From Haladaptatus paucihalophilus DX253 (GTDB taxonomy: Archaea; Halobacteriota; Halobacteria; Halobacteriales; Haladaptataceae), in assembly GCF_000376445.1 (NCBI RefSeq), contig NZ_AQXI01000001.1:404962-468961 (forward strand): 64,000 nucleotides of DNA. Direction: 5' to 3'. The notes under the pieces were generated by a model that was not told the origin of the DNA, ran no database searches, and saw nothing but the letters and a program-made list of their open reading frames with translations. Shown here piece by piece: positions 1-64,000 of the stretch (positions are counted from its first letter, which is position 1; the number at the start of each line of letters is the position of its first letter). The position numbers and the translations under genes were made by a program.

Positions 1-434
1 AACAGATGCGTTCTGCCGTACTCCGGCTCGCCCAAGAACTGCGCGCTCAACTCGTCGAAAACGTCGGCCGGAACGTCGCCCGTGAGCAGTACGTTCCCCC
101 CGGACCGTTTCAATCGCCCGAGTTCCGACTCGATTTCTATCGTTCCGTCGCTGCTGACCGTGACGTAGTGACCCGCGAACGTGAACGTCACTTCGCCGTT
201 CGCGCGCGGCGTTCCGTCGACGAGGGGTCGAAACAAGTCCTCCAGCGCGTCCGGGTCGATACGTCCGTACAGCGATTCTGGGACGTCGGTCGCACTAACC
301 CGAGCACGGTCCGCCATCTGCTGGACGATATACGTTCCCAGCGGCACCCTGCTCCCCCAATCGTACTGCAGCCTCGCCGGTTCCTCGACGCCGCACATGA
401 ACGGCAGGGCAGCATCATCCTCCATCGAACCCAT
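1..434 (-). CDS. HalOD1 output-domain protein with DUF7504-like C-terminus (3'-truncated by window edge)
   Basis: The reading frame is open from ATG 434 to the window edge (about 144 codons). Residues about 25-95 match the haloarchaeal HalOD1 output domain: a helical start (YIVQQMADRARVS), the LYGRIDPDALEDLFRPL core, then a beta part (GEVTFTFAGHYVTVSSDGTI). It continues as RSGGNVLLTGDVPADVFDEL, which resembles the opening of DUF7504, a RecA-like haloarchaeal family seen again at 38472-39149. HalOD1 domains occur in signalling proteins and have no known enzymatic activity. An alternative ATG lies at 425. The HalOD1 call is good. The second domain is inferred from about 40 residues only, because the rest lies outside the window. 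Confidence 0.7.
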   Translation of the reverse strand, partial: MGSMEDDAALPFMCGVEEPARLQYDWGSRVPLGTYIVQQMADRARVSATDVPESLYGRIDPDALEDLFRPLVDGTPRANGEVTFTFAGHYVTVSSDGTIEIESELGRLKRSGGNVLLTGDVPADVFDELSAQFLGEPEYGRTHL

Positions 435-682
435 AATCTGGTATCGGTAGTAGCTGAACGGCTAAAAGCGCTTGTGCTGGTTTTGCGTTATATCAACTAA
501 CGGTATCGAAATCCAACTCGACGAGAAACCGGATTCCGTACGGGTATCCTCCATACGACCGTATATCGAACCATAGAAACAACCCAACTGACATCTATTG
601 CGAACCCGATGAAGAACGAGCAACTGCCGGAGGATAGTTCCACCATCGGGTGATTCATGCGTATTACTGTAGTAGAACTGGT

Positions 683-1060
683 ATGGGCGATACATCGGAC
701 CGTGAGGAGGGGAGACTCATGGAGTTACTACGCTTCTTGGAGGCGGTCGGTGCCGAGTCGCTCACTTCCACGGAGGACTGGGTTTTCGAACTGCTCAAAG
801 ACGAACAACGGAGATACCTCGTCCTCTATCTCAGCGAACAGGAAACCCCGACACCGATTTCGCGGGTGGCGGCGGACGTAGCGAGTCGGTGTAACGACAC
901 GCCCGTGTCGAACGTAACGCCGTCCGAGCAGGAGCGAGTGCGCGTTCGACTCGAACAGGAGCACCTGCCACGTCTCGGGGACTACGGAATCATCTCGTGG
1001 TCGTACGGGGAGGACGTCGTGGACCCGATTCCGTCGCTGTTGAGCTCGGACGAAGAGTAG
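683..1060 (+). CDS. DUF7344 winged-helix protein
   Basis: This is a 125-residue acidic protein with one DUF7344 domain at residues about 30-110: VFELLKDEQRRYLVLYLSEQ, then ISRVAADVAS, then VRLEQEHLPRLGDYGIISW. The family is a winged-helix fold confined to haloarchaea and is presumed to act in transcription, although no target is known. I chose ATG 683 because the family normally starts close to this point; an in-frame start at 650 would add 11 unlikely residues. It stands alone, followed 97 bp later by the helicase on the same strand. Confidence 0.75.
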   Translation: MGDTSDREEGRLMELLRFLEAVGAESLTSTEDWVFELLKDEQRRYLVLYLSEQETPTPISRVAADVASRCNDTPVSNVTPSEQERVRVRLEQEHLPRLGDYGIISWSYGEDVVDPIPSLLSSDEE

Positions 1061-1157
1061 CGTTCCGTGGTTCGGCCCGCCAAAGCTCGGTCGGGTCCCG
1101 TCGTGACATGCGCGATGGACGAAACCGGTTAGAGCGTCCACTGCCAACCCCCTCGCA

Positions 1158-3476
1158 GTGCAGGACACCATCGACTGGCTTCGCGGGCGACCCTACTACG
1201 AGGGGCAAATCGCTCGCCACGAAACCGTTTCGGGGAACGACGGCGAGTTTCGGGACCTCCCGCTCGAATCGCGGTTGGAGTCGGCCCTCGAAAAGCGCGG
1301 CATCGACCGACTCTACCGCCACCAAGCCGAGGCGGTGGAGTCGGTCCGCGACGGGAAAAACGCCGTCATCGCCACGCAAACCGCGAGCGGCAAGAGCCTC
1401 GCCTACACGATTCCGGCGTTCGAGCGGGCGATGGATCACGGCGGTCGAACCCTCTACATCGCGCCGCAGAACGCTCTCATCAACGACCAAGAGGAAACGC
1501 TGTCCGAACTCGCCCGCGACTTGGGCTTCGGGAGTCGCGTCTCGGTAGCCCAGTACACCGGCCGACTCGACAAGAACGAAAAGCGGGCCGTACGCGACCG
1601 AATGCCGACCGTCGTGCTCACGACGCCCGACATGCTCCACTACGCCCTGCTTCCGTACGCGCATCGCCTGTGGGACTGGTTTTTCAAGGGGTTGGAGACG
1701 GTCGTCATCGACGAAGTTCACGAGTATCGCGGGGTCTTCGGCAGTCACGTCGCGCTCGTCCTCCGCCGACTCGCCCGCGTCTGTGAGCGGTTCGACGCCG
1801 ACCCGCAGTTCGTCTGCTGTTCCGCGACCATCGGTAATCCGGTCGAACACGCGAGCGCCGTGACCGGCCAGCCCGAACCCTCGTTCGACCTCGTGGACGA
1901 GAACACGAGTCGGACCGGACCGACGCACTGGCTCCTCTGGAACCCGCCGGAGTACGAGGACGACCGGTACGGCGGCACGAAGCGGCGGAAATCGAACCAC
2001 GGCGAGACGAAGCGCATCTTCGCCGACCTCGTGGGACGGGACTGCCAGACGTTGGTCTTCACCCGCGCTCGACAGGCCGCGGAACGGTACGCGATGGAGA
2101 GCGCCGACGAACTCCGACGGCGAGGGGACGGCGACCTCGCCAACGACATCGCGGCGTATCAGGCGGCCCTGCGGAACGACCGCCGTCGGGAACTTGAGGA
2201 CGGCCTCCATTCCGGGACAGTCCGGGGTGCATGGAGCACGAACGCGCTGGAACTCGGCGTCGATATCGGGGGACTGGACGCGGTGCTGCTCGACGGGTAT
2301 CCCGGCACGCGCATGGCGACGTTCCAGCAGGCCGGACGGGCGGGGCGGGGGACCGACCCCAGCCTCGTCGCGCTCGTCGCGGGCGAGGACCAACTGGACC
2401 AGTACCTGATGGCGAACCCGGACGAGTTCTTCTCCGGCGACCCCGAGCGGGCGGTCGTCAACCCCGAAAACGCGGAACTGCTCCCCTCCCACGTCGCCTC
2501 CGCGGCCCGCGAGACGTGGCTCTCGCCGGAGGACGAGACCTATTTCGGCACGGACTTTCCTGAACTCGTCGCCGACCTCGAAGCGCGCGGCGAACTCGAA
2601 CGGCGGCAAACGAGCGGCGGGGTCCGCTGGGTGTACGGCGGCGACGGAAGCCCCCAGCACGAGATGAGTCTCCGAACCATCGACGACCGCGAAATCGACC
2701 TGCTCGACCGTTCGCGGGGTGACGTCATCGCCTCCCTCCCGTTCAGCGACGCGCTCAACGACGCCCACCCCGGCGCGATATACCACCAGCAGGGCCAGTC
2801 CTACGAGGTGGTCGACCTCGACCTGTCGCGGGACGTCGCCGAACTCTCGCCGACGTGGGCGGACTACCACACGAAGACGCTGACGGACAAGGAGATAACC
2901 GTCGAGGAGGATTTGGCGGAAAAGTCGCTCCCGACCCGCGAGGACTGCACCGTCCGGTTCGCCGACGTGACGATGCGAAAGCGAATCACCGGGTTCGAGC
3001 GCCGGGATGCAAAGCGCGGCGAGACGCTGGGACGCGAGTCGCTCTCCCTGCCGGAACTCACGCTCCGAACCAAGGCGCTCTACTTCACGATCCCCGACGA
3101 CCTGGAGCGTGAACTGCGGGCGATGGACGGCGACTTCAACGGCGCGATTCACGCCGCCGAGCACGGGATGATTTCGCTCTTTCCGCTCGAACTCCTCTGT
3201 GACCGCGGGGACATCGGCGGCCTCTCCACGCCGCTTCACCCGCACACCGGCACGAGCACGATTTTCATCTACGACGGCTACCCCGGTGGCGTCGGACTCA
3301 CCCGAGAAGGGTACGAAACCGTCGAATCGCTCATGACGAACACGCGCGAAATGCTTCGCGCGTGCGACTGCGAGTCGGGGTGCCCGTCCTGCGTACAGTC
3401 GCCCCAGTGCGGGAACGCGAACGACCCGCTCGACAAACGACTCGCCGAACACCTCCTCGCCGACCTCACGGTCTGA
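1158..3476 (+). CDS. DEAD/DEAH-box helicase, Hrq1/MrfA-like with C-terminal MZB zinc region
   Basis: This 772-residue superfamily 2 helicase starts at GTG. It has a Walker A region ATQTASGKS (about 71-79), DEVH (about 185-188), motif III SATIG (about 222) and motif VI QAGRAGRG (about 391). The C-terminal DUF1998/MZB region ends with four conserved cysteines, CDCESGCPSC plus a following C (about 735-751). Helicases of this build (yeast Hrq1, Bacillus MrfA) are ATP-driven 3'-5' translocases for DNA repair; MrfA works with the exonuclease MrfB, and I see no MrfB gene next to this one. The length fits the family. It is a single gene, not obviously in an operon. Confidence 0.88.
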   Translation: MQDTIDWLRGRPYYEGQIARHETVSGNDGEFRDLPLESRLESALEKRGIDRLYRHQAEAVESVRDGKNAVIATQTASGKSLAYTIPAFERAMDHGGRTLYIAPQNALINDQEETLSELARDLGFGSRVSVAQYTGRLDKNEKRAVRDRMPTVVLTTPDMLHYALLPYAHRLWDWFFKGLETVVIDEVHEYRGVFGSHVALVLRRLARVCERFDADPQFVCCSATIGNPVEHASAVTGQPEPSFDLVDENTSRTGPTHWLLWNPPEYEDDRYGGTKRRKSNHGETKRIFADLVGRDCQTLVFTRARQAAERYAMESADELRRRGDGDLANDIAAYQAALRNDRRRELEDGLHSGTVRGAWSTNALELGVDIGGLDAVLLDGYPGTRMATFQQAGRAGRGTDPSLVALVAGEDQLDQYLMANPDEFFSGDPERAVVNPENAELLPSHVASAARETWLSPEDETYFGTDFPELVADLEARGELERRQTSGGVRWVYGGDGSPQHEMSLRTIDDREIDLLDRSRGDVIASLPFSDALNDAHPGAIYHQQGQSYEVVDLDLSRDVAELSPTWADYHTKTLTDKEITVEEDLAEKSLPTREDCTVRFADVTMRKRITGFERRDAKRGETLGRESLSLPELTLRTKALYFTIPDDLERELRAMDGDFNGAIHAAEHGMISLFPLELLCDRGDIGGLSTPLHPHTGTSTIFIYDGYPGGVGLTREGYETVESLMTNTREMLRACDCESGCPSCVQSPQCGNANDPLDKRLAEHLLADLTV

Positions 3477-3488
3477 GTCGCAACGCTT

Positions 3489-3523
3489 TTAGGCTGTCCT
3501 AAACCTAAATTAGGTTAGCCTAA
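3489..3523. promoter_or_regulatory. Double DtxR/Idr-type iron operator
   Basis: Two 14-bp inverted repeats lie 21 bp apart centre to centre: TTAGGCTGTCCTAA (3489-3502) and TTAGGTTAGCCTAA (3510-3523). A third palindrome, ACCTAAATTAGGT (3503-3515), bridges them. The second box matches 14 of 19 positions of the DtxR consensus TTAGGTTAGSCTAACCTAA. Halobacterium Idr1/Idr2 are DtxR-family iron regulators. The site ends two bases before the ATG at 3526 and covers the probable TATA region, so binding should block transcription. Confidence 0.75.
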
Positions 3524-3525
3524 AT

Positions 3526-3972
3526 ATGGACGACATCCTCCGGCGAACCCGACGCGAAATCGAGGAGCTATCCGTCGAATCCGGTCCGTTCTCCGTCGCC
3601 GCCGCCGAAACCGGCGAGTGTCCGACCCCGATTACCGGCACGCGCTTCGAAACTCACGACGACGCCGCACGTGCCGCGGACCTCGCACGCGAGTATCGAA
3701 ACGCCCTCCGCGACCACGACCCGGACCTGCCGACGTACCGCTTCGTCGTCACAGAACTCTCGACCGAACACCTCCAGATGGTCGGCGTCCGCGAGCGGAC
3801 CGACGGCGTTCGCGCCAACGGACTCCCGCAAACACAGCGGTCCGTCACCGTCACCAGCGACCGCGAAGGCGCGTGGCTACGGATGGAAAACGCGCCGCTC
3901 GTTCACCTCGCGCGTGACTGTGGACCGGTCGGTGACGACGCCGTTGGCCGTCAGCTCGACTCGAAACTCTGA
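3526..3972 (+). CDS. Haloarchaeal orphan protein (DUF7552-like) under iron-type operator
   Basis: This is a 148-residue soluble acidic protein with no membrane segment and no recognised catalytic motif. Residues about 28-80 (CPTPITGTRFETHDDAARAA, then YRNALRDHDPDLPTYRFVV) resemble the haloarchaeal DUF7552 family, a tentative assignment from memory. The C-terminal part (ENAPLVHLARDCGPVGDDAV) has one cysteine and two histidines near each other. The start is ATG 3526, directly after the double operator, so the transcript is probably leaderless or nearly so. Its stop is 4 bp from the stop of the convergent gene at 3977. The operator suggests a role in iron or metal stress, but no activity can be assigned. 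Confidence 0.7.
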   Translation: MDDILRRTRREIEELSVESGPFSVAAAETGECPTPITGTRFETHDDAARAADLAREYRNALRDHDPDLPTYRFVVTELSTEHLQMVGVRERTDGVRANGLPQTQRSVTVTSDREGAWLRMENAPLVHLARDCGPVGDDAVGRQLDSKL

Positions 3973-3976
3973 GACG

Positions 3977-5002
3977 TCAGCGGATTTCCTCCCGAAGCTC
4001 CGGGATGAGGTCGAACTCACTGTTCGTATCGCCCAGCACGAGTAGCGAAAAGTAGCCGAGATACGTCTGAATCGGCACGCGAACCAGCGCGAGCGCGAAG
4101 AGAAGGCAGGCGACGTATCCGAGAACGAGCGCGCCGAACAGGACCAGCGCCACCGGATTCGAGAGCGTCGCACTGATGGCGGCGAATCCGCCGAACGCGA
4201 CTACCAACAGGACAGCGAAGATGGCGAACGGAATCAACAGGAATACCGCGATGATACCGCCCGCGATGGAGACGAGGAAGCCTACCGCGATGGCGAGGAA
4301 GAACTTGAGCACGAGGTAGACCCCGTACTGTTTCCACTCGCGGCGAAGCGTCGGCCAGAAGGCCTGCCAACCCGCTATCACGCCTCGCTCCTGAAGTATC
4401 ATCACGGGAACGACGAAGTTCGTCGTCAGCCCGTCCACGAGCGCGACGAACAGGGCGAGCAGTATGAACACGGGGATGAACACCAGCACCGTCCCGGCCG
4501 CGATGGACGGCGAACCAGCCGAAAACACCGGGACGGTGACGAGGATGAGGACGCCGATGGGCAGCACGACGACGAGAAAGAGGACGAGTCGAAACACGAA
4601 CAGGCGAAGCCCCTGTCCGAAGTATCGACTCATGTATCGCCGAACGTGAACCTCCCGTGAGCGAAGCGACTCCACGAATGCGAACTCCATCATCGACCCG
4701 ATGAGGGTGAACAACAGCCCCAGAAGGACGGCGACGATGATGACCGCCGCGACCACTAGCAGAATCGTGTCGGTGGGTATCGAGACGTCACCGCCGCCCG
4801 GCGGACTCGGGGGCGTCGGAACCGGGTCGTTCGACCCGGAGGAGAACTGCATGCCCCCCTGAAACGGGGAGGACGAACTGGCCCCTCCGAGGAAGAACAC
4901 CACGATGGCGAGTCGAAGCCACGTTCCCGCGTCGAACGGGAAGAGGAACTCCCGCGTTCCCTCGATGGCGTCGTCCAGCGCCTCGACGGCGTACCATGAC
5001 AT
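3977..5002 (-). CDS. DUF7544 multi-pass membrane protein
   Basis: This 341-residue membrane protein has about six hydrophobic segments: near 29-40, about 78-105 (TILLVVAAVIIVAVLLGLLF), about 135-190, about 220-260 and about 285-315. A Ser/Pro/Gly-rich loop at residues 41-75 probably lies outside the cell. Short charged stretches such as ESLRSREVHVRRYMSRYFGQ sit between helices. It matches the haloarchaeal DUF7544 family, whose function is unknown. It starts at ATG 5002, 30 bp after the preceding membrane protein, as the last gene of the leftward group that begins with the RND exporter. Confidence 0.75.
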   Translation of the reverse strand: MSWYAVEALDDAIEGTREFLFPFDAGTWLRLAIVVFFLGGASSSSPFQGGMQFSSGSNDPVPTPPSPPGGGDVSIPTDTILLVVAAVIIVAVLLGLLFTLIGSMMEFAFVESLRSREVHVRRYMSRYFGQGLRLFVFRLVLFLVVVLPIGVLILVTVPVFSAGSPSIAAGTVLVFIPVFILLALFVALVDGLTTNFVVPVMILQERGVIAGWQAFWPTLRREWKQYGVYLVLKFFLAIAVGFLVSIAGGIIAVFLLIPFAIFAVLLVVAFGGFAAISATLSNPVALVLFGALVLGYVACLLFALALVRVPIQTYLGYFSLLVLGDTNSEFDLIPELREEIR

Positions 5003-5032
5003 GCGTAGCTGTTGTGCGTCTTGATAGTTAAA

Positions 5033-5452
5033 CTATCGGACAGACCGACTCATAACGTGAGCGACGTACTCCTCGGGAAGCAGGAGGACGTTGTACGTGA
5101 ACGTGGTCTGCACCCCCACGACCAGAAACGCGACGAGTCCGTGAAGCACGAACGTCAGAAGATAGCTGACCAGGAGGTTGCCGACGGTGGCGACGACGTG
5201 GAAGAACGAGGTCGCTCGTATCTCCGTCGTCACGTTGGGTTCGACCGTGAACTCGCCGAACGTGAGGAAAGCGAGGAAGGCGAACGCCACGACGGCACCG
5301 CCGACGTAGGCGAACACCTCCGATGCGGTCGGCGTGCCGAAGCGAGTCAGAAGGAGCGCACCGCCGCCCCAGATAGAAAGCGTGTAGCCGTACGCCCGTA
5401 CTTCCGAGAGCAGGTTTCTGGCAAGTCGGCGTCTCGGGTTCATACCCGACAT
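5033..5452 (-). CDS. Small four-helix membrane protein, unknown
   Basis: This is a 139-residue protein with four hydrophobic stretches (about 25-40, 46-66, 84-103 and 105-125) and a basic N-terminus (MSGMNPRRRLARNLL), so the N-terminus is probably cytoplasmic. I do not recognise a family. ATG 5452 is used; ATG 5443 is possible. It lies 29 bp after the TrmB-like regulator and 30 bp before the DUF7544 gene, all on the minus strand, so it is probably translated from the same transcript as the RND exporter. Confidence 0.65.
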   Translation of the reverse strand: MSGMNPRRRLARNLLSEVRAYGYTLSIWGGGALLLTRFGTPTASEVFAYVGGAVVAFAFLAFLTFGEFTVEPNVTTEIRATSFFHVVATVGNLLVSYLLTFVLHGLVAFLVVGVQTTFTYNVLLLPEEYVAHVMSRSVR

Positions 5453-5481
5453 TGAACCGGCTGAAAGAAATGCGTAGTGGG

Positions 5482-6219
5482 CTATTCGACGATTATGTCG
5501 TCGATATGCGAACTGACCGTCTGACAGAGGAGTTCCGCGAAACCGGTTTGGGAACTCCAGATGGCGCTTTCGCGCTCGCCGAGGATGCTGATGAGCACGG
5601 TATCGTCGTCCACGATGAGGATGCGCCCTGCAGGGGCCCCCTCCGGCTTGTCGTGACGAACGACGAACCGTAGCCCATCGAATCGGTCCCGCAGCGACGG
5701 GTCCTGCGAGACGACGAGAACGTCAACGCCCGCAGTCGCCCGTTCCCGAAGTATCTCCGTGAGTTTCTCCGTGACCAGCGATTCGTCGTGAAGGCCGAAG
5801 ACGGTTCTCGATTCGGCTTCCGCCACCAACTGGCAGATTCGGCTGCTGACGGCATCCTTGCCGTCGACCGACCACACGTCTTCGCGCTCCTCGTCGCTAT
5901 CGACGAACTCGTTTTTCGCCGATTCGAGGTAATCGAACGCGCGTTCTTGCGTCCGCTCGAACTGGTCGCGGAGGAGCGACTTCGCCGCCTCCAAACTCAC
6001 CGGTCGATACTGAATCGGCTTGGACTGTTTTACCTCCGCCAAGCCGCGCTCCTGGAGGTCTTCGGCCGCGCCGTACACCTGCGACCGCGGTACGTCGGTG
6101 ACGCCGTGGATGTCCCGCGCGGTCCCGGTCCCCAGCTTCTGTAGCGCGACGAACACCTTGGCCTCGTAGTTCGAGAGGCCGAGGTCGGTCAGCGCGTCGA
6201 TGGCGTCAACTTCGTCCAT
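5482..6219 (-). CDS. TrmB-family transcriptional regulator
   Basis: This is a 245-residue regulator. Residues about 3-70 form the TrmB winged helix (LTDLGLSNYEAKVFVALQKL, then DVPRSQVYGAAEDLQERGLA). Residues about 100-245 form the ligand/effector half, which has a phospholipase D-like core (ESRTVFGLHDESLVTEKLTE, then GRILIVDDDTVLISIL). ATG 6219 leaves one base between it and the stop of the RND exporter, pointing to translational coupling; an in-frame extension upstream would overlap the exporter. By context it probably controls the exporter operon. An inverted repeat GCTATG-N12-CATAGC at 9280-9303 upstream of the exporter is a candidate site. Confidence 0.82.
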   Translation of the reverse strand: MDEVDAIDALTDLGLSNYEAKVFVALQKLGTGTARDIHGVTDVPRSQVYGAAEDLQERGLAEVKQSKPIQYRPVSLEAAKSLLRDQFERTQERAFDYLESAKNEFVDSDEEREDVWSVDGKDAVSSRICQLVAEAESRTVFGLHDESLVTEKLTEILRERATAGVDVLVVSQDPSLRDRFDGLRFVVRHDKPEGAPAGRILIVDDDTVLISILGERESAIWSSQTGFAELLCQTVSSHIDDIIVE

Positions 6220-6220
6220 G

Positions 6221-9200
6221 TCAGTCCTCACTCGGGGTTGGAGCACCTTCGGACTTCAGGTCGATGCTGCCGCGAGCGCCCGGTCCGAAGTAGCGCGTCC
6301 AGACGACGAGCAGACTCGGGAGAACCAACACGCTGGCGATGAACGCGTAGATGATGGTCAGTCCCGTGATGATGCCGAACTGCTGGAGCGCGGGCAGGAT
6401 GGCGAAGGCGAGCACGCCGAAACCACCCACGGTCGTCGCCGCGCTTCCCAACAGCGCGCCGCCGGTTCCGGTGAGGCTGACGTGCATCGCCTCCCACACC
6501 GAGCCCTGTCGTTCGAGTTCGACGTTGTAGCGTTCGGAGAGGTGGATGCTGTAGGCGACACCCAACCCGACGGTGAGGCTCGTAATCATGCCCGTCAGGA
6601 CGTTGAACGGCATTCCGAGGAGGTACATCGTCCCCAGAATCCACGCGACGCTGAACACGACGGGGAGCAGGGTGACCGCTCCGAGGGTCGCGCTACCTTC
6701 CGTGATGCGGTAGATGAGCATCAGGAACGCGAACACGGCGACCATCGTGATGATGAGGCTCTCGATGACCGTGTTGAGCAGGTCGTCCTGCACGATTTCG
6801 AAGACGATGGACTGGCCCGTCGCGGTTGCGGTGAGGCCGTCGAAGTTGTCGGCGACCTCACGCATCTGGGTCGTGACCGCCGAACTCGATGCGCCACCCT
6901 TCAGCGAGATGGTGACGCGAAGCGCCTCGTAGTTGCCGTCCTCGCGGTAGATGACGCCAGCGGCGTCGTCGGGCGCGGCGGCGAATAGCCCGTCGTAAAC
7001 CGTCTCCAGGTTCTCGTCGGGCACGCCGTCACCGTCCGTATCCGCCGCGGTGAACGTCTGATTGAACGTCTCGTTCTGTGCGGCGACTTGCTTCATCACC
7101 GACAGCGGGCTCTGAACCTGTGGCTCACCGTTCGAGAGGGTGAGCGTGACGTCCTTCTTCGCCGCCTGCTCCTCCGCCCGCTTGACTTGTTCGAGCGCGT
7201 CATCACGGGTGATATCGCCCTCGACGAGTAGTTGAGCCTGAGAATCCTCCCTGACGAAGTTGTCGTTCACGAAGTCCAGGTTCTGCTTGGCGGAGTAGTT
7301 CCCGGGCTTGAACGGTTCCGGGAGCTGTTTCGTCCAGTGTGGCGGGCTACTGGCGAGGAAGTCCTCCTGCGAGAAACTCGTGTCCACTTTCGTCGCCCCG
7401 TAGCCGCCCGCCGCGCTGACGAGCAGCGTGAGGACGATGACCACGAGCGGCGCTTTCCGCGCCGCGGTCGCGCCCACGGTCAGGATGCTTCCGAGCGCGC
7501 CGCCGCCGGTACCGAACGCGCGCTTTTTGCGGTTGAAGCCGCGCGATTCGAGGAACCCGTCGAGTTCCAGTTTGAGGGCGGGAATCAAGCCGCCGAAGAT
7601 AATCAGCGCCGCGACGATACCGACCGAACTCACGATACCGAAGTCCTGAATCGGCGGCAGCGGGCTGACCAGATTCGAGAGGAAGCCGATGACCGTCGTC
7701 GCGGTCACCCACGTCAGGGCCGCGCCGACGCTGACGAGCGCGACGCGCATCGACCCGCGAACGTCCTCGTCGGGGTTCGTCTCCCGCTCCTCGCGGTGGC
7801 GCATGAAGACGTGAATCGCGTAGTCGATTGCCAGTCCGATGAGGAGGACGGGCACCGCGATGAACATCTGGTTGAACGTGATGCCTGCCCAGCCCATGAA
7901 GCCGAACGTCCAGACGAGGACGAAGGCGATGCCGAGGATGCCGAGCAGGATGTCGAGGACGTCACGGTAGGCGATGATGAGCGTCAGGATGACGAACAAC
8001 AGCGCCAGCGGCCCGACGATGGCGAGGCTATCTGCCATCGACTGGTTGATCTCCTCGCTGATGATGCCGCTCCCGAAGACGAGCGCCTCGTGGTCGAACT
8101 CCTCGTCCGCGATGGTCTTCATCCCCTGCTGGGTGGAGACGAGCACGTCGGAGGCCTGTCCCTCCATCGACGACTGGCTCTCCTGTTTCTGGAAGATGAC
8201 CAACATCGTCGCGTTCGCCTCCGTCGACCCGGTGTCGTAGGACGTCGGCATGAACGCCAACGCTTGGCTCGCCATGCCGCCCGAACTGCCGCCGTCGTCG
8301 GAGAGCACGGCCTTCGTCAGCGAATCGATCTGCGACTGGTTCATCGACTGCAACTGGTCGAGTTGCTCGGCGAGCGTCGGCATCGAGCCGTTTTCGAGCG
8401 CGCTCCGCTTTTGCTGCAGTTTCTCGCTCTGCTCGCCGAGTTTCTCATACTCGTCCGCCAGCACGCCTTGGGTGCCGAGTTTGTACACCTTGCCGAACTG
8501 CGACTGGATTTCGCCTGCCTGCTGCTTGTAGGTCGATTCGTTGATGTCGCCCGACCGGTAGGAGGCGTTCAAGCCGTCGAGTTTGGCCTGCAAGCCGCGC
8601 GCCTGCTGTGCGGACTTGTTGAACGTCGCCGACTGCTCGGCTGAGAGGTTCGCGGTGGCTGTCGCCCGCACCTGTGAGAGTTGAGCTTCGATTTTCGCCG
8701 ACTGCTGGCGATACGATTCGTTGTCCACATCGCCCGACTGATGGGACGCGTTCAACTGGTCGTATTTTCCCTGCAGCGCGCGCGTCTGATTCAGTGCGTC
8801 GCTCAGTCCGGCGGCCGTCCGGTTGAGTTGCTGGCTGCGCTGTTGGAGTTTCGCACCAGACGCTTTGAGCTCCGCGACCTTCTGCTGTTGAATCGCGGAG
8901 ATGGCGATGACGTTCGCGACGCCGGTGGAGGCGGTTCCCTCCGCCAGCGTCTCGTTGATGGTTTGATTGTCCCGAAGGCGCTGTTGGAACTGTAACGAGT
9001 TCACCATCGCTTCCTTCGACAGGACGTTATCGCCCTTGAGGATTACCTGTACGGTGGTCGTATTCTCGTTCCCCGTCGTGAAGTTCGAGTTGATGTAGTT
9101 CAGTTTCTTCGCGGCCGGACTGTCGCTCTGGAACTGGTCGAGCGACGAGGACTGCTCTATCATCGGCGCGCCCGCCCCGACGAGAATCGTCGCAACGAGA

Positions 9201-9265
9201 AGCACGGCGATGATGGCCCGACTGTGCTTGGTTACGTTTTCGAAAAGCCGGTCGAGAAGCGTCAC
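6221..9265 (-). CDS. RND superfamily (MMPL-type) exporter with coiled-coil extracellular loop
   Basis: This 1014-residue transporter has the two-repeat RND layout: TM1 near 16-36, a very large external loop to about 410, TM2-6 at about 415-560, TM7 near 610-630, a second external loop, and the final five helices at about 825-1000. The first loop (about 115-300) is a long Gln/Ala-rich coiled coil with two similar copies around YDQLNASHQSGDVDNESY and LDGLNASYRSGDINESTY. The second loop carries a calcium-type loop DTDGDGVPDEN (about 742-752). RND proteins of this class export lipids or other hydrophobic molecules using the proton or ion gradient; the substrate here is unknown. It starts at GTG 9265 with GAGGAGG upstream, and is first gene of the operon with the TrmB-like regulator. 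Confidence 0.85.
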   Translation of the reverse strand: MTLLDRLFENVTKHSRAIIAVLLVATILVGAGAPMIEQSSSLDQFQSDSPAAKKLNYINSNFTTGNENTTTVQVILKGDNVLSKEAMVNSLQFQQRLRDNQTINETLAEGTASTGVANVIAISAIQQQKVAELKASGAKLQQRSQQLNRTAAGLSDALNQTRALQGKYDQLNASHQSGDVDNESYRQQSAKIEAQLSQVRATATANLSAEQSATFNKSAQQARGLQAKLDGLNASYRSGDINESTYKQQAGEIQSQFGKVYKLGTQGVLADEYEKLGEQSEKLQQKRSALENGSMPTLAEQLDQLQSMNQSQIDSLTKAVLSDDGGSSGGMASQALAFMPTSYDTGSTEANATMLVIFQKQESQSSMEGQASDVLVSTQQGMKTIADEEFDHEALVFGSGIISEEINQSMADSLAIVGPLALLFVILTLIIAYRDVLDILLGILGIAFVLVWTFGFMGWAGITFNQMFIAVPVLLIGLAIDYAIHVFMRHREERETNPDEDVRGSMRVALVSVGAALTWVTATTVIGFLSNLVSPLPPIQDFGIVSSVGIVAALIIFGGLIPALKLELDGFLESRGFNRKKRAFGTGGGALGSILTVGATAARKAPLVVIVLTLLVSAAGGYGATKVDTSFSQEDFLASSPPHWTKQLPEPFKPGNYSAKQNLDFVNDNFVREDSQAQLLVEGDITRDDALEQVKRAEEQAAKKDVTLTLSNGEPQVQSPLSVMKQVAAQNETFNQTFTAADTDGDGVPDENLETVYDGLFAAAPDDAAGVIYREDGNYEALRVTISLKGGASSSAVTTQMREVADNFDGLTATATGQSIVFEIVQDDLLNTVIESLIITMVAVFAFLMLIYRITEGSATLGAVTLLPVVFSVAWILGTMYLLGMPFNVLTGMITSLTVGLGVAYSIHLSERYNVELERQGSVWEAMHVSLTGTGGALLGSAATTVGGFGVLAFAILPALQQFGIITGLTIIYAFIASVLVLPSLLVVWTRYFGPGARGSIDLKSEGAPTPSED

Positions 9266-9607
9266 GGACGCCCTCCTCGGCTATGTAGCTGTAATGCCAT
9301 AGCTGTTGTTAGAATACTACTGACAGCCCCACCAAAAAGATGGAGGTTTCGGTTTCTAGTATGACATAAAGTCACAAACACATTTCCGGTACAACGAAGA
9401 AACGGTCCAATCAGAGCACGTACGGCACTCTATCGCGCGTTTGTGCCGGACGAAATCCGGTTCGGGCGACGGCAGTACGTGCGGGGACGAGAATGGGACG
9501 GGTTCTCCGAGACGTGTCGCTTTGTGAATTATATATCTACAACAACAAGTGGAATTTTCGTCAGTTCGCCATCAACGTTACCATCGTCCCCGAGACAGAG
9601 AGAGACG
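9266..9607. other. Divergent intergenic region between RND operon and CNNM gene
   Basis: These 342 bp hold promoters in both directions and no credible gene. On the left there is an inverted repeat GCTATG-N12-CATAGC (9280-9303), 15 bp before the exporter start and a candidate regulator site. On the right there is a TATA box TTATATAT (9529-9536) for the rightward gene. The middle (9340-9420) is relatively AT-rich and shows no repeat or RNA gene that I recognise. Confidence 0.55.
9529..9536 (+). promoter_or_regulatory. TATA box for CNNM/CorC gene
   Basis: TTATATAT lies in otherwise GC-rich sequence, about 75 bp upstream of ATG 9608. Transcription should begin near 9558, giving a leader of about 50 nt. 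This argues against the longer in-frame start at 9443, which lies upstream of the promoter. Confidence 0.6.
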
Positions 9608-10696
9608 ATGGTAGATTTGCTCACCGTACTCCATCTCCTCGGTGGCGTATTCCTCCTGCTGATGAACGCCTACTTCGTCGTCACCGAGTTCGCCATGACG
9701 CGGGTGCGACAGTTCGACGAGTCTGAGTTCGAGGATTCGAAGGGATTGCAGCGCGCGTGGGACATGACCGACCGCCTCGAAATCTATCTCTCCGGGTGCC
9801 AAGTCGGCATCACCATCGCCAGCGTCGGATTGGGTGTGGTCGCCGAACCAGCGGTGGTGGCGGTGTTCCATCCGGTCATCGAAGCCGTCGGTCTCGGGGG
9901 CGGCTCCACCGAAGCGCTCTCGGCGATTCTCGCACTCGCCGTCATCAACCTCCTGCACGTCATCGTCGGGGAGCAAGCGCCGACGTACCTGGGCATCGAG
10001 CGAACGAAGTTCGCGGCCCGATACGGGTCGGGCATCCTCTACTGGTGGACGAAACTGATGTCGCCGGTCATCATCCTCGCTGACAAGACCGCCAAGAGCC
10101 TCCTCTCCCTGTTCGGCGTTGAAATCGAACGCTCGTGGACGGAAGCCGAGGAATCGGACGGCGACGAGCGGAAAATCGTCAGCCGCGCTGACCTCCACCG
10201 CGAGATGGGCGACGTTCTCAGCGCGGTCGAGGGTCTCCCGGAGGAACGCGAAGAGGAGATTCTGGCCGCGCTTCAAATCGAGCGCGTCCCGGTTCGTGAC
10301 ATCGTGATTCCGCGGGAGGACATCGTGGCCCTCTCGACCGACGACCCCATCGAGGAGAACGTCGAACGGATGGAGAAGAACCCGCTCGTCCGCTTTCCGC
10401 TCATCGACGGGTCGCTGGACGAGTTTCGGGGAATCGTCTACGCGCCGACCGTCATCGAACGGTACGACGAACTCACCTCGGGGGAGGTCTCGCTGACCGA
10501 CATCGCACACGACCCGATGACGGTCGCGGGCGATACGAGCGTCGCGGACGCCATCGACCTGTTTCAGGCGCAAAACCAGGAACTCGCACTGGTGTTGGAC
10601 GGGCAGGACGTCATCGGGTTGGTGACGGCGACGGACGCGTTCGAAGCCGTCCTCGGGGAGTTGGAGGACCCGATGGACAGGGAGATGACCGCCTGA
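9608..10696 (+). CDS. CNNM/HlyC-CorC family protein (DUF21 plus CBS pair)
   Basis: This is a 362-residue protein. The N-terminal DUF21/CNNM transmembrane domain (about 1-175) begins with the family pattern LLLMNAYFVVTEFAMTRVR and contains GCQVGITIASVGLGVVAEPA. A cytoplasmic pair of CBS domains follows (about 225-350; VPVRDIVIPREDIVALSTDD and DPMTVAGDTSVADAIDLFQA). There is no C-terminal CorC/HlyC domain. Members are proposed or shown to move divalent cations (Mg2+ or Na+/Mg2+), with the CBS pair sensing nucleotides. ATG 9608 is chosen because the TATA box at 9529 lies downstream of the more distal start. Confidence 0.85.
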   Translation: MVDLLTVLHLLGGVFLLLMNAYFVVTEFAMTRVRQFDESEFEDSKGLQRAWDMTDRLEIYLSGCQVGITIASVGLGVVAEPAVVAVFHPVIEAVGLGGGSTEALSAILALAVINLLHVIVGEQAPTYLGIERTKFAARYGSGILYWWTKLMSPVIILADKTAKSLLSLFGVEIERSWTEAEESDGDERKIVSRADLHREMGDVLSAVEGLPEEREEEILAALQIERVPVRDIVIPREDIVALSTDDPIEENVERMEKNPLVRFPLIDGSLDEFRGIVYAPTVIERYDELTSGEVSLTDIAHDPMTVAGDTSVADAIDLFQAQNQELALVLDGQDVIGLVTATDAFEAVLGELEDPMDREMTA

Positions 10697-10708
10697 GGAA
10701 TCGTTCGC

Positions 10709-10918
10709 CTACCGGTCGTGGAATTCTCGCGCTTGCTCGCGCGTCATCGTCTCCCACTCGCCGTCGTCGGTTCGAACCTGCACGTGTCCGTCGGGAATCT
10801 CCGTTTCGACCGTTTCAACGTGCGTTTCGAGGAGATGCGATTCGTACTGCTTCAACGCGGCTCGCTCCGACGGCGCGATGGCGACCCAACCGCACTCGTC
10901 TTGACTGCACCGAATCAT
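10709..10918 (-). CDS. Small zinc-finger-like protein, haloarchaeal
   Basis: This is a 69-residue protein with a C-x4-C then H-x4-H arrangement (C4, C9, H28, H33), compatible with a single zinc site of C2H2 type. The C-terminal half (IPDGHVQVRTDDGEWETMTREQ) looks like a small beta hairpin and helix. I do not know a function. It converges on the CNNM gene (12 bp apart), and upstream faces the rhodanese gene. Confidence 0.65.
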   Translation of the reverse strand: MIRCSQDECGWVAIAPSERAALKQYESHLLETHVETVETEIPDGHVQVRTDDGEWETMTREQAREFHDR

Positions 10919-10991
10919 TGAGTGTCGTCACTCGCTACGAGGGATATAAGCCTTGAGAAACGTCGGTGCGACCGGTGGCGGTCGGTGGGGT

Positions 10992-11783
10992 CTATTCGCC
11001 GCTTACGACCCGCGAGGAGAGGTCGCCGATGGTTCCCTTCACGGTGTACTCCGGCGTCTCGATGTGGACCATCGAGTCCGCCGTTACGTCCTCGAACTTG
11101 AGTTCGAGGGTGTACGACCCGTCCGTCAGGATGTCCGTCGCTTCGTTCTGTCCGGTTTCGAGCTGTCGCGCCCACGCCGTCTTTCCGGCGAAGGCGGCGT
11201 CGGTGACGCCCGAGATGATGTACGCCACCGGATTGTACGACGTGTTGGAGCCGCGAATCGGGTAGTCCCTGTCGTGCCACTCCCAGAACCCCTCGTCGAT
11301 GACGAAGACGTTCTCGTAGCCCTTCTGCATGAGTGCGGATGCACGAATCGAAGAGAGGTGGTGCGGACAGCCACAGTAACAGACGATGCGGTCGGATTTC
11401 GGCCAGTTCAGCACGGGGTCGCGCTCCGGGGCACCACGGACGCCCGGTGCGGGACTCAACACGGCCCCGTAGATGTGCGAGGTCTTGTACTGCTTCGTGC
11501 CGCGAGCGTCGGCGAACCGCGCTTCCCCGCGCTTGTACCAGTTGTAGACGATATCTGTCGGGACGAGAGGGACCTCCTCGCCGCCCTCGGATTTCGTGTC
11601 GAACGAGGACGGGTCGAAGCTCTTTTTCTTCGGTTTCTCGTCGAACTCCGGCGGATACCCATCGACATTGCCGTCCTCGGGCATGGGATAACTCGAAGAC
11701 CCCGAGCCACTGCCTCGATTGAGACACCCGCTCAATCCCGCGACTGCCACGGAACTAGCCGCGAGAAAGGTACGTCGGTTCAT
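10992..11783 (-). CDS. Rhodanese-domain lipoprotein
   Basis: This is a 263-residue protein with a Tat-type signal and lipobox (MNRRTFL, then GLSGC, lipidated C20), so it is anchored outside the membrane. Residues about 70-170 form a rhodanese domain: FADARGTKQYKTSHIYGAV, then the active-site loop CYCGCPHHLS, then a GFWEW motif. Rhodaneses transfer sulfane sulfur; the loop here has two Cys and two His, unlike the usual CxxxxR loop, so metal or another thiol chemistry is possible. The C-terminal third is all-beta. It starts at ATG 11783 behind an inverted repeat at 11825-11844. Confidence 0.8.
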   Translation of the reverse strand: MNRRTFLAASSVAVAGLSGCLNRGSGSGSSSYPMPEDGNVDGYPPEFDEKPKKKSFDPSSFDTKSEGGEEVPLVPTDIVYNWYKRGEARFADARGTKQYKTSHIYGAVLSPAPGVRGAPERDPVLNWPKSDRIVCYCGCPHHLSSIRASALMQKGYENVFVIDEGFWEWHDRDYPIRGSNTSYNPVAYIISGVTDAAFAGKTAWARQLETGQNEATDILTDGSYTLELKFEDVTADSMVHIETPEYTVKGTIGDLSSRVVSGE

Positions 11784-11824
11784 TACTATGGCCCCGTAGC
11801 AACTACCCCTTTATCAATTTTATT

Positions 11825-11844
11825 ATTAACAGAACGCTGTTAAT
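11825..11844. promoter_or_regulatory. Inverted repeat in divergent rhodanese/crtB promoter region
   Basis: ATTAACAGAACGCTGTTAAT is a perfect 8-bp inverted repeat around a 4-bp centre. It sits 42-61 bp upstream of the rhodanese start (11783), just above its probable TATA element (ATAAAATT on the minus strand), and about 113 bp before crtB. This is a typical place for a dimeric regulator. The cognate protein is unknown. Confidence 0.5.
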
Positions 11845-11956
11845 TATAGACTGCGTAATCGAATCGACGGTCGGTACGGAAAACATACCTAACAGGTTTG
11901 GCACCGTCTTTTTTCAGAATGACAGCGTACCAACTGCTATTCTCGGGGCACACCCA

Positions 11957-12907
11957 ATGAAAGACACACACGTAGAGGCGGGGAAGGCGATACAGCAGCA
12001 GACCGGGAAAACGTTCCATCTCGCCACTCGGCTGTTGCCCGAGCGAGTGCGCCACCCGACGTACGTGCTGTACGGGTTCTTCCGTATCTGCGACGAGGTG
12101 GTGGACGACGCCGCCGACGTTCCGGCCGAGGAGCAAGCCGAACGGTTGGAGTCGCTACGAAAGCAGGCGCTCGGGAAAGAACCACCCGATGACCCGATTT
12201 TGGAGGCGTTCCACGACCTCTGTGAATCACGCGGTATCGCGGACGAGGAGGTCGTCGTCTTCATCGACGCGATGGCGACGGACATCGACAAATCGCGCTA
12301 CGAAACCTACGAGGAACTGGAGACGTACATGCGCGGTTCGGCCGCCGCCGTCGGGCAAATGATGACGTCAGTGATGAACCCGGACGACGCCGAGCGAGCG
12401 CGACCGCACGCGACGTCGCTCGGCGAGGCGTTCCAACTCACCAACTTCCTCCGGGACGTGCGCGAGGACATCGAAGACCGGAATCGAATCTACCTTCCTC
12501 GAACGACGCTCTCGCGGCACGGCGTGACCGACGAACAGATAAAGCGCCTTGAGTTCACGGTCGGGTTCGCCGAGGTCATGCAGGACGAACTTCGCCGCGC
12601 GGAAGCCCTGTACCGGGAGGGCGTCGCCGGAATCCGGTACCTCCCCGAGGACTGCCAGTTCGCGGTCTTGCTCGCGGCGGTGCTGTACGCGGAGTACCAC
12701 CGCGTGATTCGAGCGCAGAGGTACGACGTGCTCTCCAAGGAACCGTCGCTGGGGACCGTCCGAAAGCTCGTGCTCCTCGCTAAGACGCGGTGGCACTGGC
12801 GGAAGACACGCGACCCCGAAACCGTCTTCCGGACCGTAAGCCCGGTCGGAACGCCGGAACACCGCGGGTCGGACGTGGAGCGTCGGGATACGCTTCCGAC
12901 TCGATAA
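11957..12907 (+). CDS. crtB: Phytoene/squalene synthase
   Basis: This 316-residue trans-isoprenyl diphosphate synthase joins two C20 geranylgeranyl diphosphates to give phytoene, the first step to bacterioruberin and retinal. Both Asp-rich substrate/Mg motifs are visible: DEVVDD (about 45-50) and NFLRDVREDIEDRNRIYLP (about 155-173). The N-terminus HLATRLLPERVRHPTYVLYGFFR is typical of CrtB. It starts at ATG 11957. No other carotenoid gene is adjacent; it converges on thiC with 18 bp between stops. Confidence 0.9.
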   Translation: MKDTHVEAGKAIQQQTGKTFHLATRLLPERVRHPTYVLYGFFRICDEVVDDAADVPAEEQAERLESLRKQALGKEPPDDPILEAFHDLCESRGIADEEVVVFIDAMATDIDKSRYETYEELETYMRGSAAAVGQMMTSVMNPDDAERARPHATSLGEAFQLTNFLRDVREDIEDRNRIYLPRTTLSRHGVTDEQIKRLEFTVGFAEVMQDELRRAEALYREGVAGIRYLPEDCQFAVLLAAVLYAEYHRVIRAQRYDVLSKEPSLGTVRKLVLLAKTRWHWRKTRDPETVFRTVSPVGTPEHRGSDVERRDTLPTR

Positions 12908-12925
12908 CTCTCGCTTCTCCTCGTT

Positions 12926-14365
12926 TCAATCGTCACCGTGGCCTTCGCTGGCGTGCTCCGCGAACGACGGCAGGTCCGGAACCGAACGCATGTCGTGTGT
13001 CCCCGTCGGCGGCAGGTTCGCCGCCGCCGCGGGCGAGTCCGTCAGGTCCGTTTCGCTGTCTATCGATTCCATGTCGCCGTCGACGGCCCGCGCGTCCTGG
13101 TCGATGCGCATCGAGCAGAACTCCACGCCGCACATCGAGCAGTAGCGCGCTTTCTTGTAGTTATCGCCGGGGAGGGACTGGTCGTGGTACGCTCGTGCCC
13201 GTTCCGGGTCGAGGGCGAGTTCGAACTGTCGTGACCAGTCGAACTCGTAGCGGGCCTCCGAGAGCGCGTCGTCCCAGTCGCGGGCACCCGGTTGGCCGGT
13301 TGCGACGTCGGCCGCGTGGGCCGCGATTCGGTACGCCGCGAGGCCGTCCCGAACGTCCTCCTCTTCGGGGAGTCCGAGGTGCTCTTTCGGCGTCACGTAA
13401 CACAGCATGGCCGCCCCGGCCCGAGCGGCCTCGGTGGCACCGATGGCGCTCGTGATGTGGTCGTACCCGGGCGCGATGTCGGTCACCAACGGACCGAGGA
13501 CGTAGAACGGAGCGCCGTCGCAGACCTCCTGCTGGCGTTCGACGTTCATTTCGATGTCGTCCATCGGGACGTGTCCCGGTCCCTCAACCATGACCTGAAC
13601 GCCGTGGTCCCGTGCCGTTCGGGTCAGTTCGCCCAGCGTCTCCAGTTCGGCGAACTGCGCGTCGTCGCACGCGTCGGCGAGGCAACCGGGCCGAAGGCCG
13701 TCGCCGAGGCTGAACGTCACGTCGTACTCGGCGAAAATCGCACAAATTCGCTCGAAGTGCGTGTACAGCGGGTTTTGGGCGTCGTTCTCCTCCATCCACT
13801 TGGCGAGAATCGACCCGCCGCGCGAGACGATGCCGGTCTTCCGACCGTTGGTGAGCGGGACGTGTTCCAGCAACACGCCCGCATGGACGGTCATGTAATC
13901 GACGCCCTGCCGGGCCTGTTTCTCGATGACGTCGAGCAGTAACTCGGGCGTGAGGTCGGCAACGTCGTCGACGCGCGTGACCGCCTCGTAAATCGGGACG
14001 GTTCCGACCGGAACCGGAGCGTGTTGAACGTTCGTCTCACGAATCGAATCGAGGTTCGCACCGGTGCTCAAGTCCATCACGGTGTCCGCGCCGTAGTGAA
14101 CCGCCGCGTGGAGCTTTCGAAGTTCCTCCTCGGGGTTGCTCGTCGTCTCGCTGTTGCCGATGTTCGCGTTGACCTTCGTGGCGAACTCTCGCCCGATTAT
14201 CATCGGGTCGAGCACGTCGTGTTCGTGGTTGTTCGGGATGACCGCCCGTCCCTCGGCGACCGCGCGTCGAACCGTCTCTGGGTCCCTGCTCTCCCGCTCC
14301 GCCACCCGTTTCATCGCCGCGGTCAGTTCGCCGGAACGAGCGCGTTGGAGTTGTGTTTCCGACAT
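12926..14365 (-). CDS. thiC: Phosphomethylpyrimidine synthase ThiC
   Basis: This 479-residue radical SAM enzyme converts aminoimidazole ribotide to hydroxymethylpyrimidine phosphate for thiamine synthesis. Recognisable parts are [68 protein letters not shown] and the C-terminal 4Fe-4S motif [12 protein letters not shown] (CxxCx4C; about 408-420). ATG 14365 is the start. A palindrome sits 15-28 bp upstream, over the promoter. No other thi gene is adjacent apart from the distant yjbQ (26860). Confidence 0.95.
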
Positions 14366-14380
14366 CAATTACTGAGTTAT

Positions 14381-14393
14381 ATTACTAGGTAAT
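14381..14393. promoter_or_regulatory. Palindrome in thiC promoter, candidate ThiR-type operator
   Basis: ATTACTAGGTAAT is a perfect 5-bp inverted repeat with a 3-bp centre, 16-28 bp before the thiC ATG and overlapping an AATATAA TATA-like stretch on the minus strand. Archaeal thiamine genes are controlled by ThiR, whose sensor domain resembles ThiN. The assignment of this palindrome to ThiR is inference from position alone. Confidence 0.45.
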
Positions 14394-14452
14394 AATTCTT
14401 GTCGAGCGAAATCGGCACCAACGTTCACCATCACCCGGCACGAACGTGGCGT

Positions 14453-15487
14453 ATGCGAGTCGCAGTCCTCGAAGAACCCGGTTCCTTCGTCGTCGAAGAG
14501 CGAGACAAACCAGCCCCCGACCCGGACGAGGTGGTCGTCGAAATCGGCAAGGTCGGCATCTGCGGGTCCGACGTTCACTACTACGAACACGGCCGCATCG
14601 GCGATTACGTGGTCGAATCGCCGCTCGTCCTCGGGCACGAGAGCGCGGGCGAAGTCGTCTCGGTCGGCGAAAACGCCGAAGGCGATTTCGACTTCGGCGA
14701 CCGCGTGACGCTCGAACCGGGCGTCCCCTGTCGGCGCTGTGACCACTGCAAGCGCGGCGAGTACAACCTCTGTCCCGACGTGACGTTCATGGCGACGCCG
14801 CCGGACGACGGCGCGTTCGCGGAGTTCGTCGCGTGGCCCGCCGACTTCACCTATCGGCTACCGGATTCCGTCTCGACCCGCGAAGGAGCGCTCTGTGAAC
14901 CCTTGAGCGTCGGCATCCACGCCGCTCGACGGGGCGAGGTCGGCGTCGGCGATTCCGTCCTCGTGACGGGGTGCGGTCCCATCGGTCTGCTGGCGATGGA
15001 AGCCGCGAACGCCGCCGGAGCGGCGGAGGTGTTCGTCTCCGACGTCGTTCCCGAAAAACTCGCGCTGGCCGAGGAGCGCGGCGCGGACGCGACCATCGAC
15101 GTTCGGGAAGACGACCTCGGGGAATCGGTCTCCGACCTCACAGACGGCGAGGGCGTCGATGTGGTCATCGAAGCGTCCGGAGCGGACCCCGCGATTCGAA
15201 CCACTATCGACGCGGTTCGACGGGGCGGGACCGTCGTCCTCATCGGACTCGCACAGGACGCGGAAATCCCGCTCGACACGAGTGAAATCATCGACAACGA
15301 ACTCGACCTCCGAGGGTCGTTTCGCTACCGGAACACGTACCCCGCCGCCGTCCAGTTGCTGGCCGACGGCGCGGTCGACGTGGCGGGTATCGTGGATTTC
15401 GAAATGGAACTGCCGGATGTCGGCGAGGCGTTCGAGCGGGCGAAGGAGTCCGAGACGGTGAAAGGGATGCTTTCGGTTTCGCGGTGA
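14453..15487 (+). CDS. Zinc-dependent polyol/alcohol dehydrogenase (MDR family)
   Basis: This 344-residue medium-chain dehydrogenase has the catalytic-zinc region KVGICGSDVHYYEHGRIG plus GHESAGEV, and four structural-zinc cysteines in the stretch C-RRC-DHC-KRGEYNLC (about 98-112). The Rossmann motif GCGPIG is at about 177-182. It resembles sorbitol, xylitol and threonine dehydrogenases, which oxidise a secondary alcohol with NAD(P)+. Substrate cannot be read from the sequence. ATG 14453 is chosen; upstream codons overlap the divergent thiC promoter. Confidence 0.85.
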   Translation: MRVAVLEEPGSFVVEERDKPAPDPDEVVVEIGKVGICGSDVHYYEHGRIGDYVVESPLVLGHESAGEVVSVGENAEGDFDFGDRVTLEPGVPCRRCDHCKRGEYNLCPDVTFMATPPDDGAFAEFVAWPADFTYRLPDSVSTREGALCEPLSVGIHAARRGEVGVGDSVLVTGCGPIGLLAMEAANAAGAAEVFVSDVVPEKLALAEERGADATIDVREDDLGESVSDLTDGEGVDVVIEASGADPAIRTTIDAVRRGGTVVLIGLAQDAEIPLDTSEIIDNELDLRGSFRYRNTYPAAVQLLADGAVDVAGIVDFEMELPDVGEAFERAKESETVKGMLSVSR

Positions 15488-15617
15488 GCGCGTTCGGAAT
15501 TCGAACGACGGCGACCCGTTTCGTGACGGAAACGCCCCGTGTGTGGTACTTTTTGTCGAATGAGCAGTCACCACAGATGTCTAGCCAGAGATTGGCATGC
15601 TAGTCTCTGTCGAAATA

Positions 15618-15637
15618 TTTACTCGGTATTGAGTAAA
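15618..15637. promoter_or_regulatory. TrmB-type binding box
   Basis: TTTACTCGGTATTGAGTAAA is a perfect 7-bp inverted repeat and fits exactly TACT-N7-GAGTA, the motif reported for the glucose-responsive regulator TrmB of Halobacterium salinarum. It sits immediately upstream of a TATA-like TTATCA (15640-15645). This position favours activation rather than blocking. Confidence 0.65.
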
Positions 15638-15669
15638 CCTTATCAACGTCAACCAACTACCGGGAAGTG

Positions 15670-15717
15670 ATGATTGACACGAGTAACGAAACGACAACTG
15701 GGGAGGGTGAGCGATAA
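15670..15717 (+). CDS. Possible 15-codon leader ORF overlapping next gene
   Basis: ATG 15670 opens a 15-residue frame (MIDTSNETTTGEGER) whose TAA shares its last base with the ATG at 15717. A TATA-like element about 27 bp upstream predicts transcription starting at or next to this ATG, so it could be translated leaderless and feed ribosomes to the downstream gene. GGAGG at 15702-15706 inside it can serve as ribosome binding site for that gene. It may be a leader or a chance frame. Confidence 0.35.
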   Translation: MIDTSNETTTGEGER

Positions 15718-16022
15718 TGTGGCAAGACATCGTATTTCTCTGCGGGAGCGTCTTTTCCCTCCTCGTTCTCGTTCCGACTCTCCGCGACTCGATGGCGAAC
15801 GTCCCGCTCGGGACCTCCCTTCCATCGGCCGTTATCGGCATCGTCTACGGAACCGCCTTCCTCACGCTCGGGATGAGTCTCTCTGCCGCCGGTTCCCTGC
15901 TCACGGGGATCATGTGGAGTCTCATCGCGGCGCTTCGGTCGCCGAACCCGCTCGCTACGCCCGCGGACTCCGAAACTGAAACGCGGACTAACGGGCACGG
16001 CGCACCGCAACACGCCGATTAA
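15717..16022 (+). CDS. Small two/three-helix membrane protein, unknown
   Basis: This is a 101-residue protein with hydrophobic stretches at about 5-20, 36-56 and 58-73 and a polar, charged tail (SETETRTNGHGAPQHAD). I recognise no family. A GGAGG lies 10 nt before ATG 15717, and the start overlaps the stop of the 15-codon leader. The TrmB-type box at 15618 suggests sugar-responsive expression, perhaps as a small transporter subunit or membrane modulator (inference). Confidence 0.65.
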   Translation: MWQDIVFLCGSVFSLLVLVPTLRDSMANVPLGTSLPSAVIGIVYGTAFLTLGMSLSAAGSLLTGIMWSLIAALRSPNPLATPADSETETRTNGHGAPQHAD

Positions 16023-16131
16023 TCGGCAACTTCTCGAACGAAACGCGACCCTACGGCTTCGCCGAAGTCGGGGGGAGAATCGAACGGAAACAGAGAACCG
16101 ATTTTTCGACTCGCCGGTTTTTCGGCGTGCG

Positions 16132-17412
16132 CTACGACTCCTCGAACGCGGCCGTATCGACCGACACCGGTGTCGGTCCGAGGGCGAAGGTCCGCCACGT
16201 CCGCCGGACGGACGGCAGCTTCGGGGCGACGGTAAACAGACCCCGAACGAGCGGAGCAACAGCCCACTCGGGAACCGACTCGCCGTTTTGTACGTACCAC
16301 GTGACGACCCGCTCGCCGCGCCGTTGGAGGCGGAGCACTTCCTCGACGGCGGGTCGGCGAACCGACTCGAACCGCCGAAGGCGTTCCGCCGGAATCGGTT
16401 CGTCTCCCGTGTCGCCCGCATCACCCATTTCGAGCGCGGTCGTGATGGTCCCTTGGGCGACCACGGCGTCCTGAATTGCGAGGCCGTTCCCCTGTCCGCC
16501 GACCGGCGAGGCGACGTGCGCCGCGTCGCCGAGCAGGAGCAGGCCGTCGTCCACCCATCGTTCCGTCAGTCCGGGTTCGATGTGGAGGAGCGAACACTGG
16601 TCGAACGATTCCAGATGCCGGGCGATGGCGGGGTCCACCGCGGCGATTTCTCGCCGAAATCGCTCGATACCGCGCTGTCTGATGTCGGGATAGGTACCCT
16701 TCTCGATGAACCACCCGGCCTGTGCGTCCTCCTCTCCGAGGCCGAAGTAGAGCAGGATGCCGTCGCGCTCGATGCGCCCCTGTGCGGCCGACCGAACGGC
16801 GTCCGCCGGGAGTTTGAACCACAGCAGTTCGATGTCGGAGTCGAACAGGCCGGGGTCGAGGTCGGCCGCCTTCCGAACCGTCGAAAAGCGGCCGTCAGCG
16901 CCGACGACGAGTCGGCTTCGAAGTTCGAGGTCCTCGTCCCGCTCGCGGTCGTTCGCTCGCACGCCGACGACCCGTCCCCCCTCACGAACGATGTCGGTGA
17001 CGCTCGTCGCCGGACGGAACTCGAAGGTCGAAAGCTCGTCGGCGCGGTCGATGAGCAGGCGGAGCAACGGCGGTTGTTCCATCAACAGACCGTAATCGTA
17101 CGGTTTCGGCAGTTCGGAGAAATCGACGGCGTGATAGGACCGCCCGAACGCCGTCACTTCCGGTCGCCGCACCTCATCGTGGTCGAGGGCCAGAATATCG
17201 TCCAGCACGTCCATCTCCGCGAACAGTTTGACCGCGAGCGGTTGGAAGAAGTAGCCGCGAAACTCCCGGTCCAGATCGGCGTGGCGCTCCAACAGGACGG
17301 TATCGACGCCGCTTCTGGCGAGGAGGTAGCTCATCACACAGCCGCCCGGCCCGGCACCGACGACCACGACGGTCGTTTCGCGGGTCGTCGCGGACGCGCG
17401 CTGGTCGGCCAT
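16132..17412 (-). CDS. FAD-dependent monooxygenase (PHBH/UbiH type)
   Basis: This 426-residue flavoprotein has an N-terminal dinucleotide motif VVVGAGPGG (about 16-24), the middle motif VVGADGRFSTVRKAA (about 168-182) and the C-terminal FAD ribityl motif LLGDAAHVASPVGGQGNGLAIQDAV (about 290-314; shown here only as landmarks). This is the group A flavin monooxygenase pattern (UbiH, MhpA, PHBH), enzymes that hydroxylate aromatic or quinone-type substrates with NAD(P)H and O2. The substrate is unknown. It is the last gene of a leftward run, 12 bp after the Pta-like gene. Confidence 0.8.
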   Translation of the reverse strand: MADQRASATTRETTVVVVGAGPGGCVMSYLLARSGVDTVLLERHADLDREFRGYFFQPLAVKLFAEMDVLDDILALDHDEVRRPEVTAFGRSYHAVDFSELPKPYDYGLLMEQPPLLRLLIDRADELSTFEFRPATSVTDIVREGGRVVGVRANDRERDEDLELRSRLVVGADGRFSTVRKAADLDPGLFDSDIELLWFKLPADAVRSAAQGRIERDGILLYFGLGEEDAQAGWFIEKGTYPDIRQRGIERFRREIAAVDPAIARHLESFDQCSLLHIEPGLTERWVDDGLLLLGDAAHVASPVGGQGNGLAIQDAVVAQGTITTALEMGDAGDTGDEPIPAERLRRFESVRRPAVEEVLRLQRRGERVVTWYVQNGESVPEWAVAPLVRGLFTVAPKLPSVRRTWRTFALGPTPVSVDTAAFEES

Positions 17413-17424
17413 GTCTGGTCCCCG

Positions 17425-18537
17425 CTACTCCTCGTCCGCGTCGGCGTCGGAATCGACGTCCGCGTCCGATTCCACCGCTCCTTCACCGAGGAGCGCGTCC
17501 ACGTCGGCGTGGTCGTGGAGGAGTTCGCCCATCCGCTCGACCGTCTCCTCGTCGCGGGTTCGACCGCTTCGAATCACGTCCTCGGCGCGTTCGATGGTCG
17601 TCAGCGTGTCCGCCTGCACGAGCAGGACGGGGACGCCCTTCTCCTCCGCCTTGCCGATGACGGCACCCGGCGGGCGGAACCCGCCCGTCAGGATCAGACA
17701 CTTCACGCCGGGAGCTTCCAGCGCGACGGTGTGCAGGTCGGGACGGTCGCCGCCGGTGACGAGGGCGGCATCCCGCGTCCGACGGAGGTGACGGAGCGCC
17801 TTGTCGCCGCTCATCGCGCCGACGAGGAACCGCTCGACGAACTCGCCCGTGTCCGCCTTCGTGAGCAGTTCCGCGTTGAGTTCCGCCGCGAGGTCGCCGA
17901 CCGTAACGCCCGCGAGGTCCTGCTGGCGCGGGACGACGCCGAGAACGGGGATTTTCCGCCCTTCGAGGAAGGGAACCACGTCCGTATCGAGCGGGTCGAA
18001 GTTCGTGTTCGAGACGGCGTTGAACAGCACACCGGACAGACGGTCGCCGATGTCGTCCACGGCGGCGAGCAGGTCGTCCACGTCGCTCCCCTTCTCGTAC
18101 CCGGAGAGGAGAAGCACTTCCGCGTCGAGCAGTTCGGCGACTTCCGGGTCGGTGAGGTCGACGATACCGCCGGTCGTGAGATTGCCGCCGCCCTCGATTA
18201 TCATCAGGTCGTGGCCCGACGACAGCGACTCGAAGCTCGTTCGAATCTGCTCGCGGAGTTTGTCGGGGTCCTCGCGGCCTCGGATGGCTTGCTCGATGAA
18301 CGTCGGCGAGTAGACGACGGGTTCGAGTTCGTGCATTTCGGCGTCGAGGCCGAGCAGTTCGCGGGCCAGCATCGGGTCCTCGTCCAACGTCTTGCCGACG
18401 TTGCTCTGGAGTCGGGTGCCCTTCGGTTTCATGTAGCCCACCGACAGCCCGCGCTGCTGTGCGAGTCGCGCCAGCGCGAGGGCGACGGCGGTCTTGCCTG
18501 TGCTTTCTTCGGTTGCGGTGACGAGTATCGTGTTCAT
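17425..18537 (-). CDS. Phosphotransacetylase-family AAA plus DRTGG protein (no PTB domain)
   Basis: This is a 370-residue protein. Residues 1-210 form an AAA/dethiobiotin-synthetase-like P-loop domain (TATEESTGKTAVALALARLA at 6-25; LMIIEGGGN near 120). Residues about 215-330 form a DRTGG domain. This is the N-terminal regulatory half of long phosphotransacetylases; the catalytic PTA_PTB domain is absent. The tail is an Asp repeat (DADVDSDADADEE). It overlaps the acetyl-CoA synthetase gene by 4 bp, suggesting it regulates or assembles with that enzyme. Confidence 0.8.
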   Translation of the reverse strand: MNTILVTATEESTGKTAVALALARLAQQRGLSVGYMKPKGTRLQSNVGKTLDEDPMLARELLGLDAEMHELEPVVYSPTFIEQAIRGREDPDKLREQIRTSFESLSSGHDLMIIEGGGNLTTGGIVDLTDPEVAELLDAEVLLLSGYEKGSDVDDLLAAVDDIGDRLSGVLFNAVSNTNFDPLDTDVVPFLEGRKIPVLGVVPRQQDLAGVTVGDLAAELNAELLTKADTGEFVERFLVGAMSGDKALRHLRRTRDAALVTGGDRPDLHTVALEAPGVKCLILTGGFRPPGAVIGKAEEKGVPVLLVQADTLTTIERAEDVIRSGRTRDEETVERMGELLHDHADVDALLGEGAVESDADVDSDADADEE

Positions 18538-20636
18538 AGTTCGTCCGTGTCCACGGTCAGTCGGATGTCTATCGCTCGCACGCCGTCCGGAGTGGCGACG
18601 AGTGGGTTCACGTCGAGTTCCAGAATCGCGGGGAAGTCGGTCACGAGTTGTGAGAGTCGCTGGAGGCTTTCGACCACGCCGTCGATGTCGGCGGGGTCGC
18701 GGCCCCGCGCCCCGCGGAGCAGGGGTGCCGCCTCGATGTCGTTCACCATCTCGCTCGCCTCGCGCTCGCTTATCGGCGCGACGCGGAAGGTGGTGTCCTC
18801 GATGATTTCGACGAAGATGCCGCCCAGTCCGAACAGGAGGAGCGGACCGAACTGCGGGTCGCGGTTCATGCCGATGATGGTCTCCGTACCCGAGTCGAGG
18901 TCCACCATCTCCTGGACCTGCACGCCGAGAATCGTCGCGTCGGGTTGGTAGTTCCGCGCCCGCGTCACGAGGTCCTCGTAGGCGTCGTACACGTCCTCGT
19001 TTCCGACGCCGACTTTCACGCCGCCGATGTCGGATTTGTGCAGGATGTCGGGGCTGACTATCTTCATGACGACGTTCCCCTCGATGTCCTGTGCGGCGCT
19101 CACCGCGTCTTCCGGTGAATCCGCGATGGTCCCTTCGGGCGTCGGAATGCCGTACGCGTCGAGCAGTCCCATCGCCTCCACGCCGAGGCGGTTGTCCCCG
19201 CGCTCCTTCGCGCGGGAGAGGATTTCCGCGGCGCGTTCCCTGTCAACGTCGAATTCGGTCGGTTTCCCGTACTCGCGCTGGCTGATGTCGCGGTACGTGG
19301 TGAGGGCGTCCAGACTTCGCACCGCGCGGGCCGGGTCGAAGTAGTTCGGAATCCCTCCCTCGCGGAGGAGTTCCGCCGCCTCCTCGGTTCGTTCGCCGCC
19401 CATCAACGCCGCGGCGACCGGTTTCCCGTGTTTCGCCTGCAGTTCGACGATGACGTCGGCGAGGTCGCGGTAGTCGATGACGGCCGTCGGCGCGGCCAGC
19501 ACGACCGCGGTTCCGACGTTTTCGTCCCCGAGCGCGATGTCGATGGCGTCCCGGAACCGGCCGATGTCGGCGTCGCCGATGGCGTCTATCGGGTTGTAGA
19601 TGTTGGCCTCCTCGGGCAGGGCCTCTCCCAGTTCCGCGAGCGTGTCGTCGGAAAACGACGCCAGCGAGAGGGTCGAATCGCCCACCGCGTCGGTGGTCAT
19701 CACGCCCGGTCCGCCCGCGTTCGTGACGATGGCCACGTCGTCCCGCTCGGGCAAGGGTTGGCCCGCCAGAATCTGGGCGAAATCGAACAGCTCTTGGACG
19801 GAATCGACGCGCAACACGCCCGCCTGTTCGAGTCCGGCCTCGTACGCCCGGTCGCTCCCCGCGAGGGTTCCGGTGTGCGAGGAGACGGCCTGCGCCCCGG
19901 CGTCGGTGCGCCCCGATTTTACCATCACGATAGGCGTATCGTCGGTTACCTCGCGGGCCGTGTCGATGAACGTCCCGCCGTCCTCGACGCCTTCGAGGTA
20001 GCCCAGGATGACGTCCGTGTCGGGGTCTTCGCCCCACGCGCGGACGAAATCCGTCTCGTCCAACACGGCCTTGTTCCCGAGCGACACCACGTCCTTGAAG
20101 CCGAGTCCCTCGTCGTTCGCCCAGTCGAGGACGGCCGTGATGAACGCCCCCGATTGGCTCATGAACGACATGGACCCCGGCAGGGCGTTCTCCGGCCCGA
20201 AGGTCGCGTTCATGCCGACCGGCGTGCTCATTATCCCGAGGCTGTTGGGGCCGACGAGGTTCAGGTCGTACTCCGCCGCGATGTCCTGCAACTCTCGCTC
20301 CCGCTCTGCACCTTCGCTCCCCGTCTCGCCGAATCCGGCGGTGATGACGACGACGTTTTTGATTCCGGCTTCGCCAGCCCCGCGAACCACGTCCACCGCG
20401 ATGTGCGGCGGGACGACGACGACCGCGAGGTCGATGTCCGGCGCGGACGCGAGGTCGGGATAGCAGTCCAGTCCGAACACCTCGTCGTAGTTCGGATTGA
20501 CAGGCACCGTCTCGCCGTCGAACTCGTCGCGGAGGTTGGTCACGATGGCGCGACCGATGGAGCCTTCGTTCTCCGTGGCTCCCACGACGGCGACACGAGA
20601 CGGCGCGAAAAGGTCTGTGAGTACGGTGTCACCCAT
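18534..20636 (-). CDS. acdA: ADP-forming acetate--CoA ligase (acetyl-CoA synthetase), alpha-beta fusion
   Basis: This 700-residue enzyme converts acetyl-CoA, ADP and phosphate to acetate, CoA and ATP, the archaeal route of overflow acetate formation with substrate-level phosphorylation. The N-terminal CoA-binding domain starts near 10 (PSRVAVVGATENEGSIGRAI). The phosphohistidine loop is SSHTGTLAGSD (about 255). The C-terminal ATP-grasp domain is at about 475-700 (VVMKIVSPDILHKSDIGGVK). The alpha-beta order and fused form are as in Haloarcula AcdA. ATG 20636; its last 4 bp overlap the Pta-like gene. Confidence 0.93.
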   Translation of the reverse strand: MGDTVLTDLFAPSRVAVVGATENEGSIGRAIVTNLRDEFDGETVPVNPNYDEVFGLDCYPDLASAPDIDLAVVVVPPHIAVDVVRGAGEAGIKNVVVITAGFGETGSEGAERERELQDIAAEYDLNLVGPNSLGIMSTPVGMNATFGPENALPGSMSFMSQSGAFITAVLDWANDEGLGFKDVVSLGNKAVLDETDFVRAWGEDPDTDVILGYLEGVEDGGTFIDTAREVTDDTPIVMVKSGRTDAGAQAVSSHTGTLAGSDRAYEAGLEQAGVLRVDSVQELFDFAQILAGQPLPERDDVAIVTNAGGPGVMTTDAVGDSTLSLASFSDDTLAELGEALPEEANIYNPIDAIGDADIGRFRDAIDIALGDENVGTAVVLAAPTAVIDYRDLADVIVELQAKHGKPVAAALMGGERTEEAAELLREGGIPNYFDPARAVRSLDALTTYRDISQREYGKPTEFDVDRERAAEILSRAKERGDNRLGVEAMGLLDAYGIPTPEGTIADSPEDAVSAAQDIEGNVVMKIVSPDILHKSDIGGVKVGVGNEDVYDAYEDLVTRARNYQPDATILGVQVQEMVDLDSGTETIIGMNRDPQFGPLLLFGLGGIFVEIIEDTTFRVAPISEREASEMVNDIEAAPLLRGARGRDPADIDGVVESLQRLSQLVTDFPAILELDVNPLVATPDGVRAIDIRLTVDTDEL

Positions 20637-20669
20637 CGTTTCGAAGATTGGACGAGCGCGGGATTAAAA

Positions 20670-21110
20670 CTAGTGCCCTGTTTCCACCGACGGAGAATTA
20701 CCCGCCGATTCGTGCGCCCGCCGAACCGCCGCTTCGAGGGAGTCCCTTTCGGGCGCGAAATGGAGGTGCGTCCCGCAGTCGCAATCCGACGCGCCGATGC
20801 CGGGAACCGGCTCGATTTCCTCGGCGAGCCGGTCGGCGACGGCGCACTCCACGTCCGACGCCTCGGTTCGAACGTCGGCCGCGAGGTCCGTTTCGGGATG
20901 ACCGAGCAGGTAATCGACGTGCCAATGGCGGGCACCGTTCTCGCCCGACGCGACCCGCGCGTGGCGGTCGATACGCGAGAATCCACCCTGTCCGAACGCG
21001 CTGCCGGTGTAGGCGTACCACCCGGAATCGAGTGCTCTGGGTCCCTTCGCCCCGAACTCGATATCCGCGGGTGCCGCGAGCGAGACGAGGAGGGTGTACG
21101 TCCCCTTCAT
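20670..21110 (-). CDS. GIY-YIG family protein, DUF123
   Basis: This 146-residue protein has the GIY-YIG pattern YTLLV (about 4-8) and WYAYTGSA (about 31-38), then HWHVDYLL and DCDCGTHLHF typical of the DUF123 subfamily found mainly in archaea. GIY-YIG proteins are usually nucleases, but DUF123 members have not been given a substrate. It lies 3 bp after a DUF4149 gene and 33 bp before acdA on the same strand. Confidence 0.85.
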   Translation of the reverse strand: MKGTYTLLVSLAAPADIEFGAKGPRALDSGWYAYTGSAFGQGGFSRIDRHARVASGENGARHWHVDYLLGHPETDLAADVRTEASDVECAVADRLAEEIEPVPGIGASDCDCGTHLHFAPERDSLEAAVRRAHESAGNSPSVETGH

Positions 21111-21113
21111 CTC

Positions 21114-21533
21114 TTAGAGGTGCGAGGCCACGATGCCACCCGCCACTGCGAGCATCGTCAGACCGTTCAGGACGACCGATTGCTTGTGATACTGGGCGAA
21201 CGCGTCGTCGCCCACCGCCTCCATCTTCGGAATGAGCACCCAGCGGGCGTATCCCGTGAAGACGACGCCGACCAGCGCGAGGGCGGCGACGCCGATGCCG
21301 TCGAACGCGTCCATCGCGGTGCCGACGACCGCGGCACCGAACGCCACGACACCCAATCCGAGTCCGAACTGGTAGTACTTCGGGAAGATGGCGTTGACGA
21401 CCTGTCCCGCGTCGTCGTCCAACACGTCGAACGTCGTCGGCGCGCCGATGAACGAGAAGAACACGATGCTGCCGAGCCAGATTCCGAGCGCCGCGTCCGC
21501 GACGACGAGGAGTCCCGTTCCGAGAAGGGTCAT
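21114..21533 (-). CDS. DUF4149 membrane protein, copy 1
   Basis: This 139-residue protein has four hydrophobic segments (about 4-27, 55-73, 80-96 and 120-136) and the DUF4149 motif FFSFIGAPTTFDVLDDDAGQ followed by IFPKYY. Family function is unknown. It is strongly related to copy 2 at 21906-22334: about four fifths of the first 56 residues and most of the last 38 are identical, while the middle differs completely. Confidence 0.82.
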   Translation of the reverse strand: MTLLGTGLLVVADAALGIWLGSIVFFSFIGAPTTFDVLDDDAGQVVNAIFPKYYQFGLGLGVVAFGAAVVGTAMDAFDGIGVAALALVGVVFTGYARWVLIPKMEAVGDDAFAQYHKQSVVLNGLTMLAVAGGIVASHL

Positions 21534-21559
21534 ATCGAACAGTTGGAACGACTAGCCAA

Positions 21560-21823
21560 TCAAGATTGTTCTTCGTCGCGCGCGACGGCGTTGTACACCG
21601 TGGCGACGATGGCACCTCCGAGCGCGCCGTCCATGAATCCCCAGAGCGCGCCGACGAGGCTCCCCCGGAGCGTCGGCCGGTAGCCGATGTACAGCGAGGA
21701 GAGCGTTTCGACCGTTTCGTCGCCCCAACCGAACCGCGCTATCCACGCGTCCAGCATCACGTACAGCGACCACATCACGCCGCCACCGAGCGCGAACGCG
21801 CGAACGTCGAGTTTGTCCGTCAT
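21560..21823 (-). CDS. Holin-like small membrane protein
   Basis: This is an 87-residue protein with hydrophobic segments at about 8-25 and 50-77 (a glycine-rich GSLVGALWGFMDGALGGAIV). Similar haloarchaeal proteins are often labelled bacteriophage holin, but nothing here shows a lytic role and no phage genes surround it. ATG 21823 is preferred; the longer frame upstream overlaps the region just after copy 2 of DUF4149. It sits between the two DUF4149 paralogues, 26 bp before copy 1. Confidence 0.6.
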   Translation of the reverse strand: MTDKLDVRAFALGGGVMWSLYVMLDAWIARFGWGDETVETLSSLYIGYRPTLRGSLVGALWGFMDGALGGAIVATVYNAVARDEEQS

Positions 21824-21905
21824 GAGTCCTCGGATGAGTTCGACGCGAACGGTCTTAGCGTTGGGTGGCGAGAGGGGTTTGCGCGGCGGTTGACGGGGGA
21901 GAAAC

Positions 21906-22334
21906 TCAGAAGTGCGAAAGCACCAGCGCACCGGCGACCGCGAGCATCGCCACGCCGTTCAGGACGACCGACTGCTTGTGGTACCGCGCGAAGCCGTCGT
22001 CGCCCGCCGTCTCCATCTTCGGGAGGAGCCGAGCCTGTGCGTAGATAGTCGCCGCGAGCGCGATGAGAATGAGCGGTTGGATGAACAGCGTGGCCGTCGG
22101 GTCGAGGACGCCCCGATTCCACGCGACGACGGCCACGCCGACCGCGGTGAATCCGAGTATCGAACCGAACTCGTAGTACTTGGGGAAGATGGCGTTGACG
22201 ACCTGCCCCGCGTCGTCGCCCAACACGTCGAACGTCGTCGGCGCACCGACGAACGAGAAGAACACCATACCGCCGAGCCACATCCCGAGACTCGCGTCCA
22301 GAATCACCAACAGCGCCGTTCCGAGGAGAGTCAT
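21906..22334 (-). CDS. DUF4149 membrane protein, copy 2
   Basis: This 142-residue paralogue of the protein at 21114-21533 has the same FFSFVGAPTTFDVLGDDAGQ motif and the same C-terminal block YHKQSVVLNG. The central helices (about 58-95) are unrelated in sequence to copy 1. It is the first gene of a leftward set: DUF4149, holin-like, DUF4149, DUF123, acdA. Confidence 0.82.
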   Translation of the reverse strand: MTLLGTALLVILDASLGMWLGGMVFFSFVGAPTTFDVLGDDAGQVVNAIFPKYYEFGSILGFTAVGVAVVAWNRGVLDPTATLFIQPLILIALAATIYAQARLLPKMETAGDDGFARYHKQSVVLNGVAMLAVAGALVLSHF

Positions 22335-22366
22335 GACGGAACGGAAGATACATCGCGTAATCGGTC

Positions 22367-22460
22367 TTTCCCCGACCGATTTCCGCTCTCGCTCTGACTT
22401 CCCCTCCGACCGATTTCTGCCCTCCCCCAGCCTTCCCCTCCGACCGGTTTCCGCCCTCCC
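22367..22460. repeat. 34-bp tandem repeat, about 2.8 copies
   Basis: The unit starts TTCCCCTCCGACCG (22399) and returns at 22433 with CTCCGACCGGTTTCCGCCC. A degenerate copy precedes it (TTTCCCCGACCGATTTCCG, from 22367). It fills the whole gap between the YbaK gene and DUF4149 copy 2. It is pyrimidine-rich on the plus strand and non-coding. Confidence 0.75.
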
Positions 22461-22462
22461 GA

Positions 22463-22948
22463 TTACTCGCTCACGCGCGCGACCGTCGCGTCGGCGTACT
22501 CCGCCAGGTCGTCGGGTGAAATCGGAAAGACGGCTTTCGGCGTCCCGGCGGCGGCCCAGACCGTCTCGAACTCGGTCAGCGTCTCGTCCAGATAGACGGG
22601 CAGGTCGCTGTCGTGGCAGAAGGGCGGGACGCCGCCGATGGACCAGCCGACCGACTCCCGAATCGCGTCGGCGTCGGCCATGCCGACCGCCGACGCGGGG
22701 GCGTCACGCAGTTCCGCCAGTCGGCCCTCGCTCACGCGCTTCGCCCCGCTGGTCACGACCACGACGAGTTCGTCGTCCGCGCGGAAGACGAGACTGCTGG
22801 CGATTTGGGCCACGTCACAGCCGATGGCGTCCGCAGCGTCCGCGGCGGTTTTCGTCCCTTCGGGAAACTCGTGAACGTCCGCGTCGAAATCGTACCGCTC
22901 CGCGGCGCGCGTTTCGAACTCTTCTGCTCGTTCGTGCATGTCCCCCAT
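22463..22948 (-). CDS. YbaK/EbsC-family aminoacyl-tRNA deacylase
   Basis: This 161-residue single-domain member of the YbaK/ProX editing family shows the conserved EFPEGTKTAADAADAIGCDV, then IASSLVFRADDELVVVVTSG, then SIGGVPPFCH blocks. The family hydrolyses mischarged tRNA (Cys-tRNAPro, Ala-tRNAPro and others); the exact specificity cannot be told. ATG 22948; ATG 22939 is also possible. It is preceded by the divergent-free gap after the transducer. Confidence 0.85.
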   Translation of the reverse strand: MGDMHERAEEFETRAAERYDFDADVHEFPEGTKTAADAADAIGCDVAQIASSLVFRADDELVVVVTSGAKRVSEGRLAELRDAPASAVGMADADAIRESVGWSIGGVPPFCHDSDLPVYLDETLTEFETVWAAAGTPKAVFPISPDDLAEYADATVARVSE

Positions 22949-23008
22949 CTCTCTTCGACGGAATAAATCGGTGATGGTGGTGGTAACAATACGGAAAAGG
23001 AATCGGGA

Positions 23009-25441
23009 TTACTGTCCGCCCGACGGATCACTCCGGTAGGTAACCGTGAAGTCGTCCACGGTGGCGGCGAGCGATTCGGCCTGTTTGGCGAGCGAATCCG
23101 CGCTCCGAGCGACCTCGCTGACCGAAGCGGTCTGTTCCTCCGCCGCCGCGGCCACGTCTTCGGCTTCGTCGGCCGTTTCGTCGCTGATGCGGGTCACCTC
23201 GTCCACCGCGGCGACGACCTCCTCGGTCGTCGATGCCTGTTCGGCGGTCACGTCGTTTATTTCCTCGATGCCGCCGGTTGTCTCCTCGACGTTCGAGATG
23301 ATGGCTTGGAGCGATTCCTGCGCGTCGCGTACCGTCTCCGCCCCGTCGGTGACCGCTTCGTGCGTCTCCCGGACGTCCGTGACAGTCACGTTCGCCTGCT
23401 CTTTCACGGTGTCGATGCGCTGTTCGATGTCCACGACCGCTTCCTTCGTCTCGTTCGCCAGTTCCTTCACCTCGTTTGCGACCACCTCGAACCCTTCCGT
23501 GTCGCCGTCCGCGCTCGCCGCCTCGATGTTGGCGTTCAGCGCGAGCATGTTTGTCTGGTCCGCGATGGAGCGGATAAGTTCGACGACATCGCCGATGCGG
23601 CCGATTTCGTCGGCCAAGTCCTCCATCTGCTCGACCGTTTCGTCCGTCCCCGTCTCGATGGCGTCCATCTTGTCGATGGCGTTCGAGGCCGCTTCCCGTC
23701 CGTCCTGCCCGAGCGCCTCGGTGCTCTGGGCCGTCTGTGCCACTTGGTCCGCGGAGGCGGCGACTTCCTCGATGGTCGCCGAGAGTTCGCTCATCTCTCC
23801 GGCAGTCTCTTCGAGCCGTTCCGACTGTTCGACCGTCCCCGACGACATCACTTGCGTCGATTCCGTTACCTGCTCGCTCGCCCGCTCGATTTCGGCGGTG
23901 CTCGCGGTGACCTCCTGACTCGCGGCGGCGACATCTTCGGCGAACTCGCTCACGTCGCGTATCGTGGCTTCGAGTTCGGCGATCATCTCGTTGAATCCGT
24001 GTGCGATTTCCGTCATGGACTCGGTCGGACTGTCGGTCGCCATCCGCTGGGTGAGGTCGCCGTCCGCCGCTTCCTCCATCACGACGCTGAACTCCGCGGC
24101 CTTCCGCTCCAGCGCCGCGTTGAGTTCCTCCGCCTCGGCCTGCGCCGCTTCCGCTTCGACTTGCGCCGCCTCGGCGTCCGCTTGCGCGTCCTCCGCTTCG
24201 GCGCGGGCCTGCTCTATGTCCGCGACCATCGTTCGAAGGTCGTCGCGCATCTGCTCCAGCGTCTCGCCGAACGTGCCCGGAACCGTCTCGTCGAAGACCG
24301 GCGCGTCGAAGTTCTGCTGTGCGAGGGCGTCCGCTTGGTCGGCGACCGTGTTCAGGTAGCCGTGCATGGATTCGAACGAACCGTACAGTTCGCCCATCTC
24401 GTCCTCTCGAGTCGTCTCGGGCAGTTCGGTGTCGAGTTGCCCGGCCGCTATCTGGTCGGCCGTCCCGGAGACCGACGAGAGGGACTTCGCGGTGCCGCGA
24501 CCGATGGTCAGACCGACGACCGCGAGCGAGAGCACCGCCATCAGCACGAGAATGCCGATGTTCTTCGTGACGTTCGTCTGCAGGGCGAACGCGGTCTCGT
24601 GGGGGACGTTGTACAGCAACACCCAGTCCGTTCCGACGATCGGGGTGTAGGCCATCACCGACGACCCGTCCGTCCCGGACACCTGGGACACGTCGCTCTC
24701 GCCGGTCAGTGCCCGCTGGATGGTCGAATCCACTCCGTTCGAGTAGGTGCGTAGCAACCCGACGTTGCGGTTGTCGAGGACGACGGTTCCCTGCTCGTCG
24801 ATAACGGTCACGTCACCGGTCGCCGTCGGCGACGACAACACGTGGGAGTGCTCCGCGAGGGACGCCGTAACGACGACCAGATGATTCGCGTCCTCGGTCG
24901 GGGTGGCGAACGCGGCGACGGGTTCGCCGTTCACTTCGTACGGCGACGAAATGGTAACCGAGTCGGCCGCGAACGACAGGGAGTCGTTCTGCCACGCCGC
25001 GCCGTCCGCCGTCGTCCCGACCATCTCGTCGGTCGTGCTGGCGAGCACGATGCCGCTCTGCCGGTCGACGTAGTGGATTGCCTGCACGTCGTTCGGCATG
25101 TTTATCAACTGCCCTTCGAGGTACGTCTGGCGCTCGGCGTTCGATTCGTTTCCGTCGAGCGACGAGGAGAGGTACCGCGTCGTGGAGCGTTTCTGGCCCA
25201 CCCATTCGTGGAGGGATTCGGCCTCCATCTTCGCGGCGCTCTGTAGTTCGTCGTTCGTCTGCCCCGTCACGAGTTGCTTCGTGTCGAGGTGGATGAAAAA
25301 GCCGATTGCGGCGATGAGGACGAGGATGGCGAACAGTACCGCGCCGAACTTCGCGGCGTAGCTCCGCCGTATCCTGCTCGGGACGTACCGAGCGAGGCGC
25401 GCACTGGCCCGTCGTCGCAACGAGAGCGATGAGTCGGCCAT
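23009..25441 (-). CDS. Methyl-accepting chemotaxis transducer (Htr, BasT/CosT-like pairing)
   Basis: This 810-residue protein has TM1 at about 33-53, an extracellular dCache-like sensor at about 55-285 (HEWVGQKRSTTRYLSSSLDG, then VTVIDEQGTVVLDNRN), TM2 at about 295-315, two HAMP segments (about 315-370 and 450-500) joined by an Ala/Glu coiled coil (about 390-440), and the signalling domain. The hairpin tip IADQTNMLALNANIEAASAD is at about 635-655. Gln/Glu pairs in flanking helices are probable methylation sites. ATG 25441 overlaps the stop of the binding-protein gene by one base. It signals to CheA/CheW for taxis, with ligand input probably through the co-encoded binding protein. Confidence 0.9.
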   Translation of the reverse strand: MADSSLSLRRRASARLARYVPSRIRRSYAAKFGAVLFAILVLIAAIGFFIHLDTKQLVTGQTNDELQSAAKMEAESLHEWVGQKRSTTRYLSSSLDGNESNAERQTYLEGQLINMPNDVQAIHYVDRQSGIVLASTTDEMVGTTADGAAWQNDSLSFAADSVTISSPYEVNGEPVAAFATPTEDANHLVVVTASLAEHSHVLSSPTATGDVTVIDEQGTVVLDNRNVGLLRTYSNGVDSTIQRALTGESDVSQVSGTDGSSVMAYTPIVGTDWVLLYNVPHETAFALQTNVTKNIGILVLMAVLSLAVVGLTIGRGTAKSLSSVSGTADQIAAGQLDTELPETTREDEMGELYGSFESMHGYLNTVADQADALAQQNFDAPVFDETVPGTFGETLEQMRDDLRTMVADIEQARAEAEDAQADAEAAQVEAEAAQAEAEELNAALERKAAEFSVVMEEAADGDLTQRMATDSPTESMTEIAHGFNEMIAELEATIRDVSEFAEDVAAASQEVTASTAEIERASEQVTESTQVMSSGTVEQSERLEETAGEMSELSATIEEVAASADQVAQTAQSTEALGQDGREAASNAIDKMDAIETGTDETVEQMEDLADEIGRIGDVVELIRSIADQTNMLALNANIEAASADGDTEGFEVVANEVKELANETKEAVVDIEQRIDTVKEQANVTVTDVRETHEAVTDGAETVRDAQESLQAIISNVEETTGGIEEINDVTAEQASTTEEVVAAVDEVTRISDETADEAEDVAAAAEEQTASVSEVARSADSLAKQAESLAATVDDFTVTYRSDPSGGQ

Positions 25442-26682
25442 CACGCCGTCCTCCCTTGGAAGAAGGACGCTCGAAGCAGTTCCAGTTCGTCCATCCCGTC
25501 ACCATCGACGCGTTCGATGATGTACGCGTTGAGGGGTTCGAGGTTCTCGTTCAAGTCCACCGAACTCGACGCCCCCTGATAGTTCACCGTGCGGTCCGCG
25601 TCGATGAGCGTCACCGCCCGCCCGAACTCGTCGACGGAAACCGTCTGGCCCGTGCCGCCCGAAACGGAGACGAGATTGTTGCTGATGGCGGTCCCCGTCG
25701 CGGTTCCGGCCTGCTGTATCGCGGTCCCCAACAGGAACGTGGCGTCGTAGGCGTGTTGCGTGTAGGGCGCGAGCGGCGTGATGTCGTCGAGTTCCTGTCG
25801 AAGTTTGATGGAACCCGTCGTCTGCTCGGCCGCCACCGACGCGCTGTACATTCCGTCCATGTACGACGGAACGTCGCCCGGAATGATGCCCTCGCTGAGC
25901 ACGAACTCGCCGTCGAAGGAACTCCGCGCGAGCCGCTGAAGAATCGTGACGTTCCCCGGTTCGGCCACGAACGCGACTGCGTCCGCGCCGGACCGCACCA
26001 CCCGACTCACGCGACCGGAGTACGTCTCCCGGCCGGGCGGAAACGCCACCGTTTCGACCGTTTTCCCCGTTATCTTCTCGTCGATGACCGATGCCAACCC
26101 CTCTCCGAAACTGTTGTCCACGTGGACGATAGCGACGGTTTCGGCGCCGACGAATCGCTCGCTGTTGAGTATTTTCGCCATCACGAGCGCCTGCTGAATG
26201 TCGTTCGCGGCGGTGCGAGCGAAATACTTGGTCGCGTCCGTGACCGCCGCCGACGCGAGCGCCGGATGCGTGCTCGACGGACTCACCGCGATGACCTCCT
26301 CCTCGGCGAAACTGTCGGCCAGCGCCATCGAGATATCGGTGACGACGGGTCCGACGAGTCCGACGACGCCCGAATCGACGAGCGAGTCAAACGCCGTCTT
26401 CGCTGTTTTCGGGTCGAGTTCGGTGTCTTCGACCGTGAGTTTCAGTTCGCGTCCGAGCGGACCCCCGGCGTCGTTGATGTCCGTGACGGCTTGTTCGATG
26501 GCGCGTCGGTGGTGTTTCGCAACCGTTTCGAGAAACCCAGATGCCGAGAGCGGAAGGAGGGCACCCACCTGGACCGGTTTCGTATCGAGTTTCCCACCGA
26601 GACAGCCAGCGAGGGCACTGCTAGCGGAGAGGGACCCGCCAGCTAGACGTAAATATCTCCTTCTAGATAGGTAATCATTCAT
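25441..26682 (-). CDS. Branched-chain-amino-acid-type binding lipoprotein (BasB-like)
   Basis: This 413-residue protein has a signal RRRYLRLAGG and lipobox ALAGC (C27). The remainder is a type I periplasmic-binding fold (Peripla_BP_6, LivJ type): VGALLPLSASGF, GPVVTDISMALADSFAEEEV, VAIVHVDNSFGEGLA. No LivHMGF permease or ATPase is nearby; instead its stop codon overlaps the start of a chemotaxis transducer. This arrangement is that of BasB-BasT and CosB-CosT of Halobacterium, where the lipoprotein presents a solute to the receptor rather than to a transporter. Confidence 0.88.
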   Translation of the reverse strand: MNDYLSRRRYLRLAGGSLSASSALAGCLGGKLDTKPVQVGALLPLSASGFLETVAKHHRRAIEQAVTDINDAGGPLGRELKLTVEDTELDPKTAKTAFDSLVDSGVVGLVGPVVTDISMALADSFAEEEVIAVSPSSTHPALASAAVTDATKYFARTAANDIQQALVMAKILNSERFVGAETVAIVHVDNSFGEGLASVIDEKITGKTVETVAFPPGRETYSGRVSRVVRSGADAVAFVAEPGNVTILQRLARSSFDGEFVLSEGIIPGDVPSYMDGMYSASVAAEQTTGSIKLRQELDDITPLAPYTQHAYDATFLLGTAIQQAGTATGTAISNNLVSVSGGTGQTVSVDEFGRAVTLIDADRTVNYQGASSSVDLNENLEPLNAYIIERVDGDGMDELELLRASFFQGRTA

Positions 26683-26859
26683 ATATAGAGGAGGATAGTC
26701 AAAAGACGCAAAGGATTTTCGGTCCAGATACCAAATCTGAGAACCGATAGTAAAATTTGCTAGTAAATATTAAAATTCAACAAATGAGTCTTCTTGGCGT
26801 TCTGATAGTGTGCTCTCGATTTTACGAGCGGTTTTGTCGGTGACCGTCGAAGCGACGAT

Positions 26860-27234
26860 ATGGAGTTCGAAGTCACAACGTCGAAGCGCGTAGACATCGT
26901 GGACATCACCGACCGAGTGGCCGAGCACGTCCCCGAGGCCGCCGACACGTGTACCGTCTTCGTCCCGCACACGACCGCCGGTGTCATCGTCAACGAGAAC
27001 GAACGGCGGTTACGTTCGGATTTCAAAACCCTTCTGTCGCGGCTCGTTCCCCGCGGTGACGACTACGCACACGACCAACTGGACGGCAACGCCGACGCGC
27101 ACCTCCGTTCGGTGTTACTCGGGGAACACGTTACCGTCCCCGTGGAGGACGGCGAACTCGCGCTCGGGACGTGGCAGTCCATCCTGTTCGTGGACTGCGA
27201 CGGGCCGCGAACCCGTCGAATCGTCGTCAAATGA
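26860..27234 (+). CDS. YjbQ/UPF0047 secondary thiamine-phosphate synthase-type protein
   Basis: This 124-residue trimeric-fold protein shows the family landmarks CTVFVPHTTAGVIVNENE, LDGNADAHLRSVLLGE and GTWQSILFVDCDGPRTR, with the three His/Asp/Glu metal-site residues in HTTAG, NE and DAHL. E. coli YjbQ has weak thiamine phosphate synthase activity; the physiological role is unsettled. Its last 8 bp overlap the end of the convergent zinc-ribbon gene. It stands opposite the BasB-like gene with a 177-bp AT-rich promoter gap. Confidence 0.9.
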   Translation: MEFEVTTSKRVDIVDITDRVAEHVPEAADTCTVFVPHTTAGVIVNENERRLRSDFKTLLSRLVPRGDDYAHDQLDGNADAHLRSVLLGEHVTVPVEDGELALGTWQSILFVDCDGPRTRRIVVK

Positions 27235-27502
27235 GGCGCTCACCACAGTTGGTACACTCGACCTTCTTCTTCCCGGTCGCGGTTCGTTCGACGCCCAACG
27301 ACCCGTTCGAGTTGCAGGTGGGACAGACGCTCTTTCCGGTCTCGACGGCCTGATGCTGGGCCATCCACTTGAGATTCTTCTCGGCGATGCGTAGTCGTTC
27401 CTTCGTCGCTTCGAGTTCCTCACGGAGCGCTTCGACTTCCGAACGAGGGACCGCTTCGTGAGGGGACGATTCCGTCGTGGACTCCGATTCATTCGTCGTC
27501 AT
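27227..27502 (-). CDS. Coiled-coil plus zinc-ribbon small protein
   Basis: This is a 91-residue protein with an acidic disordered N-terminus (about 1-20), a helix with coiled-coil character (VEALREELEATKERLRIAEK, about 22-41) and a C-terminal zinc ribbon CPTCNSNG...CTNCG (C60, C63, C82, C85 approximately). Such proteins are common in haloarchaea and are mostly uncharacterised; a nucleic-acid or protein interaction role is likely. It ends within the tail of the convergent yjbQ-type gene. Confidence 0.75.
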   Translation of the reverse strand: MTTNESESTTESSPHEAVPRSEVEALREELEATKERLRIAEKNLKWMAQHQAVETGKSVCPTCNSNGSLGVERTATGKKKVECTNCGERLI

Positions 27503-27588
27503 GGGGGAATCAACACATGCGGTGTGCTATCGTTCTACACAACGGCAGGGAACAAAAGGTTGTGGGCGGTTTTTCGTGTAAGTTCTCG

Positions 27589-29148
27589 TCAGTCCGCTTT
27601 CGTCGGGTCCGGACGGCTCTCCGACCCGAAGCGTTCGAAGGCGCTCTGGAAGTCGCTCTCGTCCTCCGTAATCGTCTCCCACGCTTCGAGGCCGCGCTCC
27701 TCGCGTGTTCCCTCGATGGTGTTGTCGAGAACGAACGCCACGAGACCGCCGACCGCCATCCCGGTGCCGAGGACGACGTACAGCGTGTTCGAAACGATGT
27801 CGGTGCCGAGGACGGGACCGATGACGGCCACGCTGTGCATTCCCTGCTGGAACAGTTCGGCACCGCTTTGCTCCACACCGGCACCGAGGTTTCCGATGTA
27901 CGCCGGAATGGCGAGCCCCGCAAACGTGGCGAGTCCGACGATGAACAGGTTGCGCGAGGAGTCCAAATCCACGTACTTCAGGTTCGACAGCCCGACGGCG
28001 GATATCTGTCCGAACATGGCGATGAACAAGCCGCCGACGATGGGGCTCGGAATCGTCGCCACGAGCTGGCCGAAGTAGCCGACGAACCCGACGACGAGCA
28101 TGACCACCGCGCCGATTTGAACGACGTAGCGCGAGGCGACGCCCGTCAAGCCGATGGCACCGATGTTCTCGGAGTAGGAGGTCGAACCGTTGCCGGTGCC
28201 CATGAGTCCGGCGAAGACGCTGGAGATGCCCTCCATCCCGATGCCGTGGTCGATGCGTTTCTTGCTCGGCGCGCCCACGCCCGAGAGGCGCGCAACGGCG
28301 TGATAGTCGCCGAAGCTCTCTATCATCGAGGCGACGACGCCCGCGAACATACCGATGATGTACGGGAGCGTGAACCGGGGCATCCCCCACTGGAGGGGCA
28401 TGACCGGTTGGAAGAGGTTCGCGTTGACGACGCTCATGTAATCCACGTAACCGGGATTCGCTGGCGTGTAGAATCCCGTGTAGGAGAGCACGAACGCGAT
28501 GGCCCACGCCGTGACGACGCCGAGGAGGACCGGAAAGAGGCGGAACGCGCGGTGATTATCGAGGTACTGCGAGAAGAGAACGATGAGGCCGAGCGTGAGT
28601 CCGACGAGCCACCAGTTCTGGTTCGCGGCCGTAATCTGTGGAACGCTGAACAGCGAAAGCCCGATGAGTGCGATGGTCGGCGCGATGACGACCGGCGAGA
28701 GATGTTTTTTCAGCCTGCCCATCAATCCCAGATAGCCGACCAGCACTTCGACGGCGCTGGCCGCGATGACCGCGCCTTGCAGTTCGAGCAGGGTCACGCG
28801 CCACCCCGCACCGATGACGCCGATGATGGCCAGCGCCGGCGCGAGCATCGAGAACGTCGCGCCCTGTACGATGGGATAGCGGTTTCCGAACGTCGTCTGG
28901 GCCAGCGTTGCGATTCCCGAAACGACGAAGAACGTTCCGATGAATTCGGCCGTCTGCGCCGGTGGCATCTTCATCGCACCGGCCAGCGCCAGCGGCACCG
29001 CGATGTTCGCGCCGATCATCGTCAGGTAGTGCTGGAATCCCAACAGAACCGACTCCCCCAGTGGTGGTTTGTCTTCGATACCGTACTCCACGAACGACGC
29101 CTCCTCGAGCGCCGCGTCCCCGTCCGTGTCACCTGTGCTGTCACTCAT
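27589..29148 (-). CDS. NCS2-family nucleobase (uracil/xanthine) permease
   Basis: This 519-residue permease has about 12-14 membrane segments. The family landmarks are LLGFQHYLTMIGANIAVPLA (about 34-53), QGATFSMLAP (about 93), the substrate-site helix FAGVVASMIESFGDYHAVAR (about 268-287) and the NCS2 signature region GTGNGSTSYSENIGAIGLTG (about 318-337). The acidic N- and C-termini are cytoplasmic. It transports a uracil- or xanthine-type base with H+ or Na+. The distinguishing residues for purine versus pyrimidine cannot be judged confidently. Confidence 0.9.
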   Translation of the reverse strand: MSDSTGDTDGDAALEEASFVEYGIEDKPPLGESVLLGFQHYLTMIGANIAVPLALAGAMKMPPAQTAEFIGTFFVVSGIATLAQTTFGNRYPIVQGATFSMLAPALAIIGVIGAGWRVTLLELQGAVIAASAVEVLVGYLGLMGRLKKHLSPVVIAPTIALIGLSLFSVPQITAANQNWWLVGLTLGLIVLFSQYLDNHRAFRLFPVLLGVVTAWAIAFVLSYTGFYTPANPGYVDYMSVVNANLFQPVMPLQWGMPRFTLPYIIGMFAGVVASMIESFGDYHAVARLSGVGAPSKKRIDHGIGMEGISSVFAGLMGTGNGSTSYSENIGAIGLTGVASRYVVQIGAVVMLVVGFVGYFGQLVATIPSPIVGGLFIAMFGQISAVGLSNLKYVDLDSSRNLFIVGLATFAGLAIPAYIGNLGAGVEQSGAELFQQGMHSVAVIGPVLGTDIVSNTLYVVLGTGMAVGGLVAFVLDNTIEGTREERGLEAWETITEDESDFQSAFERFGSESRPDPTKAD

Positions 29149-29214
29149 GCGTTCTCAGTGGTACTCGTTCTTCGATTTCCGATGAGAGACTTAAAAGTGG
29201 CGTTACGAATTTCG

Positions 29215-30180
29215 CTAGTTCGATTGCGATTCTCGTAACCCCCTGACTGCATCGCGGTCGGGGAGGGCCGTCATCGCGCCCGGTTCGGTCGTCGTCAGCG
29301 CGGCCACCGCGTTGGCGAAGCCGAGAACCGAGTCGAGGGGCTTTCCGTCGGCCAGCGCCGCCAACGCGCCCGCGGTGAAGGCGTCACCCGCGCCGGTGGT
29401 GTCCACGACGGACACGTCGTAGCCCGCGTGCGTCGCCGCCCCCGACTCCCACGGCGCGTCGTCGGTCGCGTGCGCGTACGCGCCCTCCCCACCGAGCGTC
29501 AGCAAGCAGGTGTGCGGCCCGGCCTCGCAGACGCTCGCGGCGAGTCGGTCCGCGTCGTCCGCCTCGAACCCGGCCATGTCGAGGTCCTCGGGCGTCGCCT
29601 TCACCACGTCGGCGAGCGACAGCATCTCGTCCACCGCTTCGGCGAACCCGTCTTCGGGCCAGAGTTCCGGCCGCGCGTTCGGGTCGAAGACGACGGAACA
29701 GTCTGCCGCGCGAGCGCGCTCCGCGAGGTCGAACGTCGCGGTTCGCGCCGGGTCGCTCGCCAGCATCACGCCGCCGACGTACACCCAATCGAGTTCGCGG
29801 AGCGCGTCGTCCGGGACCCCGCCGGGTTGCAGTCGCGTGTCCGCCGTCCCGTCCCGGTAGAACGTGAACGCCCGGTCGTTCGCCTCGTCGTGGGTCACGA
29901 ACGCCAGCGTGGTCTTCGCGTCCGGGTCGCGTTCGACGAACCGGTCGGGCAGCTCGGCGTCGAGCGTCTCGGCGAGGAAGTCGCCGAACGGGTCGCGGGC
30001 GATTCGCGTCCAGAACCACGGCGTCTCGTCCAACCGGGAGAGCGCCACGGCGACGTTCGCGGGCGCGCCGCCGGGACGTCGTTCGAACGTCGGCACCTCC
30101 GAAAGCGGTCCGGGACGTTCCGGCAGGAAATCGATCAGCGTCTCGCCCGATACGAGGATTCGCGGCGTCGATAGCGTCAT
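29215..30180 (-). CDS. PfkB-family carbohydrate kinase (fructokinase-like)
   Basis: This 321-residue ribokinase-family enzyme has the N-terminal signature GETLIDFLPERPG, then RRPGGAPANVAVALSRL, and the C-terminal catalytic signature DTTGAGDAFTAGALAALADG with the base Asp in GAGD (about 263). It phosphorylates a sugar or sugar-like substrate with ATP; the N-terminus resembles bacterial fructokinases. ATG 30180. The upstream region (30190-30300) is AT-rich with several TATA-like stretches. Confidence 0.88.
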   Translation of the reverse strand: MTLSTPRILVSGETLIDFLPERPGPLSEVPTFERRPGGAPANVAVALSRLDETPWFWTRIARDPFGDFLAETLDAELPDRFVERDPDAKTTLAFVTHDEANDRAFTFYRDGTADTRLQPGGVPDDALRELDWVYVGGVMLASDPARTATFDLAERARAADCSVVFDPNARPELWPEDGFAEAVDEMLSLADVVKATPEDLDMAGFEADDADRLAASVCEAGPHTCLLTLGGEGAYAHATDDAPWESGAATHAGYDVSVVDTTGAGDAFTAGALAALADGKPLDSVLGFANAVAALTTTEPGAMTALPDRDAVRGLRESQSN

Positions 30181-30371
30181 GCTGTTGCGTGAGAGGGCGA
30201 AGGGGAAAGGATTTGCCTCCGCGATTCCGGATGCTGCACCCGTTTCTTTAGTAGGAGTCAGTATGATTTAGTATAAAATAGGTTAAATATGTATGATTCA
30301 GTATTAGGAGTGACTATGCAGTAGGAAAAACCGGTGAACCAGTAGCCCCGTTTTCGGCGGTTTCGACGTCG

Positions 30372-30434
30372 ATTCTGGATTCTGGATTCTGGATTCTGGA
30401 TTCTGGATTCTGGATTCTGGATTCCGGATTCCGG
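30372..30434. repeat. Heptanucleotide repeat, 9 copies
   Basis: Seven perfect copies of ATTCTGG (30372-30420) are followed by two of ATTCCGG (30421-30434). The array ends two bases before the stop codon of the isomerase gene at 30437, so on the transcript it lies in the immediate 3' untranslated region. A 7-bp period is prone to copy-number slippage. Confidence 0.95.
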
Positions 30435-30436
30435 AT

Positions 30437-31207
30437 TCACAGCAGTTCGTCCAGATACGCTTTGCTGGTCTCGATGTAGGCGTAATCGAGGGTGAACACT
30501 TCGAGCGAGAGCGTCCCCTCCCAGTCGTCGGGGAGGGCGTCGAAGATGGCGCGGAAATCGAGCGTCCCTGCACCGAACGGGAGGTGTTCGTCCTTCGCGC
30601 GTCGCGTGTCGTTCAGGTGGAAGTGCGAGATTCGGTCGCCGTGGCGTTCGACGAAGGCGGCGATGTCGCCGGAATCCAAGCCATCCATTCTCGCGTGACC
30701 CGTATCCAGCGTCATCGACGCGTCCGTCTCCGCGAACAGTCCGTCGAAATCGTGAACGGAGAACCACCCGTCCGGGATGTTCTCGACGCAGAGTTCGACG
30801 TCGCGTTCGCGTGCGAACTCGTCGAGCGCGTTCACCGATTCGACGACGTTCGACCCGATTTCCTCCGCGTCCCACGCCGGTTTCCACGCGCTCGAACTCG
30901 CGTGGACGACGCCCTTCGTCGCCCCGAACTCGCGTGCCGTCTCGATTGCGGCTTGCAGTTCCCGAACCGCCCCCTCGCGGACGTGCTCGAACGGGGACCC
31001 GATGTCCAACGAGAACGGCAGGTGTACCGCGAGGCCGACGTCGCAGTCGTCCGCCCGCGACCGCACCGACTCGGGGTCAATGCGGGTGCGCTCGTTCGCG
31101 CCGTCCATCATCACTTCCACGTAGTCGAAACCGAGGTCGTCCGCGACCTCGAACGCCTCCTCGTACTCCATGCCGACCTGCGTGACGAATCCGGTTTCGG
31201 GGTTCAT
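30437..31207 (-). CDS. Sugar phosphate isomerase/epimerase-like TIM-barrel protein
   Basis: This 256-residue protein is of the xylose-isomerase-like TIM barrel superfamily (AP endonuclease family 2). Metal-site strands are visible: VEVMMDGANERTRI, VGLAVHLPFS, GVVHASSSAW, LCVENIP (Glu), MTLDTGHAR (Asp, His), ISHFHLNDTRR (His-x-His-like), TLSLEVFT (Glu). This fits metal-dependent sugar isomerases and epimerases more than DNA repair nucleases. The substrate is unknown. Its stop abuts the heptanucleotide array. Confidence 0.85.
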   Translation of the reverse strand: MNPETGFVTQVGMEYEEAFEVADDLGFDYVEVMMDGANERTRIDPESVRSRADDCDVGLAVHLPFSLDIGSPFEHVREGAVRELQAAIETAREFGATKGVVHASSSAWKPAWDAEEIGSNVVESVNALDEFARERDVELCVENIPDGWFSVHDFDGLFAETDASMTLDTGHARMDGLDSGDIAAFVERHGDRISHFHLNDTRRAKDEHLPFGAGTLDFRAIFDALPDDWEGTLSLEVFTLDYAYIETSKAYLDELL

Positions 31208-31272
31208 ACCTCGAAATCGACCGCCGGTCGGTTAGTTCTAGTTGCCAGCGACGAGTCGAAAACAGCGGGTCG

Positions 31273-32019
31273 TTAGGCGCCGTTGGCCCCGTTTCGGTCG
31301 TCACGACCGTGCTCGGTGGAAGAACCCATGTGGTCGCCACCGTGGTCATCATTCCCGTTCATGTGGTCACCATTTCCTCCCATGTGGTCACCATCCCCAT
31401 CGTGCCCGCCGTTTCTACCGTGGTCACCGCTTTCGCCGCCGGACCCTCCATCGCTGCTCGTCTCCACGCTCCCCTGCATCGTCGTCGGATGGACGGTGCA
31501 TGTGTACCGGTCGATGTCCGCCGTGGCGACGAACCGGAACGTCTGCGTCGCCCCCTTCGTTCGGACGATTTCCGTCTGTCTGATGGCGTCGTTCGGCGGC
31601 GTCGCGTTGCCACCGCCTCCGTCACCCATGTTCCCATCATCCATCGTTCCGTCATCCATATTCCCGCCGTTCATGTTCGTCCGCACGTTCGGGAAGATGA
31701 CTTTCAGATTCCGTCCGTCCGAGTTCCGGAGGGCGAAATTGTGCGGTTGCCCGTCCAGATTCGTCCACGTTACCCGATACACCTCCCCGGTGCGCAATCG
31801 AAGTGTGGGATTCGTTTGCCCGTCGATAGCGTTCGGTTCCCTCCCTTGCCATCCTTGGACGCGCCCGCCGAATCGGAACGTCTCGGCGTGTGAGTCGTCC
31901 GTCCGTTGGGCACTTCCGAGGGCGGTCACCCCGACCAGCGTCCCACCGGTGACGGCGAGAAATCGCCGTCGTGAATGCCCCCGTCGCGAATCGCCGTGTG
32001 TCAGTCGGTCGTTTCTCAT
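31273..32019 (-). CDS. Tat-exported cupredoxin with His/Met-rich inserts
   Basis: This is a 248-residue protein with a Tat signal (GHSRRRFLAVTGGTLVG). The cupredoxin (type 1 copper) fold spans about 45-185: ligands H near QPHNFAL (about 92), C in CTVH, H, and M in HPTTMQG (C-x2-H-x4-M). A Met/Asn/Asp loop at about 113-137 (NMNGGNMDDGTMDDGNMGDG) lies inside the domain. The tail at about 190-248 is built of DHMGGNGDHMNGNDDHGGDH-like repeats, probably copper-binding. It works outside the membrane as an electron carrier or copper-holding protein. No oxidase genes are adjacent. Confidence 0.85.
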   Translation of the reverse strand: MRNDRLTHGDSRRGHSRRRFLAVTGGTLVGVTALGSAQRTDDSHAETFRFGGRVQGWQGREPNAIDGQTNPTLRLRTGEVYRVTWTNLDGQPHNFALRNSDGRNLKVIFPNVRTNMNGGNMDDGTMDDGNMGDGGGGNATPPNDAIRQTEIVRTKGATQTFRFVATADIDRYTCTVHPTTMQGSVETSSDGGSGGESGDHGRNGGHDGDGDHMGGNGDHMNGNDDHGGDHMGSSTEHGRDDRNGANGA

Positions 32020-32225
32020 GCCACGAGAGATACGCCGGGGAACTCAATAAACGGTGGCCATCGTTCGCGCGAGAAGGAACTGAACGTCGGGGAGATACTG
32101 AACGTCACGACGACACGCGGTTTCCTGACGGTGTTTTTCTCACAATGAAGCCTTCTCCACCTTCATCGTCGGTTTCCCTCGTTCGGCATCGTTTCTGACC
32201 CTATGCTAACAGATGGTCGGTACTA

Positions 32226-32234
32226 TTGATATAC
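32226..32234 (+). promoter_or_regulatory. TATA box of APC permease gene
   Basis: TTGATATAC is centred 25 bp before ATG 32255. The predicted transcript starts at or next to the ATG (leaderless), which supports that start over the in-frame ATG at 32213 upstream of the box. Confidence 0.55.
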
Positions 32235-32254
32235 TGGAACACAGTTGGATATAT

Positions 32255-33583
32255 ATGGCGTCCGAAAAGATCGGGTTACCCGCGTCGGTTTCGATGGCGG
32301 TCGGTGGGATGGTTGGCGGCGGCATTTTCGCCGTTCTCGGCGTCGTGGCGTCAGCCGCGGGCACGCTCGCGTGGCTCGCGTTCATCGTCGCGGGGGTTAT
32401 CGCGCTGGCCGCGGGCTACTCGTTCGTTCGACTCGGGAAACTCTCGAAGGAAGATGACGACGGTCCGCTGACCTACATCGAGCGGTTCACCGGGAGTACG
32501 AAACTGGCCGGAATGACCGGGTGGACGTTCGTCGTCGGCTACATCGGTACGATGGCGATGTACGCCTACGCGTTCGGCGGCTATTTCACCGAGCTCGTGG
32601 GTATCAGGACGATTGCCGGGCTACCAGCGCGGCCGTTCGTCTCCGCGGCCGTCATCGTCCTGTTCGTCGGCCTCAACGTGCTCGGCGCGCACGCGTCGGG
32701 ACGGACCGAGGACGTGCTGGTCGGATTGAAAGTGACGATACTGCTCCTCTTCGGGTTGGGCGGCGTCTACTACGGGTTCAAAAACGGAAAGCTCAGCTCC
32801 GGCCTGTCACAGTTCGGCGTCGGCCCAGTCATCGCGGCCGCGCTCTCGTTCGTCGCGTTCGAAGGCTGGGAACTCCTGTTGTTCGACCGCGACAGTATCA
32901 GAAATCCGGCGGAGACGATACGAAAGGCGATATACATCTCCATCGTCGGCGTGACCGCCCTGTACATCGTCGTCGCCGTCGTGACCACGAACCTCGTCCC
33001 GCCGCAGGTCATCAAACAGAACGCCGAGACAGCGCTGGCGGTGGCCGCGAGGCCGTTCCTCGGTCAAGCTGGATTCGTCCTCATCTCGATTGCGGCGCTG
33101 TTCTCCACGGGGAGCGCCATCAACGCGACGCTGTTCAGTTCCTCCCGACTTCTCAACAAGATGGTGTCCCAAGACTACCTCCCCGCACAAGTCGGCGGCA
33201 ACGGCGACGGGGAACCGGTACGGGCGCTGGTGATTCTGGGAACGCTGACGATGGCGTTCACCGCCCTCGGAAGTTTGGACGGGATTTCGTCCTTTGCGTC
33301 GCTCGCGTTCATCACCATCTTCGGGGCCGCGAGCTATCTCGCGTTCAGAAACCGGAGCGGCGGAGACCTGAAAACGAGCGTCGTGCCCGCAATCGGTGCC
33401 GCCGGAGCGGTCGCAACCATCGCCGCGCTGCTTTGGCACCTCTATACGAGCGAGAACTCGGTGTTCTGGACGGTCGCAACCATCGCGGTCGTCGTCGTCG
33501 TCATCGAGTTGCTCTATTTCGAACGAAAGTCGATAGAGAACGGCGTCTCGTCGGTGGAGTCGGAACTCGAAGATATCGTGTGA
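32255..33583 (+). CDS. APC-superfamily amino acid permease
   Basis: This 442-residue permease has about 12 membrane segments. The first helix carries the APC substrate motif SMAVGGMVGGGIFAVLGV (about 11-28). Helix 6 is AALSFVAFEGWELLLFDRDSIRNP (about 205-228), the conserved unwound FEG region. SSRLLNKMVSQDYLP (about 300-314) is the typical loop before helix 9. It probably takes up an amino acid with H+ or Na+; the solute is not predictable. There is no C-terminal Usp domain, unlike many haloarchaeal CAT-type members. Confidence 0.87.
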   Translation: MASEKIGLPASVSMAVGGMVGGGIFAVLGVVASAAGTLAWLAFIVAGVIALAAGYSFVRLGKLSKEDDDGPLTYIERFTGSTKLAGMTGWTFVVGYIGTMAMYAYAFGGYFTELVGIRTIAGLPARPFVSAAVIVLFVGLNVLGAHASGRTEDVLVGLKVTILLLFGLGGVYYGFKNGKLSSGLSQFGVGPVIAAALSFVAFEGWELLLFDRDSIRNPAETIRKAIYISIVGVTALYIVVAVVTTNLVPPQVIKQNAETALAVAARPFLGQAGFVLISIAALFSTGSAINATLFSSSRLLNKMVSQDYLPAQVGGNGDGEPVRALVILGTLTMAFTALGSLDGISSFASLAFITIFGAASYLAFRNRSGGDLKTSVVPAIGAAGAVATIAALLWHLYTSENSVFWTVATIAVVVVVIELLYFERKSIENGVSSVESELEDIV

Positions 33584-33691
33584 CCGGCGTAAAATCGTGA
33601 GCGTCTGATATCGTGACCGTCGGGTATCCGATGGGACAGACGGATAAGTCGAGGGGTCAGACGGTTGACTCCAAGAGGTCGGACAGATGAG

Positions 33692-34906
33692 TCAGACGTA
33701 CCCTTTGACGCTCGTGTGAACCCCCATCGCTTCGAGGGTTTCTTCGAGCGCGTCCAGCACGACGGCGAGGTCCTGCTGGAGCGCGTATTCTCGATACTTA
33801 CCACCGGCCGACCCTTCGTTGATTTCGGACACCGAAAGAATGCCGAGCATGGCGAGGTCGTCGAGATGTTCTCGAAGCCAGCGGGCAGTCAGAGCCTCGC
33901 GCTGGGCCGTCACCGAGAGCGCCTTGTACCGGGAGTAGATTTCGCGCGACCGGGCGGGCGTTTCGCCTTCCGCCTCCAACGTTGCGAGGGCGTAGACGAC
34001 CAGTCGTTCGTGGTCGTTCAGGTCGGCGATGCCACGAGCGACCTGCTCGCGTTCGAGCAGGTCGCGGCCCCGCCGGACGTGTTCCTCGGACACCCGTTCC
34101 GCGTTCTCCTCGCGCGCGAGGTCGCCCGCCTTGAGCAGCAAGTCGAGCGCTTTTCGCGCGTCGCCCGACTCCTGCGCGCCGAACGCCGCACACAGCGGAA
34201 TCACGTCCTCGGTCAACACGTCGTCCTTGAACGCGACCTCTCGACGTTGGTCGAGGACGGCCCGAAGCTCGTTTGCGTCGTAGGTCGAAAAGGAGATGGA
34301 GCGTTCACACAGCGAGGAGCGAACCTTCGGCGAGAGGCCGTCGCGGAACGTGAGGTCGTTGCTGATACCGATGAGGCCGATTCGGGCCTCGGTCAAGTTT
34401 CCGTTTTCGCGTGCGCGAGAAAGCTGATAGAGAATACTGTCGTCCTTGAGATGGTCGATTTCGTCCAGTACGAGCAGGATGATGCCGCCGTGAGTATCGA
34501 GTTCGTCCCACATCAACTCGTACACCTGTGACCGAGAGTAGCCGGTTTCGCTGATTCGGTTCGCGGGATCACGAAGCGTGTTCACCAGATGGCTCGCCAC
34601 GCGATAACTGGAGTTGAGTCCGTCGCAGTTGACCAGTTCGGTGAAAATGTCGAGGTCGTCGTAGTCGTCGGCGTTGTTTTCGAGCTTATCGAGTAGAAAT
34701 CGCGTCGCGGCGGTTTTCCCCACACCGGCCTTGCCGTAGAGAAAGATGTTGTCCGGCTGTTCGCCATAGATTGCGGGTTGTAGCGCCCCGTGGTACTCCT
34801 CCAACTCGGAATCACGGCCCACCAGCGTGTCGGGCGTATAATCGTCCAGTAATGCTTCACGATTTTTGTACGGAGAATGTTCGCGAACGAACTCGAATGA
34901 ACCCAT
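33692..34906 (-). CDS. orc1/cdc6: Orc1/Cdc6 replication initiator
   Basis: This 404-residue AAA+ initiator has Walker A GKAGVGKT (58-65), Walker B LVLDEID (145-151), sensor 1 IGLIGISNDL (about 183-192), sensor 2 region ESGDARKALDLL (about 247-258) and a C-terminal winged helix (about 295-395) that recognises ORB elements. It binds origin DNA and loads the MCM helicase. ATG 34906 is preceded by a TATA element 27 bp away, so the transcript is leaderless. Its promoter faces 1.85 kb of non-coding DNA with many ORBs, the usual arrangement for a haloarchaeal origin and its dedicated initiator. Confidence 0.95.
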   Translation of the reverse strand: MGSFEFVREHSPYKNREALLDDYTPDTLVGRDSELEEYHGALQPAIYGEQPDNIFLYGKAGVGKTAATRFLLDKLENNADDYDDLDIFTELVNCDGLNSSYRVASHLVNTLRDPANRISETGYSRSQVYELMWDELDTHGGIILLVLDEIDHLKDDSILYQLSRARENGNLTEARIGLIGISNDLTFRDGLSPKVRSSLCERSISFSTYDANELRAVLDQRREVAFKDDVLTEDVIPLCAAFGAQESGDARKALDLLLKAGDLAREENAERVSEEHVRRGRDLLEREQVARGIADLNDHERLVVYALATLEAEGETPARSREIYSRYKALSVTAQREALTARWLREHLDDLAMLGILSVSEINEGSAGGKYREYALQQDLAVVLDALEETLEAMGVHTSVKGYV

Positions 34907-34928
34907 TGTATTTTCGCAAACGGAGGAG

Positions 34929-34937
34929 TACTATAAC
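34929..34937 (-). promoter_or_regulatory. TATA box of orc1/cdc6
   Basis: TTATAGTA on the minus strand is centred about 27 bp before ATG 34906, giving a leaderless mRNA. A degenerate ORB-like CACAGGAACGGGTGG (minus strand, 34948-34964) lies just upstream, which could let the initiator repress its own gene. Confidence 0.55.
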
Positions 34938-35120
34938 GCTTCCGAACCACCCGTTCCTGTGATTCCTGAGTTTCATCTGTATCACCCGACTTCGGGAGAG
35001 AGTGCTCGAAACAGAGGATTTCACGCCGTAGCCGTGGATTCGAACGAGACGAACTGACCGTAGAACCGGCCGTTCCTATGATTCCGTTGTTTCTTTTGTC
35101 CCGTTTGTTTAAAAACCACC

Positions 35121-35141
35121 CCCACCCCTCGATTCCGCTGA
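35121..35141 (-). repeat. ORB, reverse orientation
   Basis: On the minus strand this reads CAGCGGAATCGAGGGGTGGG. It is the only clear reverse-oriented ORB of the origin, and the left member of an inverted pair with the ORB at 35341. The flanking G-runs form an 11-bp inverted repeat (CACCCCCACCC with GGGTGGGGGTG at about 35158). Confidence 0.8.
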
Positions 35142-35171
35142 GTTGATCGGAAAGGGTGGGTGGGGGTGAGG

Positions 35172-35340
35172 GAGGCCTTTCTAGAACGGAAACGTTCAAG
35201 TCATGACCATCACAACAATATCCGCAAACTAGACGAAAAAGACTATTTCGTCGAAATAGTCTCTGAATTATTCTCTTTTCGTTCCCCTTCGCTCTCTTAC
35301 CAACGCTCCGCGATTGCTCCGCCCCACCTCCGAGCGCAAA
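35172..35340. other. Candidate duplex unwinding element with 11-bp hairpin
   Basis: This AT-richer stretch lies between the inverted ORB pair. It contains a perfect inverted repeat of 11-bp arms, AGACTATTTCG (35240-35250) and CGAAATAGTCT (35252-35262), with one central base. In other haloarchaeal origins the unwinding element lies between inverted ORBs; the position here is the same. Confidence 0.65.
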
Positions 35341-35363
35341 TACAGCGGAATAGAGGGGTGGGG
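35341..35363 (+). repeat. ORB, forward
   Basis: TACAGCGGAATAGAGGGGTG followed by GGGG. It is the right member of the inverted pair around the candidate unwinding element and has the longest G-run in the set. Confidence 0.8.
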
Positions 35364-35438
35364 GTCATTATAAGCCAAACGTGACAACGGAAACAGCGGT
35401 CGGCGCGGTTCCACCGCGAACTCTGCACGACTATAGAG

Positions 35439-35460
35439 AACAACGGAACGATGGGGTGGT
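35439..35460 (+). repeat. ORB, forward
   Basis: AACAACGGAACGATGGGGTG followed by GT; differs from the consensus only by A for G in the ACAGCGG part. Confidence 0.8.
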
Positions 35461-35518
35461 TGAGAACTACTGTTCGAGTGGGTAACGACCGGAACTAGCA
35501 AACAGCTCCGGACGAAAG

Positions 35519-35535
35519 ACAGCGGAACGACGGTG
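35519..35535 (+). repeat. ORB, forward, weak
   Basis: ACAGCGGAACGACGGTG has the left half intact but a broken G-run, so it is probably a weak site. Confidence 0.6.
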
Positions 35536-35770
35536 TATGAGCTGTGTCAAACACTCCCGTAGACTTGAACTATCCCGATCATCTCGGTCAGGGGTAGCGA
35601 CGGTGAGTCGAAGGAGAGGGAACCAACCGAGACAGTGGCCGTGACCGATAGTGAACAAGCCGAGATAGTACCACCCGGTTGAACGGCTGATGAGTCGGGA
35701 GCTATCGACTGAAGATGGCGATTCGTTTTGCCGCGGTTCGTTCGACCGGACGTATCGACAGCGAGCATAA

Positions 35771-35793
35771 TTACAGCGGAACGATGGGGTGGT
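35771..35793 (+). repeat. ORB, forward
   Basis: TTACAGCGGAACGATGGGGT followed by GGT; a full match to the window consensus. Confidence 0.85.
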
Positions 35794-35856
35794 GAAACAA
35801 ACCTGATGCGGGTGCAAAGTTGTCTTCTTGCTCGTTTGCCGACCGAATTCACGAAA

Positions 35857-35879
35857 AAACAGCGGAACGGTGGGGTGTC
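35857..35879 (+). repeat. ORB, forward
   Basis: AACAGCGGAACGGTGGGGTG followed by TC; one change (G for A before TGGGG). Confidence 0.85.
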
Positions 35880-36099
35880 CAACGACGACTTTCGGTGGTA
35901 TCCAACCTTCGGTGATGAGCAACTCTTGTGGTGTCCACTCCTCGTGATTTCCACCCATCCCGCCCGTGGCAACCTCCCCTCGCGAGTCGTGGGCGGCGAG
36001 TGGATGACTCTCAATTGGGAGGACGCGTAGCCGAGAATGACGGATAGCGGAAAACAGTGAAACGGCGGAAGACGAGAACGGTGGAACGACAGAAGACGA

Positions 36100-36120
36100 A
36101 AACAGCGGAACGATGGGGTT
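36100..36120 (+). repeat. ORB, forward
   Basis: AACAGCGGAACGATGGGGTT; full core match. Two partial elements precede it (ACAGTGAAACGGCGG near 36055 and CGGTGGAACGAC near 36079). Confidence 0.85.
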
Positions 36121-36336
36121 CGATGGACCGATGGCGTTCGAACCATCTCTTCTATGACGTTTCGGTAGGCGAACGTCGAGCGGCGAGGGTTCGAGGGTCC
36201 GACTTTCGAGCTATCTGGCAGCACGCCGACTACAGCGATAGACTCGACCACGGGCCATCACCCGCTCTCGACCGTGCACGACTCTATAACTTAACGTTCC
36301 ATTACAAACTACGCCCATTTCTAAAAAATAAGAATA

Positions 36337-36359
36337 AACAGCGGAACGGCGGTGGGGGT
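36337..36359 (+). repeat. ORB, forward
   Basis: AACAGCGGAACGGCGGTGGG followed by GG, directly after an AT-rich run at 36320-36337. Confidence 0.8.
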
Positions 36360-36385
36360 AACGACGTGGGTTCGACGGGCTAAAA

Positions 36386-36405
36386 AACAGCGGAACGACG
36401 GGGTT
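36386..36405 (+). repeat. ORB, forward
   Basis: AACAGCGGAACGACGGGGTT, about 48 bp after the previous box. Confidence 0.85.
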
Positions 36406-36538
36406 CGTCCCGTGGGAGCTTCGACCGGCCGGAACATCGAAAGTCGTACAAAATGGCGAATCGAGCCGTAAAAAACCATATCTCGCTTATACAAAAATTG
36501 CGAAACGGTGAAATCGATCTGTCAGTTCGACCCGTCAG

Positions 36539-36561
36539 ACACAGCGGAACGATGGGGTTCG
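36539..36561 (+). repeat. ORB, forward
   Basis: ACACAGCGGAACGATGGGGT followed by TCG; full core match. Confidence 0.85.
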
Positions 36562-36612
36562 TTGGCGTGTTCACGTGTGACTGGATAACTGGATGTAACG
36601 GGAATCGAAAGA

Positions 36613-36655
36613 GTACACGGAACGATGTAACTCCAAGCGGTACACGGAACGATGT
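36613..36655 (+). repeat. Two tandem ORB-like elements lacking the G-run
   Basis: GTACACGGAACGATGT occurs at 36613-36628 and again, identical, at 36640-36655 (27-bp spacing). Both keep the CGGAACGATG core but have lost AG of ACAG and the GGGG tail. Confidence 0.7.
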
Positions 36656-36757
36656 GAATTCGACCGTGGACCTCGCCAACGGCATAGCAATGCCCCAGCG
36701 ACGGGAATTACACCCCACGTGCTGTTCCGTCGTCGAAACGGAAACGAACGACTCGCT

Positions 36758-38188
36758 TCAGAGGATGATGCTCTTCTGTTGGACCATCTCCTCGATGGTC
36801 AGGTGGAGTCCCTGCCGACCGATTCCGGACCCTTTGTTCCCGCCGAACGGGATGTCGCCGAGTCCGTGGCTGGGTGCGCCGTTGATGCGCACGGCTCCGG
36901 CGTCGAGTTTATCGGCCATCCGGCGTGCGCGGTCGTAATCGTCCGTGAACACGGCGGCGTCGAGCGCGAGGTCGCCGCCGTTCGAGATTTCGAGGGCTTC
37001 CTCCTCGGTTTCGAAGGTCGTGACGGCCGCGACAGGGCCGAACTGTTCCTCGTGGATAATCCGCGCGTCGTGCGGCACGTTCGCCAGCAGCGTCGGTTCG
37101 AAGAACTGCCCGTCGCGGTCGCCGCCGCGAACCAGGTCGGCGCCTTTCTCCACCGCGTCCTCGACGAGTTCCTCGACCCACTCGGCTTGGCTCTCGCTGA
37201 TGAGCGGTCCCATCTGGGTGTCCTCGTCGAAGAGGTCGCCGACGACCCACTCGTCCATCGCCGCGTCTATCCGATCGACCACCTCGTCGTGGACGCTTTC
37301 GTGGGCGAGCACCCTGCTGACGGCGGAACATCGCTGTCCGGCGTACTTGAACGACCCTTTCGTGCAGGCACCGGCAACTTCGGAGAGGTCGGCGTCGGGG
37401 AAGATGACGGCGGGCGCGTTGCCGCCGAGTTCCATGTGCAAGTTGACCATCCCGCTCTTGCGCGCGACGTGCTTCCCGGCCGCGCTGCTGCCGGTCATCG
37501 TGATCATGTTGATGCGGTTGTCACCGACGAGCAGGTCGCCGATTTCGCTTCCGCGTCCCGGCGTGAAGTTGAACGCGCCCTTCGGCAGTCCGACGTCAGC
37601 GATTACGTCGGCGAGAATCGCCGCGCTCACCGGCGTCTTGCTGGCGGGTTTGAGGATGACGCAGTTACCCGCCGCGAGCGCCGGGGCGACCTCCAGCGCG
37701 GTCGTGGCGAGGGGGTAGTTGTACGGCGTAATCGCCAGAATCGTGCCGATGGGTTCCGGCTTGAGGATGGCTTCCCACCCTTCGTGGCCGCTCGTAGTTC
37801 CTTGGCGGAACTCGCCTTGCAGGTCGTGGGCTTCCTCCGCCGCGCGGCGGAACCGCTCGGCCGCGCTTTCGACCTCGCCGCTCGCGCTCGAAATCGGTTT
37901 TCCGGCCTCCCGGACGATGACCTCGGCCAGTTCCTCTTTCCGTTCGAGGAGACCGTCCGCGATGTCTTCCATCCATTCCGCCCGTTGCGGAATCGTCGTC
38001 TCGCGCATGGCCGCTTCTGCCCGCTCCGCTGCAGCGAGCGCGTTGTCGGCTTGTTCGGCATCGGCGGCGGCGACTTCGGCGAAGACGCCCCCGTCCGCGA
38101 GGTCGGTCACGTCGAGCGTGCCGTCGGCGTCTAGCCACTCGCCATCGATGTAGAGTTGCTCCCGTCGATGGATCGGTTTCTGTGACAT
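36758..38188 (-). CDS. NAD(P)-dependent aldehyde dehydrogenase
   Basis: This 476-residue ALDH-superfamily enzyme has the general base Glu in MELGGNAPAVIF (about 253) and the catalytic Cys in GQRCSAVSRV (about 286), with TGSSAAGK and ITPYNYPLA cofactor-site blocks. It oxidises an aldehyde to the acid. Overall it resembles archaeal lactaldehyde/glyceraldehyde-3-phosphate (non-phosphorylating) dehydrogenases, but the substrate is not certain. ATG 38188. It transcribes towards the origin and borders it. Confidence 0.9.
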   Translation of the reverse strand: MSQKPIHRREQLYIDGEWLDADGTLDVTDLADGGVFAEVAAADAEQADNALAAAERAEAAMRETTIPQRAEWMEDIADGLLERKEELAEVIVREAGKPISSASGEVESAAERFRRAAEEAHDLQGEFRQGTTSGHEGWEAILKPEPIGTILAITPYNYPLATTALEVAPALAAGNCVILKPASKTPVSAAILADVIADVGLPKGAFNFTPGRGSEIGDLLVGDNRINMITMTGSSAAGKHVARKSGMVNLHMELGGNAPAVIFPDADLSEVAGACTKGSFKYAGQRCSAVSRVLAHESVHDEVVDRIDAAMDEWVVGDLFDEDTQMGPLISESQAEWVEELVEDAVEKGADLVRGGDRDGQFFEPTLLANVPHDARIIHEEQFGPVAAVTTFETEEEALEISNGGDLALDAAVFTDDYDRARRMADKLDAGAVRINGAPSHGLGDIPFGGNKGSGIGRQGLHLTIEEMVQQKSIIL

Positions 38189-38317
38189 GGTTACACCTTA
38201 GGACTCGGTAGGTAAATTATTTACTCACAACCGGATTAATGACACATGATTGCTTTTATCTCGCAATGTGTCGAACACTACCGCGGGACTGCAGTTATTC
38301 GTGCACCGAAACGCGCT

Positions 38318-38392
38318 GATTCGCGTCGTCAGTACAAGCGACGATTCGAGCCGTTGGTACCATCGACGATTCGCGCCGTCGGTACTGATGAC
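38318..38392. repeat. 25-bp tandem repeat, 3 copies
   Basis: Three consecutive 25-bp units start at 38318, 38343 and 38368. Each begins GATTCG(C/A)G(C/T)CGT and ends GAC; units differ at a few positions. It lies in the 283-bp gap between the aldehyde dehydrogenase start and the end of the DUF7504 gene. Confidence 0.85.
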
Positions 38393-38471
38393 TGGCATCG
38401 GTGGGCACTGGCCGGTTCACAACGGTAGCGCCGGTTCGCACACCGTCTCCCGAAAACGTCGATTCGTCAAT

Positions 38472-39149
38472 TCAAAGCGATAACCACTCGGTGGTCACGT
38501 CACGTTCGACCAGATGCCACCGCTGTTCTGCGTTACTGCCGTTCACTCGAACCTCGACCGCGGCGTCGAAGACGGGCAACAGCGTCCGGACGATAGTGGA
38601 ATCCATCTCCGCCGGAAGGTGGAAGTGCCCCATCCCATTGACGGTCTTGATACGACCGATCAGGACGTGCAGAAACCGGAACACCGATTCGGGGTCGTGT
38701 TCCTCGATGAGGGGAGTCAGCGAGTCGAAACAAACCCGAAGTTCTCCGGGTGCCAACGGACCGCACTCGCGTTCGAACTCGTCTATCGCGCCGGAAATCT
38801 CGATGCCGAGCGGAGCGAGCTTTTGAGTCCGGAGGACGGTCGTGTCCGCCCGATTGCCGACGTTCGAAACGGCCGCGGTGCTCCGAGTATCGGTCACCTG
38901 TTCGATGAATTTCGTGTCCTCGTGCGCCCCCGCGTGCGTGTGGTGGCGCTCACCGTCGGTCCGAACGAAGACCCGACGGCGTGGCGTTTCCGTGGCATCA
39001 CCGAGGAACCGCTCGCACGCTCGTTGCATGGGTGGTTTCGTTCCCACCACCAAGAGGCCACTTCCTCGGCGCTTGAGTTCCGCCAGTTCCCGGGTGAAAA
39101 TCTCGGCCGTTTCTCGGGCCTCGGAACTGTTTTCGCCACGTCTTTCCAT
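38472..39149 (-). CDS. DUF7504 RecA-like signalling protein
   Basis: This 225-residue protein of the haloarchaeal DUF7504 family has a RecA/KaiC-like alpha-beta core: GSGLLVVGTKPPMQRACERF, then DTRSTAAVSNVGNR, then ELRVCFDSLTPLIEEHDPES, then FRFLHVLIGRIKTVNGMGHF. The P-loop position reads VVGTKPPM, without the usual GK[ST], so ATP binding is doubtful. The family is often linked to sensor or HalOD1 domains; function is unknown. It is divergent from the Old Yellow Enzyme gene. Confidence 0.75.
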   Translation of the reverse strand: MERRGENSSEARETAEIFTRELAELKRRGSGLLVVGTKPPMQRACERFLGDATETPRRRVFVRTDGERHHTHAGAHEDTKFIEQVTDTRSTAAVSNVGNRADTTVLRTQKLAPLGIEISGAIDEFERECGPLAPGELRVCFDSLTPLIEEHDPESVFRFLHVLIGRIKTVNGMGHFHLPAEMDSTIVRTLLPVFDAAVEVRVNGSNAEQRWHLVERDVTTEWLSL

Positions 39150-39262
39150 TGTTTCCGACGTGCCCGCCTATGTATCATAAGTCTTCGGGTCGCCTCCGGC
39201 GAAAGTCGGCAAACGCGACTGTCTTTGTAGCTATCTTAAGCGTCGAATCCGTACGGGGAACG

Positions 39263-40354
39263 ATGACCGACGACCTGTTCAGCAGTATCTCGTTTCGAGA
39301 GTCCACGGCGCGAAACCGCGTGATGGTCTCGCCGATGTGCCAGTACTCCTGTGACGGCGATGGACTGGCAACCGACTGGCATCGCGTCCACCTCGGAAGC
39401 CGCGCCACCGGCGGCGCCGGTATCGTGATGACCGAAGCGACGGCCGTCGAACCGCGCGGTCGAATCTCGCCGGACGACCTCGGCATCTGGAGCGACGACC
39501 ACGCCGAGGCGCTCGCCCCGATAACCGAGTTCATCCGCGACCGCGGTGCGCTCCCGGCGATTCAACTCGCCCACGCGGGTCGGAAGGCCAGCAAGACCAG
39601 TCCGTGGGACGGAAATCAACCTCTGCAACCCGACGAACGCGGCTGGGAAGCCATCGCCCCGAGCGCGGACCCGTGGCCCTACGAGGACACGCCGCCGCAA
39701 CTCCGAGAGATGACGACGGACGATATCGCAACGCTGGTGGACGATTTTGCGGCGGCGGCCGAGCGCTCGCTCGACGCCGGGTTCGAAATCGCGGAAGTCC
39801 ACGCCGCACACGGCTATCTCCTCCACGAGTTCCTCTCCCCCGTTACGAACGACCGCGAGGACGAGTACGGCGGCAGTCTGGAGAACCGAACCCGAATCGT
39901 TCGGGAGGTGACGGAAGCGGTCCGCGACGTGTGGCCCGACGACAAACCCGTCTTCGTCCGTATCTCGGCGACCGACTGGCTGCCCGAGCGCGAGTCGTGG
40001 ACGATAGAGGATTCCGTCCACCTCGCCGACCGACTCGGTGACATCGGTGCCGACCTCATCGACGTGAGCGCCGGTGGACTCCATCCCGACCAGCGGATTC
40101 CGAATCCGGGTCCGAACTACCAAGTCCCGTTCGCGGAGCGCATCCGTGAGGACACGGACGTTCCCGTCGGCGCGGTCGGCGGCATCACGGAACCCGCACA
40201 GGCCGACGCCCTCATCCGGAACGGGCGCGCCGACCTCGCGATTATCGGGCGCGAACACCTCCGCGACCCCTACTTTACGCTGCACGCCGCCGAGGAACTC
40301 GACGCCGAAGATAGCGTCGAGTGGCCGATACAGTATCGACGCGCCGTGCAGTGA
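39263..40354 (+). CDS. Old Yellow Enzyme family flavin oxidoreductase (YqjM-like)
   Basis: This 363-residue FMN enzyme of the NADH:flavin oxidoreductase family has the N-terminal MVSPMCQYS Cys as in thermophilic-like YqjM, then QLAHAGRKAS, HAAHGYLLHEFLSPVTNDRED with SLENRTR, then GLHPDQRI and VGAVGGIT plus GRADLAIIGREHLRDP. These enzymes reduce activated C=C bonds with NAD(P)H; the natural substrate is usually unknown. ATG 39263 is chosen by the conserved N-terminus (LFSSISFRESTARNRVMVSP). Confidence 0.9.
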   Translation: MTDDLFSSISFRESTARNRVMVSPMCQYSCDGDGLATDWHRVHLGSRATGGAGIVMTEATAVEPRGRISPDDLGIWSDDHAEALAPITEFIRDRGALPAIQLAHAGRKASKTSPWDGNQPLQPDERGWEAIAPSADPWPYEDTPPQLREMTTDDIATLVDDFAAAAERSLDAGFEIAEVHAAHGYLLHEFLSPVTNDREDEYGGSLENRTRIVREVTEAVRDVWPDDKPVFVRISATDWLPERESWTIEDSVHLADRLGDIGADLIDVSAGGLHPDQRIPNPGPNYQVPFAERIREDTDVPVGAVGGITEPAQADALIRNGRADLAIIGREHLRDPYFTLHAAEELDAEDSVEWPIQYRRAVQ

Positions 40355-40430
40355 CGACGAGGGAACGTCCCCGAACGGTAGCGAGAAAACGAAACCGAAC
40401 GATGACGAGGCGACGACACGCCACACCCCT

Positions 40431-40480
40431 GTCTGACGGTCCCACTTCCGTCTGACGGTCCCACCTCCGTCTGACGGTCC
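40431..40480. repeat. 19-bp tandem repeat, 2.6 copies
   Basis: GTCTGACGGTCCCACTTCC (40431), GTCTGACGGTCCCACCTCC (40450) and a partial third (40469-40480). The array ends at a TTTAAG TATA-like element (40482-40487) of the next gene. Confidence 0.9.
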
Positions 40481-40565
40481 ATTTAAGCCGTTTCTTCTCC
40501 ATCTATCGGTATGGCGCTGGCGCTCAGTCGTGGAAACTACGTCCGAAGAGGGCGGAGGAACGTCC

Positions 40566-41162
40566 ATGCCGACTGACGATGCGACCCGCGGGGGCGGCGG
40601 TGGACGGACGGTCGAAATCAGGACGCCACCGGAACCGTTTTTTCTCCTCGAGCGGTACGTCGCCAATCCCGTCCTCCGGCGACTCCTCCGCTCGAAGGCC
40701 CACTGGCTCGTGAGCAACCGACTCATGCTCCTCTCCTACGTCGGGCGACGGTCGGGCACGCGATACACCACGCCCGTCGCCTACGACCGGCGCGAGGACA
40801 CTCTCGTCGCCACCACCCTCCGCCACCACAGCAACTGGTGGAAGAACTTTCGCGAGGAGCACCCGGCGACCGTCTGGCTTCGCGGTACCCGCCGGAAAAC
40901 GACGGGACTCGCCACGACCGACACGCGGGAAATCGCGGAGTTCGTCCGGAGCGCGCTCGTCCGCTACGGCATCGAACGAGCGCGCTGGCTCGGGCTGAAA
41001 ATCGAGGGCGACGAACTGCCGACCGTCAAAGAACTCGAAGCGGTCGCGCCGGAACTCGTCGTCGTTCGCTTCTCCGTCGACGACCTCGAACCGGTCTTCC
41101 AGACGCTTCACATCCGGGAAGAGGAGTTCTCGAACCGCTTCGGGACCGAAGTGCCGTCGTAG
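40566..41162 (+). CDS. Ddn-type nitroreductase/deazaflavin-dependent oxidoreductase
   Basis: This is a 198-residue split beta-barrel protein of the F420-binding Ddn/nitroreductase group: LLSYVGRRSGTRYTTPVAYD (about 60-79), then HSNWWKNFREEHPATVWLRG. F420 is made by haloarchaea. The family reduces nitroaromatics, quinones or other acceptors. GGAGG at 40554-40558 lies 7 nt before ATG 40566 and fixes this start; a GTG at 40530 in frame is less likely. Confidence 0.8.
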   Translation: MPTDDATRGGGGGRTVEIRTPPEPFFLLERYVANPVLRRLLRSKAHWLVSNRLMLLSYVGRRSGTRYTTPVAYDRREDTLVATTLRHHSNWWKNFREEHPATVWLRGTRRKTTGLATTDTREIAEFVRSALVRYGIERARWLGLKIEGDELPTVKELEAVAPELVVVRFSVDDLEPVFQTLHIREEEFSNRFGTEVPS

Positions 41163-41238
41163 TGCCGTCGCACTTCCGCCGTAATTCTGTCGCACTTCCT
41201 CACGTGACTTTCCCTGAACTTCCCCACGTACCTGACTC

Positions 41239-41763
41239 TCACTCGTAGCGACTGTCCTCCCGGATGTGCTCCGGCATCGCGTCGTCCCGGCCGTTGTACT
41301 GGTCGCCGAAGGTCTCCACGATGTCCCGTTCGGACTCCCAATCGACGTAGTACTCGGTGAGCACGCCCGCCACCGTCTCGCCGAGGGCGTCCATCTCCTC
41401 GTTGATGGCCGAGACGGTAGACCACGAGTCGATGTCCGCGTAGCGACTCCGGTCCTCCCAATCGTCCGGGATTTCGGGCGCTTCGTACGCCACCTCTTCC
41501 AGTTCCGGGTCCCAGTAGAAGTCGAATGCCGCGATACACCCGAGGTCGAGCGCGATGTGATACGCGTCCACCGAGAGCGCCGTCTCCGCCGCCCACGCGG
41601 AGAATCCCTCGTGCCACGCGTTCTCCTCGCCGTCCAGATACGTCTGGAGGTCGGCTCGTTTGTGGACGTCGGACTCGTACTGGTCGTCCCGCGTTAGCTC
41701 GTAGATGGTCGGCGCGGCGGGTGTCGTGACGTCGAGGCTCATGTCGGTAGAGACGTCTCCCAC
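41239..41763 (-). CDS. Conserved haloarchaeal hypothetical protein
   Basis: This is a 174-residue, very acidic, soluble protein rich in Asp, Glu, Trp and Tyr, with no signal or membrane segment. It appears mainly helical, with motifs such as ENAWHEGFSAWAAETAL and ADIDSWSTVSAINEEMDALG. I do not recognise the family. ATG 41763; ATG 41742 (MSLDVTTPA) is also plausible. It follows the P450 gene by 24 bp on the same strand, so it may be co-expressed with it. Confidence 0.6.
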   Translation of the reverse strand: MGDVSTDMSLDVTTPAAPTIYELTRDDQYESDVHKRADLQTYLDGEENAWHEGFSAWAAETALSVDAYHIALDLGCIAAFDFYWDPELEEVAYEAPEIPDDWEDRSRYADIDSWSTVSAINEEMDALGETVAGVLTEYYVDWESERDIVETFGDQYNGRDDAMPEHIREDSRYE

Positions 41764-41787
41764 GTCGATAAGCTCTGTCGCCCCGTC

Positions 41788-43023
41788 TCACTCGCGGTCG
41801 AAGCGAATCGGGAGCGACTCGACGCCGTAGATGAACGAACTCCGCGTCGGTTCGAGCGTCGTCTCGGGAATCGTGACGTTCGACACGCGGGACAGCAGTT
41901 CCGAGAGCGCGACCTTCGCTTCGAGCCGGGCGAGCGGCGCACCCAGACAGTAGTGGGTGCCGTAGCCGAACCCGAAGTGTTGGTTCGGGGTGCGGTCGGG
42001 CCGAAACTCGTCCGCGTCGTCGAACTGCCGCTCGTCGCGGTTCCCGGAACCGAGCCAGACGACGATTTGGTCGCCTTCCTCGATGGTTTCGCCGTGCATC
42101 GTCACGTCCTCCATCGCCACGCGGGTCATCGCCTGCACGGGTGACCGGTAGCGAAGTACCTCCTCGATGGCCGTGGTGAGCGCGCGGTCGTCGCCCGCCA
42201 GTTCGTCCACGGCGTCCACCTCGTCGAAAGACCGCATCGCGTTCGTGATGAGGTTCGTCGTCGTGATGTTCCCGGCGACGAGCAACAGAATACACGTTCC
42301 GAGGATTTCCCGATGCGTGAGCGGTTCGCCGTCGATTTCGGCGGTGACGAGCGTCGAGATGAGGTCGTCTTGCGGATTCTCGCGCCGGTCTTCCATGAGT
42401 TGGATGAAGTAGAACGCCATCTCTTGGCGCATCTCCTCTTGGCGTTCGACGAACTCCGCGCCGCTCTCGTCCTCGCTCGCGGCCGAGACGATGGCGTCCG
42501 ACCACGTTTTGAACTGCTCGCGGTCCTCCGTCGGAACGCCGAGCAGTTCCGCGATGACGATGACGGGAAGCGGGTACGCGAACTCCGACACGAGGTCGAT
42601 TTCGTCCCCGTTATCGAGGATGTCGTCCAGCAACTCAGTCGTCAACTCGCGGATACGCGGCTCCAGTTCCCGAATCGTTCGGGGACTGAACTCCTCGTCC
42701 ACGACGCCGCGGAGTTCGTCGTGTCGCGGCGGGTCCTGTAGGAGCATCGTATCGAGCATGACGCCCGCCTCCTCGCCCTCAGGTTCCTGAAATCCGCTCG
42801 CGTTCCGCGGGCTTACGGAGAATCGCTCGTCGTCGTCGAGCATCTCCTTTACGTCGTCGTATCGGAACACGTCCCACACCTTCCGCGTCGGGTCGTACCG
42901 AACCGGTGCCCGCTCGCGCATCTCCCGATACCAGTCGAACGGTTCGAGCCACGCTTCTCGCTCGGATAGTTCGTCGGGGAACGCCTGCAAACCCTGTGGG
43001 TCGGAGGAACTCATCCCTGACAC
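41788..43023 (-). CDS. Cytochrome P450
   Basis: This 411-residue soluble class I type P450 has the I-helix oxygen-binding motif LLVAGNITTTN (about 243-253), ExxR in EEVLRYRSP (about 288-292), the PERF-like segment FRPDRTPN and the heme-thiolate loop FGFGYGTHYCLG with C359. It inserts one oxygen into an organic substrate and would need a ferredoxin and reductase, neither of which is adjacent. The substrate is unknown. The start MSGMSS at 43023 is ATG; ATG 43014 is possible. Confidence 0.92.
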   Translation of the reverse strand: MSGMSSSDPQGLQAFPDELSEREAWLEPFDWYREMRERAPVRYDPTRKVWDVFRYDDVKEMLDDDERFSVSPRNASGFQEPEGEEAGVMLDTMLLQDPPRHDELRGVVDEEFSPRTIRELEPRIRELTTELLDDILDNGDEIDLVSEFAYPLPVIVIAELLGVPTEDREQFKTWSDAIVSAASEDESGAEFVERQEEMRQEMAFYFIQLMEDRRENPQDDLISTLVTAEIDGEPLTHREILGTCILLLVAGNITTTNLITNAMRSFDEVDAVDELAGDDRALTTAIEEVLRYRSPVQAMTRVAMEDVTMHGETIEEGDQIVVWLGSGNRDERQFDDADEFRPDRTPNQHFGFGYGTHYCLGAPLARLEAKVALSELLSRVSNVTIPETTLEPTRSSFIYGVESLPIRFDRE

Positions 43024-43278
43024 TACAGGGGCGCGGCGTATCAGGATTTCCCTTCTCGTATCGGTCCTCGGGTTCCTTGAAATAACGGCCGGATAAACTT
43101 CGAGTGAAGTAGGGTCCTCCTCGACGCTATTTCCAGAATTCTTTTATGACTATTCTGTCCCGATGACGATTAATTAGCGAACAATAGGATAATATTGCGA
43201 ACGATGACGGACGGTATTCACGGTGAAAGCCCGTTACTTTGCCCGACTTTCAATTCGCACGGAACTGAGACGGAAGGC

Positions 43279-43287
43279 TAATATAAT
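43279..43287 (+). promoter_or_regulatory. TATA box of the amino acid ABC operon
   Basis: TAATATAAT is centred about 26 bp before ATG 43309, so the operon mRNA is probably leaderless. The 285-bp gap to the P450 gene also holds two GCGAAC direct repeats (43178 and 43198) around an AT-rich core, with no known meaning. Confidence 0.6.
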
Positions 43288-43308
43288 TGTGGTAAATGCT
43301 TTCATAGC

Positions 43309-44196
43309 ATGGATAGACGAACCTACCTCAAGGCCAGTTCCGGAGCAGTTGCTGCGCTGGCGTTCGCGGGTTGTTTGGGCGACTCTGGTGGCAGCGGTAG
43401 CGACGACAACGGTGACAACGGCGACAACGGTGACGACGAGAAGACCAGTTCGGACGGCAAGGACGATTCCGACACCGGCAAGATACTCATCGGCTCCGAT
43501 ATACCGTACAAGCCGTTCGAGTACCGCACGGCGGACGGGTCGCTCGAAGGGTTCGACCCCGGTATCGCGGAAGCCATCTTCAAGGGACAGCTCGACCGGG
43601 AGTACGAGTTCAAGAAGGCCGGTTTCGACACCATCATCGACAGTCTGAAAAACAAGAACTTCCGCCTCATCATGAGCGCGATGACCATCACCGACAAGCG
43701 CGCGGAGAAGGTCGATTTCTCCGACCCGTACTTCACGGCGTACCAGACCGTTGCGATTCGCAAGGGTGGTGGCATCGAGAAGCTCGACGACTTGAAAGGC
43801 AAGACCGTCGCCGTCCAGAAGGGGACGACCGGCGAAAGTGCGGCGGAAAAAGTGAAGGAGGACTTCGGTGGCAGCCTCACGATTCACAGCTACGACCAGA
43901 TTGCGGGCGCGTTCAACGCGCTGCGGAACCAGCAGGCGGTCGCGGTCATCAACGACAACACCGTCAACGCGGAGTTCGTGAACAAGATGGACGGCGTCGT
44001 ATTCCTCGAAGGCGAAGGAGAAGCCGCGAAGCAGGGGAAGAACGCACCCGACTATCTCACGCTGACAATCGAGGAGTACGGCATCGCGTTCCGCAAGGAC
44101 GACGATGACCTCCGGAAACAGGTGAACGAGGCCATCAAAGCCATCAAGGACGACGGCACGTACGACAAGATATACGACAAGTATTTTGAGGGCTGA
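43309..44196 (+). CDS. Polar amino acid ABC transporter binding lipoprotein
   Basis: This is a 295-residue protein with a Tat-type signal and lipobox (RRTYLKASSG, AFAGC, C22), a Gly/Asp/Asn linker to about 55, then a family 3 solute-binding domain: IPYKPFEYRTADGSLEGFDP, DSLKNKNFRLIMSAMTITDKRA, VDFSDPYFTAYQTVAI. It captures a polar amino acid such as glutamine, arginine or histidine outside the membrane and passes it to the permease at 44242. It is first of a three-gene operon. Confidence 0.92.
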   Translation: MDRRTYLKASSGAVAALAFAGCLGDSGGSGSDDNGDNGDNGDDEKTSSDGKDDSDTGKILIGSDIPYKPFEYRTADGSLEGFDPGIAEAIFKGQLDREYEFKKAGFDTIIDSLKNKNFRLIMSAMTITDKRAEKVDFSDPYFTAYQTVAIRKGGGIEKLDDLKGKTVAVQKGTTGESAAEKVKEDFGGSLTIHSYDQIAGAFNALRNQQAVAVINDNTVNAEFVNKMDGVVFLEGEGEAAKQGKNAPDYLTLTIEEYGIAFRKDDDDLRKQVNEAIKAIKDDGTYDKIYDKYFEG

Positions 44197-44241
44197 TTCC
44201 ACGGACGTCGCCTTCACCAAACAACTATAATTTGATACATT

Positions 44242-45060
44242 ATGGCAGAGACATACCACGAAGACGCTGCCGCCGAACACCGAGCAGGCGACGGCCTACT
44301 GACCGACACCCGGCTCAAATGGTTCGGAATCGCCGTCGCTGGAGGATTCTCGCTTCTCATCGCGTACGTTATCTTCCGTATTCTCACGGATTTCGTCGAT
44401 TACGATCTGTTGGTGACCATTTTCCCGCGATTCATCAGCACGTACATCGACGTTCTCGTAATCGTCGTCGTTTCGAGCGTCCTCTCGCTCATCGGCGGTG
44501 TCTTCATCGGCTTGGGTCGCGTGTCGAAAACGAAATTCACTCGCGCCGTCGCCACGTGTTACGTCGAGTTCTTCCGCGGAACGCCGCTCCTCTTCCAGTT
44601 GTTCGTCCTGTACATCGGACTCCCGAGGTTCGGCATCGGAAACTTCTCCCGGTGGGGTTGGTACGCCGGTATCATCGGCCTTTCGCTGAATCACGCGGCG
44701 TACTCCGGCGAGGCGATCAAAGGCGGTATCAACTCCATTCCGGACGGTCAGATGGAGGCCGCGCGGTCGCTCGGCATGTCCTACATCAGTGCGATGCGGA
44801 AAATCATTCTCCCGCAGGCGTTCCGAAACTCCCTCGCCGCGGTCGGGAACGACCAGATCATCCTGGTCAAGGACACGTCGTTGCTGTCGGTTATCGCCGT
44901 CAGCGAACTCATCAGCCTCTTCCGGAACGTCAACAGCAACCAATTCGACGCGTGGACGCCGCTCGTCCTCGTGGCGATAGCGTACCTCGCCATCACGCTC
45001 CCACTTGGCAAACTCGTGCGTATGCTGGAAGAGCGCGCTGCATGGGGTGAACAGCGATGA
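44242..45060 (+). CDS. Amino acid ABC transporter permease (HisM/GlnP type)
   Basis: This 272-residue membrane protein has about five helices: 35-60, 72-100, 125-145, and 180-265. The EAA motif for the ATPase is [20 protein letters not shown] (about 172-191), and the family block [20 protein letters not shown] is at about 110-129. A single permease type implies a homodimer. It overlaps the ATPase gene by 4 bp (ATGA). Confidence 0.92.
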
Positions 45061-45791
45061 ATACTCCAAAAATCGAGTTCGACGGCGTTGATAAGTACTT
45101 CGGCGAAGCACACGTCCTGAAGGACGTCGACCTCGAAATCGAGGACGGCGAAGTGGTCGTCGTCGTCGGCCCGAGCGGCAGCGGGAAATCGACGCTGTTG
45201 CGGTGTACGAACCGCTTGGAGGAGATACAGGGCGGCGACATCCGCATCGAAGGACAGTCCATCACCAACCCGACGGTGGACATCAACTTCCTCCGCCAGC
45301 GCATCGGAATGGTGTTCCAGAGCTTCAACCTCTTCCCGCACAAGACCGCGCTGGAGAACGTCTCTATCGCGCCGATAGACGTGAAGGGACTGTCGCGTGC
45401 GGAGGCGGACGAACGGAGCCAGCAACTCCTCACCGACGTGGGCCTTGAGGACCAAGCCGACTCCTACCCGAACCAGCTTTCGGGCGGGCAACAACAGCGC
45501 GTCGCCATCGCTCGCGCGCTGGCGATGGACCCGCACGTCATGCTGTTCGACGAGGTGACGAGCGCGCTCGACCCCGAACTCGTCGGCGAAGTGCTGGGCG
45601 TCATGCGCGAACTCGCCGAGGGCGGCATGACGATGATGGTCGTCACCCACGAGATGGGCTTCGCCCGCGAAGTCGGCGACCGAATCGTCCTCATGGCCGA
45701 CGGGCACGTCATCGAAACCGCGCCGCCCGAGGAATTCTTCGAGAACCCGCGGACGGACCGTGCGAAGCAGTTCCTCTCGATGGTGCTGTAG
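45057..45791 (+). CDS. glnQ: Amino acid ABC transporter ATPase (GlnQ type)
   Basis: This 244-residue ATPase has Walker [10 protein letters not shown] (38-46), signature LSGGQQQR (about 139-146), Walker [12 protein letters not shown] (about 162-172) and switch His VTHEMG (about 198). It energises the permease encoded just upstream. The last 39 bp of coding sequence (45752-45790, [12 protein letters not shown] plus part of the stop) recur almost exactly in the chimeric gene at 50728-50766. Confidence 0.95.
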
Positions 45792-45820
45792 CGGTTTTTG
45801 AACGCTCCTGTCCCACCTTT

Positions 45821-45866
45821 CTCGACGGTCCCGTCGAATTCCGCTCGATTGTCCCGTCGAATCCCT
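45821..45866. repeat. 23-bp tandem repeat, 2 copies plus fragment
   Basis: Units begin CTCGACGGTCCCGTCGAATT (45821) and CTCGATTGTCCCGTCGAATC (45844), with a third start CTCGACCG at 45867. It lies just after the ABC ATPase stop, in the gap before the HTH gene. Confidence 0.8.
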
Positions 45867-46018
45867 CTCGACCGCCCTCTATCTCTCCCGTTTTCGTGAG
45901 ACGGAACCCAATTCCAAGCTTCTGGGACGAGTCGATGTCTCTTTTACACCTGCCCGGAAATGACGGGTAGATACGGGACCGATTCCGCACGTCGCATCGA
46001 GCGGTCCCGGCGACCCGA

Positions 46019-46474
46019 ATGAACGAACACAACGTCGATTGGAGCCGGTTGTTACTGGTTCCCGAGCGGACGGAGACGACCGAGCCGTCTACAGACATGA
46101 ACCGAGAACCGTCGGACGACCGGACGTCCCCGCCGCCGTCGGTGGTCCTGCGGTCGCTCGAAGACGACAAGTGTCGAACGCTCCTCACGGCGTTACGCGA
46201 ACCCACGTCCGCGACCGCGCTCCGCACCGAGTGCGACATGCCCCGTTCGACCGTGTATCGGAAACTCGAACGACTCGGCGAGGCCGGACTCGTGCGGGAG
46301 TACACCGAGGTTCGACGCGACGGACCGAACGCCACCCTCTACGAGCGCGATTTTACTGATATCTCCATCAGCATCGACGAGAACGACGAGTTCACGGTTT
46401 CAGTCGAGCGCCCGGACCGGGACGCCACGGACCGGATGGCGACTTTCTGGACGGAGATGAAAAAAGAATCATGA
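46019..46474 (+). CDS. Winged-helix (ArsR-like) regulator
   Basis: This is a 151-residue protein with a disordered N-terminus to about 40 and a winged helix at about 42-105: VLRSLEDDKCRTLLTALREP, then ATALRTECDMPRSTVYRKLERLGEAGLVRE. The C-terminal beta part (ISIDENDEFTVSVERP) is typical of haloarchaeal regulators paired with DUF7521. ATG 46019 is used; ATG 46097 would drop only the disordered part. It overlaps the DUF7521 gene by 4 bp. Confidence 0.82.
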   Translation: MNEHNVDWSRLLLVPERTETTEPSTDMNREPSDDRTSPPPSVVLRSLEDDKCRTLLTALREPTSATALRTECDMPRSTVYRKLERLGEAGLVREYTEVRRDGPNATLYERDFTDISISIDENDEFTVSVERPDRDATDRMATFWTEMKKES

Positions 46475-46749
46475 TGGACGCGATAACGTGGCTCCTCGTC
46501 ATCGTGAAGTTCACCGCGCTCGGACTCGGCGGGGTCGTCACTCTACTCGCCTACCGAGCCTACGAGCGCACGCAGTTCGCGGGACTTCGCTACTTCGCCA
46601 TCGGGTTGTTCATCATCACCGTCGGGACGGTGCTGGTCGGCGTCTTCCACCACTTCCTCCACGTCGAACTCACGATGGGGATGCTCCTCGAAAGCTCCAT
46701 CATCTGCGTCGGGTTCGGCGTCATGGTCGTCGGACTGTACGGGCAATAG
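46471..46749 (+). CDS. DUF7521 three-helix membrane protein
   Basis: This 92-residue protein has three hydrophobic segments (about 5-27, 41-62, 68-90) with HHFLHVE between the second and third. It is of the DUF7521 haloarchaeal family. The start overlaps the HTH stop (ATGA), so the two proteins are made together; a membrane partner that controls the regulator is a reasonable but untested idea. Confidence 0.8.
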   Translation: MMDAITWLLVIVKFTALGLGGVVTLLAYRAYERTQFAGLRYFAIGLFIITVGTVLVGVFHHFLHVELTMGMLLESSIICVGFGVMVVGLYGQ

Positions 46750-46798
46750 CGGCGTTTTCGTCCGTTCACACACCGGTTTCCCTCCACGTTTCGAGGTT

Positions 46799-46815
46799 GT
46801 CCCACGTTGTGGGAC
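46799..46815. promoter_or_regulatory. Perfect 7-bp inverted repeat
   Basis: GTCCCACGTTGTGGGAC: 7-bp arms with a 3-bp centre. It lies between the DUF7521 stop and the RND gene, 120 bp before the latter. It could be an operator or part of a terminator. Confidence 0.4.
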
Positions 46816-46934
46816 CCCACCATCGGTTCTTGTTCGATGCCTGTGGAGACTATCGTAATGAGAGTCACGACTGAAGGTACCCTCACGTTCGACGTGCCGC
46901 ACCGACGACCCGCTTCGGGACCGCGTGGTGACCG

Positions 46935-49574
46935 ATGAAGCGGACGGTAGCGGAACGGTTCGCGGACACCATCGTCGAGCGGAGCCGGCTCGTCATCGCG
47001 CTCTTGCTCCTCGTCTCGGTGGTCGTGGGTGCGGGCGCGGTCATCGGCGAAACGGGCGACGCGCCCATCGGCCAAGCCGGAACCACGTCGCAGGAACAGA
47101 AAGCCCTCGACGAAATCGGGGCGACGTACGGGACGAACGACGCGATAGTAAGCCAAGTCGTCGTGAGAACCGAGGACGGAAACGTCCTCTCCCGCGAGTC
47201 CTTGCTTCGAAGTCTCCGTCTCCAACGCGAGATACGAAACGACGACTCCATCAACGGGACGCTCCGCGCCGACCGCGGACTCGTCGGCATCGAGAACGTC
47301 GTCGCAACCGCCGCGTACGCCGAGGACGTGCGACGGCAACGGGCCAACTCGTCGAAGAACGGGTCCGGGACGAACGCCGGTGCTCCGGCGACCCGTCCAC
47401 CGTCGCCGACGTTGGACCAGCAGATACGCGCGCTCGAAACGCGCTCTCCCGCCGACGTCCGGTCCCTCGTCGGAACGGTGCTCGATTCCGACGCGGCCGC
47501 TCCGGGAACCGACCCGACGGAGTTCCTCTCCTCGAACTACGAACCGGGGACGACGAGCGCGGACGCACGGATTACGTTCGTCTTCCAGCGAGGAACGGAC
47601 GACTCGGAAGCCGCGACTCAAGCTGCGTACGACGCGCAGGTGGCCATCGAGTCGCTGGTCGATTCGCGCTTCGACGACGCGTTCGTCTTCGGGCAGGGAA
47701 TCGTCGATGACGCCTCGTCGCGGGCCATCGGCGACAGTTTCATCATCATCACGCCGGTCGCCCTCGTCCTGTTGCTCATCGCGCTCACCCTCGCCTACCG
47801 CGACCTCGTGGACGTGCTCATCAGCGTCTTCGGCGTCGGCGTCGTGATGGTGTGGCTCAGCGGCGCGCAGGCGTGGCTCGGGATTCCGTCGAGTTCGCTC
47901 CTCATCGCGGTTCCGTTCCTCCTCATCGGGTTGAGTCTCGACTACTCGCTGCACGTCGTTATGCGGTACCGCGAGGCGCGGACCGGTGCCCTCGATACCG
48001 ACGATTCGGATACCGACCGGCGGTCTCCGGCGATGGCGATGCGGTCGGGACTCTCCGGGGTCATCCTCGCGCTGGCCATCGCGGCGTTTACGACTGCCAT
48101 CGGATTCTTCTCGAACTACGTCAGTCCGCTGGCGTCCATCCGCGACTTCGCGCTCCTGAGCGGCACCGGCATCATCGCCATGCTGGTCGTTTTCGCCGCG
48201 CTCGTCCCGGCGGTCAAACTCGAAGTCGAACGCTTCTTCGACCGCCGCGGCCGTCCCCGCTTGCGTTCGGCGTTCGGCGGCGGTAACGGGCCGATTCGGC
48301 GCGCGCTTTCGGGTACCGCAAACCTCGCCCAACGGGCACCCGTCGTCGTCCTCGTCGTCGCCGTCCTCCTCGCGTCGTCCGGCGTCTACGGCGCGACGGG
48401 CATCGATACGGAGTTCAACCAAGCCGATTTCATCCCGCAGGACGCCCCCGCGTGGATGCACTCGCTCCCCGAACCGTTCGCGCCCGACCAGTACGATGTC
48501 AGCGCGAACCTCGCGTACCTGAGCGATAACTTCCGGCAGCGCGGTGAAGGGTCGGAGGCGCAGATACTCGTCCGTGGGACCGTCACCGACGCGAAATCGC
48601 TCGCGGCGCTCGATGCGGCGACGACGACTGCAACGGAACGCGGTGGGCGGAACGGCACCATCGTCTTGCGGCCGGATGGGTCAGCCGCCGTCGAAAGCCC
48701 CGCGACGGTCCTGCGCGACGTGGCCGCCACGAACGACACGGTGGCCGCGGCAATCGACGACCGCGACCGTGACGGCGACGGACTCCCGGACGAAGACGTC
48801 GCGGCGGTCTACGACCGGTTGTACGACGCCGCTCCCGAACGCGCGGCGACGGTCCTCTACCGTGACGCGAACGGGTCGTACGAATCCGCACGCGTTATCG
48901 TCGGAATCGCGGGCGACGCCTCGGCGCAGTCGAGCGCAAGCGACGTCCGCGCGGTTGCCACCGCGGTCGAACGAGGTGCCCCCGTCACGGCGATTGCGAC
49001 CGGTCAGCCGGTCGTTACCGCCGTCGTCCAGAGCGCGCTGTTCGAGACGCTCGTCGAGGGATTCTCCATCACGCTCGGCGTCATCCTCGTGTTCCTCGTC
49101 GGGTTGTACTGGTGGCGATACCGTGCACCCGAACTCGGCGCGGTGCTCCTCGTTCCCGTCCTCATCGCGCTCGCGTGGCTGCTCGGAACGATGGCGTTGC
49201 TCGACATTCCGTTCAACAGCGAAACCGTCATCATCACCAGTCTAGCCATCGGTCTCGGCGTGGACTACAGCATCCACCTCGGCGAACGTGTTGTGGACGA
49301 ACGCGCTCGTCACGACACGCTCGGGGAGGCGCTCTCGGCCGCCATCGTCGGGACCGGTGGCGCGCTCCTCGGAAGCGCGGTGACGACGGCCGCCGGGTTC
49401 GGCGTGCTCGCGTTGGCGCTCTCGCCTCCGCTCCGGCGGTTCGGGACGGTGACGGGATTGAGCATCGTGTACGCCCTCGTCGCGTGCGTCACGGTGCTTC
49501 CGTGCCTCCTCGTAATCCGCGAGCGACTCCTGGGCCGACGGACGAACGTCGAATCCGGGGAAGCGGCGAACTGA
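46935..49574 (+). CDS. RND superfamily (MMPL-type) exporter, second copy
   Basis: This 879-residue transporter has the RND two-repeat layout: TM1 at about 15-35, an external loop to about 265, TM2-6 at about 270-430, TM7 near 475, a second loop to about 690, and last helices at about 700-860. The GLSLDYSLHVVMRYRE and GLGVDYSIHLGERV blocks are the RND helix-4 region equivalents. The second loop has a Ca-type loop DRDRDGDGLPDED (about 606-618), as in the exporter at 6221-9265. Unlike that paralogue it lacks the long coiled coil. The substrate is unknown. ATG 46935 overlaps the stop of a 26-codon frame starting at 46858. Confidence 0.85.
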   Translation: MKRTVAERFADTIVERSRLVIALLLLVSVVVGAGAVIGETGDAPIGQAGTTSQEQKALDEIGATYGTNDAIVSQVVVRTEDGNVLSRESLLRSLRLQREIRNDDSINGTLRADRGLVGIENVVATAAYAEDVRRQRANSSKNGSGTNAGAPATRPPSPTLDQQIRALETRSPADVRSLVGTVLDSDAAAPGTDPTEFLSSNYEPGTTSADARITFVFQRGTDDSEAATQAAYDAQVAIESLVDSRFDDAFVFGQGIVDDASSRAIGDSFIIITPVALVLLLIALTLAYRDLVDVLISVFGVGVVMVWLSGAQAWLGIPSSSLLIAVPFLLIGLSLDYSLHVVMRYREARTGALDTDDSDTDRRSPAMAMRSGLSGVILALAIAAFTTAIGFFSNYVSPLASIRDFALLSGTGIIAMLVVFAALVPAVKLEVERFFDRRGRPRLRSAFGGGNGPIRRALSGTANLAQRAPVVVLVVAVLLASSGVYGATGIDTEFNQADFIPQDAPAWMHSLPEPFAPDQYDVSANLAYLSDNFRQRGEGSEAQILVRGTVTDAKSLAALDAATTTATERGGRNGTIVLRPDGSAAVESPATVLRDVAATNDTVAAAIDDRDRDGDGLPDEDVAAVYDRLYDAAPERAATVLYRDANGSYESARVIVGIAGDASAQSSASDVRAVATAVERGAPVTAIATGQPVVTAVVQSALFETLVEGFSITLGVILVFLVGLYWWRYRAPELGAVLLVPVLIALAWLLGTMALLDIPFNSETVIITSLAIGLGVDYSIHLGERVVDERARHDTLGEALSAAIVGTGGALLGSAVTTAAGFGVLALALSPPLRRFGTVTGLSIVYALVACVTVLPCLLVIRERLLGRRTNVESGEAAN

Positions 49575-49705
49575 AAACGCCGCCGGTCTTTACGGTATTC
49601 AACGGTCGCAAGCGGTCCTTCGACTGTCCCCGTGTTCTCTATTTTCCGTGCCCGTCGTGGTTCGAAAATCGTGGCTCCGTGCCGTGCTGTCGAATCCGTC
49701 CGGGC

Positions 49706-50473
49706 CTATTCGACTACTTCGACGGCATCGCCGACGCGGAGCGTTTGATGGCGGTCCGACTCGGGTATCTGGGCGATGAGCATCGCCGCGTAGTGGTGGT
49801 CGAGCGCGCTCTCGTCCACCCAGTCCGGGAGCGTCTCCCGCCGTTTTCGGATGAATCGCGTGCGGAATTCTGGGAGGGCTTCGCCCGTGTCCGGGTCGCG
49901 CTGTGGGATGACGCACCGATTGCACGCCTCGACGCCCTCGAATCGGACACCGCCGACTTCGAAGGCGGGCGACCCGTCACCGATGAATCGGTCCTCCCAA
50001 AACGGGGGAACGCCTTCGATTTCGACGTTGGCGCGGAGTCGTCTCCGCGCGCTTTCGACCGTCATCCCGTCGAACCACGACGCGATGGCACGCAACGAGG
50101 CCGTGCTGATAACCGACGGCCCCCGCTTTCGCCGGTCGACGAACCCGTTCTCCGTGTCCCGACGCAGCGTCAGGTCCATCTCGAAGAGTTCGCTGAACCA
50201 TCGTTCGGCCCGTTCGCGTTGTTCGGGAAGGTCGAAGAGGCGTGTCTCTCCGTCCGGCGTTTCTATCGTCAGCTCACCCGAAGCGCGGTCGAAATCCGTT
50301 GACAGCCGTTGGAACATATCCGTTTGCTTCCCGTTGACGGCGTTGCCCGCGGCGTCGAAGAGCGCAAATTCCCTATCGGAGGCTACCGTGCCTCCCGGTA
50401 CGATGTCGGTCGCATCGACCTCGATGCCGTCGAGCCCTTTTATGGGATACACCCGTATCCGTCCGAGTTTCAT
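49706..50473 (-). CDS. MOSC domain protein (YcbX/mARC-like)
   Basis: This 255-residue protein has the MOSC N-terminal beta-barrel (IRVYPIKGLDGIEVDATDIV, about 5-24) and the C-terminal MOSC domain with the putative molybdenum-cofactor Cys in FEGVEACNRCVIPQRDPDTG (about 175-194). Related proteins (mARC, YcbX) are Moco enzymes reducing N-hydroxylated compounds. No ferredoxin domain is fused. ATG 50473. Confidence 0.85.
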   Translation of the reverse strand: MKLGRIRVYPIKGLDGIEVDATDIVPGGTVASDREFALFDAAGNAVNGKQTDMFQRLSTDFDRASGELTIETPDGETRLFDLPEQRERAERWFSELFEMDLTLRRDTENGFVDRRKRGPSVISTASLRAIASWFDGMTVESARRRLRANVEIEGVPPFWEDRFIGDGSPAFEVGGVRFEGVEACNRCVIPQRDPDTGEALPEFRTRFIRKRRETLPDWVDESALDHHYAAMLIAQIPESDRHQTLRVGDAVEVVE

Positions 50474-50593
50474 GGGTGGCTATGGTTCCGCGACGAGCAT
50501 ATAGCTGACTTTCAGGTCGGCTGCGCCGGTTTCCCGGCGGACGATACCCCTGCTCGAATCCCCGATTTCATATATCGATATACGATACATGTG

Positions 50594-50767
50594 ACCGATG
50601 CGAACATAATTCTCGCTTCTCGTCAATCTCTAATCATGCCCGACTATCGGCCGATACCGGCCACATACGAAGACGAGTATCAGCGGTTTTTGCGGTACGC
50701 GTTCGAGCCGGAAACCGGCCCCAAGCCGACGGACCGTGCGAAGCAGTTCCTCTCGGTGGTGCTGTAA
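50594..50767 (+). pseudogene. Chimeric fragment: acetyltransferase 5' end fused to ABC ATPase 3' end
   Basis: ATG 50636 opens a 43-codon frame. The first 29 codons (MPDYRPIPATYEDEYQRFLR onward) and about 42 bp upstream are about 80% identical to the start of the Eis-like acetyltransferase gene at 54195. From 50728 the last 39 bp match the end of the ABC ATPase gene (45752-45790) at 38 of 39 positions, in the same frame ([12 protein letters not shown]). The result is a fused, in-frame, short peptide under a copy of the acetyltransferase upstream region. It is most likely a remnant of recombination. Whether it is expressed is unknown. Confidence 0.75.
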
Positions 50768-51157
50768 TCGGCCGACTTTTCTATTCGTCCGTACCGGGAA
50801 GCGGCCGAAGCACGCCGTACCGGAGTCGATAAACGACCATCCCGGGTGTTTGACCGACGCCGAAGTTGTCCCTGAACGCTCCCGTTTGTGGCAGGAATCG
50901 TCGCCGGGCAGCGCCCGTGCACAGGATGAACAGCAGACGGCGACGGCGTTTCGTTCGCACACCGCCGACGTCACGGTCGGTCGTCGTTCAGCAGTGCCCG
51001 CCAATGGCGTATCTGAACGACCAACGTTATCGCGGCGACACCGAATTCGAACAGGGCGCGCGTTCGTCGCTTGACTATGATTCTCCGTGGGGGTCAGGTG
51101 GCTTTTCCACTGCTAAGCGACGGCTTCGGAAAATCGGGGAATTTCGGTGGGTTCGAA
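50768..51157. other. Intergenic gap, no gene recognised
   Basis: About 390 bp follow the chimeric fragment up to the end of the gluconate permease gene. Both strands have open frames, but none has haloarchaeal codon or amino acid character or resembles a known protein. No repeat, tRNA or insertion sequence end is seen. It may contain decayed sequence connected with the rearrangement at 50594-50767. Confidence 0.5.
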
Positions 51158-52594
51158 CTACGCCAGTGGGAAGATTGTCGAGATGACGAGCACCGTCACG
51201 AGGCCCGTGATGGAGATGATCGTCGTCAACACGGTCCACGTCTTCAGCGTCTCCGCTTGCGTAAGCCCGCCGATTTCCTTGACGAGCCAGAACCCGGAGT
51301 CGTTGTACCACGAGCAGATGTTTCCGCCCGCTCCGATGGCCATCACCATGTACACCGGGCTAACCGATAGCTGTGCGGTGAGCGGTGCCATGATTCCCGC
51401 GGCGGTGAGCATGGCGGCCGTTGCCGACCCCTGCGCGACGCGAACGATGGCGGCGATGAGCCACGCGGTCACGAGCAGGCCGATGCCGATGCCCTTGAGG
51501 TGGCTTGCGATGTACGACCCGATTCCGGACGCGGCCAAGAGCGCACCGAACGCGCCGCCCATCGCGGTGATGGCGGCGATGTTCCCACCGCTCTTCAGCG
51601 CCTCCGTGAGTTCCTCCTCCCAGAGCGACCGCGAGAGGTCGGACCAGCGGAGGTAGGTGTACGCCGCCGCGATGGCGGCGATAGTCAGCGCGACGTTCTT
51701 GTCCCCGACGAACGCGACCACCGGTTGCAGGTTCGCGAGCACCGGATATGGGTCCTTGAACGTATCGACGATGGTGTAGGAGGCGACCAACCCGATTGCG
51801 AGGATGATGGGGATGGCCGATTCGAGCACACTGGGGAGGTTCTTGTTGTCCCGGTTCGCACGCTCTTCGAGTTCTTCCGTCGTCGTTCCCATGGCATCCC
51901 GAAGCGGGATGTTCATCCGCTTGTTTATCCAGCGGCCGTAGACCAGACCTCCCATGATCGCCGACGGAATGGCGACGACGATACCGACCAGAATGGTCAG
52001 CCCGAGGTTAGCGATGTCGAGTTGATCCGAGACTGCTAACGGTCCCGGCGTCGGTGGGATAAAGACGTGAGCCACCGAGGCACCTGCCCCGACGGCTATC
52101 AGATACAGCGCGTAATTCTTCCCCACACGTGCGCGCATCGAACGTGCGAGCGGCGCGAGGAGGTAGAACACGCTGTCGAAGAACACAGGAATCGCGAGTA
52201 CGGTACTGCTGCCCCACAGCGCGATGTCCGAATTTTCCTTTCCAACGACCGATTGGAACGCCCGAACGATACGTTGGGCGGAACCGCTCTCGAGCATCGA
52301 CTTTCCGATAACCGATGCCATTAGAATTGGAATACCGATACCGGCCATCCCGTTCCCGAACTCCGTCGCCGTTCGTGCTGCCGCGTCGCCGAACGTGAAG
52401 TCGGCGACGAATACCGCGTTGAGTAATCCGACACCAAATGCGGAGATAGCTAGCCCGACGAACGCCGGGAGGTCCCAGACGACCAGGAGGAGGATGACTA
52501 AAATCAGTCCGGCTGCGAACGTCAACAGCGGACTCTGTGCGAATTCGATTGCCATGGATTGCGACTCCATGTCATTGATGTTCATTGAAAACAT
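51158..52594 (-). CDS. GntP-family gluconate:H+ symporter
   Basis: This 478-residue permease has about 12-14 helices. GntP/CitM-family landmarks are GFGNGMAGIGIPILMASVIG-type text near 78-96 (TEFGNGMAGIGIPILMASVI), FIPPTPGPLAVSDQL (about 177-191), VRVAQGSATAAMLTAAGIMA (about 387-406) and GAGGNICSWYNDSGFWLVKE (about 426-445). It takes up gluconate or a related hydroxy acid. Several Met codons occur near the start (52594, 52585, 52570, 52552); the true start is uncertain. It is divergent from a Usp gene. Confidence 0.88.
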   Translation of the reverse strand: MFSMNINDMESQSMAIEFAQSPLLTFAAGLILVILLLVVWDLPAFVGLAISAFGVGLLNAVFVADFTFGDAAARTATEFGNGMAGIGIPILMASVIGKSMLESGSAQRIVRAFQSVVGKENSDIALWGSSTVLAIPVFFDSVFYLLAPLARSMRARVGKNYALYLIAVGAGASVAHVFIPPTPGPLAVSDQLDIANLGLTILVGIVVAIPSAIMGGLVYGRWINKRMNIPLRDAMGTTTEELEERANRDNKNLPSVLESAIPIILAIGLVASYTIVDTFKDPYPVLANLQPVVAFVGDKNVALTIAAIAAAYTYLRWSDLSRSLWEEELTEALKSGGNIAAITAMGGAFGALLAASGIGSYIASHLKGIGIGLLVTAWLIAAIVRVAQGSATAAMLTAAGIMAPLTAQLSVSPVYMVMAIGAGGNICSWYNDSGFWLVKEIGGLTQAETLKTWTVLTTIISITGLVTVLVISTIFPLA

Positions 52595-52692
52595 TTTCCT
52601 TTAATAGCGATAATTTAATAAAGATGAATAATTAACAAACAGTATATTTGAAATAGATTGTATTATTTCTTCACTATGTAAACGAACGCTGG

Positions 52693-52700
52693 TTTTATTA
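52693..52700 (+). promoter_or_regulatory. TATA box of the Usp gene
   Basis: TTTTATTA is centred about 27 bp before ATG 52724, consistent with a leaderless transcript. Confidence 0.5.
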
Positions 52701-52723
52701 TTTCTCGTTTATTTGCGGTATTT

Positions 52724-53170
52724 ATGGACCGTGCACTCGCCGTCGTCGAACCTACGGAGGCGGCCAAGGAACTCGTTCGCGAAGCAGGTATCATCGCCGA
52801 GGGATTGGACGCCGACTTGATTCTAACGCATATCACTACCGAACAAGAGTACGGCGCTCGGCGGGACGCGATGGAATCGCTCATGAGCAGTTCGGCGAGC
52901 TACACCGTCGGCGAGGCCGAGGAGGGTGCGACGCAGTTCGCCCGTGACATCGGTGACGAGGTCCTCTCCGAACTCGATGTGGAGTACGACGTGACGGGCT
53001 ATCTGGGCAACAAGGCCGAGAAAATCCTCGCCGCCGCCGAGGAGTACGACTGCGACCACGTGTTCGTTACGGGGCGACAGCGCTCGCCGACGGGAAAGGC
53101 CCTCTTCGGCGACGCGACACAGGAAGTCATTCTCGACTTCGACGGACCGGTCACCGTTCTTACGGATTAA
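52724..53170 (+). CDS. Universal stress protein, single domain
   Basis: This 148-residue UspA-fold protein has an N-terminal strand MDRALAVVEPTEAAKELV and a C-terminal nucleotide-binding motif GRQRSPTGKALFGDATQEVI (about 119-138), close to the G-x2-G-x9-G(S/T) pattern for ATP. It is cytoplasmic. It sits between the gluconate permease and an SDR, suggesting a role tied to that uptake system, as haloarchaeal Usp genes often neighbour transporters. Confidence 0.88.
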   Translation: MDRALAVVEPTEAAKELVREAGIIAEGLDADLILTHITTEQEYGARRDAMESLMSSSASYTVGEAEEGATQFARDIGDEVLSELDVEYDVTGYLGNKAEKILAAAEEYDCDHVFVTGRQRSPTGKALFGDATQEVILDFDGPVTVLTD

Positions 53171-53243
53171 CTGATTCTTCACCATTTATTCAACAATAGT
53201 CCAGTTTCACACGGTTTAGTGTGCAAATAGTGACGAAACAACC

Positions 53244-53256
53244 GGAATAATAAAAC
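53244..53256 (+). promoter_or_regulatory. TATA box of the SDR gene
   Basis: GGAATAATAAAAC is centred about 28 bp before GTG 53279. This predicts a leaderless message starting at the GTG and supports that non-ATG start. Confidence 0.5.
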
Positions 53257-53278
53257 GGCAGCGCGATAGCCAACAACC

Positions 53279-54061
53279 GTGACCAGCACATTGCACGACC
53301 AGACCGCCGTCGTAACGGGGTCGAGTAGCGGTATCGGGTTCGCAATCGCACAGGAGTTCGCGTCCCGGGGCGCGAACGTCGTCGTCAACTCACGCTCGCA
53401 GGAGCGGGCGGCCGAAGCGGCCGAGGAAATCGCGGACGAGACGGGTTCAGAGTCCGTCGTTGCCATCGAAGCCGACGTGACGGACGCCGACTCGCTCGAA
53501 TCGCTCGTCGAGGACGTCGTCGAGCAGTTCGGCTCCCTCGACGTCTGGGTGAACAACGCGGGCATCAACATCCGCGGCCCGGCCGAGGAGATGTCGCTCT
53601 CCGACTGGCAGCAAGTCATCGACGTGAACCTGACCGGCGCCTTCTCCGGGGCGCAACTCGCCGGACGGCAGATGATAGAGCAGGGAACCGGCGGGAACAT
53701 CATCAATATCTCCAGCATGATGGGCGAACAGGGCCAGACCGGCCGGACGCCGTACAACACGTCGAAGGGCGGCGTCAACAACCTCACCCGCTGTCTGGCC
53801 GTCGAGTGGGCCGAACACGACATCCACGTCAATGCCATCTCCCCCGGCTACATCCGAACCGAGATGGTGGACGACGCACAGGACCAGATAGGATTCGACG
53901 AGCAGGACGTCATCGACCGCACGCCGCTCGGTCGGTTTGGAACCCCCGAGGAAGTCGCCAACTGCGCCGCGTTCCTCGCGGAGGGTGAACACTTCATGAC
54001 CGGCGAAATCCTCCACCCGGACGGCGGATGGCTCTCGTTCGGTTGGGGAAGCAAGTCATAG
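53279..54061 (+). CDS. Short-chain dehydrogenase/reductase (gluconate 5-dehydrogenase-like context)
   Basis: This 260-residue SDR has the cofactor motif TGSSSGIGFAI (about 14-24), NNAGI (about 93-97), catalytic Ser-Tyr-Lys as SSMMGEQGQTGRTPYNTSKGG (S near 143, Y near 156, K near 160), and C-terminal HPDGGWLSFGWG. The 40s region VVNSRSQERAAEAAEE suggests NADP(H). Near a GntP permease a gluconate or other sugar-acid dehydrogenase role is likely. It starts at GTG 53279; the TATA box spacing agrees. Confidence 0.88.
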   Translation: MTSTLHDQTAVVTGSSSGIGFAIAQEFASRGANVVVNSRSQERAAEAAEEIADETGSESVVAIEADVTDADSLESLVEDVVEQFGSLDVWVNNAGINIRGPAEEMSLSDWQQVIDVNLTGAFSGAQLAGRQMIEQGTGGNIINISSMMGEQGQTGRTPYNTSKGGVNNLTRCLAVEWAEHDIHVNAISPGYIRTEMVDDAQDQIGFDEQDVIDRTPLGRFGTPEEVANCAAFLAEGEHFMTGEILHPDGGWLSFGWGSKS

Positions 54062-54194
54062 AGTTCGTTCTGCCCTGTATTTCGCCTTTCATATCGATCC
54101 GACATACTTCCCCGATATCCCTTCTTTCGTACAGCGAAATGCGGTTCTAGTGCCCGACACGAACCTATTTCTCGCTTCCAGCCAATCCCGAATC

Positions 54195-55370
54195 ATGCCC
54201 GACTATCGGCCGATTCCCGCGAAGTACAAGGACGAGTATCGGCGATTTTTGTACTACGCGTTCCAACCCGAAGACGGCCCCGACATCGGCGAGGACGACG
54301 ATGACCCCGAACTCGGGGACCGTCGCGGACTCTTCGACGGCGACGACTTGCTCTGCGTGTGCAAACACCATTGGTTCACGACTCGTATCCGCGGCGAGTG
54401 GCACGAGATGGCCGGTCTGTCCGCCGTCGCGTCGCCGCCCGAGAGCCGCCGCCGTGGATTGGTGCGTGAGATGCTCGCCGAATCGCTCGCCGAGTACCGC
54501 GAGAACGAGGTGTACTTCTCGGCCCTCTGGCCCTTCTCCTACGAGTTCTATCGGAAGTACGGCTGGGCAACGGCGAACAAGCACACGAAATACGAGACGA
54601 CCCCGGACGCGCTCGATTTGGACATCGAACCCGCGGGCGAGCTTCGGCCGCTCGACGCCGACGACTGGGAACTGCTCGTTCCCGCGTTCGACGCGATGAC
54701 CGAGGGATACGCCCTCAGCACCGACCGAACCGAAGACTGGTGGCGAGAGCGGGTCTTCAAAGGGTGGAAGAAAGACCCCTACGTGTACGCGTGGATGCGG
54801 GACGGCGAAGCGCGCGGTTACGTCGTCTACACCGTCCACGACGAGGACGACGGCAAACGGTTCAAAGTGTGGGAGTTGACGGCCATGGACGACGAGGCAT
54901 ACCGCCACCTCCTGCGGTTCGTGCAGTACCACGACTCGCAAGTCGAAACCGTCGAGCTGACATACGTCCCCGAATCCACCGACCTCCTCGACATCGTGGC
55001 GAATCCCCGTGACGTGGACTGCGAAATCAACGCCGGTCCCATGTTCCGCCTCGTGGACGTCCCGCGCGCCCTCGAAAGCATCGCGTACGATGCGGACGCC
55101 AACGTCGTCCTCCGCGTCACCGACCCGCTGGCGGAGTGGAACGAAGGGACGTTCGAACTCGACACCGGCGACGTCGTTCGCTGTGAGCGCACCGACGCCG
55201 ACCCCGACGCGGTGACCGACGTGAACACGCTCTCGCAGTTGGTCGTGGGCTACCACGCCGTCGAAGACGCCGAACGGTTCGGAAACCTCTCCATCGAAAC
55301 CGACGACGCGCGTGCGAACCTCGCCGAACTGTTCCCCGAGCGGGACGTGTTCCTCACGGAAGGGTTCTGA
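54195..55370 (+). CDS. Eis-like GNAT N-acetyltransferase
   Basis: This 391-residue protein has a GNAT domain with the acetyl-CoA loop VASPPESRRRGLVREMLAES (about 82-101), a second GNAT-like domain (about 160-280) and an SCP2-type C-terminal domain (about 290-390; VLRVTDPLAEWNEGTFELDT). This tri-domain layout is that of mycobacterial Eis, which acetylates amines using acetyl-CoA. The archaeal substrate is unknown. ATG 54195 is chosen; GTG 54150 is less likely. The first 29 codons and upstream 42 bp have a diverged copy at 50594-50722. Confidence 0.87.
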   Translation: MPDYRPIPAKYKDEYRRFLYYAFQPEDGPDIGEDDDDPELGDRRGLFDGDDLLCVCKHHWFTTRIRGEWHEMAGLSAVASPPESRRRGLVREMLAESLAEYRENEVYFSALWPFSYEFYRKYGWATANKHTKYETTPDALDLDIEPAGELRPLDADDWELLVPAFDAMTEGYALSTDRTEDWWRERVFKGWKKDPYVYAWMRDGEARGYVVYTVHDEDDGKRFKVWELTAMDDEAYRHLLRFVQYHDSQVETVELTYVPESTDLLDIVANPRDVDCEINAGPMFRLVDVPRALESIAYDADANVVLRVTDPLAEWNEGTFELDTGDVVRCERTDADPDAVTDVNTLSQLVVGYHAVEDAERFGNLSIETDDARANLAELFPERDVFLTEGF

Positions 55371-55382
55371 GTCCCGACCGCC

Positions 55383-55454
55383 GACCGACCCGCATGTTCC
55401 GACCCACCCGCTCATTTTGACCGACCCGCACATTCCGACCGACCAATACTTTTG
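55383..55454. repeat. 18-bp tandem repeat, 4 copies
   Basis: Four adjacent 18-bp units: GACCGACCCGCATGTTCC (55383), GACCCACCCGCTCATTTT (55401), GACCGACCCGCACATTCC (55419) and GACCGACCAATACTTTTG (55437). The last unit merges into the promoter of the DUF7547 gene, whose ATG is at 55478. Confidence 0.88.
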
Positions 55455-55477
55455 TTCTGCGGTGCCAACGGTCACCT

Positions 55478-56176
55478 ATGTCGAACGACCGGGACGACCC
55501 TGACCGGGACGACCGAGAGGACCTCGAAGAGCGAATCGAGGAACTGGAAACCACCCTGCGCGGCCTCCAGACCGAACTTCGGCAACCGCCGCGCGGGCCG
55601 ATGGGACTGCCCCGCCCGCCGACGCCCCGGGAAGTCCTCTCGTTTACCGGCGAGTACGCCATCCCGACGCTCATCACCATGCTGGAAGCGAACGTCCGCG
55701 CGCTGAAGGCGCTCCAGCAGATCATCCGCCTCGTGGACCCCGAATACGACCCGACGGAAGGAGCGCGCTCCGACCTCAGCGCCCGCGCCGGACGGGCGAG
55801 TCGCGCCACTCTCGACCGATTGCAGGATACGCTGAACGACGTCGAAGGTGCTCTCACCGAGGGTGGCCTACCCGAGGAACCGCGCGCCCGACGCATCCTC
55901 GAAGACGCCCGCCGACTCAGCGACGACATCCGCGAGGAAGTTTCGGCCGGGAGCGAACAGGCCGACGAGGGGCGCGAACTCGCGGACAACGCCGATGCCG
56001 AAGAAGCGGAACTGGAAGAGGAGGTCGACCAACCCGAAGTGGATGTGGATGCCGAACTCCGCTCCATCCGCGACGAGTTGGGCGTTCGCGGCAACGGCAG
56101 CGGCGACGAGGACGCCGATGACGAATCCTCTTCCGACGATGACGAATCCGGTCCCGACGACGACCCCGACGCGTAA
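55478..56176 (+). CDS. DUF7547 protein with acidic tail
   Basis: This is a 232-residue soluble protein with an acidic coiled coil at about 8-38 (EDLEERIEELETTLRGLQTE), a Pro/Gly linker, a helical core at about 50-140 (PREVLSFTGEYAIPTLITML, then ANVRALKALQQIIRLVDPEY), a long acidic coiled coil (about 145-200) and a highly acidic Asp/Ser tail. It matches the haloarchaeal DUF7547 family, of unknown function; a scaffold or DNA-mimic-like part is speculation. The upstream 18-bp repeat array ends in its promoter. Confidence 0.7.
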   Translation: MSNDRDDPDRDDREDLEERIEELETTLRGLQTELRQPPRGPMGLPRPPTPREVLSFTGEYAIPTLITMLEANVRALKALQQIIRLVDPEYDPTEGARSDLSARAGRASRATLDRLQDTLNDVEGALTEGGLPEEPRARRILEDARRLSDDIREEVSAGSEQADEGRELADNADAEEAELEEEVDQPEVDVDAELRSIRDELGVRGNGSGDEDADDESSSDDDESGPDDDPDA

Positions 56177-56289
56177 GCCCCTTCTTCTCCCTCTGTTCTC
56201 CCCTCTTCTCGTTCTTCGTTCTGTTTCAGCGTCCCCTCTCGAACCATCGACGGGGTTTCGAACCGGATGGAAAAACGACGACCGTGCGC

Positions 56290-56667
56290 TCACTCGACGG
56301 GTTCGAACCGGTAGCCGTCCCACTCCTGACTCGCCTTCTCGCGGATTCCGGCGTCCGGGTCGCGGAGTTCGTCGGCGTAGATGGGCCGCACTTCGTCGCC
56401 GATTTCCACGCCGTCCGTCGTCAACTGCCCGATGGCCCGCACCGAGTCGCCGTCCACGTCGAACTCGACGATGGCGATGTGGTTCGGTTGGCGGACGCCG
56501 GGCGGGGTCGCGGTGCTGGTCGTCCACGTGACGACCTCGGCGGTCCTATCGGTCAAATCGACGGTTTCGTCTTGCGGTTCGGCACACTCCGGGCACCGTG
56601 GGTGCCCCGGATACGAGAGGTGGCCGTTGGGACAGCGGTGCGCTTCGAATTTCGAATTTCCGCTCAT
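56290..56667 (-). CDS. DUF35 zinc-ribbon/OB-fold acyl-CoA-associated protein
   Basis: This is a 125-residue protein with a zinc ribbon (CPNGHLSYPGHPRCPEC, about 12-28: C-x3-H ... C-x2-C type) and an OB-fold (about 45-100). DUF35 proteins are partners of thiolase-fold enzymes, where they bridge the acyl-CoA binding sites. It overlaps the thiolase-like gene upstream by 4 bp. Together they form a two-gene unit. Confidence 0.88.
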   Translation of the reverse strand: MSGNSKFEAHRCPNGHLSYPGHPRCPECAEPQDETVDLTDRTAEVVTWTTSTATPPGVRQPNHIAIVEFDVDGDSVRAIGQLTTDGVEIGDEVRPIYADELRDPDAGIREKASQEWDGYRFEPVE

Positions 56668-57815
56668 GCTTGCTCCATGATGGTGGTGATGACGCAGTTA
56701 CCGAATCCGCCGACGTTACAGGCCAGTGCGACCTCCGCATCGACTTGTCGTTTTCCGGCGTTGCCGAGCAACTGCTGGTGAAGTTCGTACGCCTGTGCGA
56801 CGCCGCTCGCGCCGAGCGGGTGGCCCTTGGATTTCAGGCCGCCGGAGGTGTTGATTGGGAGGTCGCCGTCGCGGTCGGTGACGCCCTCCTCGACGGCTTT
56901 CCAGCCCTCGCCCTGCTCGAAGAAGCCGACGGCCTCGCTCTGCAGGAATTCGAGGATGGTGAACATGTCGTGGAGTTCGGCCACGTCGATGTCCTCGGGT
57001 TCTCGCTCGGCCATGTTGTAGGCGAGTTCGCTGCTCTCGACGGCCGCACCCATCACCGTCGGGTCGTCGCGCTCGTGGACGACGTGGGTGTCGGTCGCGC
57101 CGCCGATTCCGGAGACGACGGTGTACTCGTCGGTGTACTGCTTGGCCTCCGATTCCGGGCAGAACAACAGCGCGGCGCTCCCGTCCGTGATGGGACAGAA
57201 GTCGTAGAGGCGGAGCGGGTCGGCGACGATGGGCGACTCCATCACCGTCTCCACATCGACCTCCTTGCGGAACTGCGCGTGCGGGTTGTCCACGCCGTTT
57301 CTGTGATTCTTGACGGCGACCTTGGCCAGACTCTCGCGCGGCGCGTCGTACTCGTGGAGATAGCGACGGGCGGTGAGTCCCGCGAAACTCGGCAGGGTGA
57401 GTCCGTGTTTGTACTCGACGGGGTGGGTCAGCGAGGCGATGACGTCCGTCGCCTCGGCGGTCGTCTCGTGGGTCATCTTCTCCCCGCCGACGAGGAGGGT
57501 CAGGTCGCTCGCTCCCGAGGCGACCGACTGCCACGCGGCGTAGATTCCCGCGCCGCCGCTCGAACTCGTCTGGTCGATGCGTTGCGTGTACGCCGGGAGC
57601 GCGCCGAGGTCGTGCGCCAGCGCGTTCGGCACGCCGGTCTGCCCCTCGAATTCGCCGCTCGCCATATTCGAGACGTAGAGGTGGTCGAGGTCCAACGGCG
57701 AGACGCCCGCGTCGTCGAGGCAAGCCTCCCCGGCCTCCGCCAACAGTTCGCGTATCCACGCGTCGCGCTGCCCGAACTGGGTCATCGACGCGCCGATGAT
57801 TGCGACTCGTTCCAT
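56664..57815 (-). CDS. Thiolase-like protein lacking the nucleophilic cysteine
   Basis: This 383-residue protein of thiolase fold has ERVAIIGASMTQFGQRDAWI at the start, the C-terminal HDMFTILEF and GGLKSKGHPLGASGVAQAYE blocks (about 292 and 340), and CNVGGFGNC near the end. At the position of the acyl-accepting Cys the sequence is DQTSSSGGAGIY (about 82-93), so Cys is replaced by Ser. Such proteins with a DUF35 partner include the steroid side-chain retro-aldolase Ltp2. It may be an aldolase or a non-classical thiolase. ATG 57815 is preferred over GTG 57824. Confidence 0.85.
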   Translation of the reverse strand: MERVAIIGASMTQFGQRDAWIRELLAEAGEACLDDAGVSPLDLDHLYVSNMASGEFEGQTGVPNALAHDLGALPAYTQRIDQTSSSGGAGIYAAWQSVASGASDLTLLVGGEKMTHETTAEATDVIASLTHPVEYKHGLTLPSFAGLTARRYLHEYDAPRESLAKVAVKNHRNGVDNPHAQFRKEVDVETVMESPIVADPLRLYDFCPITDGSAALLFCPESEAKQYTDEYTVVSGIGGATDTHVVHERDDPTVMGAAVESSELAYNMAEREPEDIDVAELHDMFTILEFLQSEAVGFFEQGEGWKAVEEGVTDRDGDLPINTSGGLKSKGHPLGASGVAQAYELHQQLLGNAGKRQVDAEVALACNVGGFGNCVITTIMEQA

Positions 57816-57899
57816 GGTCGCCACGACGGGGGGACGGGTTTAGAAGCTTGAGATTTCGACAACAAAAAGCACTTGTCGTGGTTCGGTATCGTGTCAGAT

Positions 57900-58286
57900 A
57901 TGCAACGGAGAGCCCTCCTCGTCTCCCTCGGTACGGGTGTAACCGCCGGGTGCGTCGGAATTTTCAACGATCCCGAGGCGACGCTCGGTCACTTCGACTT
58001 GATGAACTACGACGACGAACCGCACGTCTTTCGCGTCCGAATCGAACGCGACGGAAGTACCGCCCATCGATTCTCTCGGCGAGTGGAGCACGATGATCCC
58101 ATCGCTATCCCCGTCGCCGACCGAATGTGGGGAACGACACCGGGGCGATACACGCTCAGCGTGAGCGTCGGGTCGGCTCACACTCACGCGACCTTTACGA
58201 AACGCGGTTGCCACGACGTGATACTCGATTATCGGTCCGGCAACGTGGGCATCTTCTCTCACAACGACGGTCCGGGGTGCCGATGA
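57900..58286 (+). CDS. Small haloarchaeal lipoprotein
   Basis: This is a 128-residue protein with MQRRALL and lipobox TAGC (C18). The mature part is a single beta-sandwich-like domain (LGHFDLMNYDDEPHVFRVRI, then RYTLSVSVGSAHTHATFTKR) with a few His (HTH) and two Cys that may form a disulfide (C110, C127 approximately). I do not know its function. ATG 57900 is used; the upstream in-frame GTG or ATG at 57873 lacks a signal. It is divergent from the thiolase-like gene. Confidence 0.7.
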   Translation: MQRRALLVSLGTGVTAGCVGIFNDPEATLGHFDLMNYDDEPHVFRVRIERDGSTAHRFSRRVEHDDPIAIPVADRMWGTTPGRYTLSVSVGSAHTHATFTKRGCHDVILDYRSGNVGIFSHNDGPGCR

Positions 58287-58367
58287 ACGGTTTTGGGACC
58301 CGCCTCATGATGTGGGTTCTCTGATATTAGACAGAACCAAGGTACTGGGTGGCATAGTTCGTGTGCC

Positions 58368-58673
58368 GTGGCAAACGACAAAGACGACTTCAGTTCCATC
58401 ACGGGACTGCCGGAAGAACTCGGCATCGACGAAGATTTGGGGCGAACCGAGACGCGCCTCGTCATCCGAACCGAGAAACGGCGCTACGACAAACCGGTCA
58501 CCATCGTCGAGGGGTTCGACACCGGCGAGGTGGACGTAAAGGACCTCGCGTCCGAACTCAAGCGGAAGATGGCGACCGGTGGGACGGTACACGAGGGGGT
58601 TATCGAACTACAGGGCGACCACCGTGAGCGGGTCACGGAGGTACTACAGGACAAGGGCTTCGCGGTCGAATAA
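58368..58673 (+). CDS. Translation initiation factor aIF1 (SUI1 family)
   Basis: This is a 101-residue SUI1 protein: TRLVIRTEKRRYDKPVTIVE, then LASELKRKMATGGTVHEGVI, then GDHRERVTEVLQDKGF. The KMATGGT segment is the conserved decoding-site loop. It is the archaeal equivalent of eIF1, checking start codon selection on the small subunit. It starts at GTG 58368. Confidence 0.95.
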   Translation: MANDKDDFSSITGLPEELGIDEDLGRTETRLVIRTEKRRYDKPVTIVEGFDTGEVDVKDLASELKRKMATGGTVHEGVIELQGDHRERVTEVLQDKGFAVE

Positions 58674-58685
58674 AAGCGGCGAGGG

Positions 58686-60314
58686 TCAGTCTCCGAACTT
58701 CGACATTTCCCTGTCTCGGAGTTCGATACGTCGGATTTTTCCGCTCGACGTCTTCGGCAGTTCGTCCACGAACTCGATACGTCGCGGGTACTTGTACGGC
58801 GCCGTCTCCTCTTTCATGTACTCCTGTAGCTCCTCGACGAGTTCGTCGTTCCCGTCGTAGCCCTCCGCGAGGATGACGTACGCTTTGACCACGTTGCCGC
58901 GATCGTCGTGCGGACTGTCGACGGCGGCGGCCTCGGCGACCGCCGGATGGCCGACGAGCGCATCCTCCACCTCGAACGGCCCGATGCGGTAGCCCGAGGA
59001 GATGATGATGTCGTCGGCGCGGCCCTCGAAGAAGAAGTAGCCGTCTTCGTCCTCGCTCGCCAAGTCGCCGGTTCGGTAGTACGCCCCCGAGAAGGTCCGC
59101 TCGTCCAATTCCGGCTTTTCGAAGTAGCCGTCGAAGATGGCGGGACTATCGACGGGAACCGCGACTTCGCCGATTTCTCCCCGCTCGACTTCTTCCTCGT
59201 CCACCGTGTCGATGATGGTGGTTCCGAGGCCGGGCGTCGGCTTGCCCATGCTTCCGGGCTTCACGTCGATACCGGGGTAGTTCGTCACCAAGGCGACGGT
59301 TTCGGTCTGCCCGTAGCCGTCGCGCGGCGTCACGTCGAAGGCCTCCTCGAACGCCTGAATCGGTTCGCGGTTCAGCGGTTCGCCCGCCGACAGCGTTTGC
59401 TTCAGCGAGAGGTCGTAGTCGGCCATGTCGTCCACTTGGGTGAACATCCGGTACTGCGTCGGCACCGCACAGAGGCGTGTGACGCCCTCCGATTCGAGCA
59501 GCGAGAGGAACGTCTCCGGGTCGAAGTCGCCCCGGTAGATGAACTGCGGTGCGCCCGTCGTCAGCGCCACCCCGACCGGACTCCAGAACCACTTGGCCCA
59601 CCCGGTGCCCGTCGTCGCCCAGAGCAGTTCGTCCTCGAAGTCCATCCCCTCCTCGACGCCCCACCAGTAGCGCCCGTTGACGCGTTCGAAACAGTGCATC
59701 CAGCGGTGCCGGTGGAGCACGGGTTTCGGCTGTCCCGTCGTCCCGCTCGTGTAGTTGATAGACATCGGGGACTGTGGACCGATGTCCGGCCCGTCGTGTT
59801 CCGTGGACTCCCCGTCGATGAGCGCGCCGAAGGATTCCCACTCGCCCATCCGCGACCCGCCCAGCACGACCATCGTGTCGAGGGGCGTCTCGTCGGCGAC
59901 GGCTTCCACCATGTCCGTCAGTTCGTCGTGACACACTATCGTCGTCGCCTCGCAGTCGTTCGCCCGGAACTGGACGTCCTTGGGTTTCAGCATGGCCGAG
60001 CACGGCACCAGAATCGCGCCGCGTTTCAGCGCCCCGAGTTGAATGGCGAACACGTCGGGGTGGCGCGGTAGGAGGTGCATCACCCGGTCGCCCTCGCCCA
60101 CGCCGAGCGATTCGAGCGCGTTGGCGAACCGATTCATATCGTCGCGCAGGTCGGCGAACCGTCGCCGTGCCTCGTTCCCGTCGTCGTCCCGGAACTGCAC
60201 GGCGAGTCGGTCGCCGAACGCCGCCGCGTGGGACTCGATGACCGCCGGGAGATTGTACCCCTCCGGGATGTCCCACTCGAATTCCGCGAGTTCGCGCTGG
60301 TAGTCGATTTGCAT
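58686..60314 (-). CDS. Acyl-CoA synthetase (AMP-forming, acetyl/medium-chain type)
   Basis: This 542-residue adenylate-forming enzyme has the P-loop SINYTSGTTGQPKP (about 168-181), DGYGQTETVA (about 316), GDLASEDEDGYFFFEGRADD (about 421-440), a hinge after the RAD motif and the catalytic Lys in KTSSGKIRRIELR (about 527). It joins a carboxylate to CoA with ATP to AMP. The substrate class is acetate to medium-chain acids by overall resemblance to acyl-CoA synthetase ACSM/Acs types. ATG 60314 is preferred over the upstream 60368. Confidence 0.9.
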   Translation of the reverse strand: MQIDYQRELAEFEWDIPEGYNLPAVIESHAAAFGDRLAVQFRDDDGNEARRRFADLRDDMNRFANALESLGVGEGDRVMHLLPRHPDVFAIQLGALKRGAILVPCSAMLKPKDVQFRANDCEATTIVCHDELTDMVEAVADETPLDTMVVLGGSRMGEWESFGALIDGESTEHDGPDIGPQSPMSINYTSGTTGQPKPVLHRHRWMHCFERVNGRYWWGVEEGMDFEDELLWATTGTGWAKWFWSPVGVALTTGAPQFIYRGDFDPETFLSLLESEGVTRLCAVPTQYRMFTQVDDMADYDLSLKQTLSAGEPLNREPIQAFEEAFDVTPRDGYGQTETVALVTNYPGIDVKPGSMGKPTPGLGTTIIDTVDEEEVERGEIGEVAVPVDSPAIFDGYFEKPELDERTFSGAYYRTGDLASEDEDGYFFFEGRADDIIISSGYRIGPFEVEDALVGHPAVAEAAAVDSPHDDRGNVVKAYVILAEGYDGNDELVEELQEYMKEETAPYKYPRRIEFVDELPKTSSGKIRRIELRDREMSKFGD

Positions 60315-60446
60315 CCGTCCCGAACTGCGGTGGTCGATTATTTGATTGTGTCGTCTGGTATCACGCATCGGACAGAAGCGTCCGCCGGAGCTCAGCGCCC
60401 AATGCGACTTCCCTTCCCTCCCCTCCTTTCACGTCATCCGAATCAG

Positions 60447-60860
60447 CTACCCTTCCACGAAGCGGAGCACGCCCCTTCCGAGCCCGTACCCGAGCAGCGC
60501 CCCGACCACGCCGAGGAGTGAGAACCCAACGGTCAGCGCCCAGAGCGGCGCTTCTCCCTGTACGGGGTGGCCGACGAGAGCGCGGCTCCCGACGACGAAC
60601 GCGAACAAAACGCCGGGTGCGAGACCGACGGCGAGGCTGGCGGGAGCGCCGCCGCCGCGAAAGGCGCTCGCCGCGGAGACGAACGGCGGCGCGTAAAACA
60701 GCGCCGCGGAAAGCAGAAACGAGTCGGCGAAAACCGACCCACCGGCGAGCGTCACGACGACGAGGAGCGCGAAGACGACCGCGGCGTACCCGCCGACGAA
60801 GACTCGCCAGTGTCGTTTGCCCGCACTCGACCGCCCCCACAGTTCCGAGACAGTTGCCAT
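60447..60860 (-). CDS. Small four-helix membrane protein, unknown
   Basis: This is a 137-residue protein with four hydrophobic segments (about 20-42, 48-62, 75-92, 103-125) and Gly/Ala-rich helices (VGFSLLGVVGALLGYGLGRG). No family is recognised. ATG 60860 is used because a further upstream start would add a basic, unconvincing stretch. It faces away from the paaK-type gene with a 106-bp divergent gap. Confidence 0.6.
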   Translation of the reverse strand: MATVSELWGRSSAGKRHWRVFVGGYAAVVFALLVVVTLAGGSVFADSFLLSAALFYAPPFVSAASAFRGGGAPASLAVGLAPGVLFAFVVGSRALVGHPVQGEAPLWALTVGFSLLGVVGALLGYGLGRGVLRFVEG

Positions 60861-60966
60861 CCACTCCGCGTGCAACGGCGAGGAAAATAAACGTTCAGTC
60901 GAGCCGCGATATTTCGGCGGGAATCGAGAAACAGTTTTCCCGCACCCCTTCAAATCATGAATAAGC

Positions 60967-62253
60967 ATGACATACAGTGATGCCGAGAGTGCATCTCGGG
61001 AGGAACTGCGTGCGCTTCAGGACGACCGACTCGCAGAAACGGTCGCACACGCCTACGAAAACGTCCCCCACTACCGGAACGCGCTCGACGAGGCCGGCGT
61101 CTCGCCGGACGACATCGAGAGCGTCGAGGACGTATCGAAACTCCCCTTCACGACGAAAGAGGACTTCCGCGACAACTACCCGGACGGAATGTTTGCGGTC
61201 CCGCGTGCCGAACTACAGCGGATTCACGCCTCGTCGGGGACGACCGGAAAGCCGAAAATCGTCGGCTACACCGGTTCCGACCTCGGTGTCTGGCGCGAGG
61301 TTATGGCCCGGTCGCTCTCCGCCGCGGGCGTCGAACCCGAACACGTCGTCCAGAACGCCTACGGCTACGGATTGTTCACCGGCGGTCTCGGGTTCCACGA
61401 CGGCGTCGAGGAACTCGGCGCGTGCGTCATTCCGGTCGGCGGCGGCAACACCGCCCGGCAAATCGACATGCTCCAAGACTTGGAGAGCGACGTGCTCTCC
61501 TGTACGCCCTCCTACTGTCTGTACCTCGCGGAAGCGATGGAAGAACGCGGCCTCGACCCGAAAGACCTCCCGCTCTCGACGGTCATCATCGGCGCGGAAC
61601 CGTTCACAGACCCGATGCGCGAGGAGATAGAGGAGGCGCTCGACGTGACCGCGGTGGACGTGTACGGCCTCTCGGAAATCATCGGGCCGGGCGTCTCCAT
61701 CGAGTGTGCGGACGCACAGGACGGCCTCCACGTCTGGGAGGACCACTTCTACCCCGAAGTCGTGGACCCGGAGACGGGCGAACCGCTCCCCGAGGGCGAG
61801 GAGGGGGAACTCGTCATCACGAGTCTGACCAAGGAAGCCCTGCCCGTTCTGCGCTACCGAACCGGCGACATGACGACGCTGAACTACGGGCGGTGTGACT
61901 GCGGCCGGACGATGGTTCGAATGGGCAACGTCACGGGCCGCGCCGACGACCTGCTCATCGTTCGCGGCGTGAACGTCTACCCGAGCCAAATCGAGGAGGT
62001 CATGGTCGACCTGGACGCCGTTGCCCCGCACTACCGAATCGACTTGCGGCGGGACGGCCAACTCGACAGGATGGAGATAACCGTCGAATACCACGAGGAC
62101 TTCGACGATTCGCCGCACGAACTCCGCGAGCGAATTCAGGAGCGTTTGCGCGAAATTCTAGAGGTCAAACCCGACACGCTGGAAGTGGTCGAACCGGGTG
62201 CCCTCGAACGGACCGAGGTCGGGAAGGTAAAGCGCGTGTACGACCACCGCTGA
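60967..62253 (+). CDS. paaK: Phenylacetate--CoA ligase
   Basis: This 428-residue ligase of the PaaK subfamily has HASSGTTGKPKIVGYT (about 89-104), SEIIGPG (about 239-245), YRTGDMT (about 297-303), GRADDLLIVRGVNVYPSQIE (about 325-344) and a short PaaK C-terminal domain. It makes phenylacetyl-CoA or another aryl-CoA with ATP to AMP. A Cys pair in GRCDCGRTM near 310 is common in archaeal and anaerobe members and may bind zinc. A PaaI-type thioesterase lies 1.2 kb downstream; no paaABCDE cluster is seen. Confidence 0.92.
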   Translation: MTYSDAESASREELRALQDDRLAETVAHAYENVPHYRNALDEAGVSPDDIESVEDVSKLPFTTKEDFRDNYPDGMFAVPRAELQRIHASSGTTGKPKIVGYTGSDLGVWREVMARSLSAAGVEPEHVVQNAYGYGLFTGGLGFHDGVEELGACVIPVGGGNTARQIDMLQDLESDVLSCTPSYCLYLAEAMEERGLDPKDLPLSTVIIGAEPFTDPMREEIEEALDVTAVDVYGLSEIIGPGVSIECADAQDGLHVWEDHFYPEVVDPETGEPLPEGEEGELVITSLTKEALPVLRYRTGDMTTLNYGRCDCGRTMVRMGNVTGRADDLLIVRGVNVYPSQIEEVMVDLDAVAPHYRIDLRRDGQLDRMEITVEYHEDFDDSPHELRERIQERLREILEVKPDTLEVVEPGALERTEVGKVKRVYDHR

Positions 62254-62277
62254 GGGCGGCGCTTCGCGTCCCTCGAC

Positions 62278-63183
62278 TCAGAGCCACGGACCGAGCAGCG
62301 AGTCGCGCCCGTCCGGGCGTTCGACGCTGACGACGGTGCTGTACGCCGAGGAACGAACGTCCGCCGTCGTGGACCCGAAGACGAACTCCCGAAGCCTGTT
62401 CTTTTGCGGCGCGCCGAGCACCGTCACGTCGTAGTACTGAGACTGGTCGACGATGGCGTCGGTGGCGTCGTCCGCTTCGAGAATCCACTCGTCGACGGCG
62501 CTGAAGTCGCCGAGGCGCTCGTTGGCCGCGGCGATGTACTGCTCCGCGTCGGTGTGAGCGCGTTCGTCCGCGGAACTCGGGACGACGTGGAGGAGTTCGA
62601 GCCACGCGCCGTGTTTCTCGGCGAGGTATCGTGCCATGTCAACGGCCAGCCCGGAGTGTGGCCCGCCAGCCACCGGAACGAGAATCGAGGTCACGTCGGT
62701 CGAGAGGTGATTTCCGCCCACGGAGATAACGTCACAATCGACGTGGCCACCGACGCGCGTCGAGACGCTTCGACCGAACGCCGTCGACGTCATCGACTCC
62801 GATTCGTCCACGACGACCACACCGGCAGAGAACTCCTCGCTCGCGGTCCGTGCGATGGTGAGATAGTTCCGTCCGACTCGGGCCGCCGCGCGGGTTCGAA
62901 CGTCGAATGCGGAATCGACGGTGGTCCGAAGAGTCCGTCGAGCCGCCGCTTGCCGTTCGTTTAGCACGTCTCCGGCGAGATTGAGCGGCGTTCCCGACGA
63001 CCGGACGGCCGCATTGACGAGTATCAACTCGCCACCCCGTGCGTCGGCGAGCGTCGCCGCGAACGAAACCGTCCGTTCGGCGTCACCCCCGTCGGACAGG
63101 ACGACGACGTTCTGCCGCGATGATCGCCCACCGGCCGTTGCGTACAGCAGCGAGGGAGCCAACGGCATGGGACTCGTGTTCAT
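62278..63183 (-). CDS. Tandem universal stress protein
   Basis: This is a 301-residue protein with two UspA-like domains (about 22-155 and 165-290). The second keeps a form of the ATP motif: GAPQKNRLREFVFGSTTADV (about 255-274), the first is degenerate (VVDESESMTSTAFGRSVSTR). It is cytoplasmic. It overlaps neither neighbour; it is convergent with paaK (24 bp apart). Confidence 0.85.
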   Translation of the reverse strand: MNTSPMPLAPSLLYATAGGRSSRQNVVVLSDGGDAERTVSFAATLADARGGELILVNAAVRSSGTPLNLAGDVLNERQAAARRTLRTTVDSAFDVRTRAAARVGRNYLTIARTASEEFSAGVVVVDESESMTSTAFGRSVSTRVGGHVDCDVISVGGNHLSTDVTSILVPVAGGPHSGLAVDMARYLAEKHGAWLELLHVVPSSADERAHTDAEQYIAAANERLGDFSAVDEWILEADDATDAIVDQSQYYDVTVLGAPQKNRLREFVFGSTTADVRSSAYSTVVSVERPDGRDSLLGPWL

Positions 63184-63465
63184 ACCTCACGACATTTACT
63201 GAAACGGTATAAATCACACCATTATCCAGCCAAATTTGGAATTTAAGCTCCTCGTGCCGATAAAATTCTCATTTCTTTTCGGTGAGCGTTTCGAACGTGG
63301 TTACCGCGTGCAGTTCTCGAAGTAACTACCAATGGAATTAAAATTGGCTCGAAATATAACGACCGAAGTGGGACGAATCGAGGCCGAGTTCGACGGGTGT
63401 TCGGGGATGTTTGGGAGTGTTCGGGGTGCCGTCGGGTGCTTCGGCGGTCGGTGTCGGTCCGGCTG

Positions 63466-63960
63466 TCAGGGTTTGTACACCCGACCGCGGAAGATGGCGA
63501 CGTTCTCGGGGTCGCTTGCTTCTTCCGTTCCTTCGCTTCCTTCTCTCGCGGTTTCCGTTCCCCCGCTCCCGTCTTCCGTTTCGGTTTCCGCCTCGTCTTC
63601 CTCAGCTCTCGCCTCGACGGCCACGTCCACCCGATAGGTACCGGTGCGTCGAGTCTCGTCCTCGCGCTCGGCGACCGCGACGAGTCTGTCGCCCACGTCC
63701 GCGGCCGAGAGGTAGGAGATGTTCGTCTCCAGCGCGAGCGCGGTGTCGCCGTCGGCGTTCGACGCCGCCGCGAACGCCGCATCCGCGAGCGAGTAGACGA
63801 CGCCGCCGTGGGGCGTCCCGTGGAAGTTCAGCAACTCCTCTCGGACCGTGAGTTCCGTCCGCGCCCCGCCCGACTCGAGGGTCGTGAGTTCGATTCCGAG
63901 GGTCGCACAGAAGGGGTCGTTCGCGATTTCGTCGTATCTCTCGTCCGGGATATTCGCCAT
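63466..63960 (-). CDS. PaaI-family hotdog thioesterase with acidic insertion
   Basis: This is a 164-residue protein with the hotdog fold. The family signature NFHGTPHGGVVYSLADAAFA (about 44-63) holds the catalytic His/Asp region. It hydrolyses acyl-CoA, often hydroxyphenylacetyl-CoA. A 35-residue Glu/Gly/Thr-rich insertion (EEDEAETETEDGSGGTETAR onward, about 117-151) separates the last two strands. ATG 63960 (MANIPDERY) is preferred over 63975. It lies near paaK, supporting a shared aryl-CoA role. Confidence 0.85.
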   Translation of the reverse strand: MANIPDERYDEIANDPFCATLGIELTTLESGGARTELTVREELLNFHGTPHGGVVYSLADAAFAAASNADGDTALALETNISYLSAADVGDRLVAVAEREDETRRTGTYRVDVAVEARAEEDEAETETEDGSGGTETAREGSEGTEEASDPENVAIFRGRVYKP

Positions 63961-64000
63961 GGGTCGGTTCCGCACAGTAGTTACTTATATTCTTCCCGAG

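Follow-up and report, generated by a model that had tools for sequence, protein, structure and literature searches.

A 43-codon GNAT/ABC ATPase chimera in Haladaptatus paucihalophilus DX253 is probably a deletion scar

The locus

The window analysed here is a 64,000-nucleotide stretch of Haladaptatus paucihalophilus DX253 (contig NZ_AQXI01000001.1, positions 404,962 to 468,961). It carries an operon coding for a substrate-binding protein, a permease and an ABC ATPase, a block of four genes (HTH, DUF7521, MMPL transporter and MOSC), a short frame combining the start of an Eis-like GNAT acetyltransferase with the end of an ABC ATPase, and an intact GNAT gene (Table 1). In Haladaptatus G001 (L014) the corresponding operon is followed by a homologue of window 50751-50979 and then by GntP, USP and SDR genes. 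Since the end of the ABC gene adjoins the 50751-50979 homologue in G001, window 45792 to ~50727 is extra DNA, and the ABC tail of the chimera sits in the native downstream context of an ABC gene. That context includes a small membrane-protein gene, intact in G001 (128 aa; L014 9882-10268), of which only the C-terminal part is open here (50781-50960). The remnant at 50781-51073 (minus strand) has no Pfam match and is further truncated in Haladaptatus sp. DYF46 (G004).

Table 1. Features of the locus (window coordinates)
Feature	Position	Strand	Remarks
Operon: substrate-binding protein, permease, ABC ATPase	43253-45791		
Intact ABC ATPase gene (PF00005), copy resembling the source of the tail	45057-45791	+	
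Extra block absent from G001	45792-50557		G001 passes from the ABC end to the 50751-like flank
HTH gene, in extra block	46019-46474	+	Pfam
DUF7521 gene, in extra block	46471-46749	+	Pfam
MMPL transporter gene, in extra block	46935-49574	+	Pfam
MOSC-domain gene, in extra block	49706-50473	-	Pfam
Upstream (promoter) region of GNAT copy	50558-50635	+	72% identity to 54117-54194
5' remnant of second GNAT copy: ATG, 29 codons, AAGCC to junction	50636-50727	+	80% vs 54195 codons 1-29; homologous remnant in DYF46
Junction microhomology GACG, common to GNAT copy and ABC tail	50728-50731	+	Alignment of this genome, DYF46 and ABC tails
3' remnant of second ABC ATPase copy: final 13 codons, with TAA replacing TAG as stop	50728-50767	+	40/42 vs 45749-45790; runs into G001-type flank
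Native ABC downstream flank, decayed copy of small membrane-protein gene	50768-51073	-	74-77% match to G001
Intact Eis-like GNAT gene (Acetyltransf_9, Acetyltransf_17, SCP2_2)	54195-55370	+	

Gene content ahead of the GNAT gene differs among Haladaptatus genomes. In G008, 106 bp lie between GNAT and the preceding gene, the equivalent of window 41270-41755, and in G003, G005, G006 and G007 the two are separated by other stretches of ~2 to 6 kb; thus, window 41756-54124 is a variable region preceding a conserved GNAT-DUF7547-OB-thiolase block. (Within the latter, between the GNAT and DUF7547 genes, a direct repeat with 18-bp spacing, GACCGACCCGCA..., occurs three times at 55383-55444.) The HTH-DUF7521-MMPL trio (46019-49574) recurs on plasmids of Haladaptatus pallidirubidus, Halostella, Natrinema and Haloferax larsenii, and is also found in several genomes of the family (63-70% identity for MMPL). 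A plasmid source of the whole block was considered and set aside: only the trio and, separately, MOSC match haloarchaeal plasmids, at 64-71%.

The region is also uneven in its divergence. At fourfold-degenerate sites, HTH, DUF7521, MMPL and MOSC differ from their DYF46 counterparts by 0.07-0.09 and every other gene of the region by 0.16-0.31 (MMPL vs GntP, p = 3e-8), so that divergence across 46019-50473 is 2-4 times below that of all surrounding genes. As judged from these sequences, the four-gene block was probably exchanged between this lineage and that of DYF46 after their split. The ABC gene, for its part, differs from G001 by 0.23 at fourfold sites; its operon partners do so by 0.48 (p = 5e-5). 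This is a sign of local recombination or of codon constraint, the latter being possible because the P450 and thiolase genes likewise have low values. Both features, that of the block and that of the ABC gene, fit repeated exchange between lineages.

Structure of the chimeric frame

The frame runs from ATG 50636 to TAA 50767 (43 codons and a stop), and both of its parts, as described in the first-pass annotation, are confirmed. The GNAT part (50558-50722) aligns without gaps to 54117-54281 over 165 bp at 76% identity, with 70/87 nucleotides identical in codons 1-29. The copied upstream DNA had been put at about 42 bp; its presence stands, and its length does not, the match reaching 78 bp (56/78 identical). 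A block in this upstream region, CGAACATAATTCTCGC, corresponds to the CGAACCTATTTCTC block that is conserved genus-wide upstream of Haladaptatus GNAT genes. This second GNAT start runs divergently from the MOSC gene. The ABC part (50725-50766) matches 45749-45790 at 40/42 bp, or, as originally counted, at 38/39 from the GACG junction. The junction itself can be read directly by comparing the GNAT copy as it stands in DYF46, AAGCCGACGATG, the ABC tail, CGCGGACGGACC, and the chimera, AAGCCGACGGACC.

A 26-bp core pattern matches at just two places in the window, with none expected in shuffled sequence. Genome-wide, the GNAT gene at 54195 and the ABC gene at 45057 are the only partners of the two parts (E 1.7e-28 and 6.2e-12), which excludes chance matches. 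An alignment of ABC genes, proposed earlier as a way of finding the donor of the tail, singles out the neighbouring gene at 45057 as closest: the other ABC genes compared from the Haladaptataceae reach at most 36/42, and the other close ABC gene in this genome (G000:C1:1158300) only 27/42. As in a deletion-fused pseudogene, then, each part derives from a separate intact gene and keeps its own native outer flank, the GNAT upstream block on one side and the G001-type ABC flank on the other.

The two parts are unequally diverged from their counterparts, as had been noticed (76% vs 95%; Fisher p = 0.004). The first reading of this gap, that different donors contributed or that the joins were made at different times, holds insofar as two different gene copies are involved; they would have been joined in one deletion. 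Two joining events are not needed because the GNAT copy was already a diverged, ortholog-like one and the ABC copies were close. (The distance of the GNAT copy from the resident gene is about that of the GNAT genes of other Haladaptatus species.)

That ATG, frame, stop codon and a promoter-like upstream block have all been kept could suggest a newborn gene for a functional small protein, driven by the GNAT promoter, and Mycobacterium tuberculosis is known to produce fused proteins that arose by deletion (PMC7671302). Of the three joining phases, one yields the 43-codon frame and the other two would run to 64 and 145 codons; an in-frame join is thus expected by chance about one time in three. 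The size of the frame is commonplace, the window containing 232 frames that start with ATG and reach 43 codons or more. The 43-residue translation has no Pfam match and no complete GNAT domain. The join occurs in no other genome among 394 searched in the order, and the search of related genomes turned up no full-length gene with the same join. These points, together with the loss of frame in DYF46 described below, make the newborn gene highly improbable, and the first-pass suggestion of one is left without support: neither a conserved frame nor codon-level selection, by which a functional new small gene would be recognized, was found. Transcription of the chimera is possible because promoter-like sequence is present. 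A more elaborate proposal along this line would have the fusion transcribed from the captured GNAT promoter as a very young, species-specific gene, the 43-residue protein acting by binding via its GNAT N-terminus or by disturbing ABC ATPase assembly via its C-terminal tail; we regard this as most improbable. As read from the DNA, the frame is judged to be gene debris.

The homologous remnant in DYF46

DYF46 has the same extra block and a GNAT remnant (88% over 250 bp), so that presence of the block in two genomes and its absence from G001 are directly observed. Window 50732-50854 is missing from DYF46. Its GNAT remnant reads GGCCTCCAAGCCGACGATGATGACGACGCCGAAG, the ABC tail is entirely gone, and the remnant continues with GATGATGACGAC, at the position of the acidic tract in GNAT genes. 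GATGATGACGAC is absent from the flank of both this genome and G001. Since the DYF46 remnant reaches the acidic tract, the GNAT copy was once longer than it is here, although the extra stretch amounts to only ~15 nt and is of low complexity. The DYF46 equivalent of the chimera has ATA for ATG, one inserted base and no stop; with its other breakpoint, this means that no frame is conserved, and it bears out the earlier suggestion that the chimera could be a remnant. A different breakpoint in a sister species, a relative lacking the block and absence of a conserved frame are likewise what a deletion-fused pseudogene would present. The different right-hand ends imply that the two species lost the DNA separating GNAT copy and ABC tail in separate deletions.

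An assembly error is unlikely: the two tails differ in sequence and in stop codon, the flank matches G001, and the independent assembly of DYF46 contains both block and remnant.

Between this genome and DYF46, differences number 6/88 in the GNAT part and 27/163 in the preceding spacer (p = 0.03, on few sites). The lower divergence of the GNAT part would be expected if the second GNAT copy had stayed intact for some of the time since. In a tree of GNAT genes the two remnants group together (bootstrap 98), and no donor among Haladaptatus GNAT genes is singled out.

Origin of the join

The reading that we consider probable takes the chimera as the scar of a deletion, a fused pseudogene, left by an ancestral tandem that was pruned separately in two species. 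The most economical ancestor would carry two versions of the locus in tandem (its full extent is part of the reconstruction): first, the ABC gene, HTH-DUF7521-MMPL-MOSC and a second GNAT copy (GNAT-A); then a second ABC copy (ABC-B) with its native flank, GntP-USP-SDR and the resident GNAT gene. Such a tandem could have arisen when incoming DNA of a relative recombined with the resident locus, for which one recombination would suffice; recombination between haloarchaeal species is documented (PMC4500145). The redundant middle would later have been deleted. Here the loss would begin near codon 31 of GNAT-A, stop short of the final 13 codons of ABC-B and be closed at the 4-bp microhomology GACG; in DYF46 it would begin a little deeper in GNAT-A and end within the flank. 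Microhomology-mediated joining is the probable repair route: Haloferax volcanii, which is without Ku, uses microhomology-mediated end joining, and its products are deletions (PMC7776575).

The following observations count against this reading. The complete tandem, a parental version or MOSC beside a whole GNAT gene was not found in the genomes searched; specifically, MOSC beside GNAT is absent from the loci of the five MOSC genes closest to this one in the family, from the GNAT loci of seven others and, DYF46 itself apart, from 80 MOSC loci of the GTDB collection. In addition, the tail has two synonymous states (ACG and CGT) in common with this species' own ABC gene and not with that of DYF46. 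This requires either that the two ABC copies underwent gene conversion ahead of the deletion, as the sharing suggests, or that the second copy arose in this lineage alone. The arrangement is not that of a simple tandem duplication within the window, because the ABC tail precedes the native flank and not a second HTH-MMPL block.

The join might instead be the original right-hand junction of an insertion, a piece with a truncated GNAT start having entered at the ABC 3' end with duplication of ~42 bp of ABC sequence, and the tail having been lost later in DYF46. The 42-bp ABC tail is indeed a direct repeat flanking a 4.9-kb block, and G001 resembles the empty site. On the other hand, in DYF46 the GNAT remnant goes beyond this join into the acidic tract, so the earlier remnant was longer, and the block's open frames show neither integrase nor transposase. 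We know of no insertion mechanism that fits a 42-bp target duplication, and consider this origin rather unlikely. Site-specific integration at the ABC 3' end, with the 42-bp repeat as attL/attR, draws on the same direct repetition of the ABC end at both sides of the block that G001 lacks, and is extremely improbable: the open frames between the copies show no recombinase, a broken GNAT start precedes the right repeat, and DYF46 has no right repeat.

Relation to known systems and implications

Deletion fusions of M. tuberculosis (ppe38-71 and other multigene-deletion fusions; PMC7671302) likewise join the 5' part of one gene in frame to the 3' part of another. One of those has been detected as protein, whereas the frame described here has only 43 codons, joins a truncated GNAT domain to an ABC C-terminus, and gives no sign of function. 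Its promoter and first 29 codons are homologous to those of Eis-like GNAT acetyltransferases (Acetyltransf_9 + Acetyltransf_17 + SCP2_2), but more than 90% of the protein is missing, and of the catalytic domain only the first part remains. As in microhomology-mediated end joining in H. volcanii (PMC7776575), a short shared sequence, here 4 bp, lies at a haloarchaeal deletion junction; in contrast to that work, the event described here is read from sequence only, and the 4 bp could be chance.

The locus can be taken as an example of haloarchaeal locus remodelling, in which a duplicated mosaic locus would have undergone independent deletions in sister species and a fused frame was left by chance. 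Gene-calling programs may report a hypothetical protein at 50636-50767, and the case advises caution: short in-frame chimeras should not be called new genes before sister genomes have been checked.
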